Shown here piece by piece: positions 1-64,000 of a stretch of DNA of 64,000 nt. Made by a program: the position numbers and the translations under genes. The first letter of the stretch is position 1, and every line of letters begins with the position of its first letter. Below the pieces are notes generated by a model. It saw nothing but the letters and a program-made list of their open reading frames with translations. It was not told where the DNA came from and did not search any database. The DNA is from Arthrobacter sp. PAMC25564 (GTDB lineage Bacteria; Actinomycetota; Actinomycetes; Actinomycetales; Micrococcaceae): the NCBI RefSeq assembly GCF_004798705.1, contig NZ_CP039290.1, forward strand, positions 2,418,001 to 2,482,000. Reading direction: 5' to 3'.

Positions 1-84
1 AACAAGGCCGTCGGCGAGCTGCAGGCCGACGGCACCCTGGCCAAGATTTCCCAGAAGTACTTCGACGCTGACGTCTCGAAGTAG
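1..84 (+). CDS. Amino-acid ABC transporter substrate-binding protein (C-terminal end)
   Basis: The first 27 codons run in frame to a TAG and give the typical tail of a family 3 solute-binding protein (ADGTLAKISQKYF, then a short acidic end). In this family the phrase G-T-L-x-K-I-x-x-K-Y-F closes the last helix of the periplasmic-type fold. The gene continues to the left of the window. It lies 35 bases before a permease and an ATPase on the same strand, so it is most likely the binding component of that importer. The substrate cannot be read from this fragment. Confidence 0.85.
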   Translation, partial: NKAVGELQADGTLAKISQKYFDADVSK

Positions 85-119
85 CGGATGGAAGCCGTCG
101 AAGAACGCTGCGGTAGGGC

Positions 120-785
120 ATGACCATCAACTGGGATCTCGTGTGGAGTTCGCTGGGACCCATCCTGATGGGCGGGATTACCGGCACCATTCCCTTGGCG
201 CTGGCGTCGTTCGGCCTTGGGCTGCTGCTGGCCCTGCTGATAGCCCTGATGCGGCTGAGCCGTAATCCTGTCCTCGCTGCGATCGCGCGGATCTACATCT
301 CGGTAATCCGCGGCACCCCCCTGCTGGTCCAGTTGTTTGTCATTTTCTACGGGCTGCCTTCCATCGGAATCACCATCAGCCCATGGCCCAGTGCGATCAT
401 CGCCTTCTCTCTGAATGTGGGCGGGTACGCCGCAGAGGTCATTCGGGCGGCCATCCTCTCCGTCCCCAAGGGGCAGTGGGAGGCGGGACACACCATCGGC
501 ATGTCGCGGCGCCAGGCACTGGTGCGGATCATCCTGCCGCAGGCCGCGCGGGTCTCGGTGCCGCCCCTGTCCAACACCTTCATCAGCCTGGTCAAGGACA
601 CGTCGCTGGCTTCCCTGATCCTCGTTACCGAGCTGTTCCGCCAGGCGCAGCAGGTAGCAGCCTTCAGCCAGGAATTCATGCTGCTGTACCTGGAGGCAGC
701 CGTCATTTACTGGATAATCTGCCTGGTCCTCGCCAGCGGACAGTCCGTCCTGGAGAAGAGGCTGGACCGCTATGTCGCCCACTGA
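120..785 (+). CDS. Polar amino-acid ABC transporter permease (HisM/GlnP type)
   Basis: This 221-residue membrane protein has the usual length and layout of a His/Glu/Gln/opine-type permease. Hydrophobic segments lie near residues 20-45, 62-80, 85-105 and 180-205. The EAA loop that contacts the ATPase is visible around residues 120-140 ([24 protein letters not shown]). The ATG follows the binding-protein gene by 35 bases and the 3' end overlaps the ATPase gene by 14 bases, so the three genes form one operon for amino-acid uptake. The substrate is unknown. Confidence 0.93.
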
Positions 786-1557
786 ATCCACGCTCCCGGA
801 CGCCGCCGCGCTCCTGGCCGTCCGGGGACTGCGCAAGGCGTTCGGCCCGCACGAAGTGCTGAAATCCATCGACATCGACGTCCGCCGGGGCGAAGTCGTC
901 ACCCTGATCGGGCCGTCCGGGTCAGGCAAGACGACGGTCCTGCGGTGCCTCAACGGGCTCGAAGTGCCCGACGCCGGCGTCGTGGAGGTCGCCGGCGAAC
1001 TCAGCGTCGACTTCTCCACACCGGTGTCCAAGAAGCAGCTGGCCGCGCTGCGGGACCGCAGCGCCATGGTGTTTCAGCATTACAATCTCTTCCCTCACAA
1101 GACCGTCCTGGAGAACATCATCGAGGGCCCGGTCCAGGTGCAGAAGCGGCCCAAGGCCGAAGCGGTCCAGGAAGCCAGGGAACTGCTGGCCCGCGTCGGG
1201 CTGGCCGACAAGGAGAACAGCTATCCCTTCGAGCTCTCCGGCGGGCAGCAGCAGCGTGTCGGGATCGTCCGTGCGCTGGCCCTGCGCCCGCAGCTTCTGC
1301 TTTTTGACGAGCCGACGTCGGCGTTGGACCCGGAGCTGGTGGGAGACGTCCTGACCGTCATCAAGGAGTTGGCGGACGAAGGCTGGACCATGGTCGTGGT
1401 CACCCATGAGCTCGCATTCGCCCGCCAGGTCGCCGACGAAGTCATCTTCATGGACGGCGGCGTCGTCGTCGAACGCGGCCACCCGGACACCGTCCTGCGC
1501 GACCCGCGGGAGGAGCGCACCCGGCAGTTCGTGGACCGGCTGCTGAACCCGTTCTAG
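772..1557 (+). CDS. Polar amino-acid ABC transporter ATP-binding protein
   Basis: The 261-residue protein is a complete ABC ATPase of the GlnQ/HisP class. Visible motifs are Walker A (GPSGSGKT), the Q-loop ([12 protein letters not shown]), the signature (LSGGQQQRV), Walker B with catalytic Glu ([13 protein letters not shown]) and the H-loop (VVTHE). Its ATG lies inside the permease gene with a 14-base overlap, which suggests translational coupling. It powers the importer formed with the two preceding genes. Confidence 0.95.
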
Positions 1558-1718
1558 CCAGGGCCACGACCTCAGGCCCGCGTTATTGTCCGGCGGACTG
1601 CGGAAGCCTACACTATGCTGTCAGCCCCGCTCGGGGAATGGAATCGGGACCCTCTCATGGGATCCAGCCGTGGTCGCATGAGGTGCGCGTCCTGACCTTG
1701 TACAGGACGGTAAATGCC

Positions 1719-2039
1719 ATGACCAAGTATCTGTGTCGAGCAAATTATGTTGGCGAAGGAATCAAGGGCCTGATGCGTGAGGGCGGTTCGAAGCGTCGGG
1801 ACGCCGTCATTGAGTCACTTAAATCCGTCGAGGGATCCGTGGATAGCTTCTACTATGCCTTTGGCGAGACGGACGTCTTTTGCATCTTGGATATTCCGGA
1901 GCAGTCCAGCGCAGCGGCGCTGTCGCTGATGATCAACTCCACGGGGGCCGTGACCCTGAACCTGACGCCGCTCATGACGCCCGAGGACATAGATGAAGCC
2001 GCCCGGAAGACACCTTCTTACCGGGCGCCGGGGCAGTAA
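1719..2039 (+). CDS. GYD domain-containing protein
   Basis: I take the ATG of MTKYLCRANY as the start, with AGGACGG about ten bases upstream; an in-frame ATG 81 bases earlier gives only an unconserved-looking leader. The 106-residue product has the GYD-family pattern: a first beta strand (KYLCRANYVGEGIKGL), a central SVDSFYYAFGETDVFCIL segment close to the family's eponymous motif, and a final strand giving NLTPLMTPEDIDEA. GYD proteins are small ferredoxin-fold proteins of unknown biochemical role. It stands alone downstream of the importer operon. Confidence 0.8.
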   Translation: MTKYLCRANYVGEGIKGLMREGGSKRRDAVIESLKSVEGSVDSFYYAFGETDVFCILDIPEQSSAAALSLMINSTGAVTLNLTPLMTPEDIDEAARKTPSYRAPGQ

Positions 2040-2093
2040 GGGGCACCACGCCGGAACGGGAACAGCCAGGGCGCCGTCGTCGTGGGCCCGGGG

Positions 2094-2609
2094 TCAGCGG
2101 CGGCGCCAGAACAGGTCGCGCACGAAGTGCGCGGCGGGCACGCCCAGCCAGATGACGATGGGGACCGTCAACACGGTCGTGATAAGGGTGCGCAGGACCA
2201 GCGGGAGTCCGCCGAGCAGCGGTGCCACGAAAAAGTTCAGCGCCACCGAGGTCGGGAAGAGGGCGATCCAGACCCACAGGGCGGTCTTCCACCGTGGCGG
2301 CGCTGTTGCCAGTTGGCCCGGAGTGTCTCCCGCCATGCCGCTGTCCAGATCCGCCAGCGACAGGTGGCGGCCGGGTCCCTCCATGAGCAGTTCACACTCC
2401 TGCAGATGCCCGGCGCGCTGTTCGCTTTGTTCCCAGACCGTCAGATCCCGGGCACGCAGGAAGCTCAGGCCGACGATGACTTCCTGGCTGGCATCCGCAT
2501 CCCGGAGCCGGATGTTCGAGTGCAGATAGCCGGGAAATGTCTTGGCCGTGTTGCACAGCTGGGTGGCCCGTTCGAGCAGCAACCCGCCTTGTGACTCCTT
2601 GGCGCGCAT
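2094..2609 (-). CDS. Antibiotic-biosynthesis-monooxygenase-domain membrane protein
   Basis: The N-terminal ~100 residues look like an ABM ferredoxin-like domain (GGLLLERATQLCNTAKTFPGY; a later SFLRARDLTVWEQS segment). The C-terminus has two hydrophobic stretches, around residues 110-135 and 138-160, and ends in WRRR. This arrangement is typical of uncharacterised ABM-plus-two-helix proteins of actinobacteria. Codons upstream of the ATG continue to read like protein (P-I-T-I-A-V-A-M) and an AAAGG lies before them, so the true start may be a non-ATG codon a little upstream; ATG 2609 is the conservative choice. Confidence 0.7.
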   Translation of the reverse strand: MRAKESQGGLLLERATQLCNTAKTFPGYLHSNIRLRDADASQEVIVGLSFLRARDLTVWEQSEQRAGHLQECELLMEGPGRHLSLADLDSGMAGDTPGQLATAPPRWKTALWVWIALFPTSVALNFFVAPLLGGLPLVLRTLITTVLTVPIVIWLGVPAAHFVRDLFWRRR

Positions 2610-2676
2610 GGCGACGGCAATGGTGATGGGAAGCGTGGGAATACCTTTCAGCGGGGTCCGAAACGTTCCAAGGGTA

Positions 2677-5247
2677 CTACCGCTTCAGTCTCTCATTGGC
2701 GGCCGTGACGGATCCGGCGTCGCCGTTGACTGTGACACACTGCCCGTCCGTCAGCACGGCCGTGGCGTTGCGGGTTCCCATGACGGCGGGAATGCCGTAT
2801 TCGCGGGCCACGATGGCGGCGTGCGAGCCGGTCCCGCCGGCATCGACCACGACGGCGGCGGCACGCTGGAACAGCGGCGTCCAGGACGGATTCGTGTAGG
2901 GGCAGACGAGGATCTCCCCGCTCCGCAGCGCGCCGAAGTCGGCCGGTCCGCGGACAATGCGGACGGTCCCCGTGGCCGTGCCGCGGCTGGCACCCATACC
3001 GGTGACGAGGGCGTCGCGCTGTGGCTTGCGGTCCAGGAACAGGGCGTCCAGATCCACCACCGGTGTCGCGGCCAGTTCCTGGCGCTTCGCGGCCCGGGCG
3101 AGGACGGCGGTCCGGAGGCGGTCCCGGTCTGCGGCCAGGAGGGCGGCGGCGTCGCTGACCGCACAGAGTTCCTCAAAGCGCAGGTGGAAGACGTCCCCGG
3201 CCTCATCGAGGACCCCTGCTGCCCGCAGCCGTGCGCCGAGTTCCAGCAAGGCCCGGCGCAGCGGCGGCAGCAGCATGGTGGCGTAGAAGTGGGTGTCTTC
3301 CCGAAACGCCATCCCCGCCTTGGACCCATCGACCGCGGTGAAGACCTGCCGGCGCAGCCAGGGATTGCGCAGGGCCGGGTGGTTGCCGAGTTCGCGCAGG
3401 GCCTGGCCGGTCTGGTCCGTGGTCCGGCCCTGGTGCCCGAGGAGAACCTTCACGAGTCCCAGGACCACCTCCGGTGTCTCCGCCCAGGTCGGTGAGCTGC
3501 TCAGTGCCACGCTGGTGGATTCGCGGTGCCCGTACTCGGTGAGGAAATCGCTGAACGCCGTGTTGAATGCCGTGTACCGGGGGTCGCCGGCCAGGCGCGT
3601 CAGCAGGTCCGCCGGCGGGACGACGTCGAACAGGTGCATCAGGCCCTCGTCGGACCGGACCCGGCCGGCAAGGCGTTCGAGTTCGCGGTTCGCGTCGCCG
3701 GTGCGGGTCGGTGCCCCGGCGATCAGTGCCGGTCCGAGCCGCCGCTTCCCCAGCAGGACCAGCAGGGGCCAGAGCTTGAGCTGGGACAGCAGCAGCCCGG
3801 GCAGGTAGGACACCCGCAGTGCGGTGATCGGTCCGACAGCGTCAAAGATGTGCTGGACGTGGGTGGTGAGTTGCTGCCAGGAAAGCTGCCGCGGATCAAC
3901 GCGGTTGAGCCGGCCGGCCTCCTCGAGGTACGCGGCGAGGCGATGGTCGTCCTTCCAGCGGGACAGTTCAAAGCGCCTGGCCCGGGCGAGGACTGAGAGG
4001 GGGGCCGCGAGCATCCTGAGCGTTGGGCGCGGCACCGGGGGAACAAGCGCGACGACGACCCCGCCTTCTTCGGGGAGTACCTGTGCGGGGGAGGGGAACG
4101 CGACCCCGACGCTGGCGGTCATTTCGCGGAGCATGACCAGCAGCGCGTGCTCCAGCCAGCCGGACACATCCAGCGGGTAGGGTCGCTGGTTGAACATTTC
4201 GGCATAAAACGGGCCGAGCTTCTTCTGGAAGGCGTTGAGCCGGGCCGGTTCTGCAGGCAGGGCCGTCATCGGCCGCGCCTGCAGCACGAACACACGGCTG
4301 CCGGCCACGGCCCATTCCATGTCCTGCGGTGCTCCGAAGTGTGCCTCCGCCCGGCGGGAGATCCCGGCGAGGGTGGCCAGTTGCCGTTTCGTCAGCGACG
4401 GGGCGTTTCCTGGCTCTCCCGCTGATTCCACGGTGCCTCCGTCCGGGGCGGGTCGGATGACCACCTCGTGGCCGCCCGGTGTCCATCGCCGGAGGTGGCC
4501 GTGGCGGGTGGCCACGTAGTGTTCGGGCGTGACGCGCCCGGAGACCACGGCCTCACCGAGTCCCCGGCTGGCGTCCAGGACGATTCCGTCCCGGCGCCCG
4601 GTGACCGGGTCGGCGCTGAACATCACACCGGCAACCTCGGCATCCACCATGGTCTGGACGACGACGGCGATTGATAGGTCCTCCGGCCGGATGTTCAGGC
4701 GGCCGCGGTAGGAGATGGCCCGGTCCGTCCAGAGCGATGCCCAGCATTCTTCGACCGCCCGGATGAGCGCGTCCTCGCCCGCAATGTTCAGGAAAGTGTC
4801 CTGTTGGCCGGCGAACGCGGCCCCGGGCAGGTCCTCGGCGGTGGCACTGGACCGGACCGCAACCGCTTCTCCGCCCAGCCGGCGGTAGGCGGCCAGGATC
4901 GTGTCGCGCAGGGCGGGCGGCATCGAGGCTGCGGCAAACGCCTCCCGGATCCGGGCCCCCTCAGCCCCGGCCAGAAGCAGCCCGGCCAGCGTTGCCCCCA
5001 GTCCCGTTTCGTCAAGCAGGGCGGTATAGGCCGCCGTCGTGATGATGAAACCGGCCGGCACCGGGAACCGGGCCCGGACCAGTTCAGCCAGGTTGGCGCC
5101 CTTGCCGCCGGCCAGCGCCACGTCCGCTGCCCCGAAATCGGTGAGGGAGCCCACCAGCGGTGGCGGGGAGCGGTGCCCGGTCCGGCTCGAGGGCGGCGTC
5201 GGGAGGGGCACGTGCTGTTTTCGGCGTCGTCGAACCCATTTGCCCAT
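2677..5247 (-). CDS. PEP-synthase/rifampin-phosphotransferase-like dikinase
   Basis: About 856 residues with the three-part layout of rifampin phosphotransferases and PEP synthases. The N-terminal ATP-grasp domain shows GGKGANLAELV, VRSSATAEDLPGAAFAGQQD and DPVTGRRDG, and ends at VLQARPMTALP. A ~350-residue helical middle replaces the PEP/pyruvate barrel. The C-terminal swivelling domain carries the phospho-carrier histidine in GTGSHAAIVARE. The length is close to known rifampin phosphotransferases, so either drug phosphorylation or another dikinase reaction is possible. I start at MGKWVRRRR; an ATG 21 bases upstream is an alternative. The frame stays open far upstream only as an artefact of high GC opposite the next gene. 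Confidence 0.82.
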   Translation of the reverse strand: MGKWVRRRRKQHVPLPTPPSSRTGHRSPPPLVGSLTDFGAADVALAGGKGANLAELVRARFPVPAGFIITTAAYTALLDETGLGATLAGLLLAGAEGARIREAFAAASMPPALRDTILAAYRRLGGEAVAVRSSATAEDLPGAAFAGQQDTFLNIAGEDALIRAVEECWASLWTDRAISYRGRLNIRPEDLSIAVVVQTMVDAEVAGVMFSADPVTGRRDGIVLDASRGLGEAVVSGRVTPEHYVATRHGHLRRWTPGGHEVVIRPAPDGGTVESAGEPGNAPSLTKRQLATLAGISRRAEAHFGAPQDMEWAVAGSRVFVLQARPMTALPAEPARLNAFQKKLGPFYAEMFNQRPYPLDVSGWLEHALLVMLREMTASVGVAFPSPAQVLPEEGGVVVALVPPVPRPTLRMLAAPLSVLARARRFELSRWKDDHRLAAYLEEAGRLNRVDPRQLSWQQLTTHVQHIFDAVGPITALRVSYLPGLLLSQLKLWPLLVLLGKRRLGPALIAGAPTRTGDANRELERLAGRVRSDEGLMHLFDVVPPADLLTRLAGDPRYTAFNTAFSDFLTEYGHRESTSVALSSSPTWAETPEVVLGLVKVLLGHQGRTTDQTGQALRELGNHPALRNPWLRRQVFTAVDGSKAGMAFREDTHFYATMLLPPLRRALLELGARLRAAGVLDEAGDVFHLRFEELCAVSDAAALLAADRDRLRTAVLARAAKRQELAATPVVDLDALFLDRKPQRDALVTGMGASRGTATGTVRIVRGPADFGALRSGEILVCPYTNPSWTPLFQRAAAVVVDAGGTGSHAAIVAREYGIPAVMGTRNATAVLTDGQCVTVNGDAGSVTAANERLKR

Positions 5248-5301
5248 ACCCGGAGTATCGCAGATCATGGCCGCTTGTCCCTGGTCCTCGGGCGGTTCAG
5301 A

Positions 5302-5844
5302 ATGATCTACATGACACCCTCCGGAGAAACCGCGGCTGAGAAGAGGCGTGCGGCTCTTGGCACCGCCCTGTTCGCGGCCGCGCCCGCGACAGCTGCCGGC
5401 CTCCTTCCGTGGCTGTTGACGCACTGGAAAGTTCAACGCCCGGTGCCGGGCGGTCTGCCGGCGCAAGGTGCCGGCGTCCTGCTCATCGGCGCAGGCGCGG
5501 TGGTGATCGCGAGTTCCTTCGTCCGGTTCGCCGTCGAGGGAATCGGGACTCCGGCGCCCTTCGCGGAGACCAAACACCTGGTGGTCGGCGGCCTTTACGG
5601 TTTCGTGCGGAACCCCATCTACGTGGCCTTGGCGGCCGCCGTCACCGGACAGGGCCTCCTGCTCGGACAGCCGAAGCTGTTCGGCCTGGCAGCGCTGGGC
5701 GCGATCCCGGTGGAGGCATTTGTCAGGTTGCACGAGGAGCCTGGGCTGGCGCGCAAATTCGGCAGCGAATATGAGGCGTATCGCGAAAACGTCCCGCGCT
5801 GGCTGCCGCGGCTCACTCCCTGGCGGCCCGCAACGGCTGGCTAG
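5302..5844 (+). CDS. Isoprenylcysteine carboxyl methyltransferase family protein
   Basis: A roughly 180-residue integral membrane protein with hydrophobic segments near residues 20-37, 52-70 and 100-125 and the family signature GLYGFVRNPIYVA, followed by EEPGLARKFGSEYEAYRENVPRWLP. ICMT/PEMT-type enzymes transfer methyl groups from S-adenosylmethionine at the membrane, but the bacterial substrates are mostly unknown. GGCGG lies six bases before the chosen ATG; a second ATG is at 5311. Its stop overlaps the stop of the convergent downstream gene in the shared tetranucleotide CTAG. Confidence 0.85.
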   Translation: MIYMTPSGETAAEKRRAALGTALFAAAPATAAGLLPWLLTHWKVQRPVPGGLPAQGAGVLLIGAGAVVIASSFVRFAVEGIGTPAPFAETKHLVVGGLYGFVRNPIYVALAAAVTGQGLLLGQPKLFGLAALGAIPVEAFVRLHEEPGLARKFGSEYEAYRENVPRWLPRLTPWRPATAG

Positions 5845-6374
5845 TCCAGCGGCAAAGTTATCGTCACACACGTTCCTGCGGCGGCCGAGTGGATAGTCAT
5901 CTCTCCGCCGGCCGAGCCTACGGCGAGGCGCATGAGCCGCAGTCCCATGCCGGTGTGGCGCCCAGCGGTGGCGTCCGGGATGTCGAAGCCGCCGCCGTCG
6001 TCGGTCACTTTGAGTTGAATACCGTGGCTGATGCCGTGGGCGACGCAGCCCAGCCGGACCGTCACCGCCGATGCTTGGGCGAATTTGTAGATATTGCTGA
6101 GGAGCTCCTGCGCCGCCCGGTACAGAAGTGTTGCCGACTGCCGGTCCACTTCCATCCCGTGGTGCGGAGTCTCCAGATGCACCACGGTCCCGCGTTCGCG
6201 GAGGGGATGAGCCAAGCGGTCAATTGCGCCGGCGACTCCAAGGACATGGAAATCGACCGGATGGGTATCAGTGAGGACGCCACGTACGGCGACGACTTCA
6301 TCGCTCAGTAGTGATTTCATCTTCCTACTGTGCGCTTGTGTTCTTGGCTTTTTCTTGTGCCGCGCCGGGGACAA
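5841..6374 (-). pseudogene. Orphan histidine-kinase ATPase fragment (NarL-type)
   Basis: The reading frame encodes only the tail of a NarX/DesK-type sensor kinase. The N-box (LYRAAQELLSNIYKFAQAS), the D-box (VTDDGGGFD) and the G2 region (HTGMGLRLMRLAVGSAGG) are intact. There is no DHp helix with phospho-accepting histidine, no membrane segment and no input domain; the ~60 residues before the N-box match only the linker just after the H-box. No response-regulator gene is adjacent. I read it as the remnant of a larger kinase gene, although a stand-alone ATPase domain cannot be excluded. The start codon is uncertain (6374 or 6320). Confidence 0.6.
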
Positions 6375-6502
6375 TGGACCTGGCTGGCTGGTAGTGCTGC
6401 CGGCGGCAGGAATGCCCGGGAATCAGCCCACCGCTGCACGGCAAGGGGCGCAGCCCGTCCGGGCCGCACCCCTTTCCATGCTCGAGTTTTCCGGCTCGAG
6501 GA

Positions 6503-6679
6503 TCAGTGCTTCCTGAACGCGCCCCTGATCTTTTCGCCGGCCTGCTTCAGATCGGCCCGGAAGTGGCGGGCCTTGCCCTCAGCCCGGAGCCGGTCATTGC
6601 CGGTGGCGGCACCGGCTGCTTCCTTGCCCCTGCCGTGGAGTTTCTCGGCAGCGATATGGATCCTGTCACCCCAACCCAT
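6503..6679 (-). CDS. CsbD family stress protein
   Basis: A 58-residue protein read from ATG with GGAGG six bases upstream. The composition and pattern match CsbD proteins: MGWGDRI at the start, a KEAAGAATGNDRLRAEGK core, then ADLKQAGEKIRGAF at the end. CsbD is a small, highly charged, mostly disordered protein induced under general stress in many bacteria; its mechanism is unknown. The gene is isolated, with no partner on the same strand closer than the kinase fragment 129 bases further on. Confidence 0.88.
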   Translation of the reverse strand: MGWGDRIHIAAEKLHGRGKEAAGAATGNDRLRAEGKARHFRADLKQAGEKIRGAFRKH

Positions 6680-6857
6680 GATGGTCCTCCTTGATCGGCG
6701 GCCCTACTCGGCGTGATTGCCGTGGAGACCGACAGTTAATTGTAGGGACGGACCGGGCAGAAAGGCACCTCCCGGCACTCAGGAGACCAGGACGGGTGGG
6801 GCCCGGGATCCGAAATACCACCTGCCCTTGACGTGGCCCGGATCACCAGCCATGATT

Positions 6858-6883
6858 GATCGTATACGATGTTATACACGATC
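6858..6883. promoter_or_regulatory. Probable GntR operator upstream of the homoprotocatechuate operon
   Basis: The 12-base perfect palindrome ATCGTATACGAT (6859-6870) is followed at once by a second, related half (GTTATACACGAT), so that GATCGT...ACGATC forms an outer inverted repeat. It ends six bases before the first gene of the operon. Palindromes around GTATAC are typical targets of FadR-class GntR regulators, and a GntR gene lies within the operon (8414-9106). Binding is inferred. Confidence 0.65.
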
Positions 6884-6888
6884 TGGAG

Positions 6889-8406
6889 ATGGTCTTGACC
6901 GAACATATCAGCACCCCGGAAGCGGCGCTTCGCGCCGTCGACGCGGCGACCCTGCAGCAGGCCCGCAAGGTCCTGGCCGTCCACCTCTCCTACCCGTCCA
7001 GGGCGGCCCAGCGCGGACGGGTCCCGAAGGAGCCGTCCTATTTCATGAAGGCATCCTCGTCCCTGAGCCTGTCGGGCTCGGCCGTGGAACGCCCCGCCGG
7101 GACCGAACTGCTCGCCTTCGAAGGCGAGATAGCGCTGATCATCGGACGGACGGCCCGGCGCGTCGGCCTCGAGGATGCGTGGAGCCATGTGGGCGCCGTC
7201 ACGGCCGCCAATGACCTCGGCGTCTACGACCTCAAATACGCGGACAAGGGGTCGAACATCCGGTCAAAGAGCGGCGACGGTTTCACACCCCTCGGTCCGG
7301 ACCTGATCCCCGCGGACAGGGTTGATCCGGGTGCCTTGAGGATCCGGACCTGGGTCAACGGCGAACTGGTGCAAAACGACACCACGGAGTCACTCCTTTT
7401 TCCGTTCGCGCAGATCATCGCCGACCTTTCGCAGCTCATGACCCTCGAACCCGGCGACGTGATCCTCACGGGCACTCCGGCCGGCTCTTCGGTGGCGGTG
7501 CCGGGCGACGTCATGGAAGTCGAGGTCGAGACGCTGGCGCACGACGGCGGCGCGCCGCTGAGCAGCGGCAGGCTCACGACGACCGTGGTCCAGGGACGGG
7601 GATCCTTTGCCGACTACGGTTCCAAGCCCAGGATCACCGACCAGGACCGGGTGGAAGCCTTCGGCTCCGCGGCGGCGGCAGGGCTGCTGCCGGAGGCCCC
7701 GGTCCTGACGCCGGAGCTGAAGGCCAAGCTGGAGTCCGTAGCCACCGCCACCCTGTCCTCCCAGCTGCGCAAGCGGGGCCTGAACAACGTCAGCATTGAC
7801 GGGCTGCAGTCCACCCGTCCGGAGCGGCGGGTCGTCGGGCTGGCACGGACCCTGCGGTATGTACCCAACCGGGAAGACCTCTTCAAGAGCCACGGCGGAG
7901 GATTCAACGCCCAGAAACGCGCCATCGACTCGGTCAACGAGGGGGACATCCTCGTGATGGAAGCCCGCGGCGAAAAAGGAACGGGCACCATCGGCGACAT
8001 CCTGGCGCTCCGTGCCCAGGTCCGCGGAGCGGCCGCCGTCATTACCGACGGGGGAGTGCGGGACTTTACCGCCGTCGCCGGCCTGGACATGGTGACCTAC
8101 TTCGCCAACCCGCATCCGGCGGTCCTGGGACGCCGGCACATCCCGTGGGACACGGACATCACCATTGCCTGCGGCGGAGCCACTGTCCAGCCGGGCGACA
8201 TCATCGTCGCCGACGCGGACGGCATCCTCGTCATTCCGCCGGCTATCGCCGCGGAACTGGTTGAGGACTGCATCGCCCAGGAGCAGGAGGAGGAGTTCAT
8301 CTTCGAAATGGTCAGGCAGGGCAACAGCGTGGACGGTCTCTATCCGATGAATGCGCAGTGGCAGGAAAAGTACACCCAATGGCGTGCCGCCAGCCGGAAC
8401 CGCTAG
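6889..8406 (+). CDS. FAH-family / RraA-family fusion, probable OPET decarboxylase/HHDD isomerase
   Basis: A 505-residue two-domain protein. Residues ~20-250 are a fumarylacetoacetate-hydrolase fold (SYFMKASSSLS, FEGEIALIIG, SGDGFTPLGPDLIP, LTGTPAGSSVAVPGD). Residues ~285-500 are an RraA/HMG-CHA-aldolase domain with the active-site pattern GDILALRAQVRGAAAVITDGGVRD. In the classic HpaG two FAH domains decarboxylate OPET and isomerise the product; here the second half is replaced by RraA, a family that includes decarboxylases. Position as first gene of the hpa operon supports that role. The ATG at 6889 has only a weak, very close GGAG; a TTG six bases later is possible. Confidence 0.8.
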   Translation: MVLTEHISTPEAALRAVDAATLQQARKVLAVHLSYPSRAAQRGRVPKEPSYFMKASSSLSLSGSAVERPAGTELLAFEGEIALIIGRTARRVGLEDAWSHVGAVTAANDLGVYDLKYADKGSNIRSKSGDGFTPLGPDLIPADRVDPGALRIRTWVNGELVQNDTTESLLFPFAQIIADLSQLMTLEPGDVILTGTPAGSSVAVPGDVMEVEVETLAHDGGAPLSSGRLTTTVVQGRGSFADYGSKPRITDQDRVEAFGSAAAAGLLPEAPVLTPELKAKLESVATATLSSQLRKRGLNNVSIDGLQSTRPERRVVGLARTLRYVPNREDLFKSHGGGFNAQKRAIDSVNEGDILVMEARGEKGTGTIGDILALRAQVRGAAAVITDGGVRDFTAVAGLDMVTYFANPHPAVLGRRHIPWDTDITIACGGATVQPGDIIVADADGILVIPPAIAAELVEDCIAQEQEEEFIFEMVRQGNSVDGLYPMNAQWQEKYTQWRAASRNR

Positions 8407-8413
8407 GCCGGCC

Positions 8414-9106
8414 ATGACCAGCGTCAGCACACTCGAAGCTGCCGGCCCCGAAGGCTCCAAGTCCGAGCAGGCCTACCGGCGGCTCAAGGAGCGCATCACC
8501 GGCGGAGAGCTTGGCCCGGGCTATCGCCTGGTGCTCAGCACGATTGCCCGGGATATCGGGGTCAGCGTGGTTCCGGTCCGTGAAGCCATCCGGCGGCTTG
8601 AAGCCGAAGGGCTGGTGACCTTCGAACGGAACGTAGGTGCCACGGTTGCCGGCGTTGATCCCACGCTCTACCTGCACACCATGCAGACCCTGAGCATCAT
8701 CGAGGGGGCGGCCACCGCGCTCGCGGCCCCGCTGATCGATGGCGAGGACATCGCCCGTGCCCGGGCGCTGAACGAGGAACTGCGCGGGTGCCTGGCGGAT
8801 TTCGAACCTGCCCGGTTCACCCGGCTGAACACCGAGTTCCACGCGATCCTCTACGGCCGCTGCCCCAATCCGCACATCCTCGACCTGGTCCACCGCGGCT
8901 GGAACCGGCTGGGCGCGATGCGGACCTCCACCTTCAACTACGTCCCCGGACGGGCCCACCAGTCGGTAGCGGAGCATGCCGGGCTGCTTGACCTCATCGA
9001 GGCCGGCGGAACCGCACACGAGATCGAAATGGCGGCCCGGGCCCACCGCACCAACACGCTGAACGCCTTCCTGGCGCAAACCCACCAACCGCCGTCGGCA
9101 CTCTAA
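8414..9106 (+). CDS. GntR family regulator (FCD type) of the hpa operon
   Basis: The 230-residue protein has an N-terminal winged helix (AYRRLKERITGGELGPGYRL, DIGVSVVPVREAIRRLEAEGLV) and a helical FCD ligand domain with metal-type residues (LNTEFHAILYGRC, H in SVAEHAGLLDLIEAG). FCD regulators usually repress catabolic operons and release DNA on binding an organic acid. It starts seven bases after the fusion gene and precedes the aldehyde dehydrogenase by 35 bases, so it is embedded in the operon it probably controls through the palindrome at 6858. Confidence 0.9.
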   Translation: MTSVSTLEAAGPEGSKSEQAYRRLKERITGGELGPGYRLVLSTIARDIGVSVVPVREAIRRLEAEGLVTFERNVGATVAGVDPTLYLHTMQTLSIIEGAATALAAPLIDGEDIARARALNEELRGCLADFEPARFTRLNTEFHAILYGRCPNPHILDLVHRGWNRLGAMRTSTFNYVPGRAHQSVAEHAGLLDLIEAGGTAHEIEMAARAHRTNTLNAFLAQTHQPPSAL

Positions 9107-9141
9107 ACACACCCGAATCCACGGAAAAGGAATGGTCCACC

Positions 9142-10653
9142 ATGGCCGAACACTACCTGCCTGACAACCTGCCCACCCACATCCGGCACTTCATCAACGG
9201 CGAATTCGTCGACTCCATCAACGGAGCCACGTTCGAGGTCCTGGACCCGGTCACCAACGTCACCTATGCGACGGCGGCGGCAGGACAGAAAGAGGACATC
9301 GACGCCGCGGTCCAGGCGGCCCGGAAGGCCTTCACCTCCGGCCCCTGGCCGGGAATGAAGCCGCGGGAACGCGCCCGGATCCTGAATAGGATCGCCGACG
9401 CCGTCGAGGCGCAGGAACACCGGCTCGCCGAGATGGAGACCTTCGACACCGGCCTGCCGATCACCCAGGCCAAGGGCCAGGCGCTCCGCGCGGCCGAGAA
9501 CTTCCGCTTCTTTGCCGACCTGATCGTGGCGCAGTTCGACGACGCCATGAAGGTCCCCGGTGCGCAGATCAACTACGTGAACCGCAAGCCGATCGGCGTT
9601 GCCGGCCTGATCACGCCGTGGAACACCCCGTTTATGCTGGAGTCCTGGAAGCTCGCCCCGGCGCTGGCGACCGGCAACACCGTGGTCCTCAAGCCCGCCG
9701 AGTTCACGCCGCTGTCCGCCTCGCTGTGGGCGGATATCTTCACCGCCGCCGGCGTCCCGGCTGGCGTCTTCAACCTCGTCAACGGCCTCGGTGAAGAAGC
9801 CGGCGACGCCCTGGTCAAGCACCCGGACGTCCCGCTGATCTCCTTCACCGGCGAGACCACCACCGGCCAGACGATCTTCCGCAACGCCGCGGAAAACCTC
9901 AAAGGCCTGTCCATGGAGCTCGGCGGCAAGTCCCCGTGCGTGGTCTTCGCCGACGCCGACCTCGACGCCGCCATCGACTCCGCCCTGTTCGGAGTCTTCT
10001 CCCTCAACGGCGAGCGCTGCACCGCCGGCTCACGGATCCTGGTGGAGCGCGGCATCTACGAAGAGTTCTGCGACAAGTACGCCGCCCGGGCCAGGAATAT
10101 CGTGGTGGGCGACCCCCACGATCCGAAGACCGAGGTCGGTGCCCTGGTCCACCCGGAGCACTACAAAAAGGTCATGAACTACGTCGAGATCGGCAAGACC
10201 GAGGGCCGGCTGCTGGCCGGCGGCGGACGGCCGGAAGGACTCCCGGAAGGGAACTACGTCGCCCCCACGGTGTTTGCCGACGTCGCCCCCGATGCCCGGA
10301 TCTTCCAGGAGGAAATCTTCGGCCCCGTCGTCGCGATCACCCCCTTCGATTCCGACTCGGAAGCGCTGGAGCTGGCCAACGGCGTCAAGTACGGGCTGGC
10401 CGCCTATATCTGGACCCAGAACCTCACCCGGGCACATACCTTCGCGCAGAGCATGGAAGCCGGGATGGTGTGGCTGAATTCCCACAACGTGCGTGACCTC
10501 CGCACCCCCTTCGGCGGCGTCAAGTCCTCCGGGCTGGGACATGAGGGCGGCTACCGCTCGATCGACTTCTACACCGACCAGCAGGCCGTGCACATCACCC
10601 TCGGCAGCGTCCATACTCCCAAGTTCGGCCACACGCCCACATCCGGCGCCTAG
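9142..10653 (+). CDS. hpaE: 5-carboxymethyl-2-hydroxymuconate semialdehyde dehydrogenase
   Basis: A 503-residue NAD-dependent aldehyde dehydrogenase. Visible landmarks are the cofactor segment ITPWNTPFML, the catalytic Glu in SMELGGKSP and the catalytic Cys in NGERCTAGSR, then EEIFGPVVAI and PFGGVKSSGLGHEGG. The close fit to HpaE and the neighbouring ring-cleavage genes indicate oxidation of carboxymethyl-hydroxymuconate semialdehyde, the product of homoprotocatechuate cleavage. AAAGGA lies about ten bases before the ATG. Confidence 0.92.
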   Translation: MAEHYLPDNLPTHIRHFINGEFVDSINGATFEVLDPVTNVTYATAAAGQKEDIDAAVQAARKAFTSGPWPGMKPRERARILNRIADAVEAQEHRLAEMETFDTGLPITQAKGQALRAAENFRFFADLIVAQFDDAMKVPGAQINYVNRKPIGVAGLITPWNTPFMLESWKLAPALATGNTVVLKPAEFTPLSASLWADIFTAAGVPAGVFNLVNGLGEEAGDALVKHPDVPLISFTGETTTGQTIFRNAAENLKGLSMELGGKSPCVVFADADLDAAIDSALFGVFSLNGERCTAGSRILVERGIYEEFCDKYAARARNIVVGDPHDPKTEVGALVHPEHYKKVMNYVEIGKTEGRLLAGGGRPEGLPEGNYVAPTVFADVAPDARIFQEEIFGPVVAITPFDSDSEALELANGVKYGLAAYIWTQNLTRAHTFAQSMEAGMVWLNSHNVRDLRTPFGGVKSSGLGHEGGYRSIDFYTDQQAVHITLGSVHTPKFGHTPTSGA

Positions 10654-10730
10654 GCGGCGCTGCCGCCCCCGCCGGCCCGCCGTCGTCGTACCTTCCACCC
10701 CAGAACCCTCCTCAACGAAGAGAGAAGACC

Positions 10731-11810
10731 ATGAACAACGTCATCCCCAAGCCCTCCGTCCCGGCACCGGACATCGTCCGCTGCGCCTACATGGAGATCG
10801 TGGTCACCGACCTCGCCAAGTCCCGCGAATTCTACGTGGACCTCCTCGGACTGCACGTCACCGAGGAAGACGAGAACAATATCTACCTGCGCTCCCTCGA
10901 GGAGTTCATCCACCACAACCTGGTCCTGCGCAAGGGCCCCATCGCCGCCGTCGCGGCCTTCGCCTACCGGGTGAAGTCCCCGGCCGAGGTGGACGCCGCC
11001 GAGGCCTATTACAAGGAACTGGGCTGCCGCACCGAGCGCCGCAAGGACGGCTTCACCAAGGGCATCGGCGACTCCGTCCGGGTCGAGGACCCGCTGGGCT
11101 TCCCTTACGAATTTTTCTACGACGTGGAGCACGTCGAACGCCTCACCCAGCGCTACGACCTCTACTCCGCCGGCGAACTGGTCCGGCTCGACCACTTCAA
11201 CCAGGTCACCCCGGACGTCCCGCGCGGCCGGAAGTACCTCGAAGACCTCGGCTTCCGCGTCTCCGAGGACATCCAGGACTCCGACGGCGTCTCGTACGCC
11301 GTCTGGATGCACCGCAAGCAGACCGTGCACGACACCGCGCTGACCGGCGGCAACGGCCCGCGCATGCACCACGTCGCCTTCGCCACGCACGAGAAGCACA
11401 ACATCATCCAGATCTGCGACAAAATGGGCGCCCTGCGCATCAGCGACCGGATCGAACGCGGCCCCGGCCGGCACGGCGTCTCCAACGCCTTCTACCTGTA
11501 CATCCTTGACCCGGACGGCCACCGCATCGAGATCTACACCCAGGACTACTACACCGGCGACCCGGACAACCCGACCATCACCTGGGACGTGCACGACAAC
11601 CAGCGCCGCGACTGGTGGGGCAACCCCGTGGTCCCCAGTTGGTACACCGAGGCCTCCCTGGTCCTGGACCTCGACGGGAACCCCCAGCCCGTCATCCAGC
11701 GCACTGACGCTTCCGAAATGGCGGTCACCGTGGGTGCCGACGGGTTCTCCTACACCCGCAAAGACGCCGAAAGCGCCGCCCAAGGCTTCAAACTCGGAGC
11801 CCAGCTCTAG
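10731..11810 (+). CDS. hpaD: Homoprotocatechuate (3,4-dihydroxyphenylacetate) 2,3-dioxygenase
   Basis: A 359-residue type I extradiol dioxygenase made of two-module vicinal-oxygen-chelate repeats. The sequence closely resembles the well-studied enzymes of Brevibacterium fuscum (iron) and Arthrobacter globiformis (manganese), with the same numbering: metal ligands His155, His214 and Glu267 and catalytic His200 and Tyr257 are all present. It opens the homoprotocatechuate ring next to the diol. Which metal is used cannot be read from the sequence. Its TAG shares one base with the GTG of the next gene. Confidence 0.95.
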   Translation: MNNVIPKPSVPAPDIVRCAYMEIVVTDLAKSREFYVDLLGLHVTEEDENNIYLRSLEEFIHHNLVLRKGPIAAVAAFAYRVKSPAEVDAAEAYYKELGCRTERRKDGFTKGIGDSVRVEDPLGFPYEFFYDVEHVERLTQRYDLYSAGELVRLDHFNQVTPDVPRGRKYLEDLGFRVSEDIQDSDGVSYAVWMHRKQTVHDTALTGGNGPRMHHVAFATHEKHNIIQICDKMGALRISDRIERGPGRHGVSNAFYLYILDPDGHRIEIYTQDYYTGDPDNPTITWDVHDNQRRDWWGNPVVPSWYTEASLVLDLDGNPQPVIQRTDASEMAVTVGADGFSYTRKDAESAAQGFKLGAQL

Positions 11811-12595
11811 TGCTCGATCAAAAGGCTGTTGCCGCCATAGCCGACGAACTGCTGGAGGCCCGAAGGACCCGTACCCCGATCCCGCGGCTGACCGCCCGCT
11901 ACCCGGAGATGACGGTACAGGACTCCTACGCCGTCCAGAACCTCTGGAGCGACCGCCTGCAGGAATCGGGGCGGACCCTGGTGGGCCGCAAGATCGGGCT
12001 GACCTCCAAAGCCATGCAGGCCGCCACCGGCATCACTGAACCGGACTACGGCGTGATTCTCGATGACATGGTGCTGGAAAACGGTGCCACCCTGCAATGG
12101 GATGACTACACGCATCCGCGGGTCGAGGTGGAACTGGCGTTCGTGCTGGGGAAACCGCTGTCCGGGCCGAACTGCAGCATCTTCGACGTCCTCGACGCCA
12201 CCGACTACGTCGTTCCGGCGCTGGAGATCCTGGATTCCCGGATCGAGATGGAGGGCCGGACCATCGTGGACACCATCTCCGACAACGCGGCCATGGGGGC
12301 CATGGTGATCGGCGGGAACCCCGTGAAGCCGCGGGACATCGACCTGCGCTGGGTTGCGGCGCTGCTGTACCGCAACCAGGTCATTGAGGAAACGGGGGTG
12401 GCCGCCGGTGTGCTCAACCACCCCGCGGCCGGTGTCCACTGGCTGGCGAACAAACTCGCCGCCCACGGCACCACCCTCGGTGCCGGCGAAATCATCCTGG
12501 CCGGATCGTTCACCCGCCCCATGTGGGTCTACAAGGGCGATTCGGTGTACGCAGACTACGGACAGTTGGGAACCATCACATGCCGATTCGAGTAG
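11810..12595 (+). CDS. hpaH: 2-oxo-hepta-3-ene-1,7-dioate hydratase
   Basis: The 261-residue product has the hydratase/decarboxylase branch of the FAH fold: VGRKIGLTSKAMQ near residue 60, the metal-binding E-x-E stretch in RVEVELAFVLGK, and a C-terminal GAGEIILAGSFTRP. It adds water to the 2-oxo-heptenedioate formed after the FAH-RraA step. GTG is the start because it overlaps the hpaD stop (TAGTG) and keeps the conserved N-terminus; the 3' end overlaps hpaI by 16 bases. Confidence 0.92.
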   Translation: MLDQKAVAAIADELLEARRTRTPIPRLTARYPEMTVQDSYAVQNLWSDRLQESGRTLVGRKIGLTSKAMQAATGITEPDYGVILDDMVLENGATLQWDDYTHPRVEVELAFVLGKPLSGPNCSIFDVLDATDYVVPALEILDSRIEMEGRTIVDTISDNAAMGAMVIGGNPVKPRDIDLRWVAALLYRNQVIEETGVAAGVLNHPAAGVHWLANKLAAHGTTLGAGEIILAGSFTRPMWVYKGDSVYADYGQLGTITCRFE

Positions 12596-13419
12596 AACCG
12601 GGGGAAACCTTCGCGGCGCGGCTGGCCGGGGCCAGCCGCCCCCAGGCCGGAATGTGGGTCTGCTCGGGCAGCCCCCTGGTAGCCGAAATCTGTGCGGGCT
12701 CCGGGCTGGACTGGCTCCTCATCGATGCCGAACACAGCCCCAACGGGCTCGAATCGATCCTCGCCCAGCTGCAGGCGGTCCATGGCTATCCGATCCACGC
12801 TGTCGTCCGCCCGCCGGTCGCTGACGCCGTACTGCTCAAGCAGTACCTCGACCTTGGCGTGCAGAACCTGCTGATCCCCATGGTCGACACCGCGGAGCAG
12901 GCTGCCGCCGTCGTGCGGGCCGTCAGGTATCCGCCGCACGGGATCCGCGGCGTCGGGAGCGCGCTGGCACGTGCCTCGCGCTGGAACCGGATTGAAGGCT
13001 ACCTGGGGCGTGCTGCTGGGACGGTCACGGTGCTGGTGCAGATCGAAACGGTCACCGCGGTCGAAAACGTGGCAGCCATCGCCGCCGTCGAAGGCGTCGA
13101 CGGGGTCTTCATCGGCCCCTCCGACCTCGCCGCGTCCATGGGGCATCTGGGCGAGCAGGACCATCCGGAGGTCGTTGCCGCCGTCGAACACTGCATCCGC
13201 ACGATCACCGGACTCGGCAAACCTGCGGGGGTGAATGCATTTGCCGAAGCTACGGCGCGCCGCTATCTCGATGCCGGCGTGGACTTCATCCTGGTCGGTG
13301 CCGATGTGGCCCTGCTGGCGAGGGGCAGTGAAAACCTGGCCGACCGCTACGGCACCGTTGTGGATGGCACCATTGCCGGCGGCACGATTGTGGGCGGTGA
13401 CGGCCGGCCCAGCTACTGA
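12580..13419 (+). CDS. hpaI: 4-hydroxy-2-oxoheptanedioate aldolase
   Basis: A 279-residue class II aldolase of the HpcH/HpaI family. The catalytic His sits in LLIDAEHSPNG, the metal ligands in LVQIETVTAVENV (Glu) and GVFIGPSDLAASMG (Asp). It splits 4-hydroxy-2-oxoheptanedioate into pyruvate and succinate semialdehyde, the last step of the pathway. The ATG lies inside hpaH. No 5-carboxymethyl-2-hydroxymuconate isomerase (HpaF), hydroxylase (HpaBC) or uptake gene is in the operon, so these are encoded elsewhere or replaced. Confidence 0.92.
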   Translation: MPIRVEPGETFAARLAGASRPQAGMWVCSGSPLVAEICAGSGLDWLLIDAEHSPNGLESILAQLQAVHGYPIHAVVRPPVADAVLLKQYLDLGVQNLLIPMVDTAEQAAAVVRAVRYPPHGIRGVGSALARASRWNRIEGYLGRAAGTVTVLVQIETVTAVENVAAIAAVEGVDGVFIGPSDLAASMGHLGEQDHPEVVAAVEHCIRTITGLGKPAGVNAFAEATARRYLDAGVDFILVGADVALLARGSENLADRYGTVVDGTIAGGTIVGGDGRPSY

Positions 13420-13647
13420 CACGGGAACGACACCTGCCTGCGCCAGTTTTGTGCCATAAGCGGGTCGCCCGGCCAGGCGACGTCGAAATGCCAGGTTGCG
13501 AAGACCGCCTCGGCCCGGGGACAAGATGCTTCCAGTCCATGCAGGTGGAAAGTTCGGGCGGACTGCATCCGCGCAGGGCCTTCGGCCGGTAGTAAGGGTG
13601 TAAGCAAAAGCACCGCCCGTATGCTGGGCCTCCACGAGGAGTTTGAA

Positions 13648-14361
13648 ATGCGCAAAAAAATCTCTGCAGTCGCCGGAGCAATGACGCTTCTGGCCGGGCT
13701 CGCCGTCGCCGGTCCCGCCCAGGCCAGCGACGGACGCGATGGCAAGGAGACGGCAGAACTGTCCGTACTGCATGGCGTACCAGGCCTCACGGTGGATGTC
13801 TGGGTGGATGGCAAACTGACCTTGGACAACTTCACGCCGGGAACACTGGCAGGGCCGTTGACTGTCCCCGACGGAGACCACAAGATCGCGATCACCGGAG
13901 CCGATGCCAGGAGCGCGGACAACCCGGTGATCGGTCCCGTGACAGTGGACCTGGAAGCAGGGCGGAATTACACGGCAGTGGCACACCTGGCCGCTGACGG
14001 AACTCCCACCGCCACCCTCTTCACGAACAACACCTGCGCCAGCCCCGACGGGAAGGGCAGGCTGACCGTCCGCCACGTTGCCGCCGCACCGGCCGTCGAC
14101 GTCCTGGCCGGCGGAACCGCGGTTATCAAGGGCCTGACCAATCCCCACCAAAAGACGCTCACCCTCAAGGCCGGGACTGTGTCCGCTTCGGTCGCTGCCG
14201 CGGGAACCACCGCTCCGCTGATCGGCCCGGCCGACGTCACCGTCGCAGCAGGGAAGAACACGATCGTCTATGCCTGGGGCAGCCTTGCTGACAACAATCT
14301 GGGTGTCGCTGTGCAGGTGGTGGACTCCAACTCCGGCGGACACAAGGGGCACAACGGCTAA
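13648..14361 (+). CDS. Secreted DUF4397 protein
   Basis: The 237-residue protein begins with a clear Sec signal peptide (MRKKISAVAGAMTLLAGLAVAGPAQA, cleavage near residue 26). Two DUF4397 repeats follow, each starting with the pattern of a valine-rich strand and D-V-W/L-V-x-G (TAELSVLHGVPGLTVDVWVDG, then RLTVRHVAAAPAVDVLAGG). The end is His/Gly-rich. GAGGAG stands eight bases before the ATG. DUF4397 proteins are extracellular beta-rich proteins of unknown function. The sigma factor and anti-sigma genes just downstream suggest it is a target of that pair. Confidence 0.85.
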   Translation: MRKKISAVAGAMTLLAGLAVAGPAQASDGRDGKETAELSVLHGVPGLTVDVWVDGKLTLDNFTPGTLAGPLTVPDGDHKIAITGADARSADNPVIGPVTVDLEAGRNYTAVAHLAADGTPTATLFTNNTCASPDGKGRLTVRHVAAAPAVDVLAGGTAVIKGLTNPHQKTLTLKAGTVSASVAAAGTTAPLIGPADVTVAAGKNTIVYAWGSLADNNLGVAVQVVDSNSGGHKGHNG

Positions 14362-14400
14362 CGTGCGTTCGCCTCAGGCGTGACATGTTGCCTTCGCCAA

Positions 14401-14433
14401 CCGGTGGGGTCGCGTTCGGCGCGGCCCCACCGG
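14401..14433 (+). terminator. Strong hairpin after the DUF4397 gene
   Basis: CCGGTGGGGTCGCG pairs with CGCGGCCCCACCGG (one G-U) around the loop TTCGG, a 14-pair stem. It lies 40 bases after the DUF4397 stop and before the sigma-factor gene. There is no U-run, so it is a probable but not classical terminator. Confidence 0.5.
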
Positions 14434-14525
14434 ACGTCTCCGCCGTCGATCCACCATTGCCCCACGACGCCGAGCGCGGAATAATGTGGATCCACAGGGC
14501 TCGATGCCGCTCTAAGGAGCATCCG

Positions 14526-15095
14526 ATGGAGGCCGCCGCGCACGGTTGGGACGTGGGTATCGATCATGCGTTCGCCGACGGCGAGGAGCGGGCCCTGGCG
14601 GAGGCATACCGGAAGATGAGTCCCCTCGTCTACACTCTGGCGCTAAGGTCCCTGGGCGAGCGGGCGGCCGCTGACGACGTTACGCAGGAGGTGTTCATCC
14701 GGGCTTGGAAATCGCGGGCGAGTTATCGGCCGGAGGCCGCACGACTGCCGGCGTGGCTGATCGGGATCACGCGAAACGCTATTTCGGATGCGTTGTCGTC
14801 CCGTTCCCGCCAGCGCGATCTTGAACAGGCAGCCGTGCACCTTGTCAGCGACCCGACCACCAATCCGAGTGCCAAGGACGTGGAGGCTGTGGCGGACCGC
14901 ATAACTTTGGAAGAGGAGTTGGAGCGGCTAGGGGATCCACAGACGGCGATAATGCGGTTGGCGTTCTATGAGGACTTGACCCATGACCAGATTTCCTCAC
15001 GCCTGGACCTTCCGCTCGGCACCGTCAAGAGCCACATCAGGCGCAGCCTAAGCCGATTACGGACCCGTCTGGAGGTGGAACATGGAACACCTTGA
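14526..15095 (+). CDS. ECF sigma factor (SigK-like)
   Basis: The 189-residue protein has sigma region 2 (YRKMSPLVYTLALRSLG, DDVTQEVFIRAWK, LPAWLIGITRNAISD) and region 4 with its helix-turn-helix (DLTHDQISSRLDLPLGTVKSH). AAGGAG lies eight bases before the ATG. It overlaps by 14 bases a membrane anti-sigma factor with an RskA-type output domain, so its activity is most likely controlled by an envelope signal. The DUF4397 gene upstream is a natural target candidate. Confidence 0.92.
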   Translation: MEAAAHGWDVGIDHAFADGEERALAEAYRKMSPLVYTLALRSLGERAAADDVTQEVFIRAWKSRASYRPEAARLPAWLIGITRNAISDALSSRSRQRDLEQAAVHLVSDPTTNPSAKDVEAVADRITLEEELERLGDPQTAIMRLAFYEDLTHDQISSRLDLPLGTVKSHIRRSLSRLRTRLEVEHGTP

Positions 15096-15927
15096 CGCCG
15101 AACTTATCAGCCTCCTTGCCCTTGGCGAGCAGCTCGGGAACGAATCCGCCGCCATCCACCTCGCGAGCTGCCGCGAATGCGGAGAAACGCTCGCCGCACT
15201 GCGGCGCACTGTCCTGGTTGCTACCGCCGACCCCGCAGGCGTCGAACTTATGGAACCGGGGAGCCACAATTGGCACGCTATCCATCAGGCACTCGGGCTG
15301 TCGCCATCTTTGGCAGGGGATCCTTTGGGACAATCCGCGGCACGTGCCCGCGACGCTCGCGATTTCGGTGAGCCATCGGTGAACCCCGCGGAAGCGCCGA
15401 CGTCGTTGCCCCTTTCGTCATCTGCACCTCCGGTTCCCTTGCCTTCCGGCAGGAGGCAGCCCTGGGCACGCCGCGGCCTGTGGATCACAGGAGTTGCTGC
15501 GGGAATAGTGTTGGGCGCAGCCGGCGCCTGGACTGCGGCCAGCATCTTTGGCCGCGCTGAACCACCGGTCGCGGTCCCCACGCCGTCGGCAGTGGTCCTG
15601 GCCGAGACGCCGCTAAAACCCCTGGCAGCCCACGCCGCAAGCGGGGACGCAGTGGTGCAGAGGCTCCCGAATGGCACGCGTCAGCTCGTCATCCGCTTGC
15701 CTGATGAGAATGTCTCCGGTTTCCGCGAGGTCTGGGTGGGCTCCGCCGACTTGTCCAAGATGGTCAGTCTGGGAGTCCTGGGCAATGACCCCGGAGTCTT
15801 TGTCATCCCGAGCGGACTGGATTTGGCCCAGTACCCCGTTGTGGACATATCCAACGAGCCCTATGACGGAGATCCGGCGCACTCCACGGAAAGCATCGCA
15901 CGGGGACGACTGACAGTGCCTGGCTGA
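15082..15927 (+). CDS. Membrane anti-sigma factor with zinc-type N-terminus and RskA-like domain
   Basis: The 281-residue protein has an N-terminal H-x3-C-x2-C motif (His26, Cys30, Cys33) typical of zinc-binding anti-sigma domains, a proline-rich linker, one membrane helix near residues 132-155 (GLWITGVAAGIVLGAAGAW), and an extracytoplasmic domain resembling RskA (residues ~200-281, with EVWVGSADLSKMVSLG and a DISNEPYDGDP motif). It should hold the preceding sigma factor at the membrane until regulated proteolysis. Translational overlap implies equal production of both partners. Confidence 0.85.
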   Translation: MEHLDAELISLLALGEQLGNESAAIHLASCRECGETLAALRRTVLVATADPAGVELMEPGSHNWHAIHQALGLSPSLAGDPLGQSAARARDARDFGEPSVNPAEAPTSLPLSSSAPPVPLPSGRRQPWARRGLWITGVAAGIVLGAAGAWTAASIFGRAEPPVAVPTPSAVVLAETPLKPLAAHAASGDAVVQRLPNGTRQLVIRLPDENVSGFREVWVGSADLSKMVSLGVLGNDPGVFVIPSGLDLAQYPVVDISNEPYDGDPAHSTESIARGRLTVPG

Positions 15928-15976
15928 CATGGAGCCGCCGGTTCGTGATCCGGCCCGGAGGGGAAAGAATGGTGAG

Positions 15977-16648
15977 GTGAGTGACGCCGGCGATTTCATC
16001 GATTCCTCCCTTCAGCGCGAGGGCGACTGGCACCGTGCTGCCGCGGCGCGGGCCCGGTTGGGAAGCGGGCTGGACGGACGCGAGCTGCGGTTCTACGGCG
16101 CCTCCGTGGGTGCGGTCCGGGGAACGGTCCGTGATGCCCTCCGCCGTCATACCGGGATGGCCCATGATGACATCACGGCGCTTAGTTCCGAATTGTGGGA
16201 GGTGCCCGTGTTCGAGCGCCGGCTCGCGGCGATTGTCCTGTTGCAGTCCAGGCTCACGGTGCTGGGCAACCTGGATCTGACCCGGATCGAGGGCTTCGTC
16301 AGAAGCGCCCGACTGCGCGGGCTGGTGGATCCGCTCGCCGTCGACGTGATCGGTCCCCTGGTCGAGGGACTGGATGTGCTGGGCAGGGTGCGCGCCGACA
16401 GTGTGCTGGACCGGTGGGTGCGGGAGCCCGACGCCTGGTTGCGCCGTGCCGCGCTGCTCTCCCCGCTACGGGCACTGGGGGCGGGAGCGGGGGATTGGGA
16501 CGGCTTCGTCCGGCATGCCAGGGCCGTACTCGCGGATCCGCCGGGACAGGGACCCGATGGCCCGGTGGTCCGGGAAGCGATCTCGCGGGTGCTAGCTGAG
16601 CTGGCGAGGACGCGGCCCGAACTTAGGTTCGCGTCCGCTGACGTCTGA
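15977..16648 (+). CDS. AlkD-like DNA alkylation repair / HEAT-type protein
   Basis: About 223 residues, almost entirely helical, with a pattern seen in bacterial AlkD relatives: an N-terminal helix pair, then WEVPVFERRLAAIVLLQSR, GLVDPLAVDVIGPL and a late DAWLRRAALLSPL, like successive HEAT repeats. AlkD glycosylases remove bulky alkylated purines without base flipping. I could not confirm the catalytic Asp/Trp pair by eye, so the enzyme activity is uncertain. GTG 15977 has AGGGGA upstream; an in-frame ATG at 15929 is the alternative. Confidence 0.55.
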   Translation: MSDAGDFIDSSLQREGDWHRAAAARARLGSGLDGRELRFYGASVGAVRGTVRDALRRHTGMAHDDITALSSELWEVPVFERRLAAIVLLQSRLTVLGNLDLTRIEGFVRSARLRGLVDPLAVDVIGPLVEGLDVLGRVRADSVLDRWVREPDAWLRRAALLSPLRALGAGAGDWDGFVRHARAVLADPPGQGPDGPVVREAISRVLAELARTRPELRFASADV

Positions 16649-16684
16649 CGCCGATGTGTGCCCCACGGGAGCACGACGCAAAGT

Positions 16685-17842
16685 TCAGGGTTTACCGCTA
16701 CCGGCGGCCACCGGCTGCGCGAATGACTTCGCTGCACGGGATCCTGCCATGGCGCTCGCGGCAATCGTGATGAGAGCTCCCAGCAGCAGGGCGGCGTTCT
16801 CTCCGGGGAGCAGGACGTGCAGCTGGGTGCCAATGCTTGCCGCTGCGACCGGTACGCCAAGCTGCGCAGCCGAGAGGACTCCCAGCGGCAGCGGGAGCCC
16901 AAACGCCCTTAGTCCGGAGTGGATCAGGACCGTGCCAAGTCCCAGGGACAGGCCCAACACGATCATGTCCGGGTGGCCGGCCAGGTCGCGCAGGTTCAGG
17001 GAGGCGCCCAGCCAGACAAGGAAGATCGGTCCCAGGAAACCATCGCTGACGGCGAAAAGCTGGCGGGCCAGCCGTCTCGGTTCGCCGACCGCGGCCACCA
17101 CCAGCCCGAACGAGAATCCAGCCAGCATCACTGAGACATGGCCGAAATTGGCCACCCCGGCCAGCGCGAACAGCAGAACCAGCTGGATCCGCAACTCCAG
17201 GGCAAACTTGCGGTTTTCCGAGAGCCGATGCATGCGCCGGCGGGCGCCGCTGCGCTCCAGCGAGCGAAGGACGAAAAAGATCGCAATGGCGCACGCACCC
17301 ACCGCGAGCGCCCCGAGTGCGGCGCGGCCCGCGTTCGGCGGATCCAGGGCCAGCGGCAGCGCGACTATGCAGGCGACATCGGCGATGGCCACCTGCGCGG
17401 TCATGGCCACCACCTTCGGGCCGCCCAGGCGCAGGGAATCGACAATCGGCAGGACCATGGCCGCGGACGAGGACGCGAGCAGCACCACATACAAAGGGGC
17501 GTGCCCGGTCCCGAAGGCCAGGCCCATCCCGGTTCCAACGACGGCGGCGGCGAACCCGGCGGCGGCGGCCTGGCCGAAGCCCTTCCCGAGTGCGGAGCGG
17601 ATCTGCGGATCCCGGACCGGCACATGGGTTCCGGCGACGAACATCATCAGGGCAAAGCCAATGTTTGCCAGCAGACTGAAGGTGGGATCGCCGGCGTCGA
17701 CCAGCGAAAGCCCCGTCCGTCCGATCACGATGCCTGCCAGCAACTCACCCAGGACCACCGGAAGTCTCCAGCGCACCGGCAGCGCCAGCAGGGGTCCCGC
17801 GAGGGCGACGACGGCGATCAGCGCCAGGGACAGGAACGTCAC
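16685..17842 (-). CDS. Cation/proton antiporter (CPA2 family)
   Basis: A 385-residue protein with 11-12 hydrophobic helices and the CPA2 pattern: RLPVVLGELLAGIVIGRTGL near the start, FALMMFVAGTHVP, and a later FLVWLGASLNLRDL. Such proteins exchange Na+ or K+ for protons; the ion cannot be assigned. There is no C-terminal RCK/TrkA domain. It starts with GTG that overlaps the stop of the upstream gene as GTGA, so the two genes are coupled. Confidence 0.82.
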   Translation of the reverse strand: MTFLSLALIAVVALAGPLLALPVRWRLPVVLGELLAGIVIGRTGLSLVDAGDPTFSLLANIGFALMMFVAGTHVPVRDPQIRSALGKGFGQAAAAGFAAAVVGTGMGLAFGTGHAPLYVVLLASSSAAMVLPIVDSLRLGGPKVVAMTAQVAIADVACIVALPLALDPPNAGRAALGALAVGACAIAIFFVLRSLERSGARRRMHRLSENRKFALELRIQLVLLFALAGVANFGHVSVMLAGFSFGLVVAAVGEPRRLARQLFAVSDGFLGPIFLVWLGASLNLRDLAGHPDMIVLGLSLGLGTVLIHSGLRAFGLPLPLGVLSAAQLGVPVAAASIGTQLHVLLPGENAALLLGALITIAASAMAGSRAAKSFAQPVAAGSGKP

Positions 17843-18276
17843 CGCACGCCCGGCCCGGCAGCACCCCGGGTTCCCATATCTGCCAGTTTCACCGGAATGG
17901 GCGTGTTCTCGTCTGTCAGGTAGGAAGCGCAGACCCGGTGGTACCCGTCGGCGATCTGGGCCGGGATGCCGGCTTGGAGAATTCCGCGGACCAGCAGTAC
18001 CGGCGAAAGCTTCCTGCCGGCGGCGATCTTGGCCAGATCCGCGGCGACGTGCGGGTTGTCCGGCCTCAGGAGCGGCAGCCCCGAGGCGCGCAGGATGTCT
18101 TTCGCGAGCTGATGCGTCACCGGGGCATTGCGCAGTGACTGCACGATCGCGGCGGCACCGGCACCATCGGTCAGGAGTGCGAGGTAGCTCTCCGCAGCCG
18201 GGTAGTCATGTTCCTCCGGCTCGGGGAGCCAGATCACTGATGCCGTGTCATCGCTTCTCTTGGAGTCTTTGGCCAT
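17839..18276 (-). CDS. Small ParB-like/unknown protein upstream of the antiporter
   Basis: A 145-residue soluble protein I cannot name with certainty. Its second half (KLSPVLLVRG, then IADGYHRVCASY) resembles the ParB-like fold in which a D-G-x-H-R motif binds nucleotide, but a DNA partner or catalytic motif is not evident. The N-terminus is acidic with an AESYLALLTDGAGAAAIV segment. Overlap with the antiporter gene by four bases suggests a common regulatory or maturation role, which is inference. Confidence 0.6.
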   Translation of the reverse strand: MAKDSKRSDDTASVIWLPEPEEHDYPAAESYLALLTDGAGAAAIVQSLRNAPVTHQLAKDILRASGLPLLRPDNPHVAADLAKIAAGRKLSPVLLVRGILQAGIPAQIADGYHRVCASYLTDENTPIPVKLADMGTRGAAGPGVR

Positions 18277-18339
18277 GGACTGAGCCTAGTGCGGTCACCC
18301 GGCAAACGCTTTCTTTCCGCGGCTCCGTAAATCATGGGC

Positions 18340-18594
18340 CTAGTCTTGGGGCCGGCGCTCCACCACCGCGTAGGCCTTGCCGTCCAGGAACTCCCAGTCG
18401 GTGACCACCATGAACCCGAGGGCGTCCACCCTGTCATTGAGGACGTGGGCGTCAAAGCCGCCATCCCGGGGTTCGGCATCCCAGGTCAGGACATGGACTT
18501 CTTTCCCCTCCAGGATCAACAGCTCGGTGTTGACGTCGAAGTCGTCCTGCGGCTGATCACTCAGTTGGCAGATGGCGACACAGTGGCTGGTCAT
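18340..18594 (-). CDS. Hypothetical 84-residue protein
   Basis: GGAGGC just upstream sets the start at MTSHCVAICQL rather than at an ATG 63 bases earlier. The product is soluble, with alternating strands (TELLILEGKEVHVLTW; ALGFMVVTDWEFLDGKAYAVVERR). The C-terminal strand pair could fold as a small beta domain. I do not recognise the family. It is transcribed alone, 63 bases downstream of the preceding same-strand gene's upstream region. Confidence 0.6.
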   Translation of the reverse strand: MTSHCVAICQLSDQPQDDFDVNTELLILEGKEVHVLTWDAEPRDGGFDAHVLNDRVDALGFMVVTDWEFLDGKAYAVVERRPQD

Positions 18595-18792
18595 TTCGGG
18601 CCTCCGCTTCGGGATCGCTGATGGCATCATCCTATGCCCGGGCCCCCGGCGGCCCACGGAATCGGGCCCGATTCCCCCGGGATCCCCATGGATTCCACCC
18701 CATGGCCGTTACCTTAATGTGACATTTGGCCGCTGCGCCCGTACGGTTGTTAAGTGCCTGTTGTCTCCGATACGGGCACTCCCCAGCCGATT

Positions 18793-18970
18793 GCCTAACT
18801 CTGCCGCGGCCTCGGGGCATCTCGCAGCAAACGTCCGGCAGAGACGGGGAAACCACTTTTGACCTGCTGTCATACAGGTCTTGGGGTGAAGCCGCACAGC
18901 CTGCAGCCGCGGGCCTGAGTGCGGCCGGGTGCCTCCCATCCGAATCCGACAGCTCACCTCGCAGGCATTG
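18793..18970 (+). ncRNA. Cyclic-di-AMP (ydaO/yuaA) riboswitch
   Basis: The leader of the cell-wall protein gene carries the hallmarks of this class: the hairpin arms CTCTGCCG (18799-18806) and CGGCAGAG (18836-18843), the conserved GGGGAAACC, a GACCTG/CAGGTC stem (18861/18875), TTGGGGTGAA, and the closing run CCGAATCCGACAGCTCACCT then CGCAGGC. In actinobacteria this switch commonly precedes NlpC/P60 or resuscitation-factor genes and usually turns them off when c-di-AMP binds. It ends 15 bases before the start codon. Confidence 0.9.
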
Positions 18971-18985
18971 GGAGAGGCTACAGCC

Positions 18986-19732
18986 ATGTCTTCAGACACC
19001 GTCAATTCGCACAGCAGCACTGCCACGCACACCACGCGGCGCTCGGCACGTTCATCCGCAATCACCGGCAAGGCAGGCACCATCGGCCGCCACGCCGCCG
19101 TCATCGCCGCAGCCTCCGGCCTGGTCCTCAGCGGGGCCATGGCCGCCAACGCCGCAGAAGCACCCGCGGAACGCAACTCCGTGCCGGCGTCGTCCGTTGA
19201 CGTCAAGGGCCAGGTCGGCGCGCCGCTCATCGCGGACTCAAGCGTCCGGATCAGCTTCGAACGCCCGGCCGTCAGCTCGACGGCGGCTCCGGTGATCGCA
19301 CAGCCCGCCCCCGCCGCGGCAGCTGCCCCCGCCGCCGCGGCGCAGGCACCCACGGCTCCGAAGGCCACGGTGCAGGTCAAGGCAGCCCCGGCGGCCGCCG
19401 CCGCTCCGGCAGCCGGCGGCCTCAACGCCGCCATGCTCGCCGCCGCCTACGGCCAGCTGGGCATCACGCAGGACTGCACTGCCATGGTCGAGAAAGCCCT
19501 CGGCGCCGCCGGCAAGCCGGTCGGGGACCTTGGCCCCATGCAGTTCCTGAACTACGGCACCGTCGTGGCAACGCCCGAGCCGGGCGACATGGTGGTCCAG
19601 TCCGGCCACGTGGGCATCTACGCCGGCAACGGCCAGGTCATCAGCGGCGGTATGAACGGCGTAAACTCCACCATCGTCCACCCGCTGTCCTGGCTGACGG
19701 CCACCGGCGGCGTGACCTTCGTCCGTGCCTAA
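18986..19732 (+). CDS. Secreted NlpC/P60-like cell-wall protein
   Basis: The 248-residue protein has a long twin-basic-like N-terminus with a hydrophobic core and A-N-A-A signal cleavage near residue 60. An Ala/Pro-rich linker (residues ~100-150) leads to a compact C-terminal domain with Cys in ITQDCTAMVEKAL and His in GDMVVQSGHVGIYAG, the Cys-His order of NlpC/P60 cysteine peptidases. That makes it a candidate peptidoglycan endopeptidase or cell-wall-binding relative. Its c-di-AMP riboswitch leader links it to envelope or osmotic control. The start directly follows GGGAGAGG. Confidence 0.85.
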   Translation: MSSDTVNSHSSTATHTTRRSARSSAITGKAGTIGRHAAVIAAASGLVLSGAMAANAAEAPAERNSVPASSVDVKGQVGAPLIADSSVRISFERPAVSSTAAPVIAQPAPAAAAAPAAAAQAPTAPKATVQVKAAPAAAAAPAAGGLNAAMLAAAYGQLGITQDCTAMVEKALGAAGKPVGDLGPMQFLNYGTVVATPEPGDMVVQSGHVGIYAGNGQVISGGMNGVNSTIVHPLSWLTATGGVTFVRA

Positions 19733-19774
19733 GCCTACGCACGGCTGACACGTTGACTGAACGGCGTGTGGAGG

Positions 19775-19819
19775 GGCCGGTGATCAGCTGCCTTGGGGGC
19801 GGCTGATCACCGGCCTTTT
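19775..19819 (+). terminator. Rho-independent terminator of the NlpC/P60-like gene
   Basis: GGCCGGTGATCAGC (19775-19788) pairs perfectly with GCTGATCACCGGCC (19802-19815) around a 13-base loop and is followed by TTTT. It lies 42 bases after the stop codon and separates this gene from the convergent kinase gene. Confidence 0.9.
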
Positions 19820-19884
19820 CGTGTGGACCGGGCAAGCTCCGCACCCGAAGCCACTCTGCCCCTGAAGCCCCTGAAGCCCCGCTC

Positions 19885-20883
19885 TTAGCGCCCCGCGAGC
19901 GGAAGCGTGAGCTTCATGGTTGTACCCTGCGGCCCGGTCCGGGCCACCTCGACGGTGCCGCCGGCGGCCGTGGCGATCTCGCGGACCAGCGCCAGTCCGA
20001 TGCCGAAGCTTCGCTGCCCGCGGGTTCCATCCGGGCTGGGGGTCCGGACGAAGCGGTCAAAGATCCGGGCCTGGTCCACGCCCGTGATTCCGGGCCCGGT
20101 GTCCGCCACGCTGATAACCGCATGGTTCCGCTCCACCCCGGTGCTGATAGTGACGCTCCCGCCGGACGGCGTGTGGGCCAGGGCATTGTCCGCCAGGGCG
20201 AGCACAGCCCGCCGCAGCGAGTTCCGGTCGATCCGGGCCAGCGGCCGGCCGCCGTCGGAGAAGGCGAGACGGATGTCATGCCGTGACGACAGTTCCTGCA
20301 GGCTCTCGGTGACGGACCCGGCGACGTCGGCCAGCTCCACCGGTTCCGTGGAACGGTCCGGCGCGGCGCCGGTCGCGGCCAGCAGAAGTTCGTTGACGAT
20401 CCCGGTCAGGGTGGCCGCATCTTCCCGGATCCTGCCCAGGGCCTGGCCCGGTTTGGAGTCCGGCACGGCGTCGCGCTGGGCGAGCTGAATGCGCGCGTCC
20501 AAGATGGCCAGGGGCGTGCGCAGTTCATGGCTGGCGTCCTGGACGAACCGCCGCTGCAGGGCCAGTGCTTCCCCCAGCGGCCGGATGGCGCTGCGCGCAC
20601 TGAGCCACCCGACGACGCCGGCCAGCACAATGCCCGCCACCCCGGCGATGATCATCGCCTCAATCAGGTCCTTGGAATCGAGATAGGTGTAAGCCTTCCC
20701 GGCCGCCGCGGAGCCGGGCAGATCCGGGTGCGCCAGCTTGTTCATCAGATAGACGGTCGCCGCGGCGAGGAGGCAAAGGACCAGCACCGCACAGGCGGCG
20801 CTGATCCGCAAAGCGACCTTGAGCGAGGCCCGGCGGAGGGTGTCCTGGTCCGGTTCGCCGGCCAACGGAGGCCTGCTATTCAT
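19885..20883 (-). CDS. Sensor histidine kinase
   Basis: A 332-residue kinase with two membrane helices (about residues 25-48 and 77-95) that enclose only about 28 residues, a HAMP-like linker, the H-box with phospho-accepting His in DASHELRTPLAIL, the N-box (LALADNALAH), the G1 box (VADTGPGI) and the G2 box (SFGIGLALVREIA). The very short external loop suggests sensing at or within the membrane. It overlaps the response-regulator gene by eight bases and belongs to an operon with DedA and PAP2 proteins. Confidence 0.93.
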   Translation of the reverse strand: MNSRPPLAGEPDQDTLRRASLKVALRISAACAVLVLCLLAAATVYLMNKLAHPDLPGSAAAGKAYTYLDSKDLIEAMIIAGVAGIVLAGVVGWLSARSAIRPLGEALALQRRFVQDASHELRTPLAILDARIQLAQRDAVPDSKPGQALGRIREDAATLTGIVNELLLAATGAAPDRSTEPVELADVAGSVTESLQELSSRHDIRLAFSDGGRPLARIDRNSLRRAVLALADNALAHTPSGGSVTISTGVERNHAVISVADTGPGITGVDQARIFDRFVRTPSPDGTRGQRSFGIGLALVREIATAAGGTVEVARTGPQGTTMKLTLPLAGR

Positions 20884-21553
20884 GGGCGTCGCCGATCTGG
20901 TAGCCGACGCCGTGGACCGTGCGGACCACGGCCTTGGAAATCTTCCTTCGGAGGTGGTGGACGTAGGTGTCGATCACGCCGGGCTGGTCGGCGGCCTGGA
21001 AATGTTTGTTGAGCAATTCTTCCCGGGTGAAAACCCGGCCGGGTTCGGCGGCCAGGGCTCCCAGCAGCTCGGCTTCCTTTGCGGTGAGGGAGACCAGCGG
21101 CCCGTAGACCGAGCGCACAGAGCGCGACGCCGGATCGAGTTCCCAGTCGCCGATGCTCACGGGCGCGGCGGCCGGCGTGTAGCTGCGCGTCAGGGCGCGC
21201 AGGCGTGCCGCGAGCTCGTCGGCGTCGAACGGTTTACTCATGTAGTCATTGGCGCCCGCGTCCAGGCCCCTGACCTTTTCATCCGTAGCGCCGAGGGCCG
21301 TGAGGATCAGGATCGGCGTCGAAACCCCCTTGGACCTCAGCGCGTTGATCAGGGCGATGCCGTCCATCAGGGGCAAGCCGCGGTCGACCACCATAACATC
21401 CCAGACCTGGGTCAGCGCCAGGTGCAGTCCGTCCTGGCCGTTGGTGGCCAGCCGGATCAGGTAGTCCGGTTCCAGCAGTTCGGCGATGAGCGGTCCCAGG
21501 ACGACGTCGTCCTCCACCAGCAGCAGGGACGGCCGGCCGTCAGCGGTTGTCAT
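20876..21553 (-). CDS. OmpR-family response regulator
   Basis: The 225-residue protein starts at MTTADGRPS. The receiver domain has the acidic pocket (LLVEDD), the phospho-accepting Asp in VMVVDRGLPLMDG, the switch Thr in ILTALGA and the conserved Lys in YMSKPFDADEL. The C-terminal winged helix (SLTAKEAELLGALAAEPGRVFTR; DTYVHHLRRKI) binds DNA. It is one base from the DedA gene and overlaps the kinase gene, so the four genes are likely co-transcribed and perhaps autoregulated. Confidence 0.94.
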   Translation of the reverse strand: MTTADGRPSLLLVEDDVVLGPLIAELLEPDYLIRLATNGQDGLHLALTQVWDVMVVDRGLPLMDGIALINALRSKGVSTPILILTALGATDEKVRGLDAGANDYMSKPFDADELAARLRALTRSYTPAAAPVSIGDWELDPASRSVRSVYGPLVSLTAKEAELLGALAAEPGRVFTREELLNKHFQAADQPGVIDTYVHHLRRKISKAVVRTVHGVGYQIGDAHE

Positions 21554-21554
21554 G

Positions 21555-22295
21555 TCAGTTATTCTCCCGCGCCATACCTTCCGCCGGCAGTCCGCCCGCC
21601 GTGTCGTCACCACGGTCAGCCGCGGGTCCGGCCGCGGGGCCGCGGTTCTGGCGGCGGCGTTTGAGGAGCTGGACGCCCCACGGCAGGACGGAGACGAGGA
21701 CCATGACCACGGCGATGACGTCGATGTTCTTGGCGATGACCTCATAGTGTCCCAGCCATGTCCCGAGCAGGGTCACGGATGAGCCCCAGGCCAGCGCCCC
21801 GGTGATGTTCCAGAGCGTGAAGGATTTGTACCCGTAGCGGGCGATGCCGGCGCTCAGGGGTGCGAACGTCCGGACCATGGGCACAAAACGTGCCAGCACG
21901 ACGGCGGCCCCGCCGTGGCGGCGGAAGAAGTCCTCGGTGGTGGTCAGGTGCGCTGTCTTCAGGATCCGCGCGTCGTCCTTGAACCATCGGCGGCCGTACG
22001 TCCGTCCGATCATGTAACCGACCTGGTCGCCGGCCACGGCAGCGGCGGTGACGACGCCGATCAGCACCGGCAGCGTCAGTTGCAGCTGCTGATGCAGGAG
22101 GCCTGCGGTGAAGAGCAGTGAATCCCCGGGCAGGAAGGGGAAGAGGACGCCGGATTCGATGAACACCATAAGTGAGATGACGCCGAGCGCCGCCGGGCCG
22201 AGACCCTCGAGCAGGCTCGCCGGGTCAAGGAGCGAGGGGGTTCCGGCCGCGGCCGAGAGGACCGGGCCAAGCCCTGAAGCGTAAATGCCGTGCAT
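21555..22295 (-). CDS. DedA family membrane protein
   Basis: A 246-residue protein with the SNARE-associated/DedA core: FIESGVLFPFLPGDSLLFTAG near residues 45-65, GDQVGYMIGRTYGRRW, and the signature RFVPMVRTFAPLSAGIARY near residue 140. DedA/UptA proteins are now known as transporters that return undecaprenyl phosphate across the membrane. Pairing with a PAP2 phosphatase gene ten bases upstream fits a lipid-carrier recycling unit. AAGGAAG precedes the ATG. Confidence 0.92.
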   Translation of the reverse strand: MHGIYASGLGPVLSAAAGTPSLLDPASLLEGLGPAALGVISLMVFIESGVLFPFLPGDSLLFTAGLLHQQLQLTLPVLIGVVTAAAVAGDQVGYMIGRTYGRRWFKDDARILKTAHLTTTEDFFRRHGGAAVVLARFVPMVRTFAPLSAGIARYGYKSFTLWNITGALAWGSSVTLLGTWLGHYEVIAKNIDVIAVVMVLVSVLPWGVQLLKRRRQNRGPAAGPAADRGDDTAGGLPAEGMARENN

Positions 22296-22305
22296 GGTCA
22301 CTTCC

Positions 22306-23088
22306 TTAGGGACGGGGTGATCGGGAAGGCTGCGTGGACCGAACGGATGCTGCGGCCGGCAGGCGGTCCAGGATACGCGGAGCGAACCGGTTCCACAGCC
22401 CGGCCAGCAGCACAACCGCTGCGCTCGCCGCGAGGAACGAGGCTGCCACGTCGGTGGGGTAATGGACCCCGATATACAGCCGCGACCAGGCGACCACGAG
22501 GGCCAGCACCGCCGCGGCGACGGCTGTCACCTTGGCCCAGCGGGTTCCGCGGGCCAGGAAGTACAGCGCGAATCCCAGCGCGACCGCGAAGGAAACGTGC
22601 CCGCTGGGGAAGCTGTTGGAGCCCGTTTCCGGGGCGAGCGGATCGAACAGCAGGGCCGGGTTGGGCCGCTGGCGGGCGATGATGAGCTTGAAGAACTCAC
22701 TGGCCACCCAGCCGGAGCAGGCGACGAGGCCGAACGCGACGGCCTTCACCAGGGAGCGGCGGACCACCCAGAGATAGAGCGCGACGGCGGCAACGAGGAC
22801 GACGCCGGCCGCCGGGCCGAACACGACGTTCAGGGCCATCGCCACGGCGGTCAGCAGCGCGGCATGGTGCTGGCTGAGATCCTGGTCCACGCCCAGCTCG
22901 GCCACGCTGCCACCGGGGACCAGCTTGGCCGTCAGGCCCAGCGCAAGGACCGCCGCGGACAGCAGAATACCCAGCAGCAGCCAGTGACGGGCCTGCGGGA
23001 TGGCCCGGAACTGCGGGCCGGCAGCCGGGCGTGCGCCGGCGGGGTCATGGGGTACTGCAACGCGGTCAACAGGGGCGGGTCCAGGCAT
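22306..23088 (-). CDS. PAP2 family lipid phosphatase
   Basis: The 260-residue membrane protein has all three PAP2 motifs: KLIIARQRP, PSGH and SRLYIGVHYPTD, with six hydrophobic helices. Enzymes of this class remove a phosphate from lipid pyrophosphates such as undecaprenyl pyrophosphate. As first gene of a PAP2-DedA-response regulator-kinase operon it probably acts in envelope lipid-carrier recycling under control of that two-component system. Confidence 0.92.
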   Translation of the reverse strand: MPGPAPVDRVAVPHDPAGARPAAGPQFRAIPQARHWLLLGILLSAAVLALGLTAKLVPGGSVAELGVDQDLSQHHAALLTAVAMALNVVFGPAAGVVLVAAVALYLWVVRRSLVKAVAFGLVACSGWVASEFFKLIIARQRPNPALLFDPLAPETGSNSFPSGHVSFAVALGFALYFLARGTRWAKVTAVAAAVLALVVAWSRLYIGVHYPTDVAASFLAASAAVVLLAGLWNRFAPRILDRLPAAASVRSTQPSRSPRP

Positions 23089-23162
23089 GGAGTCCTCCGG
23101 GTCGGGGCAAGGGCGCTGTCCGGCGCCTGCTTCAACCCTCCCGTGCGGCCTTTAAGAAAGGC

Positions 23163-23597
23163 TTAAGAAGTTCCCTGTCCGTCCTCGCGGGCACACCGCA
23201 GCACGACTCCGTTTCCGACCGCGCGCGTCTCTTCCAGGCTGAGGTTCTCCATGGCGTCGAGGGGCTGGAACTCCGCCTCTTGAAATAGGGGCTTGCCGCG
23301 CCCGATCAGTACAGGATGGACATAGACCCGGTATTCGTCGACCAGCCCGAGCCGCCGGAACTCCGCGGCGAGATCGGCGCCGCCAAGGCATAGGTCACCG
23401 CCAGGCTGTTCCTTGAGCCACATGAGCTCCTCGACGAGGACGCCGCGCGCCACCGTGGTATTCCAGCCCGCGCTTTCCAGCGTCCGCGAATAGACGATCT
23501 TGGGCATGTCCCGCCAGATGCCGGCGAATTCGATCATCGTGGCGGGGCTCGCAGGGTCGCTGTCCGCCGTTTTGGTGGCGCGTCCGCGGGTGGTCAC
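23163..23597 (-). pseudogene. 5'-truncated dihydrofolate-reductase-like (RibD C-terminal) gene
   Basis: The 144-residue frame covers only the second two-thirds of a DHFR-like protein: PASPATMIEFAGIWRDMPKIV, YSRTLESAGWNTTV, then GGDLCLGGADLAAEF and YRVYVHPVLIGRGKPLF. Intact relatives carry about 60 more residues at the front, with the first NADPH-binding strand and the SLDG motif; here that part is missing and the frame begins at a chance ATG. The break lies next to the hipBA control region, which suggests a rearrangement removed the 5' end. It is probably not functional. Confidence 0.65.
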
Positions 23598-23621
23598 CTT
23601 CCGGAAGCCGCCGACGCCGGG

Positions 23622-23637
23622 CGGCAGGATCCTGCCG
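23622..23637. promoter_or_regulatory. hipBA operator, copy 1
   Basis: CGGCAGGATCCTGCCG is a perfect 16-base palindrome. It is the first of three related palindromes upstream of hipB, 60 bases before the next copy, and sits at the edge of the truncated DHFR-like gene. Confidence 0.7.
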
Positions 23638-23681
23638 GGTCGGGCCTTGGCCGGCCCCGCTTCCCCTGGAACATCCTATTC

Positions 23682-23697
23682 CGGCAATATCTTGCCG
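23682..23697. promoter_or_regulatory. hipBA operator, copy 2
   Basis: CGGCAATATCTTGCCG keeps six-base perfect arms (CGGCAA/TTGCCG) around TATC and matches the other two copies. An AT-rich stretch (CATCCTATTC) just before it is the likely promoter region, so binding here would block transcription. Confidence 0.7.
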
Positions 23698-23742
23698 AAT
23701 CCGGAGATCTGCGGCACGATGGAAGGGTGGAAGCGTCTGAAC

Positions 23743-23758
23743 CGGCAAGATCCTGCCG
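23743..23758. promoter_or_regulatory. hipBA operator, copy 3
   Basis: CGGCAAGATCCTGCCG, near-palindromic, lies 61 bases after copy 2 and 41 bases before the hipB start. Sites spaced by a near-integral number of helix turns favour cooperative binding of HipB dimers or looping by HipAB. Confidence 0.7.
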
Positions 23759-23799
23759 GATGGACCGTTGAGTCAGGGCACTGGAAACGGAGGGACCCC

Positions 23800-23997
23800 A
23801 TGCGCGACGTGGCCAGCATCGCGGCCGGCATCCGCAGCGCGCGCAAGGACGCCGGGATCACGCAGGAAGACCTGGCGCACCTGGCCGGGACCTCGGTGCG
23901 TACCGTCCGGGCGATCGAGACGGCCACGGGGAACCCCTCGCTGCAGGCTGTGGTAGCCGTGAGCAACGTTCTCGGCCTGCAGCTCATGGTGCGCTGA
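23800..23997 (+). CDS. hipB: HipB-like XRE antitoxin/repressor
   Basis: A 65-residue XRE-type helix-turn-helix protein (IAAGIRSARKDAGITQEDLA, TSVRTVRAIETATGNPSL) close to the DNA-binding core of HipB, without the C-terminal tail of the E. coli protein. GGAGGGA precedes the ATG. The stop and the hipA start overlap as TGATG, so the two are translated together. It should neutralise HipA and repress the operon at the three palindromes upstream. Confidence 0.88.
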   Translation: MRDVASIAAGIRSARKDAGITQEDLAHLAGTSVRTVRAIETATGNPSLQAVVAVSNVLGLQLMVR

Positions 23998-25190
23998 TGC
24001 CCGCGGACCTGCAGGAGCTGAAATTTGTCAGGGCGGCCGACGTCTACAAGAACGGGATCCTGGCAGGGCACCTGATGCGGACCGGCTACGGGGGAGTGAG
24101 GTTCGCCTACCTCGCCCGGTACCTGGCCGGCGGCCTCCCCCCGGTGGCCGTCTCCCTCCCGTTGTCTGAGGCTGCTGTCGAGACCCCGGCCGGGGCCCTG
24201 CCGGCCTTCTTTGCCGGACTCCTGCCCGAAGGGCACCGGCTCACGGTCCTGAAGAATGCGACCAAAACGAGCTTTGACGACGAACTGACCCTGCTGCTCG
24301 CCGTCGGGGCCGACGTGCCCGGCGACGTCCAGGTGGTTCCTGCCGGCGAGCCCCCGGTGGAACCGCCCACCCTGGCCGATACCTCGCGGCCGGAAGAGCT
24401 GGACTTCTCCGCCCTCGCCAACACGGTGGACCTCCACGGGCTGCCCGGGGTCCAGCGCAAGACGAGTGCCTCCATGCTGACGACGCCGCTGGCCCTGCGG
24501 GGGCACCGTTACCTGCTCAAACTGGATCCCCCGGAACATCCGCACCTGGTGGAGAACGAGGCGGCGCACCTGCGCGGGGCGAAGGCCCTGAAGATCCCGG
24601 TGGCCAAGGGCTCGGTCATTACCGACAGGAACGGACTGAGGGGACTGCTCGTGGAGCGGTTTGACCGGGTCAAGGGCCCTGCGGGCCCGTGGGTCCGGCT
24701 GCCGCTGGAAGACGGAACTCAGGTGCTGGGCCTGCCCCCGGCCTCAAAATACGCCGTCAGCTCCGAGGAGGTGGCCACGGCGCTCGCCGGACGGTGTACG
24801 GCACCGGTGGTCGCCAGCCGCAACCTCTACCTCCAGTTCCTCTTCGCCTGGCTGACCGGCAACGGCGACCTGCATGCCAAGAATGTCGCCATCCTGGGCA
24901 GCGGGCGCGGGTTCACGATGGCTCCTGTGTTCGACGTGCCGTGCACCCTGCTGTACGGGGATGAAACCCTGGCGCTGCCCGTCTCCGGGAAGACGAGGAA
25001 CCTCCGGGCCAGGCACTGGACGGAGTTTGCCGGTGCCCTCGGGCTGCCGGCCCGGGCTGCCGCCTCGGCGAACAGCACGGCCCTGGCCGCGGCCGCCGCC
25101 ATCCGGCTGGAGGAACTGCCGTTCGCCGGGTCGCCGCTGCGCGGGGCCCAGCGGGAACTGGGCTTCCGGCGTCGGGAACTGGCCTCCTGA
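23997..25190 (+). CDS. hipA: HipA-like serine/threonine kinase toxin
   Basis: The 397-residue protein has the HipA layout: an N-terminal subdomain (VYKNGILAGHL; LPAFFAGLLPEGHRL), the ATP-loop segment GVQRKTSASM, the lysine strand YLLKLDPPEHPHLVENE, LVERFDR, the catalytic loop with Asp and Asn in TGNGDLHAKNVAIL and the metal Asp in APVFDVPCT. Known HipA kinases phosphorylate glutamyl-tRNA synthetase and cause growth arrest. All catalytic residues appear intact, so the module looks active. Confidence 0.9.
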   Translation: MPADLQELKFVRAADVYKNGILAGHLMRTGYGGVRFAYLARYLAGGLPPVAVSLPLSEAAVETPAGALPAFFAGLLPEGHRLTVLKNATKTSFDDELTLLLAVGADVPGDVQVVPAGEPPVEPPTLADTSRPEELDFSALANTVDLHGLPGVQRKTSASMLTTPLALRGHRYLLKLDPPEHPHLVENEAAHLRGAKALKIPVAKGSVITDRNGLRGLLVERFDRVKGPAGPWVRLPLEDGTQVLGLPPASKYAVSSEEVATALAGRCTAPVVASRNLYLQFLFAWLTGNGDLHAKNVAILGSGRGFTMAPVFDVPCTLLYGDETLALPVSGKTRNLRARHWTEFAGALGLPARAAASANSTALAAAAAIRLEELPFAGSPLRGAQRELGFRRRELAS

Positions 25191-25265
25191 CCCAGGGTTT
25201 CCCAAGCGAATGGCCGTTCCCCCGCGGGCCGGACAAACGTACCCTGTAGAAGGGAGGTGAATTCC

Positions 25266-25475
25266 ATGAAAGCTGCACCAGGGGACCGGATCATCATCCG
25301 GGGCCACACAGTCGAGTCCGCGGACCGGCACGGCCTGATCCTTGAGGTCAGGGGCGCCGACGGTGCGCCGCCGTACCAGGTGAGGTTTGACGACGGTCAC
25401 GAGACCATCCTGATTCCCGGCGGCGATTTCGTCGTCGAACGGAGCGAACGGAGCGAAGCGAAGGAGGCCGGCTGA
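25266..25475 (+). CDS. DUF1918 domain protein
   Basis: A 69-residue protein with the DUF1918 pattern: MKAAPGDRIIIRGHTV at the start, GLILEVRGADGAPPYQVRF in the middle and DDGHETILIPG near the end, a small SH3-like barrel found in actinobacteria. GGGAGGTG precedes the ATG. The last residues are a run of charged S-E-R repeats. Its function is unknown. The stop is next to that of the convergent gene. Confidence 0.88.
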   Translation: MKAAPGDRIIIRGHTVESADRHGLILEVRGADGAPPYQVRFDDGHETILIPGGDFVVERSERSEAKEAG

Positions 25476-25476
25476 G

Positions 25477-26931
25477 CTAGAAGCCCGATGAGCTCCCGGA
25501 ACCCGAAAAGCTGCCGCCGCTGCTCCCGTAGCCGGTGGTGGTACCCCCGCCGCGGGCGCTGCTGACGCTGCTTACCCCGGTGTTGAAACCCGAGTTGAAG
25601 GTGGGGACGGAGAAGAAGTAGTAGGACGGGTAGACCGTGCCGAGGATGCTTGGCTCGTAGGCGCGGCCGTACTTGGCCTTGGAACCTGCCTGCGCGCTCT
25701 CCATTTCCTTGCGCATCATCTTGGCTTCCTTCTCATTCCTGGCGAAGCCCTCGATGACGGTGTCCGCATGGTTCTTCAACAGCTCGGAGAGCTGTGTCCG
25801 GGCGTCCCGGAGCCGGTCCAGCGCCGTCTCCGGGCTGATGGCGCTGTCGGCGAGCTCGGAGGTCCAGCGTTCCATCTCGCGCTGGCTTTGCTCGCGGAAG
25901 GACCGGAGCGCCGCCGCCGTCACCGAATCGCCCGCACCGTGGCGCCTGCTGAGCAGCTGCTCCAGCCCGGCCAGGTCGGCACGGAACGGGGCCAGCTGCC
26001 GGTCCCAGGCGGCGGCCCAGGAAGACCCCCGGTTGAGCAGGGCGTTGGTGTCCGCGATGACGTCGTCCAGCGCGTCCAGCTCGGCCGAGGCATCGGCGTA
26101 CTTCCGGACGAGTCTCAGGTTCGGCCGCCGGCTCAGGTCCCGGGACGAGAGGGCATGGACCTGCTGGGACAGCCCGGTGGCGGTGTTGTACCGGGTCAGG
26201 AAGGTGCGGTGCTTCTCCAGGACGGAGCCGCCGTAACGGGAGGACTCGGGAATGGTGTTGGCGTTGAGCTCGGTGACCTGGAGGTCCATGCTCACGTTGG
26301 CGTAGCTTGCGTCGCCACGCGCCAGTTCCTTGCGGCTGCCGATCCTGGTCCGCCAGCGTACGATCAGCCAGCCGGCGGCACCGGCGGCGGCTGCCGACAC
26401 CGTGGTCCAGGCCGTGATGAGGAAGGCAGCAGACCGGTACCACGGCTGGTTGATCAGCTCGGCGCCGCGTTTGATTCCGGCAATCGTGCCCTCGGTCCAC
26501 TGGGCGTCACGGAACAGGTCCTTGGACGCGTTCTGGATGTCATCGCGCTGCCCGAGGGACACCTTACGGTCTTCCCCCATGTAGGTCCCCACATGCCGGC
26601 CCACCGGGTCCAGCGCGAAGATGAAGAGCCCGTCAGCCCATTTCTGCCCGTCAGCGCTGATCCAGTCCGGGTGCTCGGCACGGGCGAAGCGCAGGATTTC
26701 CTCGTTCAGGTTGTCCGCCGCCGTGCCGTTGTACGTGTACACGGCGACCTTGGTGGGCTGGTAGAAGTCGACGGCGCGCAGTGCCGGCAGGAGCGTGTTT
26801 TGGTCCAGCACCCCGGCCCGGTCCGCCACGACGACGTCGACCGGCCTGACGGCCAGCGCCGCCGGCCCTGCCCCCACCAGCCCGACCATGACCAGAACCA
26901 CGACGCCGAGGATTTTCCCCATGATTCCCAT
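25477..26931 (-). CDS. Secreted/membrane DUF5129-type protein
   Basis: About 484 residues. A signal-like helix (residues 5-28) is followed by an extracytoplasmic domain resembling a TPM fold (VVVADRAGVLDQNTLLPAL, KVAVYTYNGTAADN), a membrane helix near residue 150-170 (AAFLITAWTTVSAAAAGAAGW), a long helical cytoplasmic region with charged coiled-coil-like stretches, and a Gly/Ser-rich tail ending in SSGF. This matches uncharacterised actinobacterial proteins. Start is MGIMGK (26931) or the next ATG at 26922; spacing to GGGA favours the second slightly. Confidence 0.7.
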   Translation of the reverse strand: MGIMGKILGVVVLVMVGLVGAGPAALAVRPVDVVVADRAGVLDQNTLLPALRAVDFYQPTKVAVYTYNGTAADNLNEEILRFARAEHPDWISADGQKWADGLFIFALDPVGRHVGTYMGEDRKVSLGQRDDIQNASKDLFRDAQWTEGTIAGIKRGAELINQPWYRSAAFLITAWTTVSAAAAGAAGWLIVRWRTRIGSRKELARGDASYANVSMDLQVTELNANTIPESSRYGGSVLEKHRTFLTRYNTATGLSQQVHALSSRDLSRRPNLRLVRKYADASAELDALDDVIADTNALLNRGSSWAAAWDRQLAPFRADLAGLEQLLSRRHGAGDSVTAAALRSFREQSQREMERWTSELADSAISPETALDRLRDARTQLSELLKNHADTVIEGFARNEKEAKMMRKEMESAQAGSKAKYGRAYEPSILGTVYPSYYFFSVPTFNSGFNTGVSSVSSARGGGTTTGYGSSGGSFSGSGSSSGF

Positions 26932-27035
26932 TTCCCGAGCGTAGTGCCTGCTTCCAACGTCGTCGACGGGATCCCGGGCGGAAAGGGGGCTAAAGACACC
27001 ATGACCGCGGGCCGGCGCCCGCCCATACTTACGGC

Positions 27036-27560
27036 ATGAGCCAAGAGCCCGATGACCCCGCAGAGCCGACACGCGGCGGCGCACCGGACGTTCCGCCCCC
27101 GGGTGCGGGGCGGGACCGGCCGGACCGTGTGCTGTTCGGCATCGTGGCGGCGATCGCGGTCCTGGTGGTCGTAGCCCTTGGTGTGGTGTTCCTGCGCGGG
27201 GAGCCGCAGCTGCTGGATGAGTCCACCCCGGCGGGCGTCGTGCAGCGCTACAGCAAGGCGGTCATCGACTCCGATACCGCGGCCGCGGACGCGTACCTGA
27301 CCGACAACGCCCGTTCGCGCTGCGCCAACTATTACGGCGGCGCGCAGGCCAGCCGGGTCGTCCTCATCTCCACGACAGAACGGGGAGGGACCGCCACGGT
27401 GAAGGTCTCGATAGTCCACTCCGCCGAGGCCGGCCCGTTCGGCCCGTCCGAATATGCGGAGGAAGGCGTCCTGGGCCTGGTGAAGGCGGGCGGCAAATGG
27501 ATGATCAACGAACTGCCCTACAGCCTGCAGACGTGTGCCGGCGGGATGCTGAAAAAGTGA
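27036..27560 (+). CDS. Membrane-anchored hypothetical protein
   Basis: The 174-residue protein has a Pro-rich cytoplasmic head, one membrane helix at residues 32-53 (VLFGIVAAIAVLVVVALGVVF) and an outer domain with the look of an NTF2-like/lumazine-binding fold (VVQRYSKAVIDSDTAAADAYL ... GKWMINELPYSLQTCAG). It contains paired cysteines near 96 and 168. Function unknown. It overlaps the next gene as GTGA, so they work together, perhaps as an envelope complex. Confidence 0.65.
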   Translation: MSQEPDDPAEPTRGGAPDVPPPGAGRDRPDRVLFGIVAAIAVLVVVALGVVFLRGEPQLLDESTPAGVVQRYSKAVIDSDTAAADAYLTDNARSRCANYYGGAQASRVVLISTTERGGTATVKVSIVHSAEAGPFGPSEYAEEGVLGLVKAGGKWMINELPYSLQTCAGGMLKK

Positions 27561-29227
27561 GTACCGCCAGGACCCACACCGGCCAGGCACCGGGATCTGC
27601 CCAGGCAAAGGTCCGCCGCCTCGTCGTGTTCGTTTTGTTGTTCGCCCTCGTCCTGATCGCCGCCAACGGGCTCAGCGGCCTGCTGGAGCGGCTCTTGCGC
27701 TCCGGCCAGGTGCTGGCCGGTGAAGGCGTTGCGGGGCTGGCGCTCTCGCTCGCCTTCACCCTGATCGGCGGCCCGCTCGCCGCGCTGCTCTGGTGGCTCG
27801 TCTGGCGGCGGCTGGATGAGGAAGCGGAGCGGGGCGCCACCTCGTGGGGACTCTACATCGCGGTCGTCTACACGTATGCACTCATTATGTCCATCACGGC
27901 GCTCTTGGCCATGGCCGCGTCCTTCGTCGGCGGAAAGGACCCGGAGTGGCGTTCACCGCTGTCCGTCGGGCTGGTCTGGTTGCTCGTCTGGGTCTGGCAC
28001 CGCTGGATGTGGCGGCACGCCCGCGGCCCTATCGCGCTCGCGACTGTGCCGGCCGTCATCGGGACCTTCTTCGGGCTGGGCCTCGGCGTCGGCGCCTCGG
28101 TTGCGGGTCTGGGGAGCCTGCTCGACGTCGCTATCCGCGGGTCGATGGACCTCGCCTCGACAGTTGACCCGTGGTGGGATTCGACCCTCCGCGAGCTGAT
28201 CTGGGCGGCCGGGGGAGCCCTGGTCTGGTGGTGGCACTGGTTCCGCGGCGGTGCGCGCCGGCTCATGGGCGGGTTCGCCGATGTGGGGCTGGTCGTCGTC
28301 GGCGTGTTGGCGGCGGGCCTGCTCGCCCTGGGCGGGGCCGGAACGGTTCTCTTCGTGCTGCTGCGGCTGGCGTTTGACCGGCAGGACTCCCTGACTGAGC
28401 TGCTCGCACCCCTCGGTGTTGCCCTCGCCGCTGCCGCCGTTGGCGCGCTGGTCTGGCGTTATCACCGCACCGCGGCGGTGGGCCGGTCCGAACGGACCCG
28501 GCAGGCAGGCATGCTCGTGACGTCGGGCGTGGCCCTGGCAGCAGCGGCCAGCGGCGTCGGCGTGATCCTGAACGCCGCCCTGTCCATGGCGGTGTCGCCG
28601 CTGGCGGGCGGGAGCGCCCGGACGTTGCTGCTGGGCGGCATCAGCTCCCTCGTCGTTGGCGGCTGCGTCTGGTGGCTGGCATGGAAGCCCGGCAGGCAAC
28701 ACCGGATGGTGGCCGCCGTTCCGACGGGGCGGCGCGTTTACCTCATCGCTGTCTTCGGCCTCAGTGCCGCGGTGGCCCTGGCAGCCCTGCTGGTGGTCGG
28801 CTTCCGGGTGTTCGAGTTCTTCCTGGACACGGTCACCGGCGGCAGCCTCGTCGACCGGGTCCGCGCCCCGCTGGGGTTGCTCGTGGCCACCGGACTGGCC
28901 GCCGGGTACCACTTCTCGGTGTGGCGGCATGACCGTGCGGTCCTCGCCGCGGCAGGCCCCGCGCGGAGGCCCACCATCGGCCAAGTAATCCTGGTCACCG
29001 GCGCCGACCCCGCACCGCTGCACCGGGCCATCGAGGAGGCCACGGGTGCCGGCGTCACCGTCTGGAGACGTGCCGACGCCGGCCCTGCCGGCGGTGACAC
29101 GGCCATCCCCGTCGCCGGGGCACTCGCTGAGCGGCTGGCAACGGCGCTGGACGGCGTCACCGGCAGGCGTGTTCTGGTGACCATCGCACCCGACGGCAGG
29201 ATCGACGTCGTCCCCCTGCTGGGCTGA
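27557..29227 (+). CDS. Multi-pass DUF5671-type membrane protein
   Basis: A 556-residue protein with about twelve hydrophobic helices in three similar blocks, each holding a repeated W-x-W-H/Y pattern (LVWVWHRWMWRHARGP; LVWWWHWFRGGARR; LVWRYHRTAAVGR; YHFSVWRHDRAVL). Internal duplication of a four-helix unit is therefore visible. A ~75-residue soluble C-terminal domain ends in RIDVVPLL. This is the DUF5671 arrangement; the role is unknown. GTG start overlaps the preceding stop. Confidence 0.7.
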   Translation: MSTARTHTGQAPGSAQAKVRRLVVFVLLFALVLIAANGLSGLLERLLRSGQVLAGEGVAGLALSLAFTLIGGPLAALLWWLVWRRLDEEAERGATSWGLYIAVVYTYALIMSITALLAMAASFVGGKDPEWRSPLSVGLVWLLVWVWHRWMWRHARGPIALATVPAVIGTFFGLGLGVGASVAGLGSLLDVAIRGSMDLASTVDPWWDSTLRELIWAAGGALVWWWHWFRGGARRLMGGFADVGLVVVGVLAAGLLALGGAGTVLFVLLRLAFDRQDSLTELLAPLGVALAAAAVGALVWRYHRTAAVGRSERTRQAGMLVTSGVALAAAASGVGVILNAALSMAVSPLAGGSARTLLLGGISSLVVGGCVWWLAWKPGRQHRMVAAVPTGRRVYLIAVFGLSAAVALAALLVVGFRVFEFFLDTVTGGSLVDRVRAPLGLLVATGLAAGYHFSVWRHDRAVLAAAGPARRPTIGQVILVTGADPAPLHRAIEEATGAGVTVWRRADAGPAGGDTAIPVAGALAERLATALDGVTGRRVLVTIAPDGRIDVVPLLG

Positions 29228-29229
29228 GG

Positions 29230-30984
29230 CTACGGGAGGTCGAACTCCCTCTTATAGCTGCGGACCGCGTTGGTCACGGTGGGGAAGAAGTGTCCTGGCC
29301 CGAACCTGCTGCTGACGCCGAAGCGGATCAGCCGGTCCTTGATGGGGCCCTTCATCTCGGCGAAGACCAGGCTGATGCCGATCTTCGCCAGCTCGTCATC
29401 CAGCTCCACCAGGTCATCCAGGGCGGTGGTGTCCAGATCCGTGATGGCCTCCGAGGCAACGATCACCCACCGCACCGGCCCGGGGGCGTTCGCCACGAGG
29501 GTCCGGATGTGTTCCGTAAATACGGCCCCGTTCGCGAAGAAGAGCGGCGCATCGAAGCGTGCGATCACGAGCCCCGGCACCCGCTGGCCCTCGGGGTGCC
29601 TGTTGAGGTCGTGGTAGCCCGGTACGTCCCCGACGCTCGCCAATTCGGTCCGGTAGGGATCCCAGGCCCGGAGGACGAAGGCGATAAGCGACAGGCCGAT
29701 CGCCACCACAATGCCTTCGAGAACCCCCACGAACGCCACACCAAGGAAAGTGGCCAGCAGCAGTGCAGCCTCCCTCCGGCTCATCCGGAACAAGCGGATG
29801 AGCGTCTTCACATCCACGATCGAGGCGGCTGCCACGATCACGACGGCGGCCAGGGCGCTGGAGGGCAGGAAGGATGTCACACCGGGCACGGCCAGCATAA
29901 AGAGCACCACGAGGGCCGCCGCGACCACTCCGCTGAACGGGCTCCTCGCGCCGGCCTCGAGGGCGATCGGGGTACGCGAGGCGCTGCCGGAGACGGGGAA
30001 CCCGCCAAACAGGCCGCAGGCCGCATTCGCGACACCCAGGGCCCCCATTTCCTGGTTCCCGTTCACGCGGGTTCCGCGTCGCGCGGCCAGGCTCTTGGAC
30101 AGCACGGAGGTGTCCGCGAAGGCCATCAGTGCAATGCCGGCCGCCGGGCCGATGAGGGCGAAAACCTCGGCGCCGGTGACTCCGCGGATGCCTGGCGAAG
30201 GGAAGCCGCCGGGCAACGCACCCACCATCGGGACCGCCGCCGTCAGGTCCAGGGCGGCGGTAAGGGCCGTGGCCCCGACGACCGCGAGCAGCACTCCGGG
30301 CACCTTCCACGGCAGGAACCGGCAGGCGACGATGATGGCCACCGTTCCGGCGCCGAAGAGCAGCGCGAGGGGATTGACGGCGCCGTGGAGCACCGCCCGG
30401 GCCGTGCCGGCGGCGTTGTCCACGAGCGAGCCGCCCGGGGACGGAATTCCGAGGAACTTGGGCAGTTGGCTGAGGATGACCGCGAGCGCGATGCCGTTGA
30501 GGTAGCCGACGCGGATGGGTTTGGAGAGCAGCCCGGTGACAAACCCGAGCCTGACGACGCGCCCGACGAGGAGGATGACGCCGATCATCAGGGCCAGGAC
30601 CCCCGCGAGGGCCACGGCGTGGTCGGAACCCCGGGCCGCCAGCGGCAGCACGGCGGCGGCGATCATCGGCGCCAGGGTTGAATCCGGGCCAACGATCAGG
30701 ACCCGGGAGGGTCCGAAGACGGCATAGGCCAGCAAAGGGATCACCGAGGCGTACAGGCCAGTGACGGCAGGCAGCCCGGAGGCTTCCGCATAGGCCATCC
30801 CGGCCGGGATAAGGACGGCGCTGACCGCGGCGCCGGCGGCAAGGTCGGATTTCAGCCAGGAGCGCTCATAGTCGAGGACAGTCTTGAGGCCGGGCGGCAG
30901 GCTCCACGCGTGGCGCACGGGGCCCCGCGTCAGTTCCCGACCGCCGGCGCCGACGGGGCACCCCGGTTCGCTGGCTGCGGGCAT
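29230..30984 (-). CDS. SulP family anion transporter with STAS domain
   Basis: The 584-residue protein contains the SulP core (DLAAGAAVSAVLIPAGMAYAEASGLPAVTGLYAS; AFADTSVLSKSLAARRG; ASRTPIALEAGA) in about 12-14 helices and a C-terminal STAS domain (residues ~455-575: VIARFDAPLFFANGAVF, SEAITDLDTTALDDLVELDDEL). SulP proteins import sulfate, bicarbonate or other anions; the substrate is not decidable here. No carbonic anhydrase is adjacent. Start chosen at MPAASEP, after which the sequence becomes family-like. Confidence 0.9.
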   Translation of the reverse strand: MPAASEPGCPVGAGGRELTRGPVRHAWSLPPGLKTVLDYERSWLKSDLAAGAAVSAVLIPAGMAYAEASGLPAVTGLYASVIPLLAYAVFGPSRVLIVGPDSTLAPMIAAAVLPLAARGSDHAVALAGVLALMIGVILLVGRVVRLGFVTGLLSKPIRVGYLNGIALAVILSQLPKFLGIPSPGGSLVDNAAGTARAVLHGAVNPLALLFGAGTVAIIVACRFLPWKVPGVLLAVVGATALTAALDLTAAVPMVGALPGGFPSPGIRGVTGAEVFALIGPAAGIALMAFADTSVLSKSLAARRGTRVNGNQEMGALGVANAACGLFGGFPVSGSASRTPIALEAGARSPFSGVVAAALVVLFMLAVPGVTSFLPSSALAAVVIVAAASIVDVKTLIRLFRMSRREAALLLATFLGVAFVGVLEGIVVAIGLSLIAFVLRAWDPYRTELASVGDVPGYHDLNRHPEGQRVPGLVIARFDAPLFFANGAVFTEHIRTLVANAPGPVRWVIVASEAITDLDTTALDDLVELDDELAKIGISLVFAEMKGPIKDRLIRFGVSSRFGPGHFFPTVTNAVRSYKREFDLP

Positions 30985-31059
30985 CCGGCGTTCGTCATGC
31001 TCGATTCTATGCCGCCCGTGTCTCCAACGACCGCGCCAATTACGCCTTAGGATTGCCCC

Positions 31060-31527
31060 ATGTCTACCTATGAAGTCACCCGGACCGCCGTCATCCCGGC
31101 CCCGGCCGAAGAGATCTTCCCGCTCGTCAACAGTTTCCATGAGTGGACCAAATGGTCGCCCTGGGAATCCGTGGATCCCGCGATGGACCGCAGCTACTCA
31201 GGCAACGATTCCGGCGTCGGCGCCCAGTACGCCTGGAGCGGCAACCGCAAGGCGGGCGCCGGGACCATGGAGATCGTCGACTCCATTGAGCCGCAGAGCA
31301 TCAAGATCCGCCTCGCCTTCACCAAGCCCTTCAAGGCGGTCAACCCGACGGTCTTCACCTTCGCCCCTGCCGCCGGCGGGACACAGGTGACTTGGGCCAT
31401 GACCGGCGAGAACAAGGGCATCGCCAAGCTCTTCGCCGTGGTCATGAATATGGACAAGATGATCGGCGCGGACTTCGAACGGGGCCTGGCTTCGCTTGCC
31501 GGCGCCGTGGCACAGCGACAGGCCTGA
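31060..31527 (+). CDS. SRPBCC (polyketide-cyclase-like) protein
   Basis: A 155-residue START/SRPBCC fold: TRTAVIPAPAEEIFPLVNSF at the start, W-x-x-W-S-P-W motif (EWTKWSPWESVDPAM), a long GVGAQYAWSGN loop and a C-terminal helix (MIGADFERGLASLAGAV). Proteins like this bind hydrophobic ligands; bacterial members mostly have unknown roles. It is a single-gene unit. Confidence 0.85.
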   Translation: MSTYEVTRTAVIPAPAEEIFPLVNSFHEWTKWSPWESVDPAMDRSYSGNDSGVGAQYAWSGNRKAGAGTMEIVDSIEPQSIKIRLAFTKPFKAVNPTVFTFAPAAGGTQVTWAMTGENKGIAKLFAVVMNMDKMIGADFERGLASLAGAVAQRQA

Positions 31528-31610
31528 GCGCCGCGACGTTGCGCCCCAGACCGGAGCCCGGGGCTGACATCAACAAAACGCTCCCTGGAAACCGCCCCTG
31601 ACGAAGAGGC

Positions 31611-32156
31611 ATGCCCGATGATGGAGAAATGCAAAGGGTCATCGGGTGGCTGGCGGCAGCCATAGTCATCACGCTCATTCTTGGAAGCGCCTATGTGGCG
31701 TTGCAACAGCTCGGCCGGCAGTCAGCGAATGCGGCGCCCGCAGCGGCGGTCGCCGCCCAACTCCAGCTCATAGGTTCAGAGTCGGCACCGTTGCCGCGTC
31801 TGGAACTGACCCCGGAGAGCGGAGTCTTCGTCATCGTCTACGGGGAGGACGACAACCCGGTGTCGGGGACGGCCACCCTCCACGGCTCGCTTCCAGTTCT
31901 TCCCGCCGGCGTGCTCCAGACCGCCAGAACATCGGGCTCCGATGTCGTGACCTGGGAACCGGAACCGGAGCTTCGGATGGCGATCGTGGCACGTTCGGCG
32001 GCCGGAAGGGTCGTCGTCGCCGGACAGTCGCTGACTCCCTATGAGGATCGGGATCGGGCGACCCTGATTGTCCTGGCGCTCGGATGGGCCGGCTGCATCC
32101 TCGTCCTGGCCGCCGGTTACGGCTCAACAGAGTTTCTGCGCCGCCGTCGACCCTGA
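31611..32156 (+). CDS. Two-helix membrane protein with external sensor-like domain
   Basis: The 181-residue protein has membrane helices at about residues 10-32 and 152-172, enclosing a ~115-residue external domain (FVIVYGEDDNPVSGTATLHG, GVLQTARTSGSDVVTWEPEP, VVAGQSLTPYEDR). The layout is that of the input part of a sensor kinase, including the approach to a HAMP segment, but it stops right after the second helix at FLRRRRP. It may be a stand-alone membrane protein or a lost kinase front end. GAAGAGG precedes the ATG. Confidence 0.6.
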   Translation: MPDDGEMQRVIGWLAAAIVITLILGSAYVALQQLGRQSANAAPAAAVAAQLQLIGSESAPLPRLELTPESGVFVIVYGEDDNPVSGTATLHGSLPVLPAGVLQTARTSGSDVVTWEPEPELRMAIVARSAAGRVVVAGQSLTPYEDRDRATLIVLALGWAGCILVLAAGYGSTEFLRRRRP

Positions 32157-32166
32157 TGGGAACTGC

Positions 32167-32880
32167 TCAGTCAGCGGCTGGTCCCGCTGGGCCGGCCGCC
32201 GTCGTATCCTCGCCGTACTCCGCGGACACGAGGATGGGCAGGTGATCGGAAGCGCCGCGCGGGAGGGTCTCCACGCTGTCGATGTCCATGCCCTGGGACG
32301 TCGCGAAGTCGAAGTGGCCCTTGAAGACCTTGTACCGCGTGTACGTGCGCCGGTCGCTGAGCGAGAGCTCGTAGCCGGCGTCCTTCATCTGCTCGGTGAG
32401 GTACTTGGTGAAGAACGGATAGTTGAAGTCCCCCACCATCAGTGTCCTCAGGCCACCGCCCATGCTGAGCAGCTCGGCGTGCGCAGCATGGATCTGGTTC
32501 CTCCGCAGAGAGTTCGACGCTGTCAGCGGCGCGGCGTGGAAGGACGCGATGACCAGGTCATGCCCGGTCTCGTTGTCGACCACGTGGGTGCCGATGAGCC
32601 GCTCGTGTGCGGGAGCCAGGACATGATCGTGGAGGGATTTCTTCAGGGCGAACGTCCTGGTGTCGTGCGCGGTGAAGCGGTCCTGGCGGTAGTAGATGGC
32701 CAGGCCCAGCCGGTTCCCCTTGGTGGCGTCGGCAAGGTGCAGATCACCGATGGTCGCCGGCAGGTCCTCCGTATCGCACTCCTGGAGGCATAACGCATCA
32801 ACCCCGAAATCAGTGGCCAGATCGACCAGCTCACCACTGGCCTTGTGCTTGCGGAGGTTGTAGCTAATGACTCGGATCAG
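32167..32880 (-). CDS. Endonuclease/exonuclease/phosphatase family protein
   Basis: About 237 residues with EEP landmarks in order: IRVISYNLRKH (Asn), ALCLQECDTED (Glu), GDFNYPFF (Asp-Asn) and ASDHLPILVS (Asp-His). Members hydrolyse phosphodiester bonds in nucleic acids or lipids. The conserved N-terminus begins directly at a CTG codon (LIRVISYN) seven bases after GAGG; no ATG, GTG or TTG is suitably placed (the nearest upstream is a GTG at 32961). A CTG start is therefore the best reading. Confidence 0.75.
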   Translation of the reverse strand: MIRVISYNLRKHKASGELVDLATDFGVDALCLQECDTEDLPATIGDLHLADATKGNRLGLAIYYRQDRFTAHDTRTFALKKSLHDHVLAPAHERLIGTHVVDNETGHDLVIASFHAAPLTASNSLRRNQIHAAHAELLSMGGGLRTLMVGDFNYPFFTKYLTEQMKDAGYELSLSDRRTYTRYKVFKGHFDFATSQGMDIDSVETLPRGASDHLPILVSAEYGEDTTAAGPAGPAAD

Positions 32881-33062
32881 GAGGGCACCTCTTCGGCGGA
32901 TAGTTGTGGAATCTGTCTCCGAGTCTACCCAGTCGGGGAAAGCAAAGGGGATCCATGACACAGCCGCCGAGCCGGTGGCCGGTGCGGAACGAGGGCCGGC
33001 CGCGCGTCGTTGAACCGGTGGCGGCGGCCCCCGCAGGCGGTAGGGTGGTTCGGGATTCATCG

Positions 33063-33890
33063 ATGGAAGCTGCGAAAGGGTTGACGTTGGCTGCTGGACT
33101 GCCGGTTCTTGCCGAGGGCGATTTTTACTACGAGGTGCTTGGTGGCGGCCGGTTCCGCTCCACCATCCACGCCCAGGGCGCCTGGAACGAGCACGAGCAG
33201 CATATGGCACCGGCCTCCGGCATCATGGCCGACTGCCTGGCCCGGCACGAGCCCCGCGACGACATGCGGATGGCGCGCCTGAGCTACGAAATCCTGGGCT
33301 TGATTCCCGGCGGCGAGTTTGAAGTCACCACCACGACCCTGCGCCCCGGCCGGACCATAGAACTGCTGCAGGCGGAACTGGTGGCCGGCGGCCGCGTCGC
33401 CATCCGCGCCACGGCCTGGCGGATGATCACCTCCGACACCACCGCCATCGCGGCCTTCGAGGATCCGGGGATCGCCGGACCGGAGGACTGCGATCCATAC
33501 GACGCCGCGCTCGTCTGGCCCGGCGGCTACATCGCCTCGCTGCAGATGCGGATCGCGGAGGGCCATCGCGCGGGCTCCGGTACGGTGTGGCTGCACACCA
33601 GCCATCCGCTCACCGACCAGGCGGACAGCAGCGGGCTGGCCAGGCTGATCGGGCTGGTGGACACGGCCAACGGCATCGCGGCGCGGGTGCCGCCGGGCAA
33701 GGGCAGCTACGCCTTTCCCAATCTGGACCTGCAGATCCACATGTACCGGCACCCTGAAGGGGAGTGGCTGGGACTGGACAACGAGGTGTCCTTCGGCACC
33801 GACGGGATCGGGCTGACCTCCACGGTGCTGCACGACCTCAAGGGCCCGTTCGGCCGCGCGGAGCAGATCCTGACGCTGCGCAAGTCCTGA
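33063..33890 (+). CDS. Acyl-CoA thioesterase-like (hotdog) protein
   Basis: The 275-residue protein looks like a TesB-type double hotdog: DFYYEVLGGGRFRSTIHAQGAW, then GIMADCLARHEPRDDMRMARLSYEI in the first half and GTVWLHTSHPLTDQ, ANGIAARVPPGKGSYAFPNLDLQIHMYRHP in the second. TesB-like enzymes hydrolyse acyl-CoA; the Asp-Gln-Thr triad was not clearly located, so activity is inferred. Start ATG 33063 has a weak ribosome site; a TTG preceded by AAAGGG at 33081 is possible. Confidence 0.7.
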   Translation: MEAAKGLTLAAGLPVLAEGDFYYEVLGGGRFRSTIHAQGAWNEHEQHMAPASGIMADCLARHEPRDDMRMARLSYEILGLIPGGEFEVTTTTLRPGRTIELLQAELVAGGRVAIRATAWRMITSDTTAIAAFEDPGIAGPEDCDPYDAALVWPGGYIASLQMRIAEGHRAGSGTVWLHTSHPLTDQADSSGLARLIGLVDTANGIAARVPPGKGSYAFPNLDLQIHMYRHPEGEWLGLDNEVSFGTDGIGLTSTVLHDLKGPFGRAEQILTLRKS

Positions 33891-33893
33891 CAT

Positions 33894-33959
33894 CCCAACT
33901 GGCCGGCAGCTGTTGTCGTTTTGAGCCCTCAGAACGACAACAACTGCCACCTGGTTGGG
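33894..33959. repeat. 66-base imperfect palindrome between convergent genes
   Basis: Outer arms CCCAAC/GTTGGG enclose a long stem in which GGCAGCTGTTGTCGTTTTGAG opposes CTCAGAACGACAACAACTGCC with two mismatches and a two-base loop. It fills the gap between a forward and a reverse gene, so it may serve as a two-way terminator. The TTGTCGTTTTGAG core resembles REP-type elements that I recall as common in Arthrobacter genomes; no second copy was noticed in this window. Confidence 0.7.
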
Positions 33960-33968
33960 TGCGGGAGG

Positions 33969-34352
33969 CTAGTGGAAGACGAGCCAGCCGACGACGGTGG
34001 CCACGCCGGTCAGGAACGCACCCCAGACGATGTCCGCCAGCACGATCGCGAGCGGCCAGTCCTTCAACGTCGCGGCGTTCGTGAGGTCGTAGGTGGCGTA
34101 GGCGAAGGTTCCCAGCGCGGCACCGTAACCCAGCGCGGTCAGCCAACTGCCGCCGTCGAGCGCCGGCTGGAGGGCGAAGAAAACGATCCCGGCGATGTAC
34201 AGCACATAGAAGACGACGGCGTACCCTAGATGGGGCTTGTCCGCCATGAGGTGCCCCAGATGGCTCCGGTAAAACCTGCTCATCGACTTGAGCCAGACGG
34301 AATCGATGACGGCAAACGCGGCGGCTACAACGAGGAACTGCAAGATGACCAT
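33969..34352 (-). CDS. DUF2177 family membrane protein
   Basis: A 127-residue, four-helix membrane protein with the DUF2177 pattern: AAAFAVIDSVWLKSMSRFYRSHLGHLM at the start, YVLYIAGIVFFALQPAL, and GTFAYATYDLTNAATLKDWPL in the third loop. Function unknown. The gene diverges from the ligase-like gene with only 16 bases between start codons, so the two share a very compact promoter region or use sites within each other's coding sequence. Confidence 0.85.
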   Translation of the reverse strand: MVILQFLVVAAAFAVIDSVWLKSMSRFYRSHLGHLMADKPHLGYAVVFYVLYIAGIVFFALQPALDGGSWLTALGYGAALGTFAYATYDLTNAATLKDWPLAIVLADIVWGAFLTGVATVVGWLVFH

Positions 34353-34368
34353 AAGGGAGCATAGCAAC

Positions 34369-35118
34369 ATGCCGCAGGCCGCTGGCGGACCACGGACACT
34401 GACGGTTGTCCGGCAGGAGGAATCGCTCGGTGCCGCCGGGGACCTCGACTTCGCGCTCGAGCTGCTGAACAAGGTCAAGACGGGCGTGGTGGGCCCCACC
34501 CTGCGGCTCTACCGCCCGGCCCCCACCGTGGCGTTCGGGCAGCGGGACACCCATCTGCCAGGCTTCGACGCCGCGGCGCGGGCCTGCCGGGACCTGGGTT
34601 TTGAGCCGCTCGTGCGGAAGGCCGGCGGCCGTGCCGCGGCGTATCACGAGGGGACGCTCGTGATCGACCATGTCGAGCCGCAGCAGGACGCCATCGCGGG
34701 TGCCAAGGGCCGGTTCTCCTTCTTCGGCGAGCTGCTGGCGCAGGCGCTGCGCAGCACGGGAGTGGACGCCGCCGTCGGGGAAATCCCGGGTGAATACTGC
34801 CCGGGTGAATTCAGCGTCCACGGCCAGGACCAGGCCTTCCCGGACCGCAAAATCAAGCTGATCGGCACCGCCCAGCGCGTCGTTTCCGGCGGCTGGCTGT
34901 TCAGCTCCGTAATCGTGGTGGAGAACTCCGCCCCCATCCGGGCTGTGCTGGAGGCCAGCTACGCGGCCCTGGGCCTGGACTGGGACCCGGCCACGGCCGG
35001 CGCCGTCAACGACCTCGTCCCGCACCTGGACGTGGACGCGATCGAGGCGGCCGTGATCGGCACCTACGCCCGCTACGCCACCCTGGACTACGGCGACTTC
35101 GGCCGGCTGCCTGGCTAG
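34369..35118 (+). CDS. Lipoate-protein ligase A family protein
   Basis: The 249-residue protein shows the biotin/lipoate ligase fold: LRLYRPAPTVAFGQRDTHLPGF, VRKAGGRAAAYHEGTLVIDH (the R-x-x-G-G-G/R-x-x-x-H-like segment), PGEYCPGEFSVHGQ and KLIGTAQRVVSGGWLFSSV with the catalytic Lys. It probably transfers lipoyl or octanoyl groups. The first start preceded by AAGGGAG is used. Its stop overlaps that of the convergent MBL gene in CTAG. Confidence 0.85.
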   Translation: MPQAAGGPRTLTVVRQEESLGAAGDLDFALELLNKVKTGVVGPTLRLYRPAPTVAFGQRDTHLPGFDAAARACRDLGFEPLVRKAGGRAAAYHEGTLVIDHVEPQQDAIAGAKGRFSFFGELLAQALRSTGVDAAVGEIPGEYCPGEFSVHGQDQAFPDRKIKLIGTAQRVVSGGWLFSSVIVVENSAPIRAVLEASYAALGLDWDPATAGAVNDLVPHLDVDAIEAAVIGTYARYATLDYGDFGRLPG

Positions 35119-35759
35119 TGCCCCCGGGCGATCCACTCCTGAAGCTGCGGGGCCTCGGCGCCGACCGTCGTCGGATCCCCGTGGCCGGTCCGCACCACTG
35201 TGTCAGCCGGGAGCGTCAGCAGCCGGCTCCGGATGGATTCGACGATGGTGGGGAAGTCGCTGAAGGACCGGCCGGTGGCGCCCGGTCCACCCTGGAACAG
35301 CGTGTCGCCGCTGAAGACCGTGCCTTCGCTTTCGAGGTAGAAGCACATGGACCCGGGGGAATGCCCCGGGGTGTGCAGGGCCACGAGCCGGGCCCCGGCG
35401 ACGTCGAAAGTGTCCCCGTCCGCGATGGCGTGGTCCGGTTCGGTCCCCGGGAACACACGTTCCCAGAGCATCCAGTCCTCGCGGTTCAGGTACACCGGGG
35501 CGTCGACGCGCCCGCGGACCTGGCCGACGGCGCCGATGTGGTCATCGTGCCCGTGTGTGAGCAGGATTGCCGTCACGGTTCTGCCTGCGACGGCGGCCTC
35601 GACGGCGGCAGAGTCGTGCGCCGGGTCGATGATGACACATTCCTCGTCGTTGCCGACGATCCAGACGTTGTTGTCAACATCCCAGGTGCCGCCGTCGAGC
35701 GAGAACGTGCCCGAGGTGACCAGCCGGTCGATCCGGAGCGGGGTCCCGGCGCCGCTCAC
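35115..35759 (-). CDS. MBL-fold hydrolase of the mycothiol formaldehyde operon
   Basis: The 214-residue protein is a metallo-beta-lactamase fold of the glyoxalase II type with the metal motif [16 protein letters not shown], His in [11 protein letters not shown], Asp in VFSGDTLF and a final [10 protein letters not shown]. It starts with GTG overlapping the stop of the mycothiol-dependent dehydrogenase (GTGA). That coupling, well known in actinobacteria, suggests hydrolysis of the S-formylmycothiol formed by the dehydrogenase; this is inference. Confidence 0.87.
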
Positions 35760-36841
35760 AGTTCGACCACGGAGCGGAGCACCGAGCCGGCGTGCATCTT
35801 GCCGAAGGCTTCCTCGATGTCGTTGATCGTGATGCGTTCGGTGACGAAGGCGTCGAGGTCCAGCTTGCCCTGGCGGTAGAGGCTGATCAGCATCGGGAAG
35901 TCGCGGGAGGGCAGGCAGTCGCCGTACCAGGAGGACTTGAGCGAGCCGCCGCGGCCGAAGACATCCAGCAGCGGCAGTTCCAGGGTCATGTCCGGGCTCG
36001 GTACGCCCACCAGCACCACCGTGCCGGCCAGGTCCCGGGCGTAGAACGCCTGCTTGTAGGTCTCGGGGCGCCCGACGGCGTCGATCACCACGTCGGCGCC
36101 GAAGCCGCCGGTGAGCTCGCGGATGGCCTCGACCGGGTCGACGGCGGAGGAATCCACCGTGTGGGTGGCGCCGAGTTCCTTGGCGCGGTCGAGTTTCTTG
36201 GCATCGATGTCGACGGCGATGACGGTGGTGGCGCCGGCGAGCGCGGCCCCCGCGATGGCCGCGGTGCCCACTCCGCCGCAGCCGATGACGGCGACCGAAT
36301 CGCCGCGCTTGACGCCGCCGGTGTTGATGGCGGCACCCAGGCCCGCCATGACGCCGCAGCCCAGCAGGCCGATGGCGGCAGGGTCGGCTTCCGGGTCCAC
36401 CTTGGTGCACTGGCCGGCGGCGACGAGGGTCTTCTCGGCGAAGGCGCCGATGCCGAGGGCCGCGGTGAGCTCGGTGCCGTCCTCAAGCGTCATCTTCTGG
36501 GTGGCGTTGTGGGTGTTGAAGCAGTACTGCGCCTGGCCGCGGCGGCAGGCACGGCATTCGCCGCAGACGGCACGCCAGTTCAGCACCACGCGGTCTCCGG
36601 GGGCTACCTCGGTGACGTCCGGACCCACGGCGCTGACCACGCCGGTGGCCTCGTGGCCGAGCAGGAAGGGGAAGTCGTCGTTGATCGCGCCGAGCTTGTA
36701 GTGCAGGTCAGTGTGGCAGACGCCGCTGGTGAGGATGTCCACCAATGCCTCGCCGGGCCCCGGATCCGGGACCAGGATGGTCTCCACCGTGACGGGTGCT
36801 CCCTTGGAGCGGGCAACTACGCCTTTGACTTTGTGGACCAT
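35756..36841 (-). CDS. mscR: S-(hydroxymethyl)mycothiol dehydrogenase
   Basis: A 361-residue zinc-dependent class III-type alcohol dehydrogenase. Catalytic zinc ligands are in [10 protein letters not shown] and GHEATGVV, structural zinc cysteines in [15 protein letters not shown], and the NAD site in [13 protein letters not shown]. The pattern [16 protein letters not shown] is typical of the mycothiol-dependent formaldehyde dehydrogenase/S-nitrosomycothiol reductase. It oxidises the adduct of formaldehyde with mycothiol. Mycoredoxin lies upstream and the MBL hydrolase downstream on the same strand. Confidence 0.93.
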
Positions 36842-36878
36842 GGAAAAGCTCCCTCATGCGCGTCGCAACACGCGGTAA

Positions 36879-36903
36879 GGCGCGGTCCTGTCGGGGCCGC
36901 GCC
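36879..36903 (-). terminator. GC-rich hairpin between mycoredoxin and mscR
   Basis: GGCGCGG (36879-36885) pairs with CCGCGCC (36897-36903) over an 11-base loop, 34 bases after the mycoredoxin stop. No clear U-run follows, so it may end or attenuate the mycoredoxin transcript. Confidence 0.35.
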
Positions 36904-36937
36904 GTCGTGGTTGAAATTGTGCCGGAACGTGTCCGGG

Positions 36938-37195
36938 CTAGGCGGCGAGCCGGTTCTTGACCTCGGCTGCCGAGGGGTTCGTGGCCGCGGTGCCGTCCGG
37001 GAACAGCACGGTCGGGACGGTGCGGTTGCCTCCGTTGAGCTTCTCCACGAGGTCGGCGGTGCCTTCGACTTCTTCGATGTTGATCTCCGTGTAACCGATG
37101 CCCTGGGCGTCCAGCTGCTTCTTCAGCCGGTTGCAGTAGCCGCACCAGGTGGTCGAAAACATGGTGATGGTGCCGGATTCGGGGGTGAAGTCCAC
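36938..37195 (-). CDS. Mycoredoxin (glutaredoxin-like)
   Basis: An 85-residue thioredoxin-fold protein with the active site Cys18-Gly-Tyr-Cys21 (TTWCGYCNRLKKQLD), the cis-Pro in NRTVPTVLFPDG and a compact end. This is the Mrx1 pattern of actinobacteria; it reduces protein-mycothiol mixed disulfides using one cysteine and mycothiol. GAGGAG lies in the upstream leader. It is adjacent to mscR on the same strand, giving a thematically linked set. Confidence 0.92.
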   Translation of the reverse strand: MDFTPESGTITMFSTTWCGYCNRLKKQLDAQGIGYTEINIEEVEGTADLVEKLNGGNRTVPTVLFPDGTAATNPSAAEVKNRLAA

Positions 37196-37332
37196 GAAGT
37201 TTCTCCTCGATGCTCATTGTCAGGGGTGTCGTTCCCTTCAACCGTAACCCGCACACCGCTATTCCCCATGGCGTGACGGGGTGCGTGCCGGGTCCGGATG
37301 ACACGGCATGCCCGCGGTGGCATGCTGGTGCC

Positions 37333-38079
37333 ATGTGTGGACGCTATGTGATGGCCCGGGCCGTCGGAGACCTGCTGGCGGAGTTCGACGCCGGGCTCGA
37401 GGAAGAGATTGTCATCCCGCCGTCCTGGAACGTCGCCCCGACGGTGGATGTGCCGATCCTGCTGGAACGGCTCGTGGACGGCAGCCCGGTCCGCCAACTG
37501 CACATCGCGCGCTGGGGGCTGGTGCCGTCCTGGGCCAAGGATCCGAGCATCGGGTCGAAGATGATCAACGCCCGCAGCGAAAGCGTCCTGGAGAAGCCCG
37601 CGTTCCGGAAGGCCACCCGCTCCCGGCGCTGCGCCGTGCCGGCTGACGGCTACTACGAATGGAAGGGCGAGGGGCGGGGAAAGCAGCCCTACTATGTGCA
37701 TCCCAGGGACCAACACCCGATGGTGTTCGCCGGGCTGTACGAATGGTGGAAGGACCCGTCCAAGGCCGACGGCGATCCGGAACGCTGGCTGCTCTCGACC
37801 TCGATCCTGACAACGGACTCGCCGCCCGAAGGCTATGCCGGCGGAATGCTCGCGGAACTCACGGCCCTGCACGACCGGGTCCCGCTGCCGATGGACCGCG
37901 GCACGATGCAGGCCTGGCTGGACCCGCAGGCCGATGACGCCGCGGCCCTCGTGGCGCTGGTGCGGGCCGGGGCGCACGACGTCGCGGAGGGCTGGACGAT
38001 CGACGCCGTCGGCACCGCCGTCGGGAATGTCAGGAACGACTCGCCCGAACTCATCCAGCCGGTCGGGAGCCTGTTCTAG
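37333..38079 (+). CDS. SOS-response-associated peptidase (SRAP/YedK)
   Basis: The 248-residue protein begins MCGRY; the Cys at position 2, freed by Met removal, is the catalytic nucleophile of this family. Further motifs are MINARSES (Asn), DGYYEWKG (Glu) and LHDRVPLPM (His). YedK/HMCES proteins shield abasic sites in single-stranded DNA by covalent thiazolidine cross-links. An ATG far upstream is in frame but would bury the catalytic Cys, so 37333 is certain. Confidence 0.95.
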   Translation: MCGRYVMARAVGDLLAEFDAGLEEEIVIPPSWNVAPTVDVPILLERLVDGSPVRQLHIARWGLVPSWAKDPSIGSKMINARSESVLEKPAFRKATRSRRCAVPADGYYEWKGEGRGKQPYYVHPRDQHPMVFAGLYEWWKDPSKADGDPERWLLSTSILTTDSPPEGYAGGMLAELTALHDRVPLPMDRGTMQAWLDPQADDAAALVALVRAGAHDVAEGWTIDAVGTAVGNVRNDSPELIQPVGSLF

Positions 38080-38152
38080 CGGACCTCCCGCGAGGGCGGC
38101 CAAAATCCACGTAAGGCCCCGGCCCTGTGACGGACCGGAGCCGGGCTGCTGG

Positions 38153-38764
38153 CTAGAAGCCCGCCAGCAGACCCTTCATTTCCTGGATTTCGGCTGTCTG
38201 CGAGGTCACGATTGCCTTGCTGAGGCTGATGGCGTCGGGGTTTTTGCCTTGGCTGATTTCAGCCGTCGCCATCGTCACGGCGCCTTGGTGGTGGGCGATC
38301 ATCCCGGTCAGGAAAAGCTTGGCCGCTTCAGTACCCTGGGCGGCATCGAGCTTGTTCAGATCGTCATCGCCCATCATCCCGTCGCCCATGCCATGGCCGG
38401 ACGCCATCTGGGCCGGTTCGTTCCAGGACTTGAGCCAGCCCGTCATCTGCTCAATCTCGGGGGCCTGCGCGGCTTTGATCCTGGTGGCGAGAGCGGTGAT
38501 CCGGGCATCCATGCCCTGCTTCTTGAGCATCATGTCGCTCATCTCTACGGCCTGGGCGTGGTGCGGGATCATCCCTTGGGTGAACATGGTTTCCGCAGCG
38601 TTGTGGTTCGAGGCCGCGGGGGCTGAGCTCGAGGACATCCCCATCCCGTTTTGGCCCATGCCCGGCATGGAGCTGGCAGGTGTACTTCCGGAGGTCCCCG
38701 CGCAGCCCGCCAGGGCTATGGCGGCGGCAATTCCAACGGCAGAAATGGTCAGAATTTTCTTCAT
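38153..38764 (-). CDS. DUF305 lipoprotein (copper-associated)
   Basis: A 203-residue lipoprotein: signal peptide with lipobox LAGC (Cys20), a Met/Ser/Gly-rich linker (MPGMGQNGMGM), and a ferritin-like four-helix DUF305 domain with paired histidines and methionines (MFTQGMIPHHAQAVEMSDMM; FLTGMIAHHQGAVTMA). Such proteins are thought to bind metal outside the membrane. It is last in a same-strand block with DUF6153, a copper ATPase and a cupredoxin, which supports a copper role. Confidence 0.9.
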   Translation of the reverse strand: MKKILTISAVGIAAAIALAGCAGTSGSTPASSMPGMGQNGMGMSSSSAPAASNHNAAETMFTQGMIPHHAQAVEMSDMMLKKQGMDARITALATRIKAAQAPEIEQMTGWLKSWNEPAQMASGHGMGDGMMGDDDLNKLDAAQGTEAAKLFLTGMIAHHQGAVTMATAEISQGKNPDAISLSKAIVTSQTAEIQEMKGLLAGF

Positions 38765-38903
38765 GGAATTCAAGTCCTTTAAATCATCAAATCGTCGTTG
38801 TTGCACGACTGCGGATAACACGCCCATAACCGGCCTGAACGGCCGGGAGGTGCGTATCGGGTAAGCGGGGCGCGCCGGGCAGGACACGGCGCAGCGTGGC
38901 CGT

Positions 38904-39365
38904 TTACGTCCGGCTGATGGAAAGCTGGCCCGGCGAAGGACTTCGCGGAATGAACCCGTACCCGGTGGCGGGAACGGCGGTGATGGGCCCGCCGCTGGAA
39001 GTCAGCGGCGTGGCGCCCGGTGGCGGAGCAGCCAGCGTCGTGCTCCCGGGAGAAGGGACGCAGTCCGCGTGCATGGCGGACATCGCCGTGTACCCGCACG
39101 CCTCGCCGCAGGACGGCCCTGGCGGGTGCGTGAGACTCTGTGCGGCGGAGGCGGCCGCGGGGGTCACCGCGACGTGGCCGGGGTGGTCCGACGCCTGCAT
39201 GGCGGGCAGCGCCCGGGTGTTATGACCGGTGGCCCGCGCCGTCATGGCGTGCGTGCCGGTCATGATGTGCATGCCCAAAATGCCGGCGACGATCGCCAGC
39301 AATCCCGCGAGAAGGGCCGCCCGCCGGAGGAACGCCGTGGCGCGCCCGGAACAGATGGCGGTCAT
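38904..39365 (-). CDS. DUF6153-type membrane-anchored protein
   Basis: The 153-residue protein has one N-terminal membrane helix (residues 13-33), followed by a low-complexity outer region rich in His, Met, Cys and Pro (MHIMTGTHAM, SDHPGHVAV, PSCGEACGYTAMSAMHADC). That composition and the neighbouring copper genes suggest a metal-binding envelope protein. AGGAGG lies just before the ATG. The family has no proven function. Confidence 0.7.
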   Translation of the reverse strand: MTAICSGRATAFLRRAALLAGLLAIVAGILGMHIMTGTHAMTARATGHNTRALPAMQASDHPGHVAVTPAAASAAQSLTHPPGPSCGEACGYTAMSAMHADCVPSPGSTTLAAPPPGATPLTSSGGPITAVPATGYGFIPRSPSPGQLSISRT

Positions 39366-39439
39366 GGTGTTCCTCCTTCTGTGCGGCCTGGTTGGCTTCA
39401 AGATTACCGGCCCGGTGCGGGCCCGGGTGGCTGCCGGGT

Positions 39440-41569
39440 TCAGCGGACCTGGGCGGGGTTCAGTTTCAGCCGGCGCAGCAGCTGCGCGTTCAGGGCGACG
39501 ACGATCGTGGAGACGGACATCAGCACGGCGCCGGCAGCAGGCGAGAGCACGACGCCGGCGAAGGCGAGCACTCCGGCGGCCAGCGGGACGGAGATGATGT
39601 TGTAGCCGGTGGCCCAGATGAGGTTTTGCCACATTTTCCGGTAGCTGGCCCGGGAGAGGTCCAGCATCGACAGGACGGCCCGGGGATCGTTGCCGGCCAG
39701 GACAACGCCGGCGGATTCCATCGCGACGTCGGTGCCGGCGCCGATCGCTATCCCCACCTCGGCCCTCGCCAGGGCGGGGGAGTCGTTGACGCCGTCCCCG
39801 ACCATGGCGACCTTCAGTCCGCGGGCCTGCAGCTCAGCGACCTTCTTGTCCTTATCGGCCGGGAGGACTTCGGCGAACACCTCATCGATGTTGAGCTCTT
39901 CCGCGACGGCGCGGGCGACCTGCCGGGCGTCACCGGTGATCATGGCGACTTTGATGCCGCGGTCCTGCAGTGCCTTGACGGCCTGCCGGGATTCGGTGCG
40001 GACGGCGTCCTCGAGGCTCACGGCTCCGAGGATCCTTCGCCCGTCAATGATGTGCAGCACGGCGGCGCCGCGGTCCATCCACGCCCGGGTGGCGGCGGCC
40101 AGTGCCGGCGGTTCTTCCGCTTCGAGGTCGCGGAGCAGGGCCGGGCCGCCGACCTGGACGGTCCTGCCGTCGACCGTGGCGCGGACACCGCGGCCGGTCA
40201 TGGACGAAAATCCGGAAGCCGCCGGAATCGCCATGCCCTGCTCCCGCGCGGCTCGGACGATGGCCCGGGCCACCGGGTGCTCGCTGTCCGCTTCCACGGC
40301 TGCGGCCAGCGCCAGGAGATCGTTCCGGTCCAAGCCCTCGGCGGCCGCGACGTCCTTGAGCGCGGGTTCGCCCCTGGTCAGCGTCCCGGTCTTGTCGAAG
40401 AGCACGACGTCGACGGTGCGCATGCGCTCCAGGGCCATCCGGTTCTTGATCAGGACACCTGCCCTGGCCGCCTGCTCGGTGGAGATTGCGATCACCAGGG
40501 GGATGGCCAGGCCCAGGGCATGGGGGCAGGCGATCACGAGCACGGTGACGGTACGGGTGACGGCGTCGGGAACGCTGCCCAGCATTGACCAGACGATGAA
40601 CGTGATGACGCCGGCGCCGGCGGCGAAGTAGAACAGGAACGCGGCGGCCCGGTCGGCCAGGGCCTGGGCCTTGGAGGAGGAGGCCTGCGCCTCGGCGACC
40701 AGCCGCTGGATCCCGGCCAGGGCGGTGTCATCCCCGACGGCGGTGACCTGCACGCGGACGGTGTTGTCTGTGGCAACCGTTCCGGCGATGACCTTATCGC
40801 CCGGTGAGCGGAGGACGGTCCTGGATTCGCCGGTGATCATCGATTCGTCAAACTCGGCCTGGCCGTCGACGACCATGCCGTCGGCCGGCATCCGGGCGCC
40901 GGAGCGGACCAGAACGGTGTCCCCTGCCACGAGTTCGCTGACTTTGACGGTTTCCGTGCCCTCAGCGGTGATCCGGTCCGCCTCGTCGGGCAGGAGTGCG
41001 GCGAGAGCGTCGAGCGCGCCCCGTGCGGAGCCGAGGGCGCGCATCTCGATCCAGTGCCCCAGCAGCATGATCGCCACCAGCAGGGCCAGCTCCCACCAGA
41101 AGTCCAGGTCAAAACCGCCGATCCCGAGGCTGGTGACCCAGGAGGCGATGAAAGCGACACTGATGGCCATGGCGATCAGCAGCATCATGGCAGGTTTCCG
41201 GCTCTTCAGCTCCTCCAGGCCACCCCTGAGGAAGGGCTGACCACCGTAGACGAAGATCACGGTGCCCAGCAGCGGCGGGATCCAGGCCGAGCCCGGGAAA
41301 ACCGGGGGCATGTAGCCGAGCAGGTGCCCGAACATCGGGCTGAAGTAGACCACCGGCACCGACAGGGCCAGCGTGAGCCAGAACCTGTTCTTGAACATCG
41401 CAACGCTGTGGCCGGCATGCTGGCCGTGGCTGTGCACCATGTGCTCGTCGTCCATGCCATGGCCATGGACGGCGTGGGCGTCAGGGGCATGCGCGACGGC
41501 GGACCCGCTGCGGGGAGCGCTGGGCTCGTCCTGCCGGGCGGAAGGTCCGTTGTGGTGGTCCTGGTCCAT
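39440..41569 (-). CDS. copB: Copper-type P1B ATPase (CopB class)
   Basis: A 709-residue heavy-metal ATPase. A His/Met-rich N-terminus (HAVHGHGMDDEHMVHSHGQHAGH region) replaces the usual CxxC domains. The membrane metal motif is CPH (ACPHALGLAIP), diagnostic of the CopB/P1B-3 class. Phosphorylation site DKTGT, TGES (MITGESRTV), the HP motif (DSEHPVARAI) and GDGVNDSPAL are intact. It exports copper. A 17-base CsoR-type palindrome lies 52 bases upstream. The N-terminal frame starts at MDQDHHN. Confidence 0.94.
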   Translation of the reverse strand: MDQDHHNGPSARQDEPSAPRSGSAVAHAPDAHAVHGHGMDDEHMVHSHGQHAGHSVAMFKNRFWLTLALSVPVVYFSPMFGHLLGYMPPVFPGSAWIPPLLGTVIFVYGGQPFLRGGLEELKSRKPAMMLLIAMAISVAFIASWVTSLGIGGFDLDFWWELALLVAIMLLGHWIEMRALGSARGALDALAALLPDEADRITAEGTETVKVSELVAGDTVLVRSGARMPADGMVVDGQAEFDESMITGESRTVLRSPGDKVIAGTVATDNTVRVQVTAVGDDTALAGIQRLVAEAQASSSKAQALADRAAAFLFYFAAGAGVITFIVWSMLGSVPDAVTRTVTVLVIACPHALGLAIPLVIAISTEQAARAGVLIKNRMALERMRTVDVVLFDKTGTLTRGEPALKDVAAAEGLDRNDLLALAAAVEADSEHPVARAIVRAAREQGMAIPAASGFSSMTGRGVRATVDGRTVQVGGPALLRDLEAEEPPALAAATRAWMDRGAAVLHIIDGRRILGAVSLEDAVRTESRQAVKALQDRGIKVAMITGDARQVARAVAEELNIDEVFAEVLPADKDKKVAELQARGLKVAMVGDGVNDSPALARAEVGIAIGAGTDVAMESAGVVLAGNDPRAVLSMLDLSRASYRKMWQNLIWATGYNIISVPLAAGVLAFAGVVLSPAAGAVLMSVSTIVVALNAQLLRRLKLNPAQVR

Positions 41570-41621
41570 CGGTGCGCTCCTTTGGAAGTTCCTCCGGCGG
41601 CGGGAGGTCTGCCTTCTAAAT

Positions 41622-41638
41622 ATACCCCTAGGGGGTAT
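41622..41638. promoter_or_regulatory. CsoR/CstR-type operator upstream of the copper ATPase
   Basis: ATACCCCTAGGGGGTAT matches the GC-tract palindromes found at seven places in the sulfur island. It has one extra base at the centre compared with the 16-base sites, a spacing that could favour a copper-sensing CsoR over CstR. No CsoR gene is adjacent. Confidence 0.75.
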
Positions 41639-41739
41639 CTGTCACAAACGGGGTCCGGGTGTGACATCCACCTCAGGCGACGCTGCGACGCGTGGTCCCT
41701 GGCAGCGCCGGGTTCGTCACGGCTTGGGCTGGGCGGCGG

Positions 41740-42312
41740 TTAGTTGACCGTGAGCTGGGTGTACATGCCGGCGGCATAGTGGCCGGGGAGGTTGCAGACC
41801 AGTTCATAGTGCCCCGGGGCCAGCGTGACAGTCACCCAGCCTGACGCGCCGGGCAGGATTCCCTGGCCGGTGCCTTCGGCGCAGGTATTGGAGGCTTCCC
41901 CGAGACTGCCAGTCTCATCGATTTTGGCGTCCCCGCCGATCGGGCGGGTGCCGGGGATCTGGTTGTCAGGAAGGGGAAGGATGACAAGTTCATGGCTGAT
42001 GGTTCCCCCGTTGGTTACCAGGAACGAGACCGTGCCGTGTGCCACCGTGCTCCGGTCGGCCGTCATCCGCATGGCGCCGCCCATTATGGGGTTGGGCCGG
42101 ACCACCATGGGCCCGCCCATGTTGGTCAGTGAAACGCTGACGAGCTGGCCGGATAGATTGGGAGCCAGGCACCGGGTGCGGGACAGAAAACCGGTGCCCC
42201 CGGGATTCACAAGACTGCCCACGAGGCCGGCCGCCACGAGCGACAGGGCGGTCAGAAGAATCACGGCCGCTGCCCCGAGGATGAGCTGACCGCGTCCGGT
42301 CAACGGGTTCAA
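41740..42312 (-). CDS. Membrane-anchored cupredoxin (sulfocyanin-like)
   Basis: The 190-residue protein has an N-terminal membrane anchor (residues 9-33) and a blue-copper domain: the first ligand His is in TISHELVIL and the others form C-x4-H-x4-M in YELVCNLPGHYAAGM. It should carry copper or electrons outside the membrane. The start is TTG, overlapping the stop of the SHOCT gene (TTGA). It is upstream of the copper ATPase on the same strand, 170 bases apart. Confidence 0.85.
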   Translation of the reverse strand: MNPLTGRGQLILGAAAVILLTALSLVAAGLVGSLVNPGGTGFLSRTRCLAPNLSGQLVSVSLTNMGGPMVVRPNPIMGGAMRMTADRSTVAHGTVSFLVTNGGTISHELVILPLPDNQIPGTRPIGGDAKIDETGSLGEASNTCAEGTGQGILPGASGWVTVTLAPGHYELVCNLPGHYAAGMYTQLTVN

Positions 42313-42566
42313 TCCTGGCGCCTGAGCGCCGTGCGCCGGGCCATGAACTCCTGTTCGTCGATTTCCCCCCGGGCGAAGCGCTCATTGAGGATCCGCTCGG
42401 CGTCGTGGTGCGGCGGCCGCAGCGCGGCCGGTCCCTCGCCCGGATGGGTACGCCGGACCAGGAGCACAACGACGGTGACCACGCCGCCCCAGAAAATCAG
42501 CATCAACAGGGCCATGGCCACCCACGCGCCGATACCCCAGCCATGCCCGTACCAGCCATCCATCAT
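42309..42566 (-). CDS. SHOCT-domain membrane protein
   Basis: An 85-residue protein with one membrane helix (residues ~16-38, WVAMALLMLIFWGGVVTVVV) and a C-terminal SHOCT motif (ERILNERFARGEIDEQEFMARR). SHOCT segments are short helical tails thought to mediate oligomerisation. GAGGAGG precedes the first of two adjacent ATGs. It is translationally coupled to the cupredoxin, so it probably assists that protein. Confidence 0.85.
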   Translation of the reverse strand: MMDGWYGHGWGIGAWVAMALLMLIFWGGVVTVVVLLVRRTHPGEGPAALRPPHHDAERILNERFARGEIDEQEFMARRTALRRQD

Positions 42567-42752
42567 GATCAGACCTCCTCGTGTGAAACTACGTCCGGGC
42601 CGCCTCCCGGAACAGGGCACAATGGCCCGGCGGGGTATACGTAGTCGCATCATTGGGCTGCACTGTGAGTCATTGAGGCCGCATCGCCGTGTTACCGGGA
42701 TTCGATGAGGCCCATCATGACGCTGCCCTCATGGTCGAGGATGCCCGGGCTG

Positions 42753-43277
42753 TCACGGGGCCGTCTCTGTTTCCGTGCGGCCGTCCCGGATCTGGTCGTC
42801 GGTCTCCAGCAGGGCCGCGAGGGCGGCCAGGGCGGGAACAGCGTCTTCGATCGCCTTCTGATAGGCCTCCGGCAAGCGTTGAAGAGCCTGCCCGAGCCGG
42901 CGGTCATTGGCTGCCTGCCACGCGCTGAGCACGTCCGTTCCCTTGGCCGTCAGGCTAAGGCTTACGGACCGGCGATCGCCGGGACGGGTCAGGCGTTGCA
43001 CGAGTCCGGAAGTCACCATTTGCTGGACCAGGTTGCTCACCGTGTTGGTGGCCAGGCGCTGGCGCGCAGCAAGTCCACTGACACCCAGGCCCGGTTCATC
43101 GGCCAGACGCTGCAGTACCTCGACCTGGGCCATGGGCAGTGATTCCCACGGAAACTCCTGCCGGACGCTCGAGCGCAGAACCCGGCGCAGGCGTGTGATG
43201 GCGCCGGTCAATGACCAGGCATCGGCTCCGGTCTGGGCCACCCCGGTTTCCTGGAGGGACACCTCGGCCATGTTCAT
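42753..43277 (-). CDS. MarR family regulator
   Basis: The 174-residue protein has the MarR winged helix: MAQVEVLQRLADEPGLGVSGLA, RLATNTVSNLVQQMVTSGLVQRL, then RPGDRRSVSLSLTAKG (wing with D-x-R). It diverges from the MFS-lgt-PBP operon with 42 bases between start codons. The palindrome CTATCGCGATAG in this gap is a probable operator for both directions. Confidence 0.92.
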   Translation of the reverse strand: MNMAEVSLQETGVAQTGADAWSLTGAITRLRRVLRSSVRQEFPWESLPMAQVEVLQRLADEPGLGVSGLAARQRLATNTVSNLVQQMVTSGLVQRLTRPGDRRSVSLSLTAKGTDVLSAWQAANDRRLGQALQRLPEAYQKAIEDAVPALAALAALLETDDQIRDGRTETETAP

Positions 43278-43286
43278 GAAGCCAGC

Positions 43287-43298
43287 CTATCGCGATAG
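43287..43298. promoter_or_regulatory. Probable MarR operator
   Basis: CTATCGCGATAG is a perfect 12-base palindrome, nine bases from the MarR start. A related, weaker repeat GAATAGTTC follows at 43311, echoing GATAGTTC at 43294. The site lies between the divergent regulator and transporter genes. Confidence 0.6.
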
Positions 43299-43319
43299 TT
43301 CCCTGTATAGAATAGTTCT

Positions 43320-44918
43320 GTGACCGAACCACTTTTTCCGCATGCAGCTCTTGCGGGCGTTGGACGACAGCCCTCCCGGGGGTGGCTGTTCAGGGAGCCT
43401 GCGAGGCCGGACTGGATCCGCCGGCGGCCTGGAGCGCCGTGGCTGGTCGTGGCGACGGTATGCATTGGTGCGTTCATGGGCCAACTGGACGCCAGCATCG
43501 TGACGCTGGCGGTTCCGAGCATCAGGACCGACATGAAGGCCCCGCTTTCCCAGGTTGAGTGGGTGGCGCTGATCTATTTGCTGGTGTTGGTGGGGAGTAT
43601 CTCCGCTATTGGCCGTCTGGCGGACATGCTGGGTCGAAAGCTGCTGTACGTCTACGGGTTCGCCCTGTTCACGCTCGCTTCGCTTGCGTGTGGGCTTGCC
43701 CCTGACATCACCTGGCTTCTCGTGGCCCGGGCGGTTCAGGCGGTGGGCGCGGCCATGCTCCAGGCCAACAGTGTGGCGTTGATCCGGACCAGCATGCCGG
43801 CCGGAAAGCTCGGCAAGGCTATCGGCCTTCAGGGTGCGGCGCAGGCCGTCGGGCTGGCCATGGGCCCGTCGGTCGGCGGCCTGCTCATCGGCGCAGGAGG
43901 GTGGCGGTGGGTGTTTTTCGTCAACATCCCTGCGGGGATCATCGGCATACTGCTGGGCTGGTTCCTCCTCCCGCGCACCCATATCAAGGCCCCCCGGACC
44001 GGGATGGACTGGCTGGGACTGGTGTTTTTGATGCCCGCCGTCGGGGCCCTGCTTCTGGCGCTGTCCGAGGCGTCCAGGCTCGGGTTTGGCAGCCTGATTG
44101 TCCTGGCGCTGCTGGTATCGTCGCTGATTCTTTGCATCCTTTTTGTCTTATGGGAGCGCCGGACAGCACACCCGCTGGTGGACCTTTCCCTGTTCAGGAC
44201 GGGAACGTTCAGCCGGGGCATCGCGACGGGTTTGCTGAGTTATCTGGTGCTCTTCGGGATCCTTTTCGTGACACCGTTGTATCTGGAATCGGCGCATTCC
44301 CTTCCGTCAGCACAGGCGGGCCTGCTCTTGACGGTCCTTCCCGTCGCCCTGGCCCTCGTGGCGCCCGTTGCGGGGATGATGGCGGACAGGTTCGGCGTCC
44401 GTGTGCCGACGTCTACCGGCATGGGCCTGACCGTGGCTGCGCTTGTCATACTGGGTCTTTCGTCAGGCAACTTGTGGGCCATGGGTGCCGCCCTGGCAGT
44501 CATGGGACTGGGTCTGGGGCTGTTCACTCCGGCCAACAACGCAGCCGTTGCAGCGGCCGGCCATGACCACCAGGCGGGAATGGTCAGCGGAGTGTTGAAC
44601 ATGACCAGAGGAGTGGGAACCTCCCTGGGCGTCGCGCTCGGGGCCGTCGCCTACTCGTTGGCCGCCGGCGTCAGCGGCGGCGCGGCGGGGCCGGCCTCCT
44701 CCGCGCTCGGCTTCCGGATGGCCGTGGCGCTTTTTGCCGTCCTGGGCGTGGTCGCCGCAGTGCTCTCACTCCTTGGCCGGCAGCTCCCGGCCCAAAGGCG
44801 CCCGGGGGGAGTGCTCCGGCTCCGGGGGATCCGCCCGGCCGGTCCCCGGGACCGGCCACGCATACTTCCGCCCCGAACCACTCCCGACAGGATCCTTCCC
44901 CGCTATGACTGCCAGTGA
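43320..44918 (+). CDS. MFS multidrug efflux transporter (DHA2, 14-helix)
   Basis: A 532-residue EmrB/QacA-type protein: motif A-like GRLADMLGRKLLY, helix 1 motif GAFMGQLDASIVTLAVPSI (acidic D), and motif C-like GAAQAVGLAMGPSVGGLL. About 14 helices are followed by an unusual ~40-residue Arg/Pro-rich tail that overlaps lgt by 14 bases. GTG is the start. It is controlled in all likelihood by the divergent MarR protein and exports a hydrophobic drug or metabolite. Confidence 0.9.
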   Translation: MTEPLFPHAALAGVGRQPSRGWLFREPARPDWIRRRPGAPWLVVATVCIGAFMGQLDASIVTLAVPSIRTDMKAPLSQVEWVALIYLLVLVGSISAIGRLADMLGRKLLYVYGFALFTLASLACGLAPDITWLLVARAVQAVGAAMLQANSVALIRTSMPAGKLGKAIGLQGAAQAVGLAMGPSVGGLLIGAGGWRWVFFVNIPAGIIGILLGWFLLPRTHIKAPRTGMDWLGLVFLMPAVGALLLALSEASRLGFGSLIVLALLVSSLILCILFVLWERRTAHPLVDLSLFRTGTFSRGIATGLLSYLVLFGILFVTPLYLESAHSLPSAQAGLLLTVLPVALALVAPVAGMMADRFGVRVPTSTGMGLTVAALVILGLSSGNLWAMGAALAVMGLGLGLFTPANNAAVAAAGHDHQAGMVSGVLNMTRGVGTSLGVALGAVAYSLAAGVSGGAAGPASSALGFRMAVALFAVLGVVAAVLSLLGRQLPAQRRPGGVLRLRGIRPAGPRDRPRILPPRTTPDRILPRYDCQ

Positions 44919-45834
44919 ATCCTTCATTCCGTCCCCGACCGTCAGCGCCTTCCAGATGGGCCCGCTGACCATCCACTTCTATGCCCTCTGCATCATGGCC
45001 GGCATCGCTGTGGCCGTCTGGCTCGGATCCCGCCGCTGGGCGGCCCGCGGCGGCCACCCTGGTCAGGTGCTGGACATCTGCCTGTGGGCTATCCCGGCAG
45101 GGATTATCGGCGGCCGGATCTACCATGTCATCACCGATCCTGAACTGTACTTCCTTCCCGGCAGGAACCCCTGGAACGCGTTCGCCATCTGGGACGGCGG
45201 CCTGGGGATCTGGGGCGCGATCGCCCTGGGGTGTCTGGGTGCCTGGATCGGCTGCCGCCGGGCAAACGTCCCATTGGTTGCCTTCCTGGACTCGGTGGCA
45301 CCGGGTGTGCTCTTTGCCCAGGCGCTGGGCCGGTGGGGGAACTGGTTCAACAACGAGCTCTACGGGGATCCGACCGCACTGCCGTGGAAACTTCAGATCC
45401 ACCAGATGGACACCGCCACCGGATCTGTGCTCACCGACGCCTCCGGTGCCCCGGTCGTCCTCGGCTATTTCCAGCCCACGTTCCTGTACGAATCCCTCTG
45501 GTGCGTGGCGGCCGGATTCCTGATCCTGTACCTTGACCGGCGATTCAGCCTCGGCGCCGGGAGCGTCTTCGCGCTCTATGTCGCGGGCTACACCGCCGGA
45601 CGGTTTGTCTTTGAACTGATGCGCTCCGACTACGCCAACCTGATCCTGGGGCTCAGGGTGAACACCTGGGTCGCGGCACTGATCTTCCTGGCGGGCACCG
45701 TCGGATTTGTGCTGCTGTACCGCCCTGAACGTTCTGTCGCCATCCGCGCCGCCGACGCCGCCGGGCAACCGCCGTCGTCCGGCCCGTGGCCGAAACCAGA
45801 GTCCACGCCGAAGGAACACGCCGATGCTCAGTAA
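44905..45834 (+). CDS. lgt: Prolipoprotein diacylglyceryl transferase
   Basis: The 309-residue protein contains the Lgt core: IHFYALCIMAGIAVAVW, GGRIYHV, GRWGNWFNNELYG (the N-x-x-N/E signature with the essential Arg nearby) and QPTFLYESLW. Seven helices are expected. It attaches diacylglycerol to the lipobox Cys of exported preproteins. It sits in an accessory operon rather than near metabolic housekeeping genes, so it may be a second copy. The ATG lies within the MFS gene and the end overlaps the PBP gene by 11 bases. Confidence 0.93.
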   Translation: MTASESFIPSPTVSAFQMGPLTIHFYALCIMAGIAVAVWLGSRRWAARGGHPGQVLDICLWAIPAGIIGGRIYHVITDPELYFLPGRNPWNAFAIWDGGLGIWGAIALGCLGAWIGCRRANVPLVAFLDSVAPGVLFAQALGRWGNWFNNELYGDPTALPWKLQIHQMDTATGSVLTDASGAPVVLGYFQPTFLYESLWCVAAGFLILYLDRRFSLGAGSVFALYVAGYTAGRFVFELMRSDYANLILGLRVNTWVAALIFLAGTVGFVLLYRPERSVAIRAADAAGQPPSSGPWPKPESTPKEHADAQ

Positions 45835-47935
45835 GGACTCACAATGGCGGAAAATCCTCTCCTTCGTTGTTGCCGGCGTACTCTGCGGCGTCCTGGCCGC
45901 GGGACTTTTCCTTCCCGGGGCCGCGGTTGCGGGAACAGTCGTGAGCAATTCGATCGGCATGTTTGACCGGCTGCCTGATGAGCTGGACATGAACGCACCG
46001 CCCCAGTCCTCGACGGTGCTGGCCAACGACGGGTCCGTGATTGCCACCTTCTACGCGGAAAACCGGGTACCCGTGGCACTGGAGAAGATGTCCCCGTTCA
46101 TCCGGGACGGCATCGTCTCCATCGAGGACGCACGTTTCTACCAGCACGGCGGAATCGACACCACCGGGATCCTCCGGGCCCTCGTGGTGACCGCCCAGGG
46201 CGGCCGCCAAGGCGCCTCGACTATTACGCAGCAGTACGTGAACAACATGATCATCGAATCCCTCGTTGCCCAGGGCAAAGGCGACCAGGTCAAGCTCGGC
46301 TCCGCCAAAACCGTCGGCGACAAGCTACGGGAAATGAAGCTCGCCATTGCCCTGGAGACCAAATACTCCAAGGACCAGATCCTGCAGGGCTACCTGAACG
46401 TCGTCTATTTCGGCAACGGCGCCTACGGCATCGACGCCGCAGCCAAAGAATACTTCAACGTCCCGGCGAGTGGCCTCACGCTGCCCGAAGCCGCAGCGCT
46501 GGCCGGCGTCGTGAACAGCCCCGTCTACTACGACCCTCTCACCCAACCAGACCACGTCGTGGCCCGCAGGAACGAAGTCCTGGACAAAATGCTCCAGCAA
46601 GGACATATCACCGCGGCCGAGCATGACGCGGCGACGAAAGCGCCGATCGGTCTGAACGTCCATCCGAGCAGCCAGGGCTGTTTCGGTGCGGTGGCGGCAC
46701 CGTATTTTTGCGACTACATCCAGCGGCTGATCCTTAACGACCCGGCCTTCGGGGCCGATGAGACTGCCCGCAAAAAACTCCTGTATCTGGGCGGGCTCAC
46801 CATCCGCACGACACTGGACCCCAAGCTTCAAAAGGTGGCCCAGGACCAGGTCAACGCGTCCATGCCTGCCGCCGATCCCCTGCAGCGCGGTTCCTCGCTC
46901 GTCAGTGTCCAGCCCGGCACCGGCAAGGTGCTGACCATGGCGCAGAACACCGTTTACAACCCCGCTACGGCGCCCGGAAACTACACCGGAAACTTCGCAT
47001 TGCCGGAGAAGGACGCCACCGGCCAGCCGCTCGACGGCGCGGGCGGGTTCCAGATCGGGTCCACCATGAAACCGTTCATCTTCGCCGAGTGGCTCAACTC
47101 CGGAAAATCAATGGCCACCCAGCTGGACGGATCGGTTCGCGTCTACAGGGCCGGCTACCCCTGGAAAAACTCCTGCGGCACCACCACAGGCTCCTATGAC
47201 CCTGCCCTCGGCCAGACCCCGCTGCCGAACGACGACCCTGACCACTACTACCGGATGAGCGTCCTGCAGGGCCTGTACCAGTCCATCAACACCATCACCT
47301 TCCAGTCCGCTGCCCAGCTGGATTTCTGCAACATCCAGAAGATGGCGACGGCGGCAGGAGTCGCGAACGGGCACACGAACCAGCCCTACGACCTGTCCAG
47401 CATCGCCAGCCTGATCGGCACCCAGGACGTCGCTCCGCTGTCCATGGCCAACGCCTACGCCACGTTCGCCGCGAAGGGAGTGCATTGCGACCCGATCGCC
47501 CTGGACTCGGTGACGGGTCCGCACGGACGGAACTATCCCGTGCCTGGCGCGGACTGCCGGCAAGCTATCGACCCTGATGTCGCCGCCGGCGTCACCTACG
47601 CACTCAAGAACGTGCTCACGAAAGGCTCCGGCTACAATATCCCGGTCAACAAGAGCTATGACATCTTCGCCAAAACCGGCACCACCGACGGAAACTCCAT
47701 GACCTGGACCGTCGGTGCCACCTCGGGCATATCCACGGCCTCATGGTTCGGAAGCTACCAAGGCATTGGTCCACGCTGGGTCAACCAGAACGTCACGATC
47801 AACGGAAAATACTATGCCGCCGTCGACGGGGCCGATATTGCAGGCGGCCAGTGGGGGCGTCTGATGAACGCCGCGGCGCCGCAGTTCTCCACAGCACCCT
47901 TCGCCTTGCCGCCGGCTGCCATGCTGGGACGATGA
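45824..47935 (+). CDS. Class A penicillin-binding protein
   Basis: A 703-residue bifunctional enzyme: one membrane anchor (residues 10-35), a glycosyltransferase domain with catalytic Glu in SIEDARFYQHGGID and GASTITQQYVNN, then a transpeptidase domain with the nucleophile in GSTMKPF, the SIN triad and KTGTTDG. It polymerises and cross-links peptidoglycan. No PASTA domain is present. As third gene of a MarR-linked MFS-lgt-PBP operon it may replace a drug-sensitive PBP; that is inference. Confidence 0.93.
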   Translation: MLSKDSQWRKILSFVVAGVLCGVLAAGLFLPGAAVAGTVVSNSIGMFDRLPDELDMNAPPQSSTVLANDGSVIATFYAENRVPVALEKMSPFIRDGIVSIEDARFYQHGGIDTTGILRALVVTAQGGRQGASTITQQYVNNMIIESLVAQGKGDQVKLGSAKTVGDKLREMKLAIALETKYSKDQILQGYLNVVYFGNGAYGIDAAAKEYFNVPASGLTLPEAAALAGVVNSPVYYDPLTQPDHVVARRNEVLDKMLQQGHITAAEHDAATKAPIGLNVHPSSQGCFGAVAAPYFCDYIQRLILNDPAFGADETARKKLLYLGGLTIRTTLDPKLQKVAQDQVNASMPAADPLQRGSSLVSVQPGTGKVLTMAQNTVYNPATAPGNYTGNFALPEKDATGQPLDGAGGFQIGSTMKPFIFAEWLNSGKSMATQLDGSVRVYRAGYPWKNSCGTTTGSYDPALGQTPLPNDDPDHYYRMSVLQGLYQSINTITFQSAAQLDFCNIQKMATAAGVANGHTNQPYDLSSIASLIGTQDVAPLSMANAYATFAAKGVHCDPIALDSVTGPHGRNYPVPGADCRQAIDPDVAAGVTYALKNVLTKGSGYNIPVNKSYDIFAKTGTTDGNSMTWTVGATSGISTASWFGSYQGIGPRWVNQNVTINGKYYAAVDGADIAGGQWGRLMNAAAPQFSTAPFALPPAAMLGR

Positions 47936-48059
47936 GGCTGGCCGGTACAGCCACGACCAGATACGCCGGGACCGTGGCGGCTGCAAGCGAGCTCCGTGCC
48001 GGCCACCACAGGATGTTGCCGGGCCAAAGGCTGGCCCCGCTGTAATTGAAGGAGCCGTT

Positions 48060-48438
48060 ATGCCGAACACCGAATTTTCGAACGATATATCGGAAGGCCA
48101 GACCGTGCGGGGCGTTCTGGTCCACTTCGCTGGACCGGCCGGGAGGGCCGGGCTCGCTGCAGCGCGCGGCTAACGCAGTGGCAGCCCTCGCTCCGGGTGT
48201 CCCTGTGGAGGTCGTTGTCCAGGGGCCGGGAGTGGTTCTGTTGGCCACAGCTTCAACGCTGGGAGAGTCCATCAGCGAAGCCCTCGGCCAGGGCATCCGG
48301 ATCCTTGCCTGCGGGAACAGCCTGCGTTCGGTGGGGCGGACGCCGGGGGAGCTTCTTCCCGGTGTCGATTCCGTGCCGGCGGCCATTGCCCATCTGGCGG
48401 CGCGGCAGTGGGAAGGCCGGGCCTACATCCGCCTGTGA
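48060..48438 (+). pseudogene. Frameshifted DsrE-family gene
   Basis: A normal start (AAGGAG seven bases before ATG 48060) opens a frame reading RGVLVHFAGPAGRAG that ends at a TAA near 48173. The continuation of the fold, GSLQRAANAVAALAPGVPVEVV, then VVQGPGV, ILACGNSL and AARQWEGRAYI, lies in the next frame from about 48150 to the stop at 48438. The two parts join into one DsrE-like protein if one base is skipped within the G/C-rich run at 48140-48165. It is either a pseudogene or a sequencing error; its product would belong with the sulfur genes nearby. Confidence 0.75.
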
Positions 48439-48449
48439 TGCCGGTGCCA

Positions 48450-49052
48450 TCAGGCGTCGGGGCCGCCCGACGGACCGGGTTTGGTGGGAAAGAGCGGCCG
48501 GCAGGTAGTGCACACATCGCCTGTCTCTCCATCGGCGGAGGGTGATACGGCTTTCCGCTCGAGTTCGAGGCGCTCCCGCAGCGCCCAGCCCAACAAGGCC
48601 AGGGAGAGAAGTGCGAAGGCGGGCTGGATCACCCCCGTCAGCACTGCGGGGGCAGAGCCGGCGAACAGACTAGCGGCTAGGGTCCCCTGGCCGGTGGAGG
48701 TTGCGATCACCAGTCCGGTAAGGCCAAGCACCGGCCAACGGGTGTCGCAAACGGTGGCCTCGGCACCGATAGGTGCGCCGAGGTAGCTGCCGAGCACCAG
48801 TCCCGTCAGGAGTGATCCGGCTGTGACAATCAGGACATTCCACCAAGCGGCACCGGTGGCTGTCGTCATATCGTTCAGTGAGACGACAACAGCCGCGGCG
48901 GCGCTAGCAGCGATACCAGTGGCGGCCGCCCGTGACCACTGCCAGCTGCGGAGTTGGCGCCAGTCACGGCCCAGGGAATCCAGCCGTGCATGAATCCTTC
49001 CACGGCCGGCCTCGGCCAAGATTTCTTGCTCGATCCGGCTGTTCCTATCCAT
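48450..49052 (-). CDS. Four-helix hypothetical membrane protein
   Basis: The 200-residue protein has a charged helical head (MDRNSRIEQEIL, GRIHARLDSLGRDWRQLRSW) and four hydrophobic helices, then a soluble tail with a Cys pair (GDVCTTCRPLFPTKPG). I do not recognise the family. It is nine bases downstream of an MFS gene on the same strand, so it may be co-transcribed. AGGAGCC precedes the ATG. Confidence 0.6.
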   Translation of the reverse strand: MDRNSRIEQEILAEAGRGRIHARLDSLGRDWRQLRSWQWSRAAATGIAASAAAAVVVSLNDMTTATGAAWWNVLIVTAGSLLTGLVLGSYLGAPIGAEATVCDTRWPVLGLTGLVIATSTGQGTLAASLFAGSAPAVLTGVIQPAFALLSLALLGWALRERLELERKAVSPSADGETGDVCTTCRPLFPTKPGPSGGPDA

Positions 49053-49060
49053 GTCGGCTC

Positions 49061-50356
49061 CTAGCTGGTCACGGGTTTTGCGTGCGCCGATGCGCGGCGG
49101 CCGTGCAGCAAGGTCCAGATGACCACGACAGCCACCAGGGCCATCGCGAGGAAACCCAGTCCGGAGTAGCCCACCGAGGCCAGGACCGGGCCCGCCAGGG
49201 CCCCGCCGAGAGCGCCGGCAGCATTCATGCTCAAATCCGAGAGGCCCTGGATGGCGGGCCGGTCCTGGATGTGGACCGATTCCGCGACCATGGCAGAACC
49301 TGCCACTACCGAAGCCGACCATCCGAGTCCGAGCAGGACGAGGCTGACCGTGACTCCGGTGCGGGAGTCCGCTGCGACACCGGCGATCAGCAGGGAGGCC
49401 AGAAGCATGGCCTGGCCAAGCAGCACGACGCGCAGCCTGCCGGCTTTGTCCGCCAGCCACCCGAAGACGGGGGAGAGGGCGTACATCCCCGCGATGTGCA
49501 GGCTGATGGTGAAGCCTACGATTACCAGGCTTGCTCCGTGTTCGCGCAGGTGGACCGGGGTCATGGACATCAGCGCCACCATCGTGGCGTGGCTGAGTGC
49601 GACGGCGGCCACCGCGTAGCGCGCCCCCGGGTTGCTGCGCAGTATCAGGGAGCCGCTCCGTGGCCGGGGCGCCTCGACGCTTAGCTCGCGCAGCGACATC
49701 GCCGCCAGCAGCGGGTCGGGGCGCAGCCCGGTCAGGTACACGAGGGCCGCGGCCAGCTGCGCGGCCACGGAGAAGGCGAAGGCGCCCGTCAGGGGCGGCA
49801 GGCCGAGCACGGAGCCCACGGCTTCGCCCGGACCGAAGAGGTTGGGGCCAAGCACTGCCCCGATGGTGGTGGACCAGACGACGATCGAGAGGTCCCGCGC
49901 CCTGGTGCCGGGCCGGGCAAGGTCAGTGGCGGCGAACCTGGCCTGCAGGTTGACCGCGGAACCCGCCCCGAGCAGCATCAAACCAAGCAGCAGCAGGGGA
50001 AAGACCGACACCGAGGCCGAGGTAATGGCAATGACGGCGCCGGTTCCGGCGATGAGCGCCCCGGTGGAGAGCGACATCCGCCGTCCCCGGGCGACCGCGA
50101 GCCGGGCAAGGGGCACGGCAGCGACGGCCGCCCCGAGGGTGCTCATCGTGGCGGCCATGCCCGACCATGCCGGCGATCCGGAAAGCTGTGCCGCGAGCAG
50201 GGAGCCGAGGGACAACGTCGCGCCCATCCCGATCCCGCCAAGGATCTGGCCGCCGACCAGCACGGAGACCACTTTGCGCTGAGGCGGGACGCCAACGGCG
50301 TGGCCGGCCAGGGAAGCGAGGGGCGGTCGTCCTGTGGACCCGGGAGTTGTTACCAT
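49061..50356 (-). CDS. MFS transporter behind a CstR-type operator
   Basis: A 431-residue 12-helix MFS protein: PLARLAVARGRRMSLSTGALIAG (motif A-like, cytoplasmic loop 2-3), a second similar loop GWLADKAGRLRVVLLGQ, and helices throughout. The substrate is unknown. A 16-base ATACCCC-type palindrome ends 17 bases upstream of the ATG, which strongly suggests induction by the persulfide/sulfide regulator of this island. Export of a sulfur compound or thiol is a reasonable guess only. Confidence 0.82.
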   Translation of the reverse strand: MVTTPGSTGRPPLASLAGHAVGVPPQRKVVSVLVGGQILGGIGMGATLSLGSLLAAQLSGSPAWSGMAATMSTLGAAVAAVPLARLAVARGRRMSLSTGALIAGTGAVIAITSASVSVFPLLLLGLMLLGAGSAVNLQARFAATDLARPGTRARDLSIVVWSTTIGAVLGPNLFGPGEAVGSVLGLPPLTGAFAFSVAAQLAAALVYLTGLRPDPLLAAMSLRELSVEAPRPRSGSLILRSNPGARYAVAAVALSHATMVALMSMTPVHLREHGASLVIVGFTISLHIAGMYALSPVFGWLADKAGRLRVVLLGQAMLLASLLIAGVAADSRTGVTVSLVLLGLGWSASVVAGSAMVAESVHIQDRPAIQGLSDLSMNAAGALGGALAGPVLASVGYSGLGFLAMALVAVVVIWTLLHGRRASAHAKPVTS

Positions 50357-50372
50357 TATCCCAGTCTTCCAG

Positions 50373-50388
50373 ATACCCCAAGGGGTAT
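50373..50388. promoter_or_regulatory. CstR-type operator (MFS side)
   Basis: ATACCCCAAGGGGTAT, an almost perfect 16-base palindrome, lies immediately upstream of the MFS gene on the minus strand. Confidence 0.85.
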
Positions 50389-50418
50389 GCAAGAGGATCC
50401 CGCGGGGCTTGGCAAGCG

Positions 50419-50434
50419 ATACCCCTGGGGGTAT
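50419..50434. promoter_or_regulatory. CstR-type operator (small Cys-rich protein side)
   Basis: ATACCCCTGGGGGTAT, 16 bases, lies 36 bases upstream of the 38-residue cysteine-rich gene on the plus strand and 46 bases from the MFS-side copy, so each divergent gene has its own site. Confidence 0.85.
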
Positions 50435-50470
50435 TATTGATTGTGTAGCCACCCCATCCGAGGAGTCAAA

Positions 50471-50587
50471 ATGTGCAGTCCCGTCCGTTGCAACAAATGT
50501 GGAAAGATCACCTGGGCCGGCTGCGGCGAGCATGTCGAATCGGTCATGGCCGACGTTCCGGTGGAACAGCGCTGCACCTGCGGCTGA
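50471..50587 (+). CDS. 38-residue cysteine-rich protein (paralogue 1)
   Basis: A tiny protein read from ATG with GAGGAG six bases upstream. Its six cysteines fall in a C-x-N-K-C, W-A-G-C-G-x-H-V and a final R-C-T-C-G, which could form a zinc ribbon or a persulfide-carrying site. It shares the pattern C-x2-C-x-K-x-T-W-A-G-C-G-x-H-V-x-x-V-M-x-x-V-P-x-x-x-R-C with the 55-residue protein at 54161. Both genes stand directly behind CstR-type palindromes. No function is known to me. Confidence 0.85.
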   Translation: MCSPVRCNKCGKITWAGCGEHVESVMADVPVEQRCTCG

Positions 50588-50732
50588 CCCGACGGTCCAG
50601 GACCTGCCCGGCAATCCGTCCCCGGAGCCCGGGGACGCGTTGCCGGGAACTGCGGGCCACTTGAGGCCGGTGGAAGCAGTGGAGCGATCGGACACACCGT
50701 GGCGATTTTCTCGGCCGCGGCCGGCTTGTGAC

Positions 50733-51203
50733 CTATGGGTTTACGTTTGGGCGTCCGTGGTCGCCGGCGGAGACCACCGAAATCTCAGGGGCTGTTATCA
50801 GTGAGTTGTGCACGGTGCAGTGCGACGCGACGGCGAGCAGAGCCCCGCGCCGCTCGGCGGGCACGCCTGCGGGGATGGTAAGGCGCACCTCGATCCGGGC
50901 GACGCGGGCAGGGCGTGAGCCCATGCTGAAACCCGCCTCCACGGCCAGGCCGTCGGTGGGCAGGTTGTGCCGGTCCAGGTAGCGGCGGGCGTAGAACGCA
51001 ACGCATCCTGCGAGGCTCGCAATGAACAGCTCCGTCGGGGTGGGGCCGGTATCCTCCCCGCCGTCGCTGGCTGGCTGGTCAGTCCTGATGATGTGACCGC
51101 GGACATTGATGTCGAAGCGGTCACCGCCCTGGTGTACGACGCGTACTGGCTGGATAACGTCGGACCCAAGGCCGAGGGCTGTGATGACTGGTTCGCTGCT
51201 CAT
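50733..51203 (-). CDS. OsmC family peroxiredoxin-like protein
   Basis: The 156-residue protein has the OsmC fold with both redox cysteines: Cys67 in SLAGCVAFYARRYL and Cys129 in ASHCTVHNSL. OsmC/Ohr proteins reduce organic hydroperoxides, and some act on persulfides. It lies 70 bases after the thioredoxin gene on the same strand and probably shares its operator-controlled transcript, which fits disposal of oxidised sulfur species using thioredoxin. Confidence 0.9.
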   Translation of the reverse strand: MSSEPVITALGLGSDVIQPVRVVHQGGDRFDINVRGHIIRTDQPASDGGEDTGPTPTELFIASLAGCVAFYARRYLDRHNLPTDGLAVEAGFSMGSRPARVARIEVRLTIPAGVPAERRGALLAVASHCTVHNSLITAPEISVVSAGDHGRPNVNP

Positions 51204-51273
51204 GTGTGCTTCTCGATCCGTCGGTTTGGCATGCTGCCCCGGGGCCCGGGACGGGGCTGGGTCCGGTGGTTTC

Positions 51274-51639
51274 CTAGGATGCCGGGGAGGCTGCCAATTT
51301 CGCCCGGACCTCTTCCATGTCCAGTTCCTTGATGCCGTTGATGAGCTGCTCCAGCCCGCTCGCGTTCATCGCCCCCGGCTGGGAGAAGACGAGGATCCCT
51401 TCCCGGAAGGCCATCAGAGTGGGGATGGAGGTGATACGGGCGGCCGCGGAGAGGCCGGGCTCGGCCTCAGTGTCCACCTTCGCGAAGACGACGTCCAGGT
51501 GGCTGTCCGATGCTTTGCTGAACGTGGGGGCAAACATCCGGCAGGGGCCGCACCAGGCTGCCCAGAAGTCCACCAGTACGATGTCGTTGCCGGCGATGGT
51601 GCCGTGGAAGGTCTTTTCGGAAATGTCGATGGTTGCCAT
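51274..51639 (-). CDS. Thioredoxin of the sulfur island
   Basis: A 121-residue thioredoxin with the active site Cys30-Gly-Pro-Cys33 (DFWAAWCGPCRMFAP), cis-Pro in TSIPTLMAF and a short extra C-terminal helix (LDMEEVRAKLAASPAS). A CstR-type palindrome ends 12 bases upstream of the ATG, so it is probably induced by reactive sulfur. It likely reduces persulfidated proteins or feeds OsmC and the rhodaneses. Confidence 0.92.
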   Translation of the reverse strand: MATIDISEKTFHGTIAGNDIVLVDFWAAWCGPCRMFAPTFSKASDSHLDVVFAKVDTEAEPGLSAAARITSIPTLMAFREGILVFSQPGAMNASGLEQLINGIKELDMEEVRAKLAASPAS

Positions 51640-51650
51640 GGCAAAATAAT

Positions 51651-51666
51651 ATACCCTAGGGGGTAT
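51651..51666. promoter_or_regulatory. CstR-type operator (thioredoxin side)
   Basis: ATACCCTAGGGGGTAT differs from the ideal palindrome at one position. It begins 12 bases upstream of the thioredoxin start codon. Confidence 0.82.
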
Positions 51667-51695
51667 TCAGGCAAGATGGGCGTTGATTTGCATTT

Positions 51696-51711
51696 ATACC
51701 CCCGGGGGTAT
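51696..51711. promoter_or_regulatory. CstR-type operator (rhodanese side)
   Basis: ATACCCCCGGGGGTAT is a perfect 16-base palindrome, 45 bases from the thioredoxin-side copy and 53 bases upstream of the divergent rhodanese gene. Confidence 0.88.
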
Positions 51712-51764
51712 CATGATGGAAGGGGAGATGCCCCGGCTCCCGGATACCACAAGAGGACACCGGC

Positions 51765-52079
51765 ATGAAGAGCATTTCAGTGAACGACCTGGCCGCACTC
51801 GGGCCTGATGTTTCCATCATCGACGTCCGGGAAGAGGCGGAGTACTCGGAGGCCTGGGTCCCGGGAACCAGGAACATTCCACTCTCGCGCTTCCAGCAGT
51901 CCCTCGGTGACGTTCCGATCGGGCGGACGGTCTATGTAATGTGCGCTTCCGGTGGCCGCAGTTCCCGTGCTACGGCACACCTTGCGGGGGAAGGCTACGA
52001 CGCGGTGAATGTCATGGGTGGCATCACCGAGTGGTACCGCAACGGGCACCCGGTCAAGTACCAGGCCGGCGGCAAGTGA
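51765..52079 (+). CDS. Single-domain rhodanese 1
   Basis: A 104-residue rhodanese with the active-site loop Cys60-A-S-G-G-R-S (VYVMCASGGRSSR), DVREEAEYSEAWVPG near the start and GGITEWYRNG near the end. It moves sulfane sulfur between thiols, or to cyanide or sulfite. It begins the plus-strand rhodanese series and is controlled by the palindrome at 51696. A 23-codon open frame right after it (52082) is too short to call. Confidence 0.92.
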   Translation: MKSISVNDLAALGPDVSIIDVREEAEYSEAWVPGTRNIPLSRFQQSLGDVPIGRTVYVMCASGGRSSRATAHLAGEGYDAVNVMGGITEWYRNGHPVKYQAGGK

Positions 52080-52234
52080 GCATGCCCTCCACCGTCAGCC
52101 CCCAGAAGCCCACCCTGCAGGAAATCCGCACACTCTTCCCGCGCCTGACCTAGGCTGGCCCCGGCCTTTTTCCTCGGCAACCCGCAGTCCATATTTTTCA
52201 CCGCAACAGCCCGTCCAACCGAAAGGTCCAGCCC

Positions 52235-52537
52235 ATGGAAATGACCCCACAGCAGCTCGCGGAACAGCTCAAGAGCGGCAGTGAAGTCCAGATTTTTGAT
52301 GTCCGCGAATCAGCTGAAGTCGCCGGAGGGATGATCCCCGGTGCAAGGCACATTGCCTTGGGCGAACTGGCCGGCCGCCTCAATGACCTGGACAAGTCCC
52401 GACCCGTCATCGCCGTGTGCCGCAGCGGGCGCCGCAGTGCCGCTGCTGCGGACCAGTTGGCAGCCGCAGGCTTCACTGCCTACACCGTGCCCGGCGGGAT
52501 GCTCGACTGGTCAGCCGCGGGCCTCCCCACCGGCTGA
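52235..52537 (+). CDS. Single-domain rhodanese 2
   Basis: A 100-residue rhodanese with the loop Cys62-R-S-G-R-R-S (IAVCRSGRRSAAA), DVRESAEVAGGMIPGARHI and a closing GGMLDWSAAGLP. The positively charged loop differs from that of rhodanese 1, suggesting a different sulfur acceptor. It follows rhodanese 1 by 155 bases and ends before a strong hairpin. Confidence 0.92.
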   Translation: MEMTPQQLAEQLKSGSEVQIFDVRESAEVAGGMIPGARHIALGELAGRLNDLDKSRPVIAVCRSGRRSAAAADQLAAAGFTAYTVPGGMLDWSAAGLPTG

Positions 52538-52549
52538 CCCCATCAGACC

Positions 52550-52583
52550 GCCCGGGCGGCATGCCCCCACGTGCCGCCCGGGC
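52550..52583 (+). terminator. Hairpin after rhodanese 2
   Basis: GCCCGGGCGGCA (52550-52561) pairs perfectly with TGCCGCCCGGGC (52572-52583) around a ten-base loop, 13 bases after the stop codon; only TTCC follows, so termination strength is uncertain. Confidence 0.65.
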
Positions 52584-52694
52584 TTCCACTTGCCCGGGCC
52601 GTGTCCTTGACATGGCGAACCAGGCGGTGGACGGCGGCTACCCGCAAGCACGGGGCCGCCACCCGAAATGCTCCAAGTTATACCGAAAGAGATC

Positions 52695-53303
52695 ATGACT
52701 TCCTTGAATACGACCAATGCCGTTGATTCCGCTCCTAAGTCCATCGATGCCTCGACCCTGAAGACCTGGGAAGAAAACCACGACGATCTGATGATCATCG
52801 ACGTGCGCAGCGGCGCAGAGTTCGATGCCATGCATATCAAGGGCTCCTACCATGTGCCGCTGGCTATGCTCAGCGAACACACGGAAGAATTCGCGGCAAA
52901 AATGGGCACCCGCGTGGTCCTCGTCTGCCAGTCGGGCAACCGGGCCGAGCAGGCCCGCAAACACCTGGATTCCGTCGGTCTGGCCAGTGCCAGTGTCCTG
53001 TCCGGGGGTGTCCCCGCCTACGCAACCGCAGGCGGCAACGTTGTCCGCGGCCGTGGCCCCTGGGCCCTGGAACGCCAGGTCCGCATGACCGCGGGCTCCC
53101 TGGTGCTCGCCAGCATCGTCGCGTCGAAATTCGTCTCGCCGAAGCTGGGCCTGGTTGCCGGCGGCATCGGGGCGGGCCTGACGTTCTCCGCAGCGACCAA
53201 CAGCTGCGCGATGGGCCAGATGCTCTCCAAGATGCCGTGGAACCGCTCCGCCAACGAGCCCACCGCGCACCAGGCCCTGCAGAACCTGGGCGCGAAGGCA
53301 TGA
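52695..53303 (+). CDS. Rhodanese 3 with C-terminal DUF2892-like membrane segment
   Basis: The 202-residue protein joins a rhodanese domain (DVRSGAEFDAMHIKG; active-site Cys78 in VLVCQSGNRAEQ; SGGVPAYATAGG) to a C-terminal two-helix region (RMTAGSLVLASIVAS; LVAGGIGAGLTFSAATNSCAMGQML) with another Cys. That anchors sulfur transfer at the membrane. The stop overlaps the ATG of the TauE exporter (ATGA), which suggests direct hand-over of sulfur to the exporter. Confidence 0.9.
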   Translation: MTSLNTTNAVDSAPKSIDASTLKTWEENHDDLMIIDVRSGAEFDAMHIKGSYHVPLAMLSEHTEEFAAKMGTRVVLVCQSGNRAEQARKHLDSVGLASASVLSGGVPAYATAGGNVVRGRGPWALERQVRMTAGSLVLASIVASKFVSPKLGLVAGGIGAGLTFSAATNSCAMGQMLSKMPWNRSANEPTAHQALQNLGAKA

Positions 53304-54064
53304 TCATCACCGCGGCGGCGTTCGGGCTCATCGTCGGCGGCCTGCTGGGCCTGGTCGGGGGTGGCGGATCCATTCTCGCCGTCCCCGCCCTGGTCTATGG
53401 CGTGGGGCTGCCGCTTGCCGCGGCGATCCCGACGTCGCTGGCCGTCGTCGGCGTTTCCTCCGCCGTCGCGGTGCTGCCCCGGCTGCGGACCGGGGTGAAC
53501 TGGAGGCTGGCACTGATCATCGGCGCCGCAGGAACCGCCACCGCCTACCTCGGTGCCATGGTCAACCGGCTCCTGGACCCAAAGATCCTGCTGCTGGCCT
53601 TCGCCGCCATCATGGTCTTCGCCGGCATCCGGATGCTGATGCCGTCCACATCCTCCGGCGGCGCCTGCGCACTGCCCGGAGGCGGCATCAACTGGCGTAG
53701 CTGCCTGCCCAAGGCCATCGCCACCGGTGCCGTCGTGGGCTTCCTGACCGGATTGCTCGGCGTGGGCGGCGGCTTCCTGATCGTCCCGGCGCTCACCCTG
53801 GTGCTCGGGCTCCCGATGGCGCTGACCGTGGGGACGTCCCTGGTCATCATCGTCATCAACTCCGCCGCCGGCTTCGCAGCGCACCTGGGTGACCTGCAGA
53901 TCGACTGGGCCGTCACGGCAGCGTTCGCGGTAACCGCGATGGCCGCGTCACTCGCGGCCGGACGGATCGGCACCAGCATTCCGGATAAGGCACTCAAGCG
54001 CGGTTTCGGGATTCTGGTCCTGGTCATCGCCGCTTACGTCGCGGTGCAGGCGCTCCTCTCCTGA
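53300..54064 (+). CDS. TauE/SafE family sulfur-compound exporter
   Basis: A 254-residue membrane protein with the two homologous halves of TauE proteins, each starting with a glycine-rich turn (GLLGLVGGGGSILAVPAL; GLLGVGGGFLIVPALTL). Eight helices are expected. Family members export sulfite, sulfoacetate or similar anions. Coupled to a membrane rhodanese, it most likely removes sulfite or thiosulfate formed during persulfide oxidation. Confidence 0.92.
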   Translation: MIITAAAFGLIVGGLLGLVGGGGSILAVPALVYGVGLPLAAAIPTSLAVVGVSSAVAVLPRLRTGVNWRLALIIGAAGTATAYLGAMVNRLLDPKILLLAFAAIMVFAGIRMLMPSTSSGGACALPGGGINWRSCLPKAIATGAVVGFLTGLLGVGGGFLIVPALTLVLGLPMALTVGTSLVIIVINSAAGFAAHLGDLQIDWAVTAAFAVTAMAASLAAGRIGTSIPDKALKRGFGILVLVIAAYVAVQALLS

Positions 54065-54087
54065 GAGTGACCGCAACGGGACAAAGA

Positions 54088-54117
54088 AAGCGCCGGAGGA
54101 CATGCCCTCCGGCGCTT
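54088..54117 (+). terminator. Terminator of the rhodanese-TauE operon
   Basis: AAGCGCCGGAGG (54088-54099) pairs with CCTCCGGCGCTT (54106-54117) over a six-base loop, followed by GTCTATTTCG. The 12-pair stem lies 24 bases after the exporter stop and may also serve the opposite strand. Confidence 0.8.
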
Positions 54118-54160
54118 GTCTATTTCGCAACGTGTGTGCCTGGGTACTGGCAGGTTCGAG

Positions 54161-54328
54161 CTACCGTCCGAACAGCTTCGCGAAGAAGCCCTTGCCGGTC
54201 GACTTTTCCTGCTCGTGCCCCCGGCAGCGCTGGGAAGCCGGAACCCCGCGCATGACCTGGTCAACGTGCTGGCCGCAGCCCGCCCACGTCGTCTTCTGGC
54301 ACTTCTTGCATGTCACTGCACGGCACAT
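54161..54328 (-). CDS. 55-residue cysteine-rich protein (paralogue 2)
   Basis: ATG with GGGAG seven bases upstream. The first ~36 residues repeat the pattern of the 38-residue protein at 50471: C-K-K-C, then TTWAGCGQHVDQVMRGVP and Q-R-C. The second cysteine pair at the end is replaced by R-G-H and a basic tail (STGKGFFAKLFGR) that could be a membrane-associating amphipathic helix. A perfect CstR-type palindrome lies 38 bases upstream. The family is unknown to me. Confidence 0.85.
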   Translation of the reverse strand: MCRAVTCKKCQKTTWAGCGQHVDQVMRGVPASQRCRGHEQEKSTGKGFFAKLFGR

Positions 54329-54366
54329 CTGGTTGCTCCCTTGCATAAATGGATTATCCGAGAAGT

Positions 54367-54382
54367 ATACCCCATGGGGTAT
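54367..54382. promoter_or_regulatory. CstR-type operator upstream of paralogue 2
   Basis: ATACCCCATGGGGTAT is a perfect 16-base palindrome on the upstream side of the minus-strand cysteine-rich gene; no other gene start is as near. Confidence 0.88.
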
Positions 54383-54482
54383 TTTTGGGGGAATACTTCC
54401 CATTGCAGATGGGGCGGCAGTCCGGCGTGCCGGGGCGGCTGCAGCCTTCGAAAGAGTAGCGTGTCGTGCCTAGGGGGATGTC

Positions 54483-54878
54483 GTGGAAGAAGTCCTGATT
54501 GCAGGCGGGAAAGGGCGGCTCGGTGTCAGCGGGGCAGGGTTTCTTCACCTGTTCTGGACGCCCGGTTCACAGGTCGACCTTGATGACGCCATGAAGTCCA
54601 TCGAGAAGATGCAGGGCCTGGGCGCAGGCCTGGCGCTGCCTCTCCTGGTCGAAATCTCTGATGTGACCATGAGTGCCGCGGCGAGGGGCGCCTTTGAACG
54701 GGCCGAGGCCGTCTTGGCTGTGGCTATGGTGGGATCCACCGTCGTCGACAAGGTTCTGGCGGCCGCCCTGGGACGGCATGGCTTCTGTCCGCACGCCTAC
54801 TTCACCTCGCGCGCGGAGGCAATTGAATGGCTGGATAGTCTCGTCTCGTCACAGGGCCGCGGGTTGCGCCAGGCATAG
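54483..54878 (+). CDS. SpoIIAA/STAS-like small protein
   Basis: The 131-residue soluble protein begins with GTG. The order of elements (a short beta start, LHLFWTPGSQVDLDDAMKSIEKM, ALPLLVEISDVTMSAAARGAFER, AVAMVGSTVVDKVLAAALG, FTSRAEAIEWL) resembles SpoIIAA-like STAS/SEC14 proteins (DUF7793-type) of actinobacteria. The role is unknown. It lies between the sulfur genes and a stretch of gene relics and has no obvious partner. Confidence 0.6.
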   Translation: MEEVLIAGGKGRLGVSGAGFLHLFWTPGSQVDLDDAMKSIEKMQGLGAGLALPLLVEISDVTMSAAARGAFERAEAVLAVAMVGSTVVDKVLAAALGRHGFCPHAYFTSRAEAIEWLDSLVSSQGRGLRQA

Positions 54879-54949
54879 CGTCTCCCTCTCTGATTTGCCA
54901 GGGGGTGCGGGCGTCGTGACCCGCGTCCGCCTCCTCCAAGGGCATCCTC

Positions 54950-55160
54950 TTGATTGCACTGCGCATCGGGAGGATCGTTGGCCCTGCGGGACGACGTCGG
55001 GACGCCGCCGGCAGGGCTGAAGACCATGAGGCGTTCGGAGACAACGCCCGGGACGTGCACGCTGATGTGCTGCGGCGGGCATCCGAAGCCGGGGTGACTG
55101 TCACCGGTGAAGTGACAGCGGGGCATCCCGCGGAGGTGCTCCTGAAGGCTGACGGCAGGT
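54950..55160 (+). pseudogene. Universal stress protein relic
   Basis: The frame reads AFGDNARDVHADVLRRASEAGV, then TVTGEVTAGHPAEVLLKADG, which is the middle of a UspA fold (the helix before beta 3 and the V-x-x-G-x-P-x-x-x-L-L motif). The N-terminal domain and the ATP-binding G-x2-G-x9-G end are absent; the frame runs on into unrelated residues. It is best read as a decayed Usp gene that was cut by the rearrangement that formed the next relic. Confidence 0.6.
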
Positions 55161-55173
55161 GCCAGGCCCTCAG

Positions 55174-55840
55174 GGGCCCTCATCCGCGCAGGCAACCCGG
55201 CTTCTGGAGACTATCGGCCCCAATGCGGTTCCCCTGAAGCGGACCGGGCTCGCGGTGCGCATCCTGAGGAAACTCTGGGCGCCGGTGCCCTGGATGCTGG
55301 AGGCAACAATTGTCTTTGAGCTCGCACTCGCCAAGTCGCTCGACTCGCTCATTATTCTGGCGGTCCTGAGCCTGAATACGGCACCGGGAATTATCCAGGA
55401 GAAGCGGTCCGAGGCGGCAGTCGATCTGTTGCGAACCCGGCTGGAGGTCAATGCCCGGGTGTTGCGTGACGGGACGTGGACTCTGCTGCCGGCCGCCCGG
55501 GTGGTTCCCGGCGACGTCATCGGCGGTTCCGTGGCCTTGCTCTGGGCTTCAGGGCAGCGGTGGCCCGGAGGCGGACTTGACCAGCTGCGCACCGTTATCT
55601 TCCTGACGCTCGTCTTCAGCAGCCAGATCACGAGCTATGTCGTGCGCACAGCGCGGCCGGCGTGGACGGACCGGCCCTCCAGATTGTTGGTGGCTGCATG
55701 GGTGATTGATATCGCGACCGCGGCGGGCGGGTTCATCGTGGACCTCCTGAAGGTACCGGCCTTCCGAAAGCTGAAGCTCCACGTCCACCGGGGCCCGGCC
55801 CCGCCGGCTGCCGCACCCGCTTCACCGGCGTCTCCCAGCA
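55174..55840 (+). pseudogene. Proton-type P-ATPase relic lacking its catalytic core
   Basis: The frame begins with the N-terminal helix of a plasma-membrane H+-ATPase (SSAQATRLLETIGPNAVP), then the first membrane pair and the actuator start (LRKLWAPVPWMLEATIVFEL; EKRSEAAVDLLRTRL; LPAARVVPGDVIGG). It then jumps directly to the last helices (LDQLRTVIFLTLVFSSQI, AWVIDIATAAGGFIVDLLKVP). The DKTGT phosphorylation site, nucleotide domain and hinge, about 550 residues, are missing, so it cannot pump. The internal deletion is in frame. Confidence 0.75.
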
Positions 55841-55923
55841 AAACCGTTGCGGCGGCTGATGGGGGACACTATCGGTCCTCGCCGAGGACGTTGCCGCCGC
55901 CGGACCGGCGTCAGTGCGGTACC

Positions 55924-57228
55924 CTAAATTGCGGGTTTGTGGTCGGTGCCGCGCATCCGTACAGCCACGATGATTCCCGACAGTGCGGTGAGGACACCCA
56001 CGACGGCGACCGCCGCCGGGATGCCGTAGGCATCGGCGAGGATGCCGGCGAGGAGTGCGCCGACGGCGAATCCGCCGTCGCGCCACAGCCGGTAGATCCC
56101 TACCGAGCGGGCACGCCAGACCGGGTGCGCGACGTCGCCGATGGCGGCCAGCAGGGTGGGGTAGACCATGGCGGTGCCGGCGCCGAGCAGGACCGCGGCG
56201 GCGAGCCAGATCCCGAAGCCGGTCCCGAAGGCGACCATCACCAGTGCCACGGCCTGGACGAGCATGCCTCCCACGATCAGCCGTTTCCGGCCGTGCTTGT
56301 CTGACAATGCCCCGGTGATGAGCTGGCCTGCGCCCCAGACGGCGGGGTAGACGGCGGCGAGGATGCCGATTTTTTCGATGGTCAGTCCCGCGGCGGCGAA
56401 CAGGACGGGGAAAAGCCCCCAGGCGAGGCCGTCGTTGAGGTTGTTCACCATGCCGGCCTGGCTGACCGAGGACAGCGACTTGTCCCGGAAGCTGGTGAGG
56501 GTGAAGACCTGCCCGTTGCTCAGCTCGGCATGGGCGCCGGCATGGGCGGCGGTGTGGTTGGCGGCCTCGAGCCGGGCATGGCCCCGGGTTTCCTTCACCG
56601 CGAAGACCGAGAGGCTGAGCCCGAGGGCGATGTAGGCGGCGCCGAGCAGGAACGGTCCGGGCCGGAGCCCGTAGCTGGCGGCGATGTAGCCGGTGGCGAG
56701 GGCGGTGCCGGCGACGCCGAGGTAGCCGGCGGCCTCGTTGAAGCCCATGGCCATGCCGCGGCGGGAGGGGCCGACGAGGTCCATCTTCATCACCACGGTG
56801 GTGGACCAGGTCAGGCCCTGGCTGATGCCCAGGACGACGTTGGCAGCGACGATCCATCCCCAGGACGGTCCGACAATCAGCAGCAAAGGTACAGGAAGTG
56901 CAATGAGCCAGCCGGCGGTGAGCACGGGCTTGCGGCCGTAGCGGTCCGAGAGCGTGCCGGCGAAGTAGTTGGTGCCAGCCTTGGCCAGCCCGAACGCCAG
57001 GATGTACGTCAGCGCGGACGTATAGAGGTCCAGGTGGAAGACCTGCCCGGCCAGCAGGGGCAGCACCGTGCGTTCCTGCCCGAGGGTCCCGCCAACAAGC
57101 GCATTGACGGCGACCAGGAGCATGAACTGGGCCAGGTTCTGCCGCAACCCCAGCGAGACGCCGGGGCGTTGTGGGTTTTCCCGTCGGACTGCGCGGTCTT
57201 GGGGTGTTGGGGCATTACCGGGCGTCAT
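55924..57228 (-). CDS. MFS transporter downstream of the persulfide dioxygenase
   Basis: A 434-residue 12-helix MFS protein. Two cytoplasmic loops carry the classic motif A (GTLSDRYGRKPVLTAGW and GALSDKHGRKRLIVGG). A polar His-rich loop joins the halves (ANHTAAHAGAHAEL). Substrate unknown. It follows the persulfide dioxygenase gene on the same strand after 98 bases that contain two competing hairpins, so co-expression under the CstR-type site is possible. Confidence 0.85.
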   Translation of the reverse strand: MTPGNAPTPQDRAVRRENPQRPGVSLGLRQNLAQFMLLVAVNALVGGTLGQERTVLPLLAGQVFHLDLYTSALTYILAFGLAKAGTNYFAGTLSDRYGRKPVLTAGWLIALPVPLLLIVGPSWGWIVAANVVLGISQGLTWSTTVVMKMDLVGPSRRGMAMGFNEAAGYLGVAGTALATGYIAASYGLRPGPFLLGAAYIALGLSLSVFAVKETRGHARLEAANHTAAHAGAHAELSNGQVFTLTSFRDKSLSSVSQAGMVNNLNDGLAWGLFPVLFAAAGLTIEKIGILAAVYPAVWGAGQLITGALSDKHGRKRLIVGGMLVQAVALVMVAFGTGFGIWLAAAVLLGAGTAMVYPTLLAAIGDVAHPVWRARSVGIYRLWRDGGFAVGALLAGILADAYGIPAAVAVVGVLTALSGIIVAVRMRGTDHKPAI

Positions 57229-57243
57229 CTGTGTACTCCGCTT

Positions 57244-57294
57244 GTCCGGGACACGCGTTGGCGGCGGCCCGGTGTCCCGGACCGCCGCCAACGC
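57244..57294. repeat. Two interleaved inverted repeats between cstB-like and MFS genes
   Basis: Arm A GTCCGGGACAC (57244-57254) is perfectly complementary to 57272-57282, and arm B GCGTTGGCGGCGG (57255-57267) to 57282-57294. The order A-B-A'-B' means only one hairpin can form fully at a time. Such a layout is seen in attenuators. On the minus strand it lies just after the dioxygenase stop and before the MFS start. Confidence 0.75.
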
Positions 57295-57326
57295 ATGTCA
57301 ATCAATTACTTCAGGTGCTGCCATGA

Positions 57327-58736
57327 TCAGCTGCTGGAAACGGATTCCCGCGACTGCTGCCAGGCGGCCCAGCCTGCGTAGCTGCCGTCGAGCTCGACGA
57401 CGTCGTAGCCGGCGCGGCGCAGTGCGCTGGCCGCGACGGAGTTCCGGACCCCGCTCTGGCAGTAGGAGACGATGGTGCCCTCGGTCGGGAGCTCATCGAG
57501 GTTCCACATCACGCGGCCGCCGCTGAGCTGGTGGGAGCCGGGGATGTGTCCGGCGGCGTGTTCGGTGCGGTTGCGGACGTCCAGGACCATCGCGGCGTCG
57601 AACCCCTCGAGTTCTTCGGGCTGGATCAGCTTCGGGGTGCTGGCAGGAAGGCCTTCGAGGCTGGTGAGGTAGCCGGCGACGTTGTCGATGCCGACCCGGA
57701 CCAGGTGGTCCCACATCTCCTGCGCGGCCGCCTGGTCCGGAGCCAGCAGCACGAGCGGGTTTTTGTCCGTTTCCGGGTTGACCACCCAGGCGCCGAAGCT
57801 GGCCGTGGACTTGCCGGCCGGGACGTTCAGGGAGCCGGTGACGGTGCCCTCGTGGACTTCGGTGTTGGAACGGGTGTCGACGAAGGTTGCCGTGTCCGCG
57901 GCGAGGCCGGCCACGACATCGGCGGTGGCGAGTTCCTCAAGAGGGGTCCGTTCGCCCATTACGGCGGGGCCTTCGCGGTTTTCGCGTTTCATCCGGCCGA
58001 AGTAGGCGTGCGCGTCGGGCTGGCCGTCGAGGAGTTCGTTGATGAAGCCCTGCTCGTCGTTGGCGGCCAGGTACGGGCCCCACCAGGCGTAGAGCCGTTC
58101 GTAGCCGACCGTGCTGGAGGGGATGGCACCCAGGGCCTTGCCGCAGGCGCTTCCGGCGCCGTGGCCGGGGTGGACCTGGACGTGGTCCGGCAGGGCCAGG
58201 AACTTCTCGCGCAGGCTGGTGAAGAGCTGCTTGGCGCCAGCGAAGCGGGTGTCCACGCCACCGGCTGCCTCATCGAGCAGATCCGGGCGGCCCAGGTCCC
58301 CGGAGAAGACGAAGTCACCGGAGAGCAGGTAGCCGGGGGTGTCGGCGAACGCACCGTCAGTGATCAGGAACGACAGGTGCTCCGGGGTGTGGCCGGGGGT
58401 GTGCAGGGCCTTGACGGTGATGTTGCCAAGGGTAATTTCGTCGTTGTCATTGAGGCGTTCGGCCTCGAAGCGGTACTGCCAGTCGGTGCCGCCCTCACCG
58501 GAGACGTAGGCGGTGGCGCCGGTCGCAGCGGCCAGTTCACGGGTGCCGGAGAGGAAGTCGGCGTGGATGTGGGTCTCGGTGACGGCCACGATCTTCATGC
58601 CGTTCGCTGCAGCCAGGGACTGGTACACAGCGATGTCGCGGCGGGGGTCGACGACGAGTGCCTCGCCCTTGGCCTGGCAGCCGATGAAGTAGCTGGCCTG
58701 GGCGAGGTCTTCGTCGTAGATGCGCTCGATAAGCAT
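57327..58736 (-). CDS. cstB: CstB-like persulfide dioxygenase-rhodanese fusion
   Basis: The 469-residue protein has an N-terminal MBL domain of the ETHE1/persulfide dioxygenase type (iron motif ETHIHADFLSG, LHTPGHTPEHLS, SGDFVFSGDLGRPDL), then two rhodanese domains. The first (residues ~265-355) lacks a catalytic Cys and is a pseudo-rhodanese; the second has Cys426 in SYCQSGVRN. This is the domain order of staphylococcal CstB, which converts persulfide to thiosulfate. A CstR-type palindrome lies 70 bases upstream. Confidence 0.92.
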   Translation of the reverse strand: MLIERIYDEDLAQASYFIGCQAKGEALVVDPRRDIAVYQSLAAANGMKIVAVTETHIHADFLSGTRELAAATGATAYVSGEGGTDWQYRFEAERLNDNDEITLGNITVKALHTPGHTPEHLSFLITDGAFADTPGYLLSGDFVFSGDLGRPDLLDEAAGGVDTRFAGAKQLFTSLREKFLALPDHVQVHPGHGAGSACGKALGAIPSSTVGYERLYAWWGPYLAANDEQGFINELLDGQPDAHAYFGRMKRENREGPAVMGERTPLEELATADVVAGLAADTATFVDTRSNTEVHEGTVTGSLNVPAGKSTASFGAWVVNPETDKNPLVLLAPDQAAAQEMWDHLVRVGIDNVAGYLTSLEGLPASTPKLIQPEELEGFDAAMVLDVRNRTEHAAGHIPGSHQLSGGRVMWNLDELPTEGTIVSYCQSGVRNSVAASALRRAGYDVVELDGSYAGWAAWQQSRESVSSS

Positions 58737-58805
58737 GGGACTCCTTCGTTGGGCGGTGGGGGAGTTTCCGGGAGCGGATCCTCCGTTCCTCTAATCACAA
58801 CGATA

Positions 58806-58821
58806 ATACCCCCAGGGGTAT
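58806..58821. promoter_or_regulatory. CstR-type operator (cstB side)
   Basis: ATACCCCCAGGGGTAT, 16 bases, lies 69 bases upstream of the cstB-like gene on the minus strand. Confidence 0.87.
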
Positions 58822-58873
58822 ATTGCAAGCGATCGATGTCGGATCGGACACTGAATGTCCACCGCTAGCCGTT

Positions 58874-58889
58874 ATACCCTCCGGGGTAT
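58874..58889. promoter_or_regulatory. CstR-type operator (regulator side)
   Basis: ATACCCTCCGGGGTAT, 16 bases, lies 38 bases upstream of the CsoR-family regulator gene, so the regulator probably controls itself. Confidence 0.85.
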
Positions 58890-58927
58890 AGAATTGGCAA
58901 AGTGCCCGCCCACCTTTGGAGTCCGCC

Positions 58928-59185
58928 ATGGAACTTGATTCGACAGAACTCACCCCCGTCATCAACCGGCTCAAGCGCGCCCAGGGACAGCTCGCCGCCG
59001 TCACGCGCATGTTGGAGGAGGGCAGGGACTGCAAGGACATCGTCACCCAGCTCGCAGCTGTCTCGAAGGCTTTGGACCGGGCAGGCTTCGCCATCATCGC
59101 CAGCGGCCTTGAGCAGTGCCTGGTCCGCGGGGATGCGAGCATGGACACCAAGGACCTGGAAAAACTTTTCCTCTCCCTCGCCTGA
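58928..59185 (+). CDS. cstR: CsoR-family persulfide sensor (CstR-like)
   Basis: An 85-residue all-helical regulator. The basic helix VINRLKRAQGQLAAVTRML binds DNA. The two conserved cysteines are Cys35 (GRDCKD) and Cys64 (LEQCLV). Copper-sensing CsoR also needs a His four residues before the second Cys; here that position is Gly60, as expected for CstR, whose cysteines form a trisulfide with persulfide. Operators next to eight genes or gene pairs in the window and the sulfur genes around support that role. GGAG precedes the ATG. Confidence 0.9.
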   Translation: MELDSTELTPVINRLKRAQGQLAAVTRMLEEGRDCKDIVTQLAAVSKALDRAGFAIIASGLEQCLVRGDASMDTKDLEKLFLSLA

Positions 59186-59217
59186 GGCACGCCGCCACTA
59201 ACCATGCAGGAGCATCC

Positions 59218-59643
59218 ATGAGCTACACGCATACCGTCACTGTCCCGCTGGCCTGGGACGAGGCAGTGCAGCGCACCCGCGAGGCCCTCGCCGGACAGGG
59301 TTTCGGCATTCTCTCGGAGATCAATGTCCGTACCACGTTTGAGGCCAAACTCGGCGCCGGTGCCGGCGAGGACCTCGGCGACTACGTGATCCTGGGCGCC
59401 TGCAACCCGGCACTGGCAAGCAGGGCACTCTCCGCAGAGCCGGACATGGGCGCCTTGCTGCCCTGCAATGTCGTCGTCCGCCGCGGCAAAGACGCTGCCG
59501 AAACAACCGTCCAGGCCATCGACCCGCAGACCATGGTCACACTCAGCGACAGCCCGGCCGTCCGCGACGTCGCCAACGACGCCGATGCCCGCCTCCGGGC
59601 AGCCCTGGCCTCCGTTAGCGGCGCCGGCACTCCGGGGAACTGA
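59218..59643 (+). CDS. DUF302 domain protein
   Basis: The 141-residue protein has the DUF302 pattern: a first strand (TVTVPLAWDEAVQRTREALAG), then QGFGILSEINVRTTFEAKLG, YVILGACNPALASRAL (with Cys) and LPCNVVVRRGKD (second Cys). DUF302 proteins are small, often found with sulfur and heavy-metal genes; the paired cysteines could carry sulfur or metal. It follows the regulator by 32 bases and probably shares its transcript. Confidence 0.88.
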   Translation: MSYTHTVTVPLAWDEAVQRTREALAGQGFGILSEINVRTTFEAKLGAGAGEDLGDYVILGACNPALASRALSAEPDMGALLPCNVVVRRGKDAAETTVQAIDPQTMVTLSDSPAVRDVANDADARLRAALASVSGAGTPGN

Positions 59644-59734
59644 AACGTTCATCCTCTGGACTGCGCTCGCGGAACCCATGCTCTGTGAAAACTGCTGCCC
59701 GGTCCGGTCCCTGCGGGTTTAGCCTTGTTGTAAC

Positions 59735-59802
59735 GGTGATGGATCCCACCGGGACCGGTTGAATTGCGGTCCGGACTGCCGGCATGGCTGATGGTTCCTG
59801 CC
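59735..59802 (+). ncRNA. Fluoride riboswitch (crcB motif)
   Basis: The segment GGTGATGGATCCCACC followed by GGACCG...CGGTCC and the closing run GGCATGGCTGATGGTTCCTGCC matches the conserved parts of the fluoride riboswitch: the GGNGATGG start, the short P2 hairpin and the CUGAUG-x-xUCCUxC end that forms a pseudoknot around fluoride. It ends 25 bases before the first gene of an operon with two crcB genes. Fluoride binding would allow expression. Confidence 0.88.
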
Positions 59803-59827
59803 CGAACTGAACGGCAGGAGTTGGGTC

Positions 59828-60421
59828 GTGGCAGGGATTCGAAAGGGGCTGGCAGGCCCGGAGGCATGGGAGCGGGACAGGCCCGCCGGTTCGTTGTTGC
59901 CCGTAGGCCCGTTGGAACTTTCCCTGGAGGAAGTACGCCAGTTGTGGTCCTTCGTCCACGGGGACATCATGGACGGCAGCATGCGCCGGCTCTTGCGCGC
60001 CTCGCTCGGGTTGTGTCCCCGACACACCTGGGCCCATGCCGTGGTGGAAATCGAGCTGTGGAAGGCCGGTGCCGGCGCCCGCGGCGCGCACCCCGCCGAC
60101 CGGGTCCGGGCCGGCATCCGGACCGCGTCCGCGACGGCGGTCCTGATCAAATCCAACCAGGCCGGAACCGTGAGCGAAACCTTCGACACCCTCACCGCCG
60201 CAGCCGGCGGAGGGTTCGGGGCCATGGTCTCGCACCGCTCCGGGGAAACCGATGATACCTTCGTGGCGGACCTCGCCGTCGGTTCCGGCTGCGGACAACT
60301 CAAATCCGGGGCACCGGCCCGCGGGGAACGTGTTGCCAAGTACAACCGGCTCCTCGAGATCACCGATGAGTATCCGGAGCTGCTCTACGGTCCCACCGGC
60401 ACCCACCTCAACGACCAGTAG
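59828..60421 (+). pseudogene. Chimeric gene: unknown N-terminus joined to an enolase C-terminal fragment
   Basis: A single 197-codon frame (GTG start, AGGAG eight bases upstream). Residues 1-86 are an unfamiliar domain with a C-x2-H-type stretch (ASLGLCPRHTWAHAVVEIELW). Residues ~91-185 are the end of an enolase barrel: TASATAVLIKSNQAGTVSETF (Lys108), MVSHRSGETDD and GQLKSGAPARGERVAKYN (Lys159). The enolase N-domain and all three magnesium ligands are missing, so it cannot be an enolase. It looks like a deletion that fused two genes of a fluoride operon; it could still be expressed. Confidence 0.75.
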
Positions 60422-60443
60422 ACACCGACCGACAGGAGCGCCC

Positions 60444-60995
60444 ATGAATGAGCCCGAGAAGGAAACCCGGCCCGCCACCGGGCCCACCGCCTACGTCCCG
60501 CGGAAGATCACCGGGCCGGTCCTGATGGGGGTGGTGCCCGGCCAGCCCCTGGCCGTGGCACACCGCGCCGCGGAACTGGCCTACAGCCTGAACGTGAAGC
60601 TGATCTGCGCCTACGTGGACGTCACCACCTACCTCGCCGAAGAACCCGACGGACGGGTCGAAGCCCTGCCGATTGACCCGGACGGCATCGACGACGACAT
60701 CGAAGGCATCAGCGCCAGTATCAAAGAACGCCTTCAGGAAGCCCTGGACGGAACCGGCATCCGCTGGTCTTTCGTGACCCGGGCCGGAGACCCGGCCAGG
60801 GCGCTGGGACGTCTGGCGGACTCCGCGGATGCGTCCGTCATCGTGGTCGGCACCCGCGAACGCGGGCTCGGAGCCCGGTTCGAGGAGCTGCTCGTCGGGT
60901 CCGTCGCCGTCCATCTGACCCACCGCCAGCACCGGCCCGTCCTGGTTGTTCCGCTCACTCCGCACGCCAGGCACCATCGGCAGGAGAGCCACTGA
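60444..60995 (+). CDS. Universal stress protein in the fluoride operon
   Basis: A 183-residue single Usp domain: VLMGVVPGQPLAVAHRAAELAYSL at the start, KLICAYVDVTTYL, and the ATP-type end VIVVGTRERGLGARFEELLVGSVAVHLTHRQHRPVLVVP. The G-x2-G-x9-G nucleotide motif is close to consensus. AGGAG precedes the ATG. The stop overlaps the crcB start as TGATG. Usp genes accompany crcB and enolase genes in other actinobacterial fluoride loci; the role is unclear. Confidence 0.9.
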   Translation: MNEPEKETRPATGPTAYVPRKITGPVLMGVVPGQPLAVAHRAAELAYSLNVKLICAYVDVTTYLAEEPDGRVEALPIDPDGIDDDIEGISASIKERLQEALDGTGIRWSFVTRAGDPARALGRLADSADASVIVVGTRERGLGARFEELLVGSVAVHLTHRQHRPVLVVPLTPHARHHRQESH

Positions 60996-61609
60996 TGGAA
61001 CCGCCCACACCCGAGACGGCAGTCCCCGCCCGTATGTCCGGGGCATCCGCAATCGGGAGCGAGAACCGGCTTCCCGTCGACGGCGACGCGGCCGGGCCCA
61101 TCACTGACGATACGGACGCAGGGACGCTGGGCGAGGCGCACACCCACCGCCCGGTTCACCTGCACCCCGTTTACGTGCTGGTCGTCATCACCGGAGGCGT
61201 GTTCGGAGCCCTGGCCCGTTACGGTCTCAGCACCGTCCTGCCTTCCCCGGGCGGGTGGCCGCTGCCCACCCTGATCATCAACCTGGCCGGAGCATTCCTG
61301 CTCGGCGTTCTGCTGGAGGCCCTGGTCCGCCGCGGTCCCGACGCCGGGCGGCGGAGGATGATCCGGCTGCTCGCCGGGACCGGGTTCATGGGCGCCTTCA
61401 CCACCTACAGCACCCTGGCCCTGGAAACGAACACCCTGCTCGGCGCCGGACGCACGACCGACGCGCTGATCTATGTCGCCGCCACGCTGCTCGGCGGGGC
61501 CGTGGCAACAGTGGCCGGGATCCGCGCTGCCGCCGGACACCACACCAGGATGACCACCCGGCGCCGGGATGCGGCCCTCCGCCCCGGCCGGCAGGACGGC
61601 AACCGGTGA
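60995..61609 (+). CDS. crcB: CrcB/Fluc fluoride channel subunit 1
   Basis: The 204-residue protein has an unusually long polar N-terminus (~60 residues, His-rich near its end) before the four-helix Fluc core: GGVFGALARYGLSTVL, TLIINLAGAFLLGVLLEAL with the pore Asn, and GTGFMGAFTTYSTLALET with the phenylalanine-box/T-T-x-S-T motif. It forms a dimeric fluoride channel, here probably as a heterodimer with the next gene product. Confidence 0.93.
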   Translation: MEPPTPETAVPARMSGASAIGSENRLPVDGDAAGPITDDTDAGTLGEAHTHRPVHLHPVYVLVVITGGVFGALARYGLSTVLPSPGGWPLPTLIINLAGAFLLGVLLEALVRRGPDAGRRRMIRLLAGTGFMGAFTTYSTLALETNTLLGAGRTTDALIYVAATLLGGAVATVAGIRAAAGHHTRMTTRRRDAALRPGRQDGNR

Positions 61610-61983
61610 ACGCACTGACCATTCTGCTGCTGGGACTCGCCGGCGGACTCGGCGCCGGGACCCGCTTCGTCGTCGACGGGCTGGCCCGCTCCAAGCTCCG
61701 CACCGCCCTGCCAGTGGGCACCATCGCTATCAACATCACCGGATCCTTCCTCCTGGGACTGGTCGCCGGGGCCGTGATCGTCCACGCCGCACCCGTCGAG
61801 CTCCAAACCATCGCCGGGACAGGCTTCCTCGGCGGATACACCACCTTCAGCACGGCCAGCTTCGAAACCGTCCGGCTCATCCAGTCCCGCCGCACCGGCC
61901 TGGCCCTTCTGAACGGCATCGGCACCGCCGCCGCCGCAGTCGGCGCCGCGGCCGCCGGCCTCGCCCTGGCCAGCCTGCTATGA
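61606..61983 (+). CDS. crcB: CrcB/Fluc fluoride channel subunit 2
   Basis: A 125-residue Fluc subunit, GTG start overlapping the previous stop (GTGA). Core motifs are GGLGAGTRFVVDGLA, TIAINITGSFLLGLVAG with the pore Asn, and GTGFLGGYTTFSTASFET. Two unequal crcB genes in a row usually make an antiparallel heterodimeric channel that lets fluoride leave the cell. Confidence 0.95.
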   Translation: MNALTILLLGLAGGLGAGTRFVVDGLARSKLRTALPVGTIAINITGSFLLGLVAGAVIVHAAPVELQTIAGTGFLGGYTTFSTASFETVRLIQSRRTGLALLNGIGTAAAAVGAAAAGLALASLL

Positions 61984-62032
61984 CACCGGCCGTCCACCGA
62001 ACCATACCGACGAACCAGTTCAGGGAGCGGCC

Positions 62033-63283
62033 GTGCCGGAAATGAATCAGGAGCACGCAATGACGGGCCGGACAGGGAAGACCTCGGCAAACAGGCTCGG
62101 ACCCATGGGGTTCGTGCTGGCCTTCGGCGTCGTGAGCATGCTCGCCGACGTCGTCTACGAAGGCGCCCGGTCAATCACGGGTCCGTTCCTGGCCACCCTC
62201 GGTGCGTCCGCGGTCATGGTCGGCTTCATCACCGGATTTGGCGAAGCCGTGGCCCTGGTCCTGCGCCTGGGCACCGGCCCCCTGGCAGACCGGACCCGCA
62301 AATACTGGCCCTTGACCATCGCCGGCTACGCCCTGACCGTGATCGCCGTCCCGCTCCTGGCCCTGGCCAGCTCGCTGTGGCAGGCGTCGGCGCTGGTTGT
62401 CATGGAGCGGTTCGGCAAAGCCGTCCGCACCCCGGCCAGGGACACCATGCTCTCCCATGCCGGGGCAGAAATGGGACGGGGAAAGGCCTTCGCCATCCAC
62501 GAAGCCCTCGACCAGTCCGGGGCCCTCCTGGGTCCGCTGCTCATGGGACTCATGATCGCCGTCTCTGGCTACCAGCTCGGATTCGGTGTCCTGGCTATCC
62601 CTGGCGCACTCGCCCTCGTCGCCGTGCTCCTGCTCCGCCGGGCCGTCCCGGTGCCGGAACGATTCGACGCCCAAGCCGTAACCGACCACGCTGTTGAACG
62701 GGGCAGCCGTGCAGCGCGCGTCCCGCTGCCGGCCAGGTTCTGGTGGTATAGCGCCTTCACCGCCGTGTCGATGTTCGGGTTCTCCACCTTCGGCGTCATC
62801 TCCTACCACCTGGAAGTCCAGAAGGTCCTGCCCTCGGCCCTGATACCGGTCACCTACGCCGTCTCCATGGGAGCTGCGGCCCTGGCGGCCCTGGCCTCCG
62901 GAGCGCTCTATGACCGGATCGGGCTGCGCGGTCTGCTCATCGCGCTGCCGCTGACCGCGGCCGTCCCGTTCCTGTCCTTCACGACCGCCCCGGCCCTCGT
63001 CTGGGCTGGCGCAGTGGTCTGGGGAGCGGCGTTGGGGATCCATGAATCCACGCTCCGCGCCGCCGTCGCCGACCTCGTGCCCGCTGTTCGGCGGGGGACC
63101 GGCTACGGCATCTTCACCGCTGGCTACGGGATGGCGTGGCTGGCGGGGTCCACCATCATCGGCGCCCTTTACACGGCGTCGTATGCGGGGCTCGTGATCT
63201 TCACCGTCGGAACCCAGCTGGTCGCTCTGATCGTCTTCATTCCCCTGCTGAGAGCGTCAGCACCGGATGCGCGGAGGGTATGA
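62033..63283 (+). CDS. MFS transporter of the fluoride operon
   Basis: A 416-residue 12-helix MFS protein with motif A in GPLADRTRKYWPLTIAGY and a family-like MERFGKAVRTPARDTMLSHAG segment that resembles YfcJ/permeases of the unknown-substrate group often found with fluoride genes. AGGGAG precedes GTG 62033; ATG 62042 is an alternative. It is 49 bases after crcB and should share the riboswitch-controlled transcript. Confidence 0.85.
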   Translation: MPEMNQEHAMTGRTGKTSANRLGPMGFVLAFGVVSMLADVVYEGARSITGPFLATLGASAVMVGFITGFGEAVALVLRLGTGPLADRTRKYWPLTIAGYALTVIAVPLLALASSLWQASALVVMERFGKAVRTPARDTMLSHAGAEMGRGKAFAIHEALDQSGALLGPLLMGLMIAVSGYQLGFGVLAIPGALALVAVLLLRRAVPVPERFDAQAVTDHAVERGSRAARVPLPARFWWYSAFTAVSMFGFSTFGVISYHLEVQKVLPSALIPVTYAVSMGAAALAALASGALYDRIGLRGLLIALPLTAAVPFLSFTTAPALVWAGAVVWGAALGIHESTLRAAVADLVPAVRRGTGYGIFTAGYGMAWLAGSTIIGALYTASYAGLVIFTVGTQLVALIVFIPLLRASAPDARRV

Positions 63284-63437
63284 CCGGTGCCCGTTCGGTA
63301 GCATCCCGGGCCATCCACAACAGCGCGAACCCGGGCTGCCACGCGGCCGAAGCTATGAGCAGCGCCGGCTCGGCGCCTTCCAGCTCCAGTGCGCGGACGA
63401 AAAGTTCCCGGGCCGAGGCGGCCCGTGGCCCGGTCAG
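63237..63437 (-). other. Possible unannotated coding remnant with CTG start
   Basis: Between the MFS and VOC genes the minus strand has a 66-codon frame (LTGPRAASARELFVRALELE ... PALLIASAAWQPGFALLWMARD) with strongly G/C-biased third positions, as in real genes here. It has no ATG, GTG or TTG start, only CTG at 63437 right after the VOC stop, and its end overlaps the MFS gene. It may be a remnant or a coupled small gene; I do not recognise it. Confidence 0.35.
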
Positions 63438-63856
63438 AGCATGACCGCGCCGCCGGCGTCGACCGCCCAGGTGGGGTTGAAGGCAACTTCCCAGCGGAAG
63501 CCGTCCGGATCGGCGAAGTATCCCGTGTAGCCGCCCCAGGGCTGGGTTTTCGGCGCGGCCACAATGGTGGCGCCGGCCGCCTCGGCCTCGGCCATCACCC
63601 AGTCGACCTCCGCCGCGCTGCCCAGGTTATGGCTCAGGGTGATGCAGGGAATCCCGTCAGGGCTGGAAGTCCCGGCCTCCGCCTGCATCCGGGAGGCATC
63701 CCAGAGGGAGAGGACGAGGCCGTGATTGGCCTGGATGAAGACGACGTCGCCGGGGGATTCCCGGAGGACGCGCCAGCCGAGGCCGTCAACGTAGAAGCTG
63801 CGGGAGGCGTCAATGCTGCGGACACCCAGTGAAATTAGGTCGACTCGTGGCTGCAT
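63434..63856 (-). CDS. VOC (glyoxalase-like) family protein
   Basis: The 140-residue protein has two beta-alpha-beta-beta-beta modules: SLGVRSIDASRSFYVDGLGWRV, then PCITLSHNLGSAAEVDWVMAEAEAAG and the C-terminal GGYTGYFADPDGFRWEVAFNP with a metal-type Glu. Members bind metals or sequester drugs; the substrate is unknown. It diverges from the chorismate mutase gene, with the start codons 14 bases apart. Confidence 0.9.
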   Translation of the reverse strand: MQPRVDLISLGVRSIDASRSFYVDGLGWRVLRESPGDVVFIQANHGLVLSLWDASRMQAEAGTSSPDGIPCITLSHNLGSAAEVDWVMAEAEAAGATIVAAPKTQPWGGYTGYFADPDGFRWEVAFNPTWAVDAGGAVML

Positions 63857-63870
63857 CTTTCGATACTGTC

Positions 63871-64000
63871 ATGGACATGTCCGTAAATCACGAAGACCAC
63901 AAAGATGCCCAGGCCGACAAGGAACAGCTCGCCGCGGTACGGGTGGCCGTTGACGAAGTGGATGAGCAGATCGTCCTGCTGATCGGACGCCGCGAGCGGC
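63871..64000 (+). CDS. Chorismate mutase-like protein (5' end only)
   Basis: The 43 codons seen here end in the first helix of an AroQ chorismate mutase (LAAVRVAVDEVDEQIVLLIGRR), with the conserved Arg and D-x-x-I-x-x-L/I-x-x-R pattern. ATG 63871 is used; ATG 63877 and an in-frame GTG at 63847 are alternatives. The gene runs past the right edge. It would convert chorismate to prephenate or act as a related isochorismate lyase. Confidence 0.75.
   Translation, partial: MDMSVNHEDHKDAQADKEQLAAVRVAVDEVDEQIVLLIGRRER

Follow-up and report, generated by a model that had tools for sequence, protein, structure and literature searches.

The window, a stretch of 64,000 nt from Arthrobacter sp. PAMC25564, harbors two tiny cysteine-rich genes embedded among regulatory and sulfur-type genes, arranged as follows (operators are given without strand; for the two tiny ORFs the stop codon is counted in):

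49061..50356, minus strand, MFS transporter, oriented divergently to the 38-aa gene, with which it has a common operator region
50373..50388, CstR-type operator (N4), shared, between the 38-aa gene and the divergent MFS gene
50419..50434, CstR-type operator (N4), the second of the 38-aa gene, palindrome match
50471..50587, plus strand, tail-less family protein of 38 aa, C-terminus CTCG
50733..51203, minus strand, OsmC-like protein
51274..51639, minus strand, thioredoxin
51651..51666, CstR-type operator (N4), between the trx and rhodanese genes
51696..51711, CstR-type operator (N4), ahead of the rhodanese gene
51765..52079, plus strand, rhodanese
52235..52537, plus strand, rhodanese
52695..53303, plus strand, rhodanese with YgaP-like transmembrane part, start by eye
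53300..54064, plus strand, TauE/SafE sulfite exporter
54161..54328, minus strand, tailed family protein of 55 aa, C-terminus GFFAKLFGR
54367..54382, CstR-type operator (N4), serves the 55-aa gene, palindrome match
57327..58736, minus strand, fusion of a metallo-beta-lactamase (MBL) fold with rhodanese, its architecture resembling that of persulfide dioxygenases
58806..58821, CstR-type operator (N4), between cstR and the MBL-rhodanese gene
58874..58889, CstR-type operator (N4), between cstR and the MBL-rhodanese gene
58928..59185, plus strand, CsoR-family repressor of the CstR type, two Cys, start by eye
59215..59643, plus strand, DUF302 protein, directly behind cstR

Both tiny ORFs lie where the first-pass annotation had placed them, and its view that they are genuine paralogues is borne out: the proteins share 61% identity over residues 1–36 (36 aa; E 5.3e-11 in the own genome of 4.17 Mb), with the next two matches in that genome at E 0.18 and 0.61, and the likeness exceeds chance. 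The motif that the annotation had described as common to both is indeed found in both proteins, and the ribosome sites it proposed are plausible (AGGAG at 5 nt and AAGGGAG at 7 nt ahead of ATG). The tailed copies of set A are clearly under purifying selection (79 copies, pairwise pN/pS 0.22). Three exact ATACCCCNNNGGGTAT palindromes, at 50373 and 50419 for the 38-aa gene and at 54367 for the 55-aa gene, agree with the proposal that each tiny gene has a CstR-type operator of its own. The pattern TACCC-N4-GGGTA occurs at 10 sites genome-wide, 7 of them within this locus of 8.5 kb; since its reversed version is found 8 times in the genome, it is the clustering and not the total that is noteworthy. 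The CstR of the window exhibits Gly at the position which we take to be that of the copper-binding His in CsoR.

The two proteins belong to a large, unnamed, mainly actinobacterial family, which falls into 3,306 clusters when grouped at 90% identity. Searches with Pfam and NCBIfam profiles gave nothing near cut-off for either window protein, a Pfam scan of three further members gave zero matches, the TusA profile PF01206 was absent from the matches up to E 10, and no sequence relatives of the 55-aa protein were found in the PDB. Among the 325 members examined, the Met-Cys start, C7, C10, C18 and H21 are present in all, G17-C18-G19 is invariant, W15 is found in 288 and C35 in 324. Downstream of C35, C37 (119 proteins) and H38 (210 proteins) alternate, which fits metal ligands, as these may swap in this way; the conserved spacing is C7-x2-C10, followed by C35-x-C37 or C35-x2-H38. 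The family-wide Met-Cys start and the C37/H38 position beyond C35 are features absent from the first-pass annotation. The AF2 models of both proteins share one small core, beta-beta-helix, for which Foldseek returned no fold match; its top hit, Tim15 (E 4.6), was judged to be due to chance and rejected. It is quite unlikely that the proteins are nucleic-acid-binding zinc ribbons, with e.g. ribosomes or RNA polymerase as their targets during sulfur stress: the source name of one listed protein, P0141 ("predicted nucleic-acid-binding Zn-ribbon protein") and a sub-threshold match of RNA_pol_N to the 38-aa protein (E 0.095) point in this direction, but the scores are far below the Pfam and NCBIfam cut-offs, and a matching fold is missing. 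A literature text search with the motif letters retrieved papers unrelated by title (cat viruses, malaria), and no small protein of CstR regulons was named in titles and abstract openings, among which subscription journals are thinly covered, so that its absence from the literature is unproven.

The family comes in two forms, and 16 of the 17 two-copy loci, like the locus in the window, combine a tailed with a tail-less one, the exception (L125) having two long forms. The tail is basic/aromatic and conserved. Its basic character, claimed earlier, holds, but the claim that it is amphipathic does not, as the hydrophobic moment is no higher than that of shuffled tails (22–54% of shuffles reached it, in a comparison that covered four tails of the family and that of MinD). 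The tail resembles the membrane-targeting tail of MinD (KGFFAKLFGR in the family vs KKGFLKRLFGG in MinD), with a likeness that spans ten residues only, and membrane binding of the family tail is putative.

The interpretation given in the first-pass annotation is supported in part: placement of the tiny genes in a persulfide regulon, proposed there for the window, extends far beyond it, as judged from operators and from linkage to and joint occurrence with CstR; their induction, binding of zinc or persulfide and role in sulfur relay or sensing are putative. Among the 119 genomes of the order, the family gene and CstR occur together in 55, the gene alone in 8, CstR alone in 9 and neither in 47 (odds ratio 36, uncorrected for relatedness; the 8 of 63 gene-bearing genomes counted as "gene only" have no CstR match at E 1e-15). 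Of 76 family genes of the order, 31 lie within 500 bp of cstR and 45 within 4 kb, and a CstR-like gene is present in 20 of the 20 genomes given in which the family gene stands apart. The CsoR-family regulators near family genes are, in the readable rows, of the CstR type by eye. An operator of its own precedes 61 of the 96 family genes in set A, and every one of the 96 has an operator, a sulfur-type gene at a distance of up to 4 kb, or both. In 26 stretches (409 kb) devoid of sulfur-type genes, 27 of 28 operators precede a family gene by at most 120 bp. Membership of the family gene in the CstR persulfide regulon is thereby strongly supported at the level of sequence, which shows a two-form family that is a regular component of the CstR-controlled response to sulfane sulfur in the order of the window. 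The close linkage (31 of the 76 copies are 4–235 bp from cstR), together with two loci, L012 and L033, where divergent cstR is the sole sulfur-profile match within 4 kb, would also be expected of a feedback partner that strips sulfur off modified CstR or otherwise resets repression; however, many copies stand alone and 9 of 64 CstR genomes have no family copy, and we regard this role as quite unlikely.

The first-pass annotation had held that homologues found mainly outside sulfur loci would refute its proposal; within the order this is not the case (45 of the 76 copies have cstR within 4 kb), but phylum-wide it is nearly so. In a phylum-wide draw of 37 copies, 20 have sulfur-type genes within 4 kb, 1 has an operator only and 16 have neither, while an operator is found in 6 and cstR within 4 kb in 17. 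Relaxed operators are enriched upstream of these copies (7/37 vs 75/7,400 random stretches), yet missing from most of them, and the 16 copies with neither operator nor sulfur-type neighbor speak against universal regulon membership. For 23 loci of this draw, chosen for copies outside evident sulfur clusters, 110 rough gene calls were made, of which 93 were scanned; the other 17, for the most part ORFs that overlapped or were very long, were set aside. The commonest neighbor family, among the best 25 of 135, is the CsoR type, with 4 members, and cstR lies within 4 kb at 5 of the 23 loci.

A small, Cys-rich protein with an operator of the CsoR-family type could also be a copper metallothionein controlled by copper CsoR, comparable to MymT, which we take to be a tiny Cys-rich protein under a CsoR-family regulator, and a comparable palindrome accompanies a P-type ATPase gene of the window. 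This highly improbable reading was rejected because of operator spacing and the lack of linkage to copper CsoR. Family-gene operators have N4 spacing in 65 of 68 cases and cstR operators in 28 of 28, whereas copper csoR sites have N5 in 32 of 33; the second CstR paralogue of the own genome has an N5 site. There is no positive co-occurrence of the family gene with copper CsoR in the 119 genomes (41 with both, 22 with the gene alone, 45 with CsoR alone and 11 with neither; odds ratio 0.46, p 0.07), and the nearest pair on one contig is 34.6 kb apart (76 family genes, 101 copper csoR genes). Thus, tested for membership in a copper CsoR/RicR regulon, the family genes exhibit neither an N5 operator nor such linkage, and in contrast to MymT-type metallothioneins their operators and neighbors are sulfur-type. 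The spacing separates the sulfur and copper regulons in these genomes, provides a simple way to tell them apart, and therefore makes further members findable. The copper CsoR consensus in S. lividans is ATATACCCCTNAGGGGTATAT (PMC3902906, available in part), while the operator of the persulfide-sensing regulator of S. coelicolor, ATACCn6GGTAT, equals the N4 pattern of the window (PMC7533328); the accessible part of the latter paper describes a circuit of four genes (ScCsoR, PDO, rhodanese and TauE) and, unlike the window, no small protein.

According to the accessible parts of their descriptions, the S. aureus cst and B. licheniformis yrkD clusters resemble the window in combining a CstR-type repressor, rhodaneses, a persulfide dioxygenase-rhodanese type protein, TauE and thioredoxin (PMC5480029, PMC9918477), and the CstR-like cluster of B. 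licheniformis includes DsrE/TusA homologues (PMC9918477). In contrast, the 119 genomes of the order have no TusA near CstR (on shared contigs the two genes are never closer than 82 kb), and a tiny Cys protein is found instead, sometimes in two forms. TusA is missing from 37 of the 64 CstR genomes, including the own genome, and present in 27, therefore any replacement of TusA is not strict.

The best explanation, which we advance tentatively as a good possibility short of probable, is that the family proteins are metal-stabilised sulfane-sulfur carriers in membrane-tethered and soluble forms. Each protein would fold as a minimal knuckle stabilised by a metal, probably zinc, with C7 and C10 together with C35 and C37/H38 as the likely structural ligands and C18-G-x-H21 and Cys2 as the likely reactive groups; removal of Met would make Cys2 the N-terminal residue. 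Modification of CstR by persulfide would open the promoters, and both forms, once made, could take sulfane sulfur and exchange it, in either direction, with the rhodaneses and the MBL-rhodanese, with the tail-less form located in the cytosol and the tailed one at the membrane, next to TauE and the YgaP-like rhodanese. The tiny proteins would thereby fill the slot of the DsrE/TusA-type carriers in a Firmicutes cluster, similar to them as small persulfide carriers beside rhodaneses, but smaller, with a different arrangement of Cys and no TusA match. It is rather unlikely that they constitute a new minimal carrier class, in which metal-stabilised proteins of <60 residues would relay persulfide via the N-terminal Cys and C18-G-x-H21, with membrane and soluble twins replacing actinobacterial TusA. 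In Gram-positive bacteria, CstR systems count among the main known defences against persulfide, and their parts are described, in the sources as far as accessible, from Staphylococcus, Bacillus and Streptomyces. An extra component that is conserved and has thousands of members, of which those tested match no Pfam or NCBIfam model, would, if true, be a missing piece, either a new sulfur carrier or a factor that connects sulfide stress with zinc.

The latter possibility, a zinc buffer or reserve, is the main rival of the carrier reading, unlikely but to be taken seriously: zinc would be scarce under sulfide or persulfide stress, and small thiolate proteins may hold or donate it, in place of sulfur. 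As many as seven conserved Cys/His are consistent with this role, and so is the zinc-limitation response triggered by sulfide in S. aureus (PMC5480029, accessible in part). On the other hand, G17-C18-G19, H21 and W15 (288/325) appear to go beyond a metal sponge, and no zinc transporter was found among the neighbors of the 23 phylum-draw loci (best 25 of 135 families); these considerations are not decisive. MgtE, a divalent-cation transporter, accounts for 2 of the 93 neighbor proteins scanned at these loci.

Both open reading frames that the first-pass annotation had proposed as two real, paralogous genes were confirmed, and their products match at 61% over 36 residues (E 5.3e-11 in a search of the 4.17 Mb genome, where they are the only credible family copies).

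50471–50587, plus strand: 38-aa, tail-less family protein
54161–54328, minus strand: 55-aa, tailed family protein
58928–59185, plus strand: cstR, CstR-type repressor of the CsoR family

Perfect palindromes lie upstream of each family gene. The pattern TACCC-N4-GGGTA occurs at 10 sites genome-wide, 7 of them inside the 8.5 kb sulfur locus; since the same pattern read backwards has 8 genomic sites, the signal is the clustering of operators at the locus and not their total. Besides cstR, which is the CsoR-family repressor, the locus carries genes for thioredoxin, OsmC, TauE, a DUF302 protein and an MFS transporter, together with three rhodaneses, one of them with a YgaP-like membrane part, and an MBL-rhodanese fusion. 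An ORF matching DUF7793 (54483–54875) diverges from the 55-aa gene on the far side of its operator. Region 55159–55700 matches only, and weakly, the N-terminal portion of a cation P-type ATPase and may be a remnant.

The window proteins gave no match above cut-off in Pfam or NCBIfam, three further members gave none in Pfam, and the 55-aa protein gave none among PDB sequences. Searches with the 55-aa protein, a profile from 27 diverse copies and a profile from 10 distant copies returned 852, 3,306 and 2,055 proteins, respectively; among the best 120 matches listed from each, none carried a precomputed Pfam domain. The listed matches and the two window proteins, with repeats removed, gave 325 proteins, best-scoring selections in which the invariance of residues may be overstated: C7, C10, G17, C18, G19 and H21 are present in all 325 and C35 in 324, with Cys at position 37 in 119 and His at position 38 in 210. 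Met directly precedes Cys2 in 325/325 (at the given start in 304, downstream of it in 21). Purifying selection acts on the coding sequence (pN/pS 0.22). The family is real and uncharacterised. Among the matches listed, source names are nearly all actinobacterial, the exceptions being a Deltaproteobacteria MAG (P0272) and an entry with the title Acidobacteria MAG (L054). A member at 65.5% was found in a 'Bacteriophage sp.' record from human faeces (H121, MT835623.1 19139–19300), which might be a mis-sorted bacterial contig.

The genomic neighborhood was analyzed in 80 loci with 96 family genes (set A, the best of 338 confirmed in genome contigs and hence biased to close relatives). An operator lies within 120 bp of 61/96 genes and a sulfur-type gene within 4 kb of 67/96, where 'sulfur-type' denotes matches to profiles built from the window CstR, rhodanese, thioredoxin, TauE, MBL, OsmC and DUF302 proteins, so that some rhodanese or thioredoxin matches may be unrelated. 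Twenty-nine genes have an operator without a sulfur-type gene within 4 kb, 92 have an operator or a same-strand sulfur-type gene within 350 bp, while every one of the 96 has an operator, a sulfur-type gene within 4 kb, or both. Across 26 loci (409 kb) that have an operator but lack any sulfur-type gene within 8 kb, 27/28 palindromes lie upstream of a family gene at a distance of up to 120 bp, 22 of these 27 being 49–52 bp from its start codon. A CstR-like gene was found in the genomes of all 20 loci (of 80) picked by eye as standing apart, among them L075, which has a rhodanese close by.

In a less biased sample of 119 genomes of the window's order, 63 have a family gene (E 1e-5) and 64 have CstR (E 1e-15): 55 genomes have both, 8 the family gene only, 9 CstR only and 47 neither (odds ratio 36, kinship ignored). 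Of 76 family genes, 31 lie <500 bp from cstR and 45 within 4 kb, while well under one such pair is expected by chance (~1.2 cstR per ~3.9 Mb genome). On this sequence evidence (operators, cstR linkage and co-occurrence), the persulfide-regulon membership claimed at first pass is upheld for the window's order, where it appears nearly certain.

A phylum-wide search (296 genomes, E 1e-3) found a copy in 36, own genome included. Among 37 copies in 36 loci (context up to 20 kb; L139, missed by the motif pattern, left out), 20 have sulfur-type genes and 17 cstR within 4 kb, 6 have an operator, and 16 have neither operator nor sulfur-type neighbor (L115, L119, L123, L128, L132–L134, L136, L138, L140, L142, L145, L147–L150). 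Within the window's order the coupling to the sulfur regulon is firm; elsewhere it is partial. The gene is patchy, as the three other genomes drawn from the same genus lack it, two of them having CstR. Plasmid records carry family genes in 78 cases and portions of similar sulfur clusters in 22; the matches listed for the latter (H122–H131) are from Arthrobacter and Paenarthrobacter, and all cover less than 80% of the query.

The own genome has three CsoR-family genes, one of which exhibits the Cys-His-Cys signature that we take to mark the copper CsoR; it adjoins a heavy-metal P-type ATPase gene and is preceded by an N5 palindrome, with one base more in the middle. Among the CsoR-family regulators near family genes, inspected by eye, the readable rows have no His at the position four residues ahead of the second Cys (for L125 the row is a fragment only). 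The window's own copper-type site differs in spacing from the sulfur locus with its seven N4 sites:

39440–41569, minus strand: P-type ATPase gene
41623–41637: N5 palindrome upstream of it

Family-gene operators comprise 65 N4, 2 N3 and 1 N5 (68 sites), cstR operators are N4 at 28/28 sites (25/64 cstR genes having one), and set-A palindromes overall are N4 in 120/129. The same 119 genomes contain 101 copper CsoR genes in 86 genomes; at the best 30 of 101, nearest to the own CsoR, a site is present at 29/30 loci and 32/33 sites are N5. CstR and CsoR calls never coincided at one place. In the 119 genomes, occurrence of the family gene is not positively associated with that of copper CsoR (both 41, family gene only 22, CsoR only 45, neither 11; odds ratio 0.46, p 0.07), and the minimum distance on shared contigs is 34.6 kb. 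The exception to the spacing is the own genome's second CstR-like paralogue (73% to the window CstR), with N5 just upstream:

L185, G000:C1:422005–422329: second CstR-like paralogue

The counted spacings agree with published sites for the S. coelicolor persulfide sensor (ATACC-n6-GGTAT, corresponding to N4; PMC7533328) and the S. lividans copper CsoR (TACCCCTNAGGGGTA, N5; PMC3902906).

AF2 models of both forms have strands 3–6 and 13–16 and a helix that begins at 22 and ends at 25 or 26 (pLDDT 84.3 for the short form; mean 77.8 for the long form, about 83–89 in residues 1–40 and 55–59 in the tail); the 55-aa fold has no significant match in the PDB. The metal-ligand assignment is putative. We infer a carrier role from the conserved thiols, the neighbors and the lack of TusA at the locus. 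In the 119 genomes (49 TusA, 73 CstR genes) the nearest TusA–CstR pair on a shared contig is 82.8 kb apart, and 37/64 CstR genomes lack TusA while 27/64 have it. The B. licheniformis DsrE/TusA homologues YrkE/YrkI are termed potential sulfane sulfur carriers (PMC9918477). Alternatively, the family proteins perhaps buffer zinc, a rival suggested by the zinc-limitation response that sulfide causes in S. aureus (PMC5480029). The carrier mechanism itself is a tentative proposal, somewhat short of probable.

The tail of the long form resembles the MinD tail; its hydrophobic moment was not significant. The commonest C-terminal ends are GFFAKLFGR (23/325) and GFFARLFGR (14/325). Each of the 16 two-copy loci of set A (by motif pattern) pairs, as in the window, one long tailed form (53–57 aa) with one short tail-less form (38–44 aa); the one two-copy locus of the phylum-wide sample, L125, encodes two copies of 54 aa.
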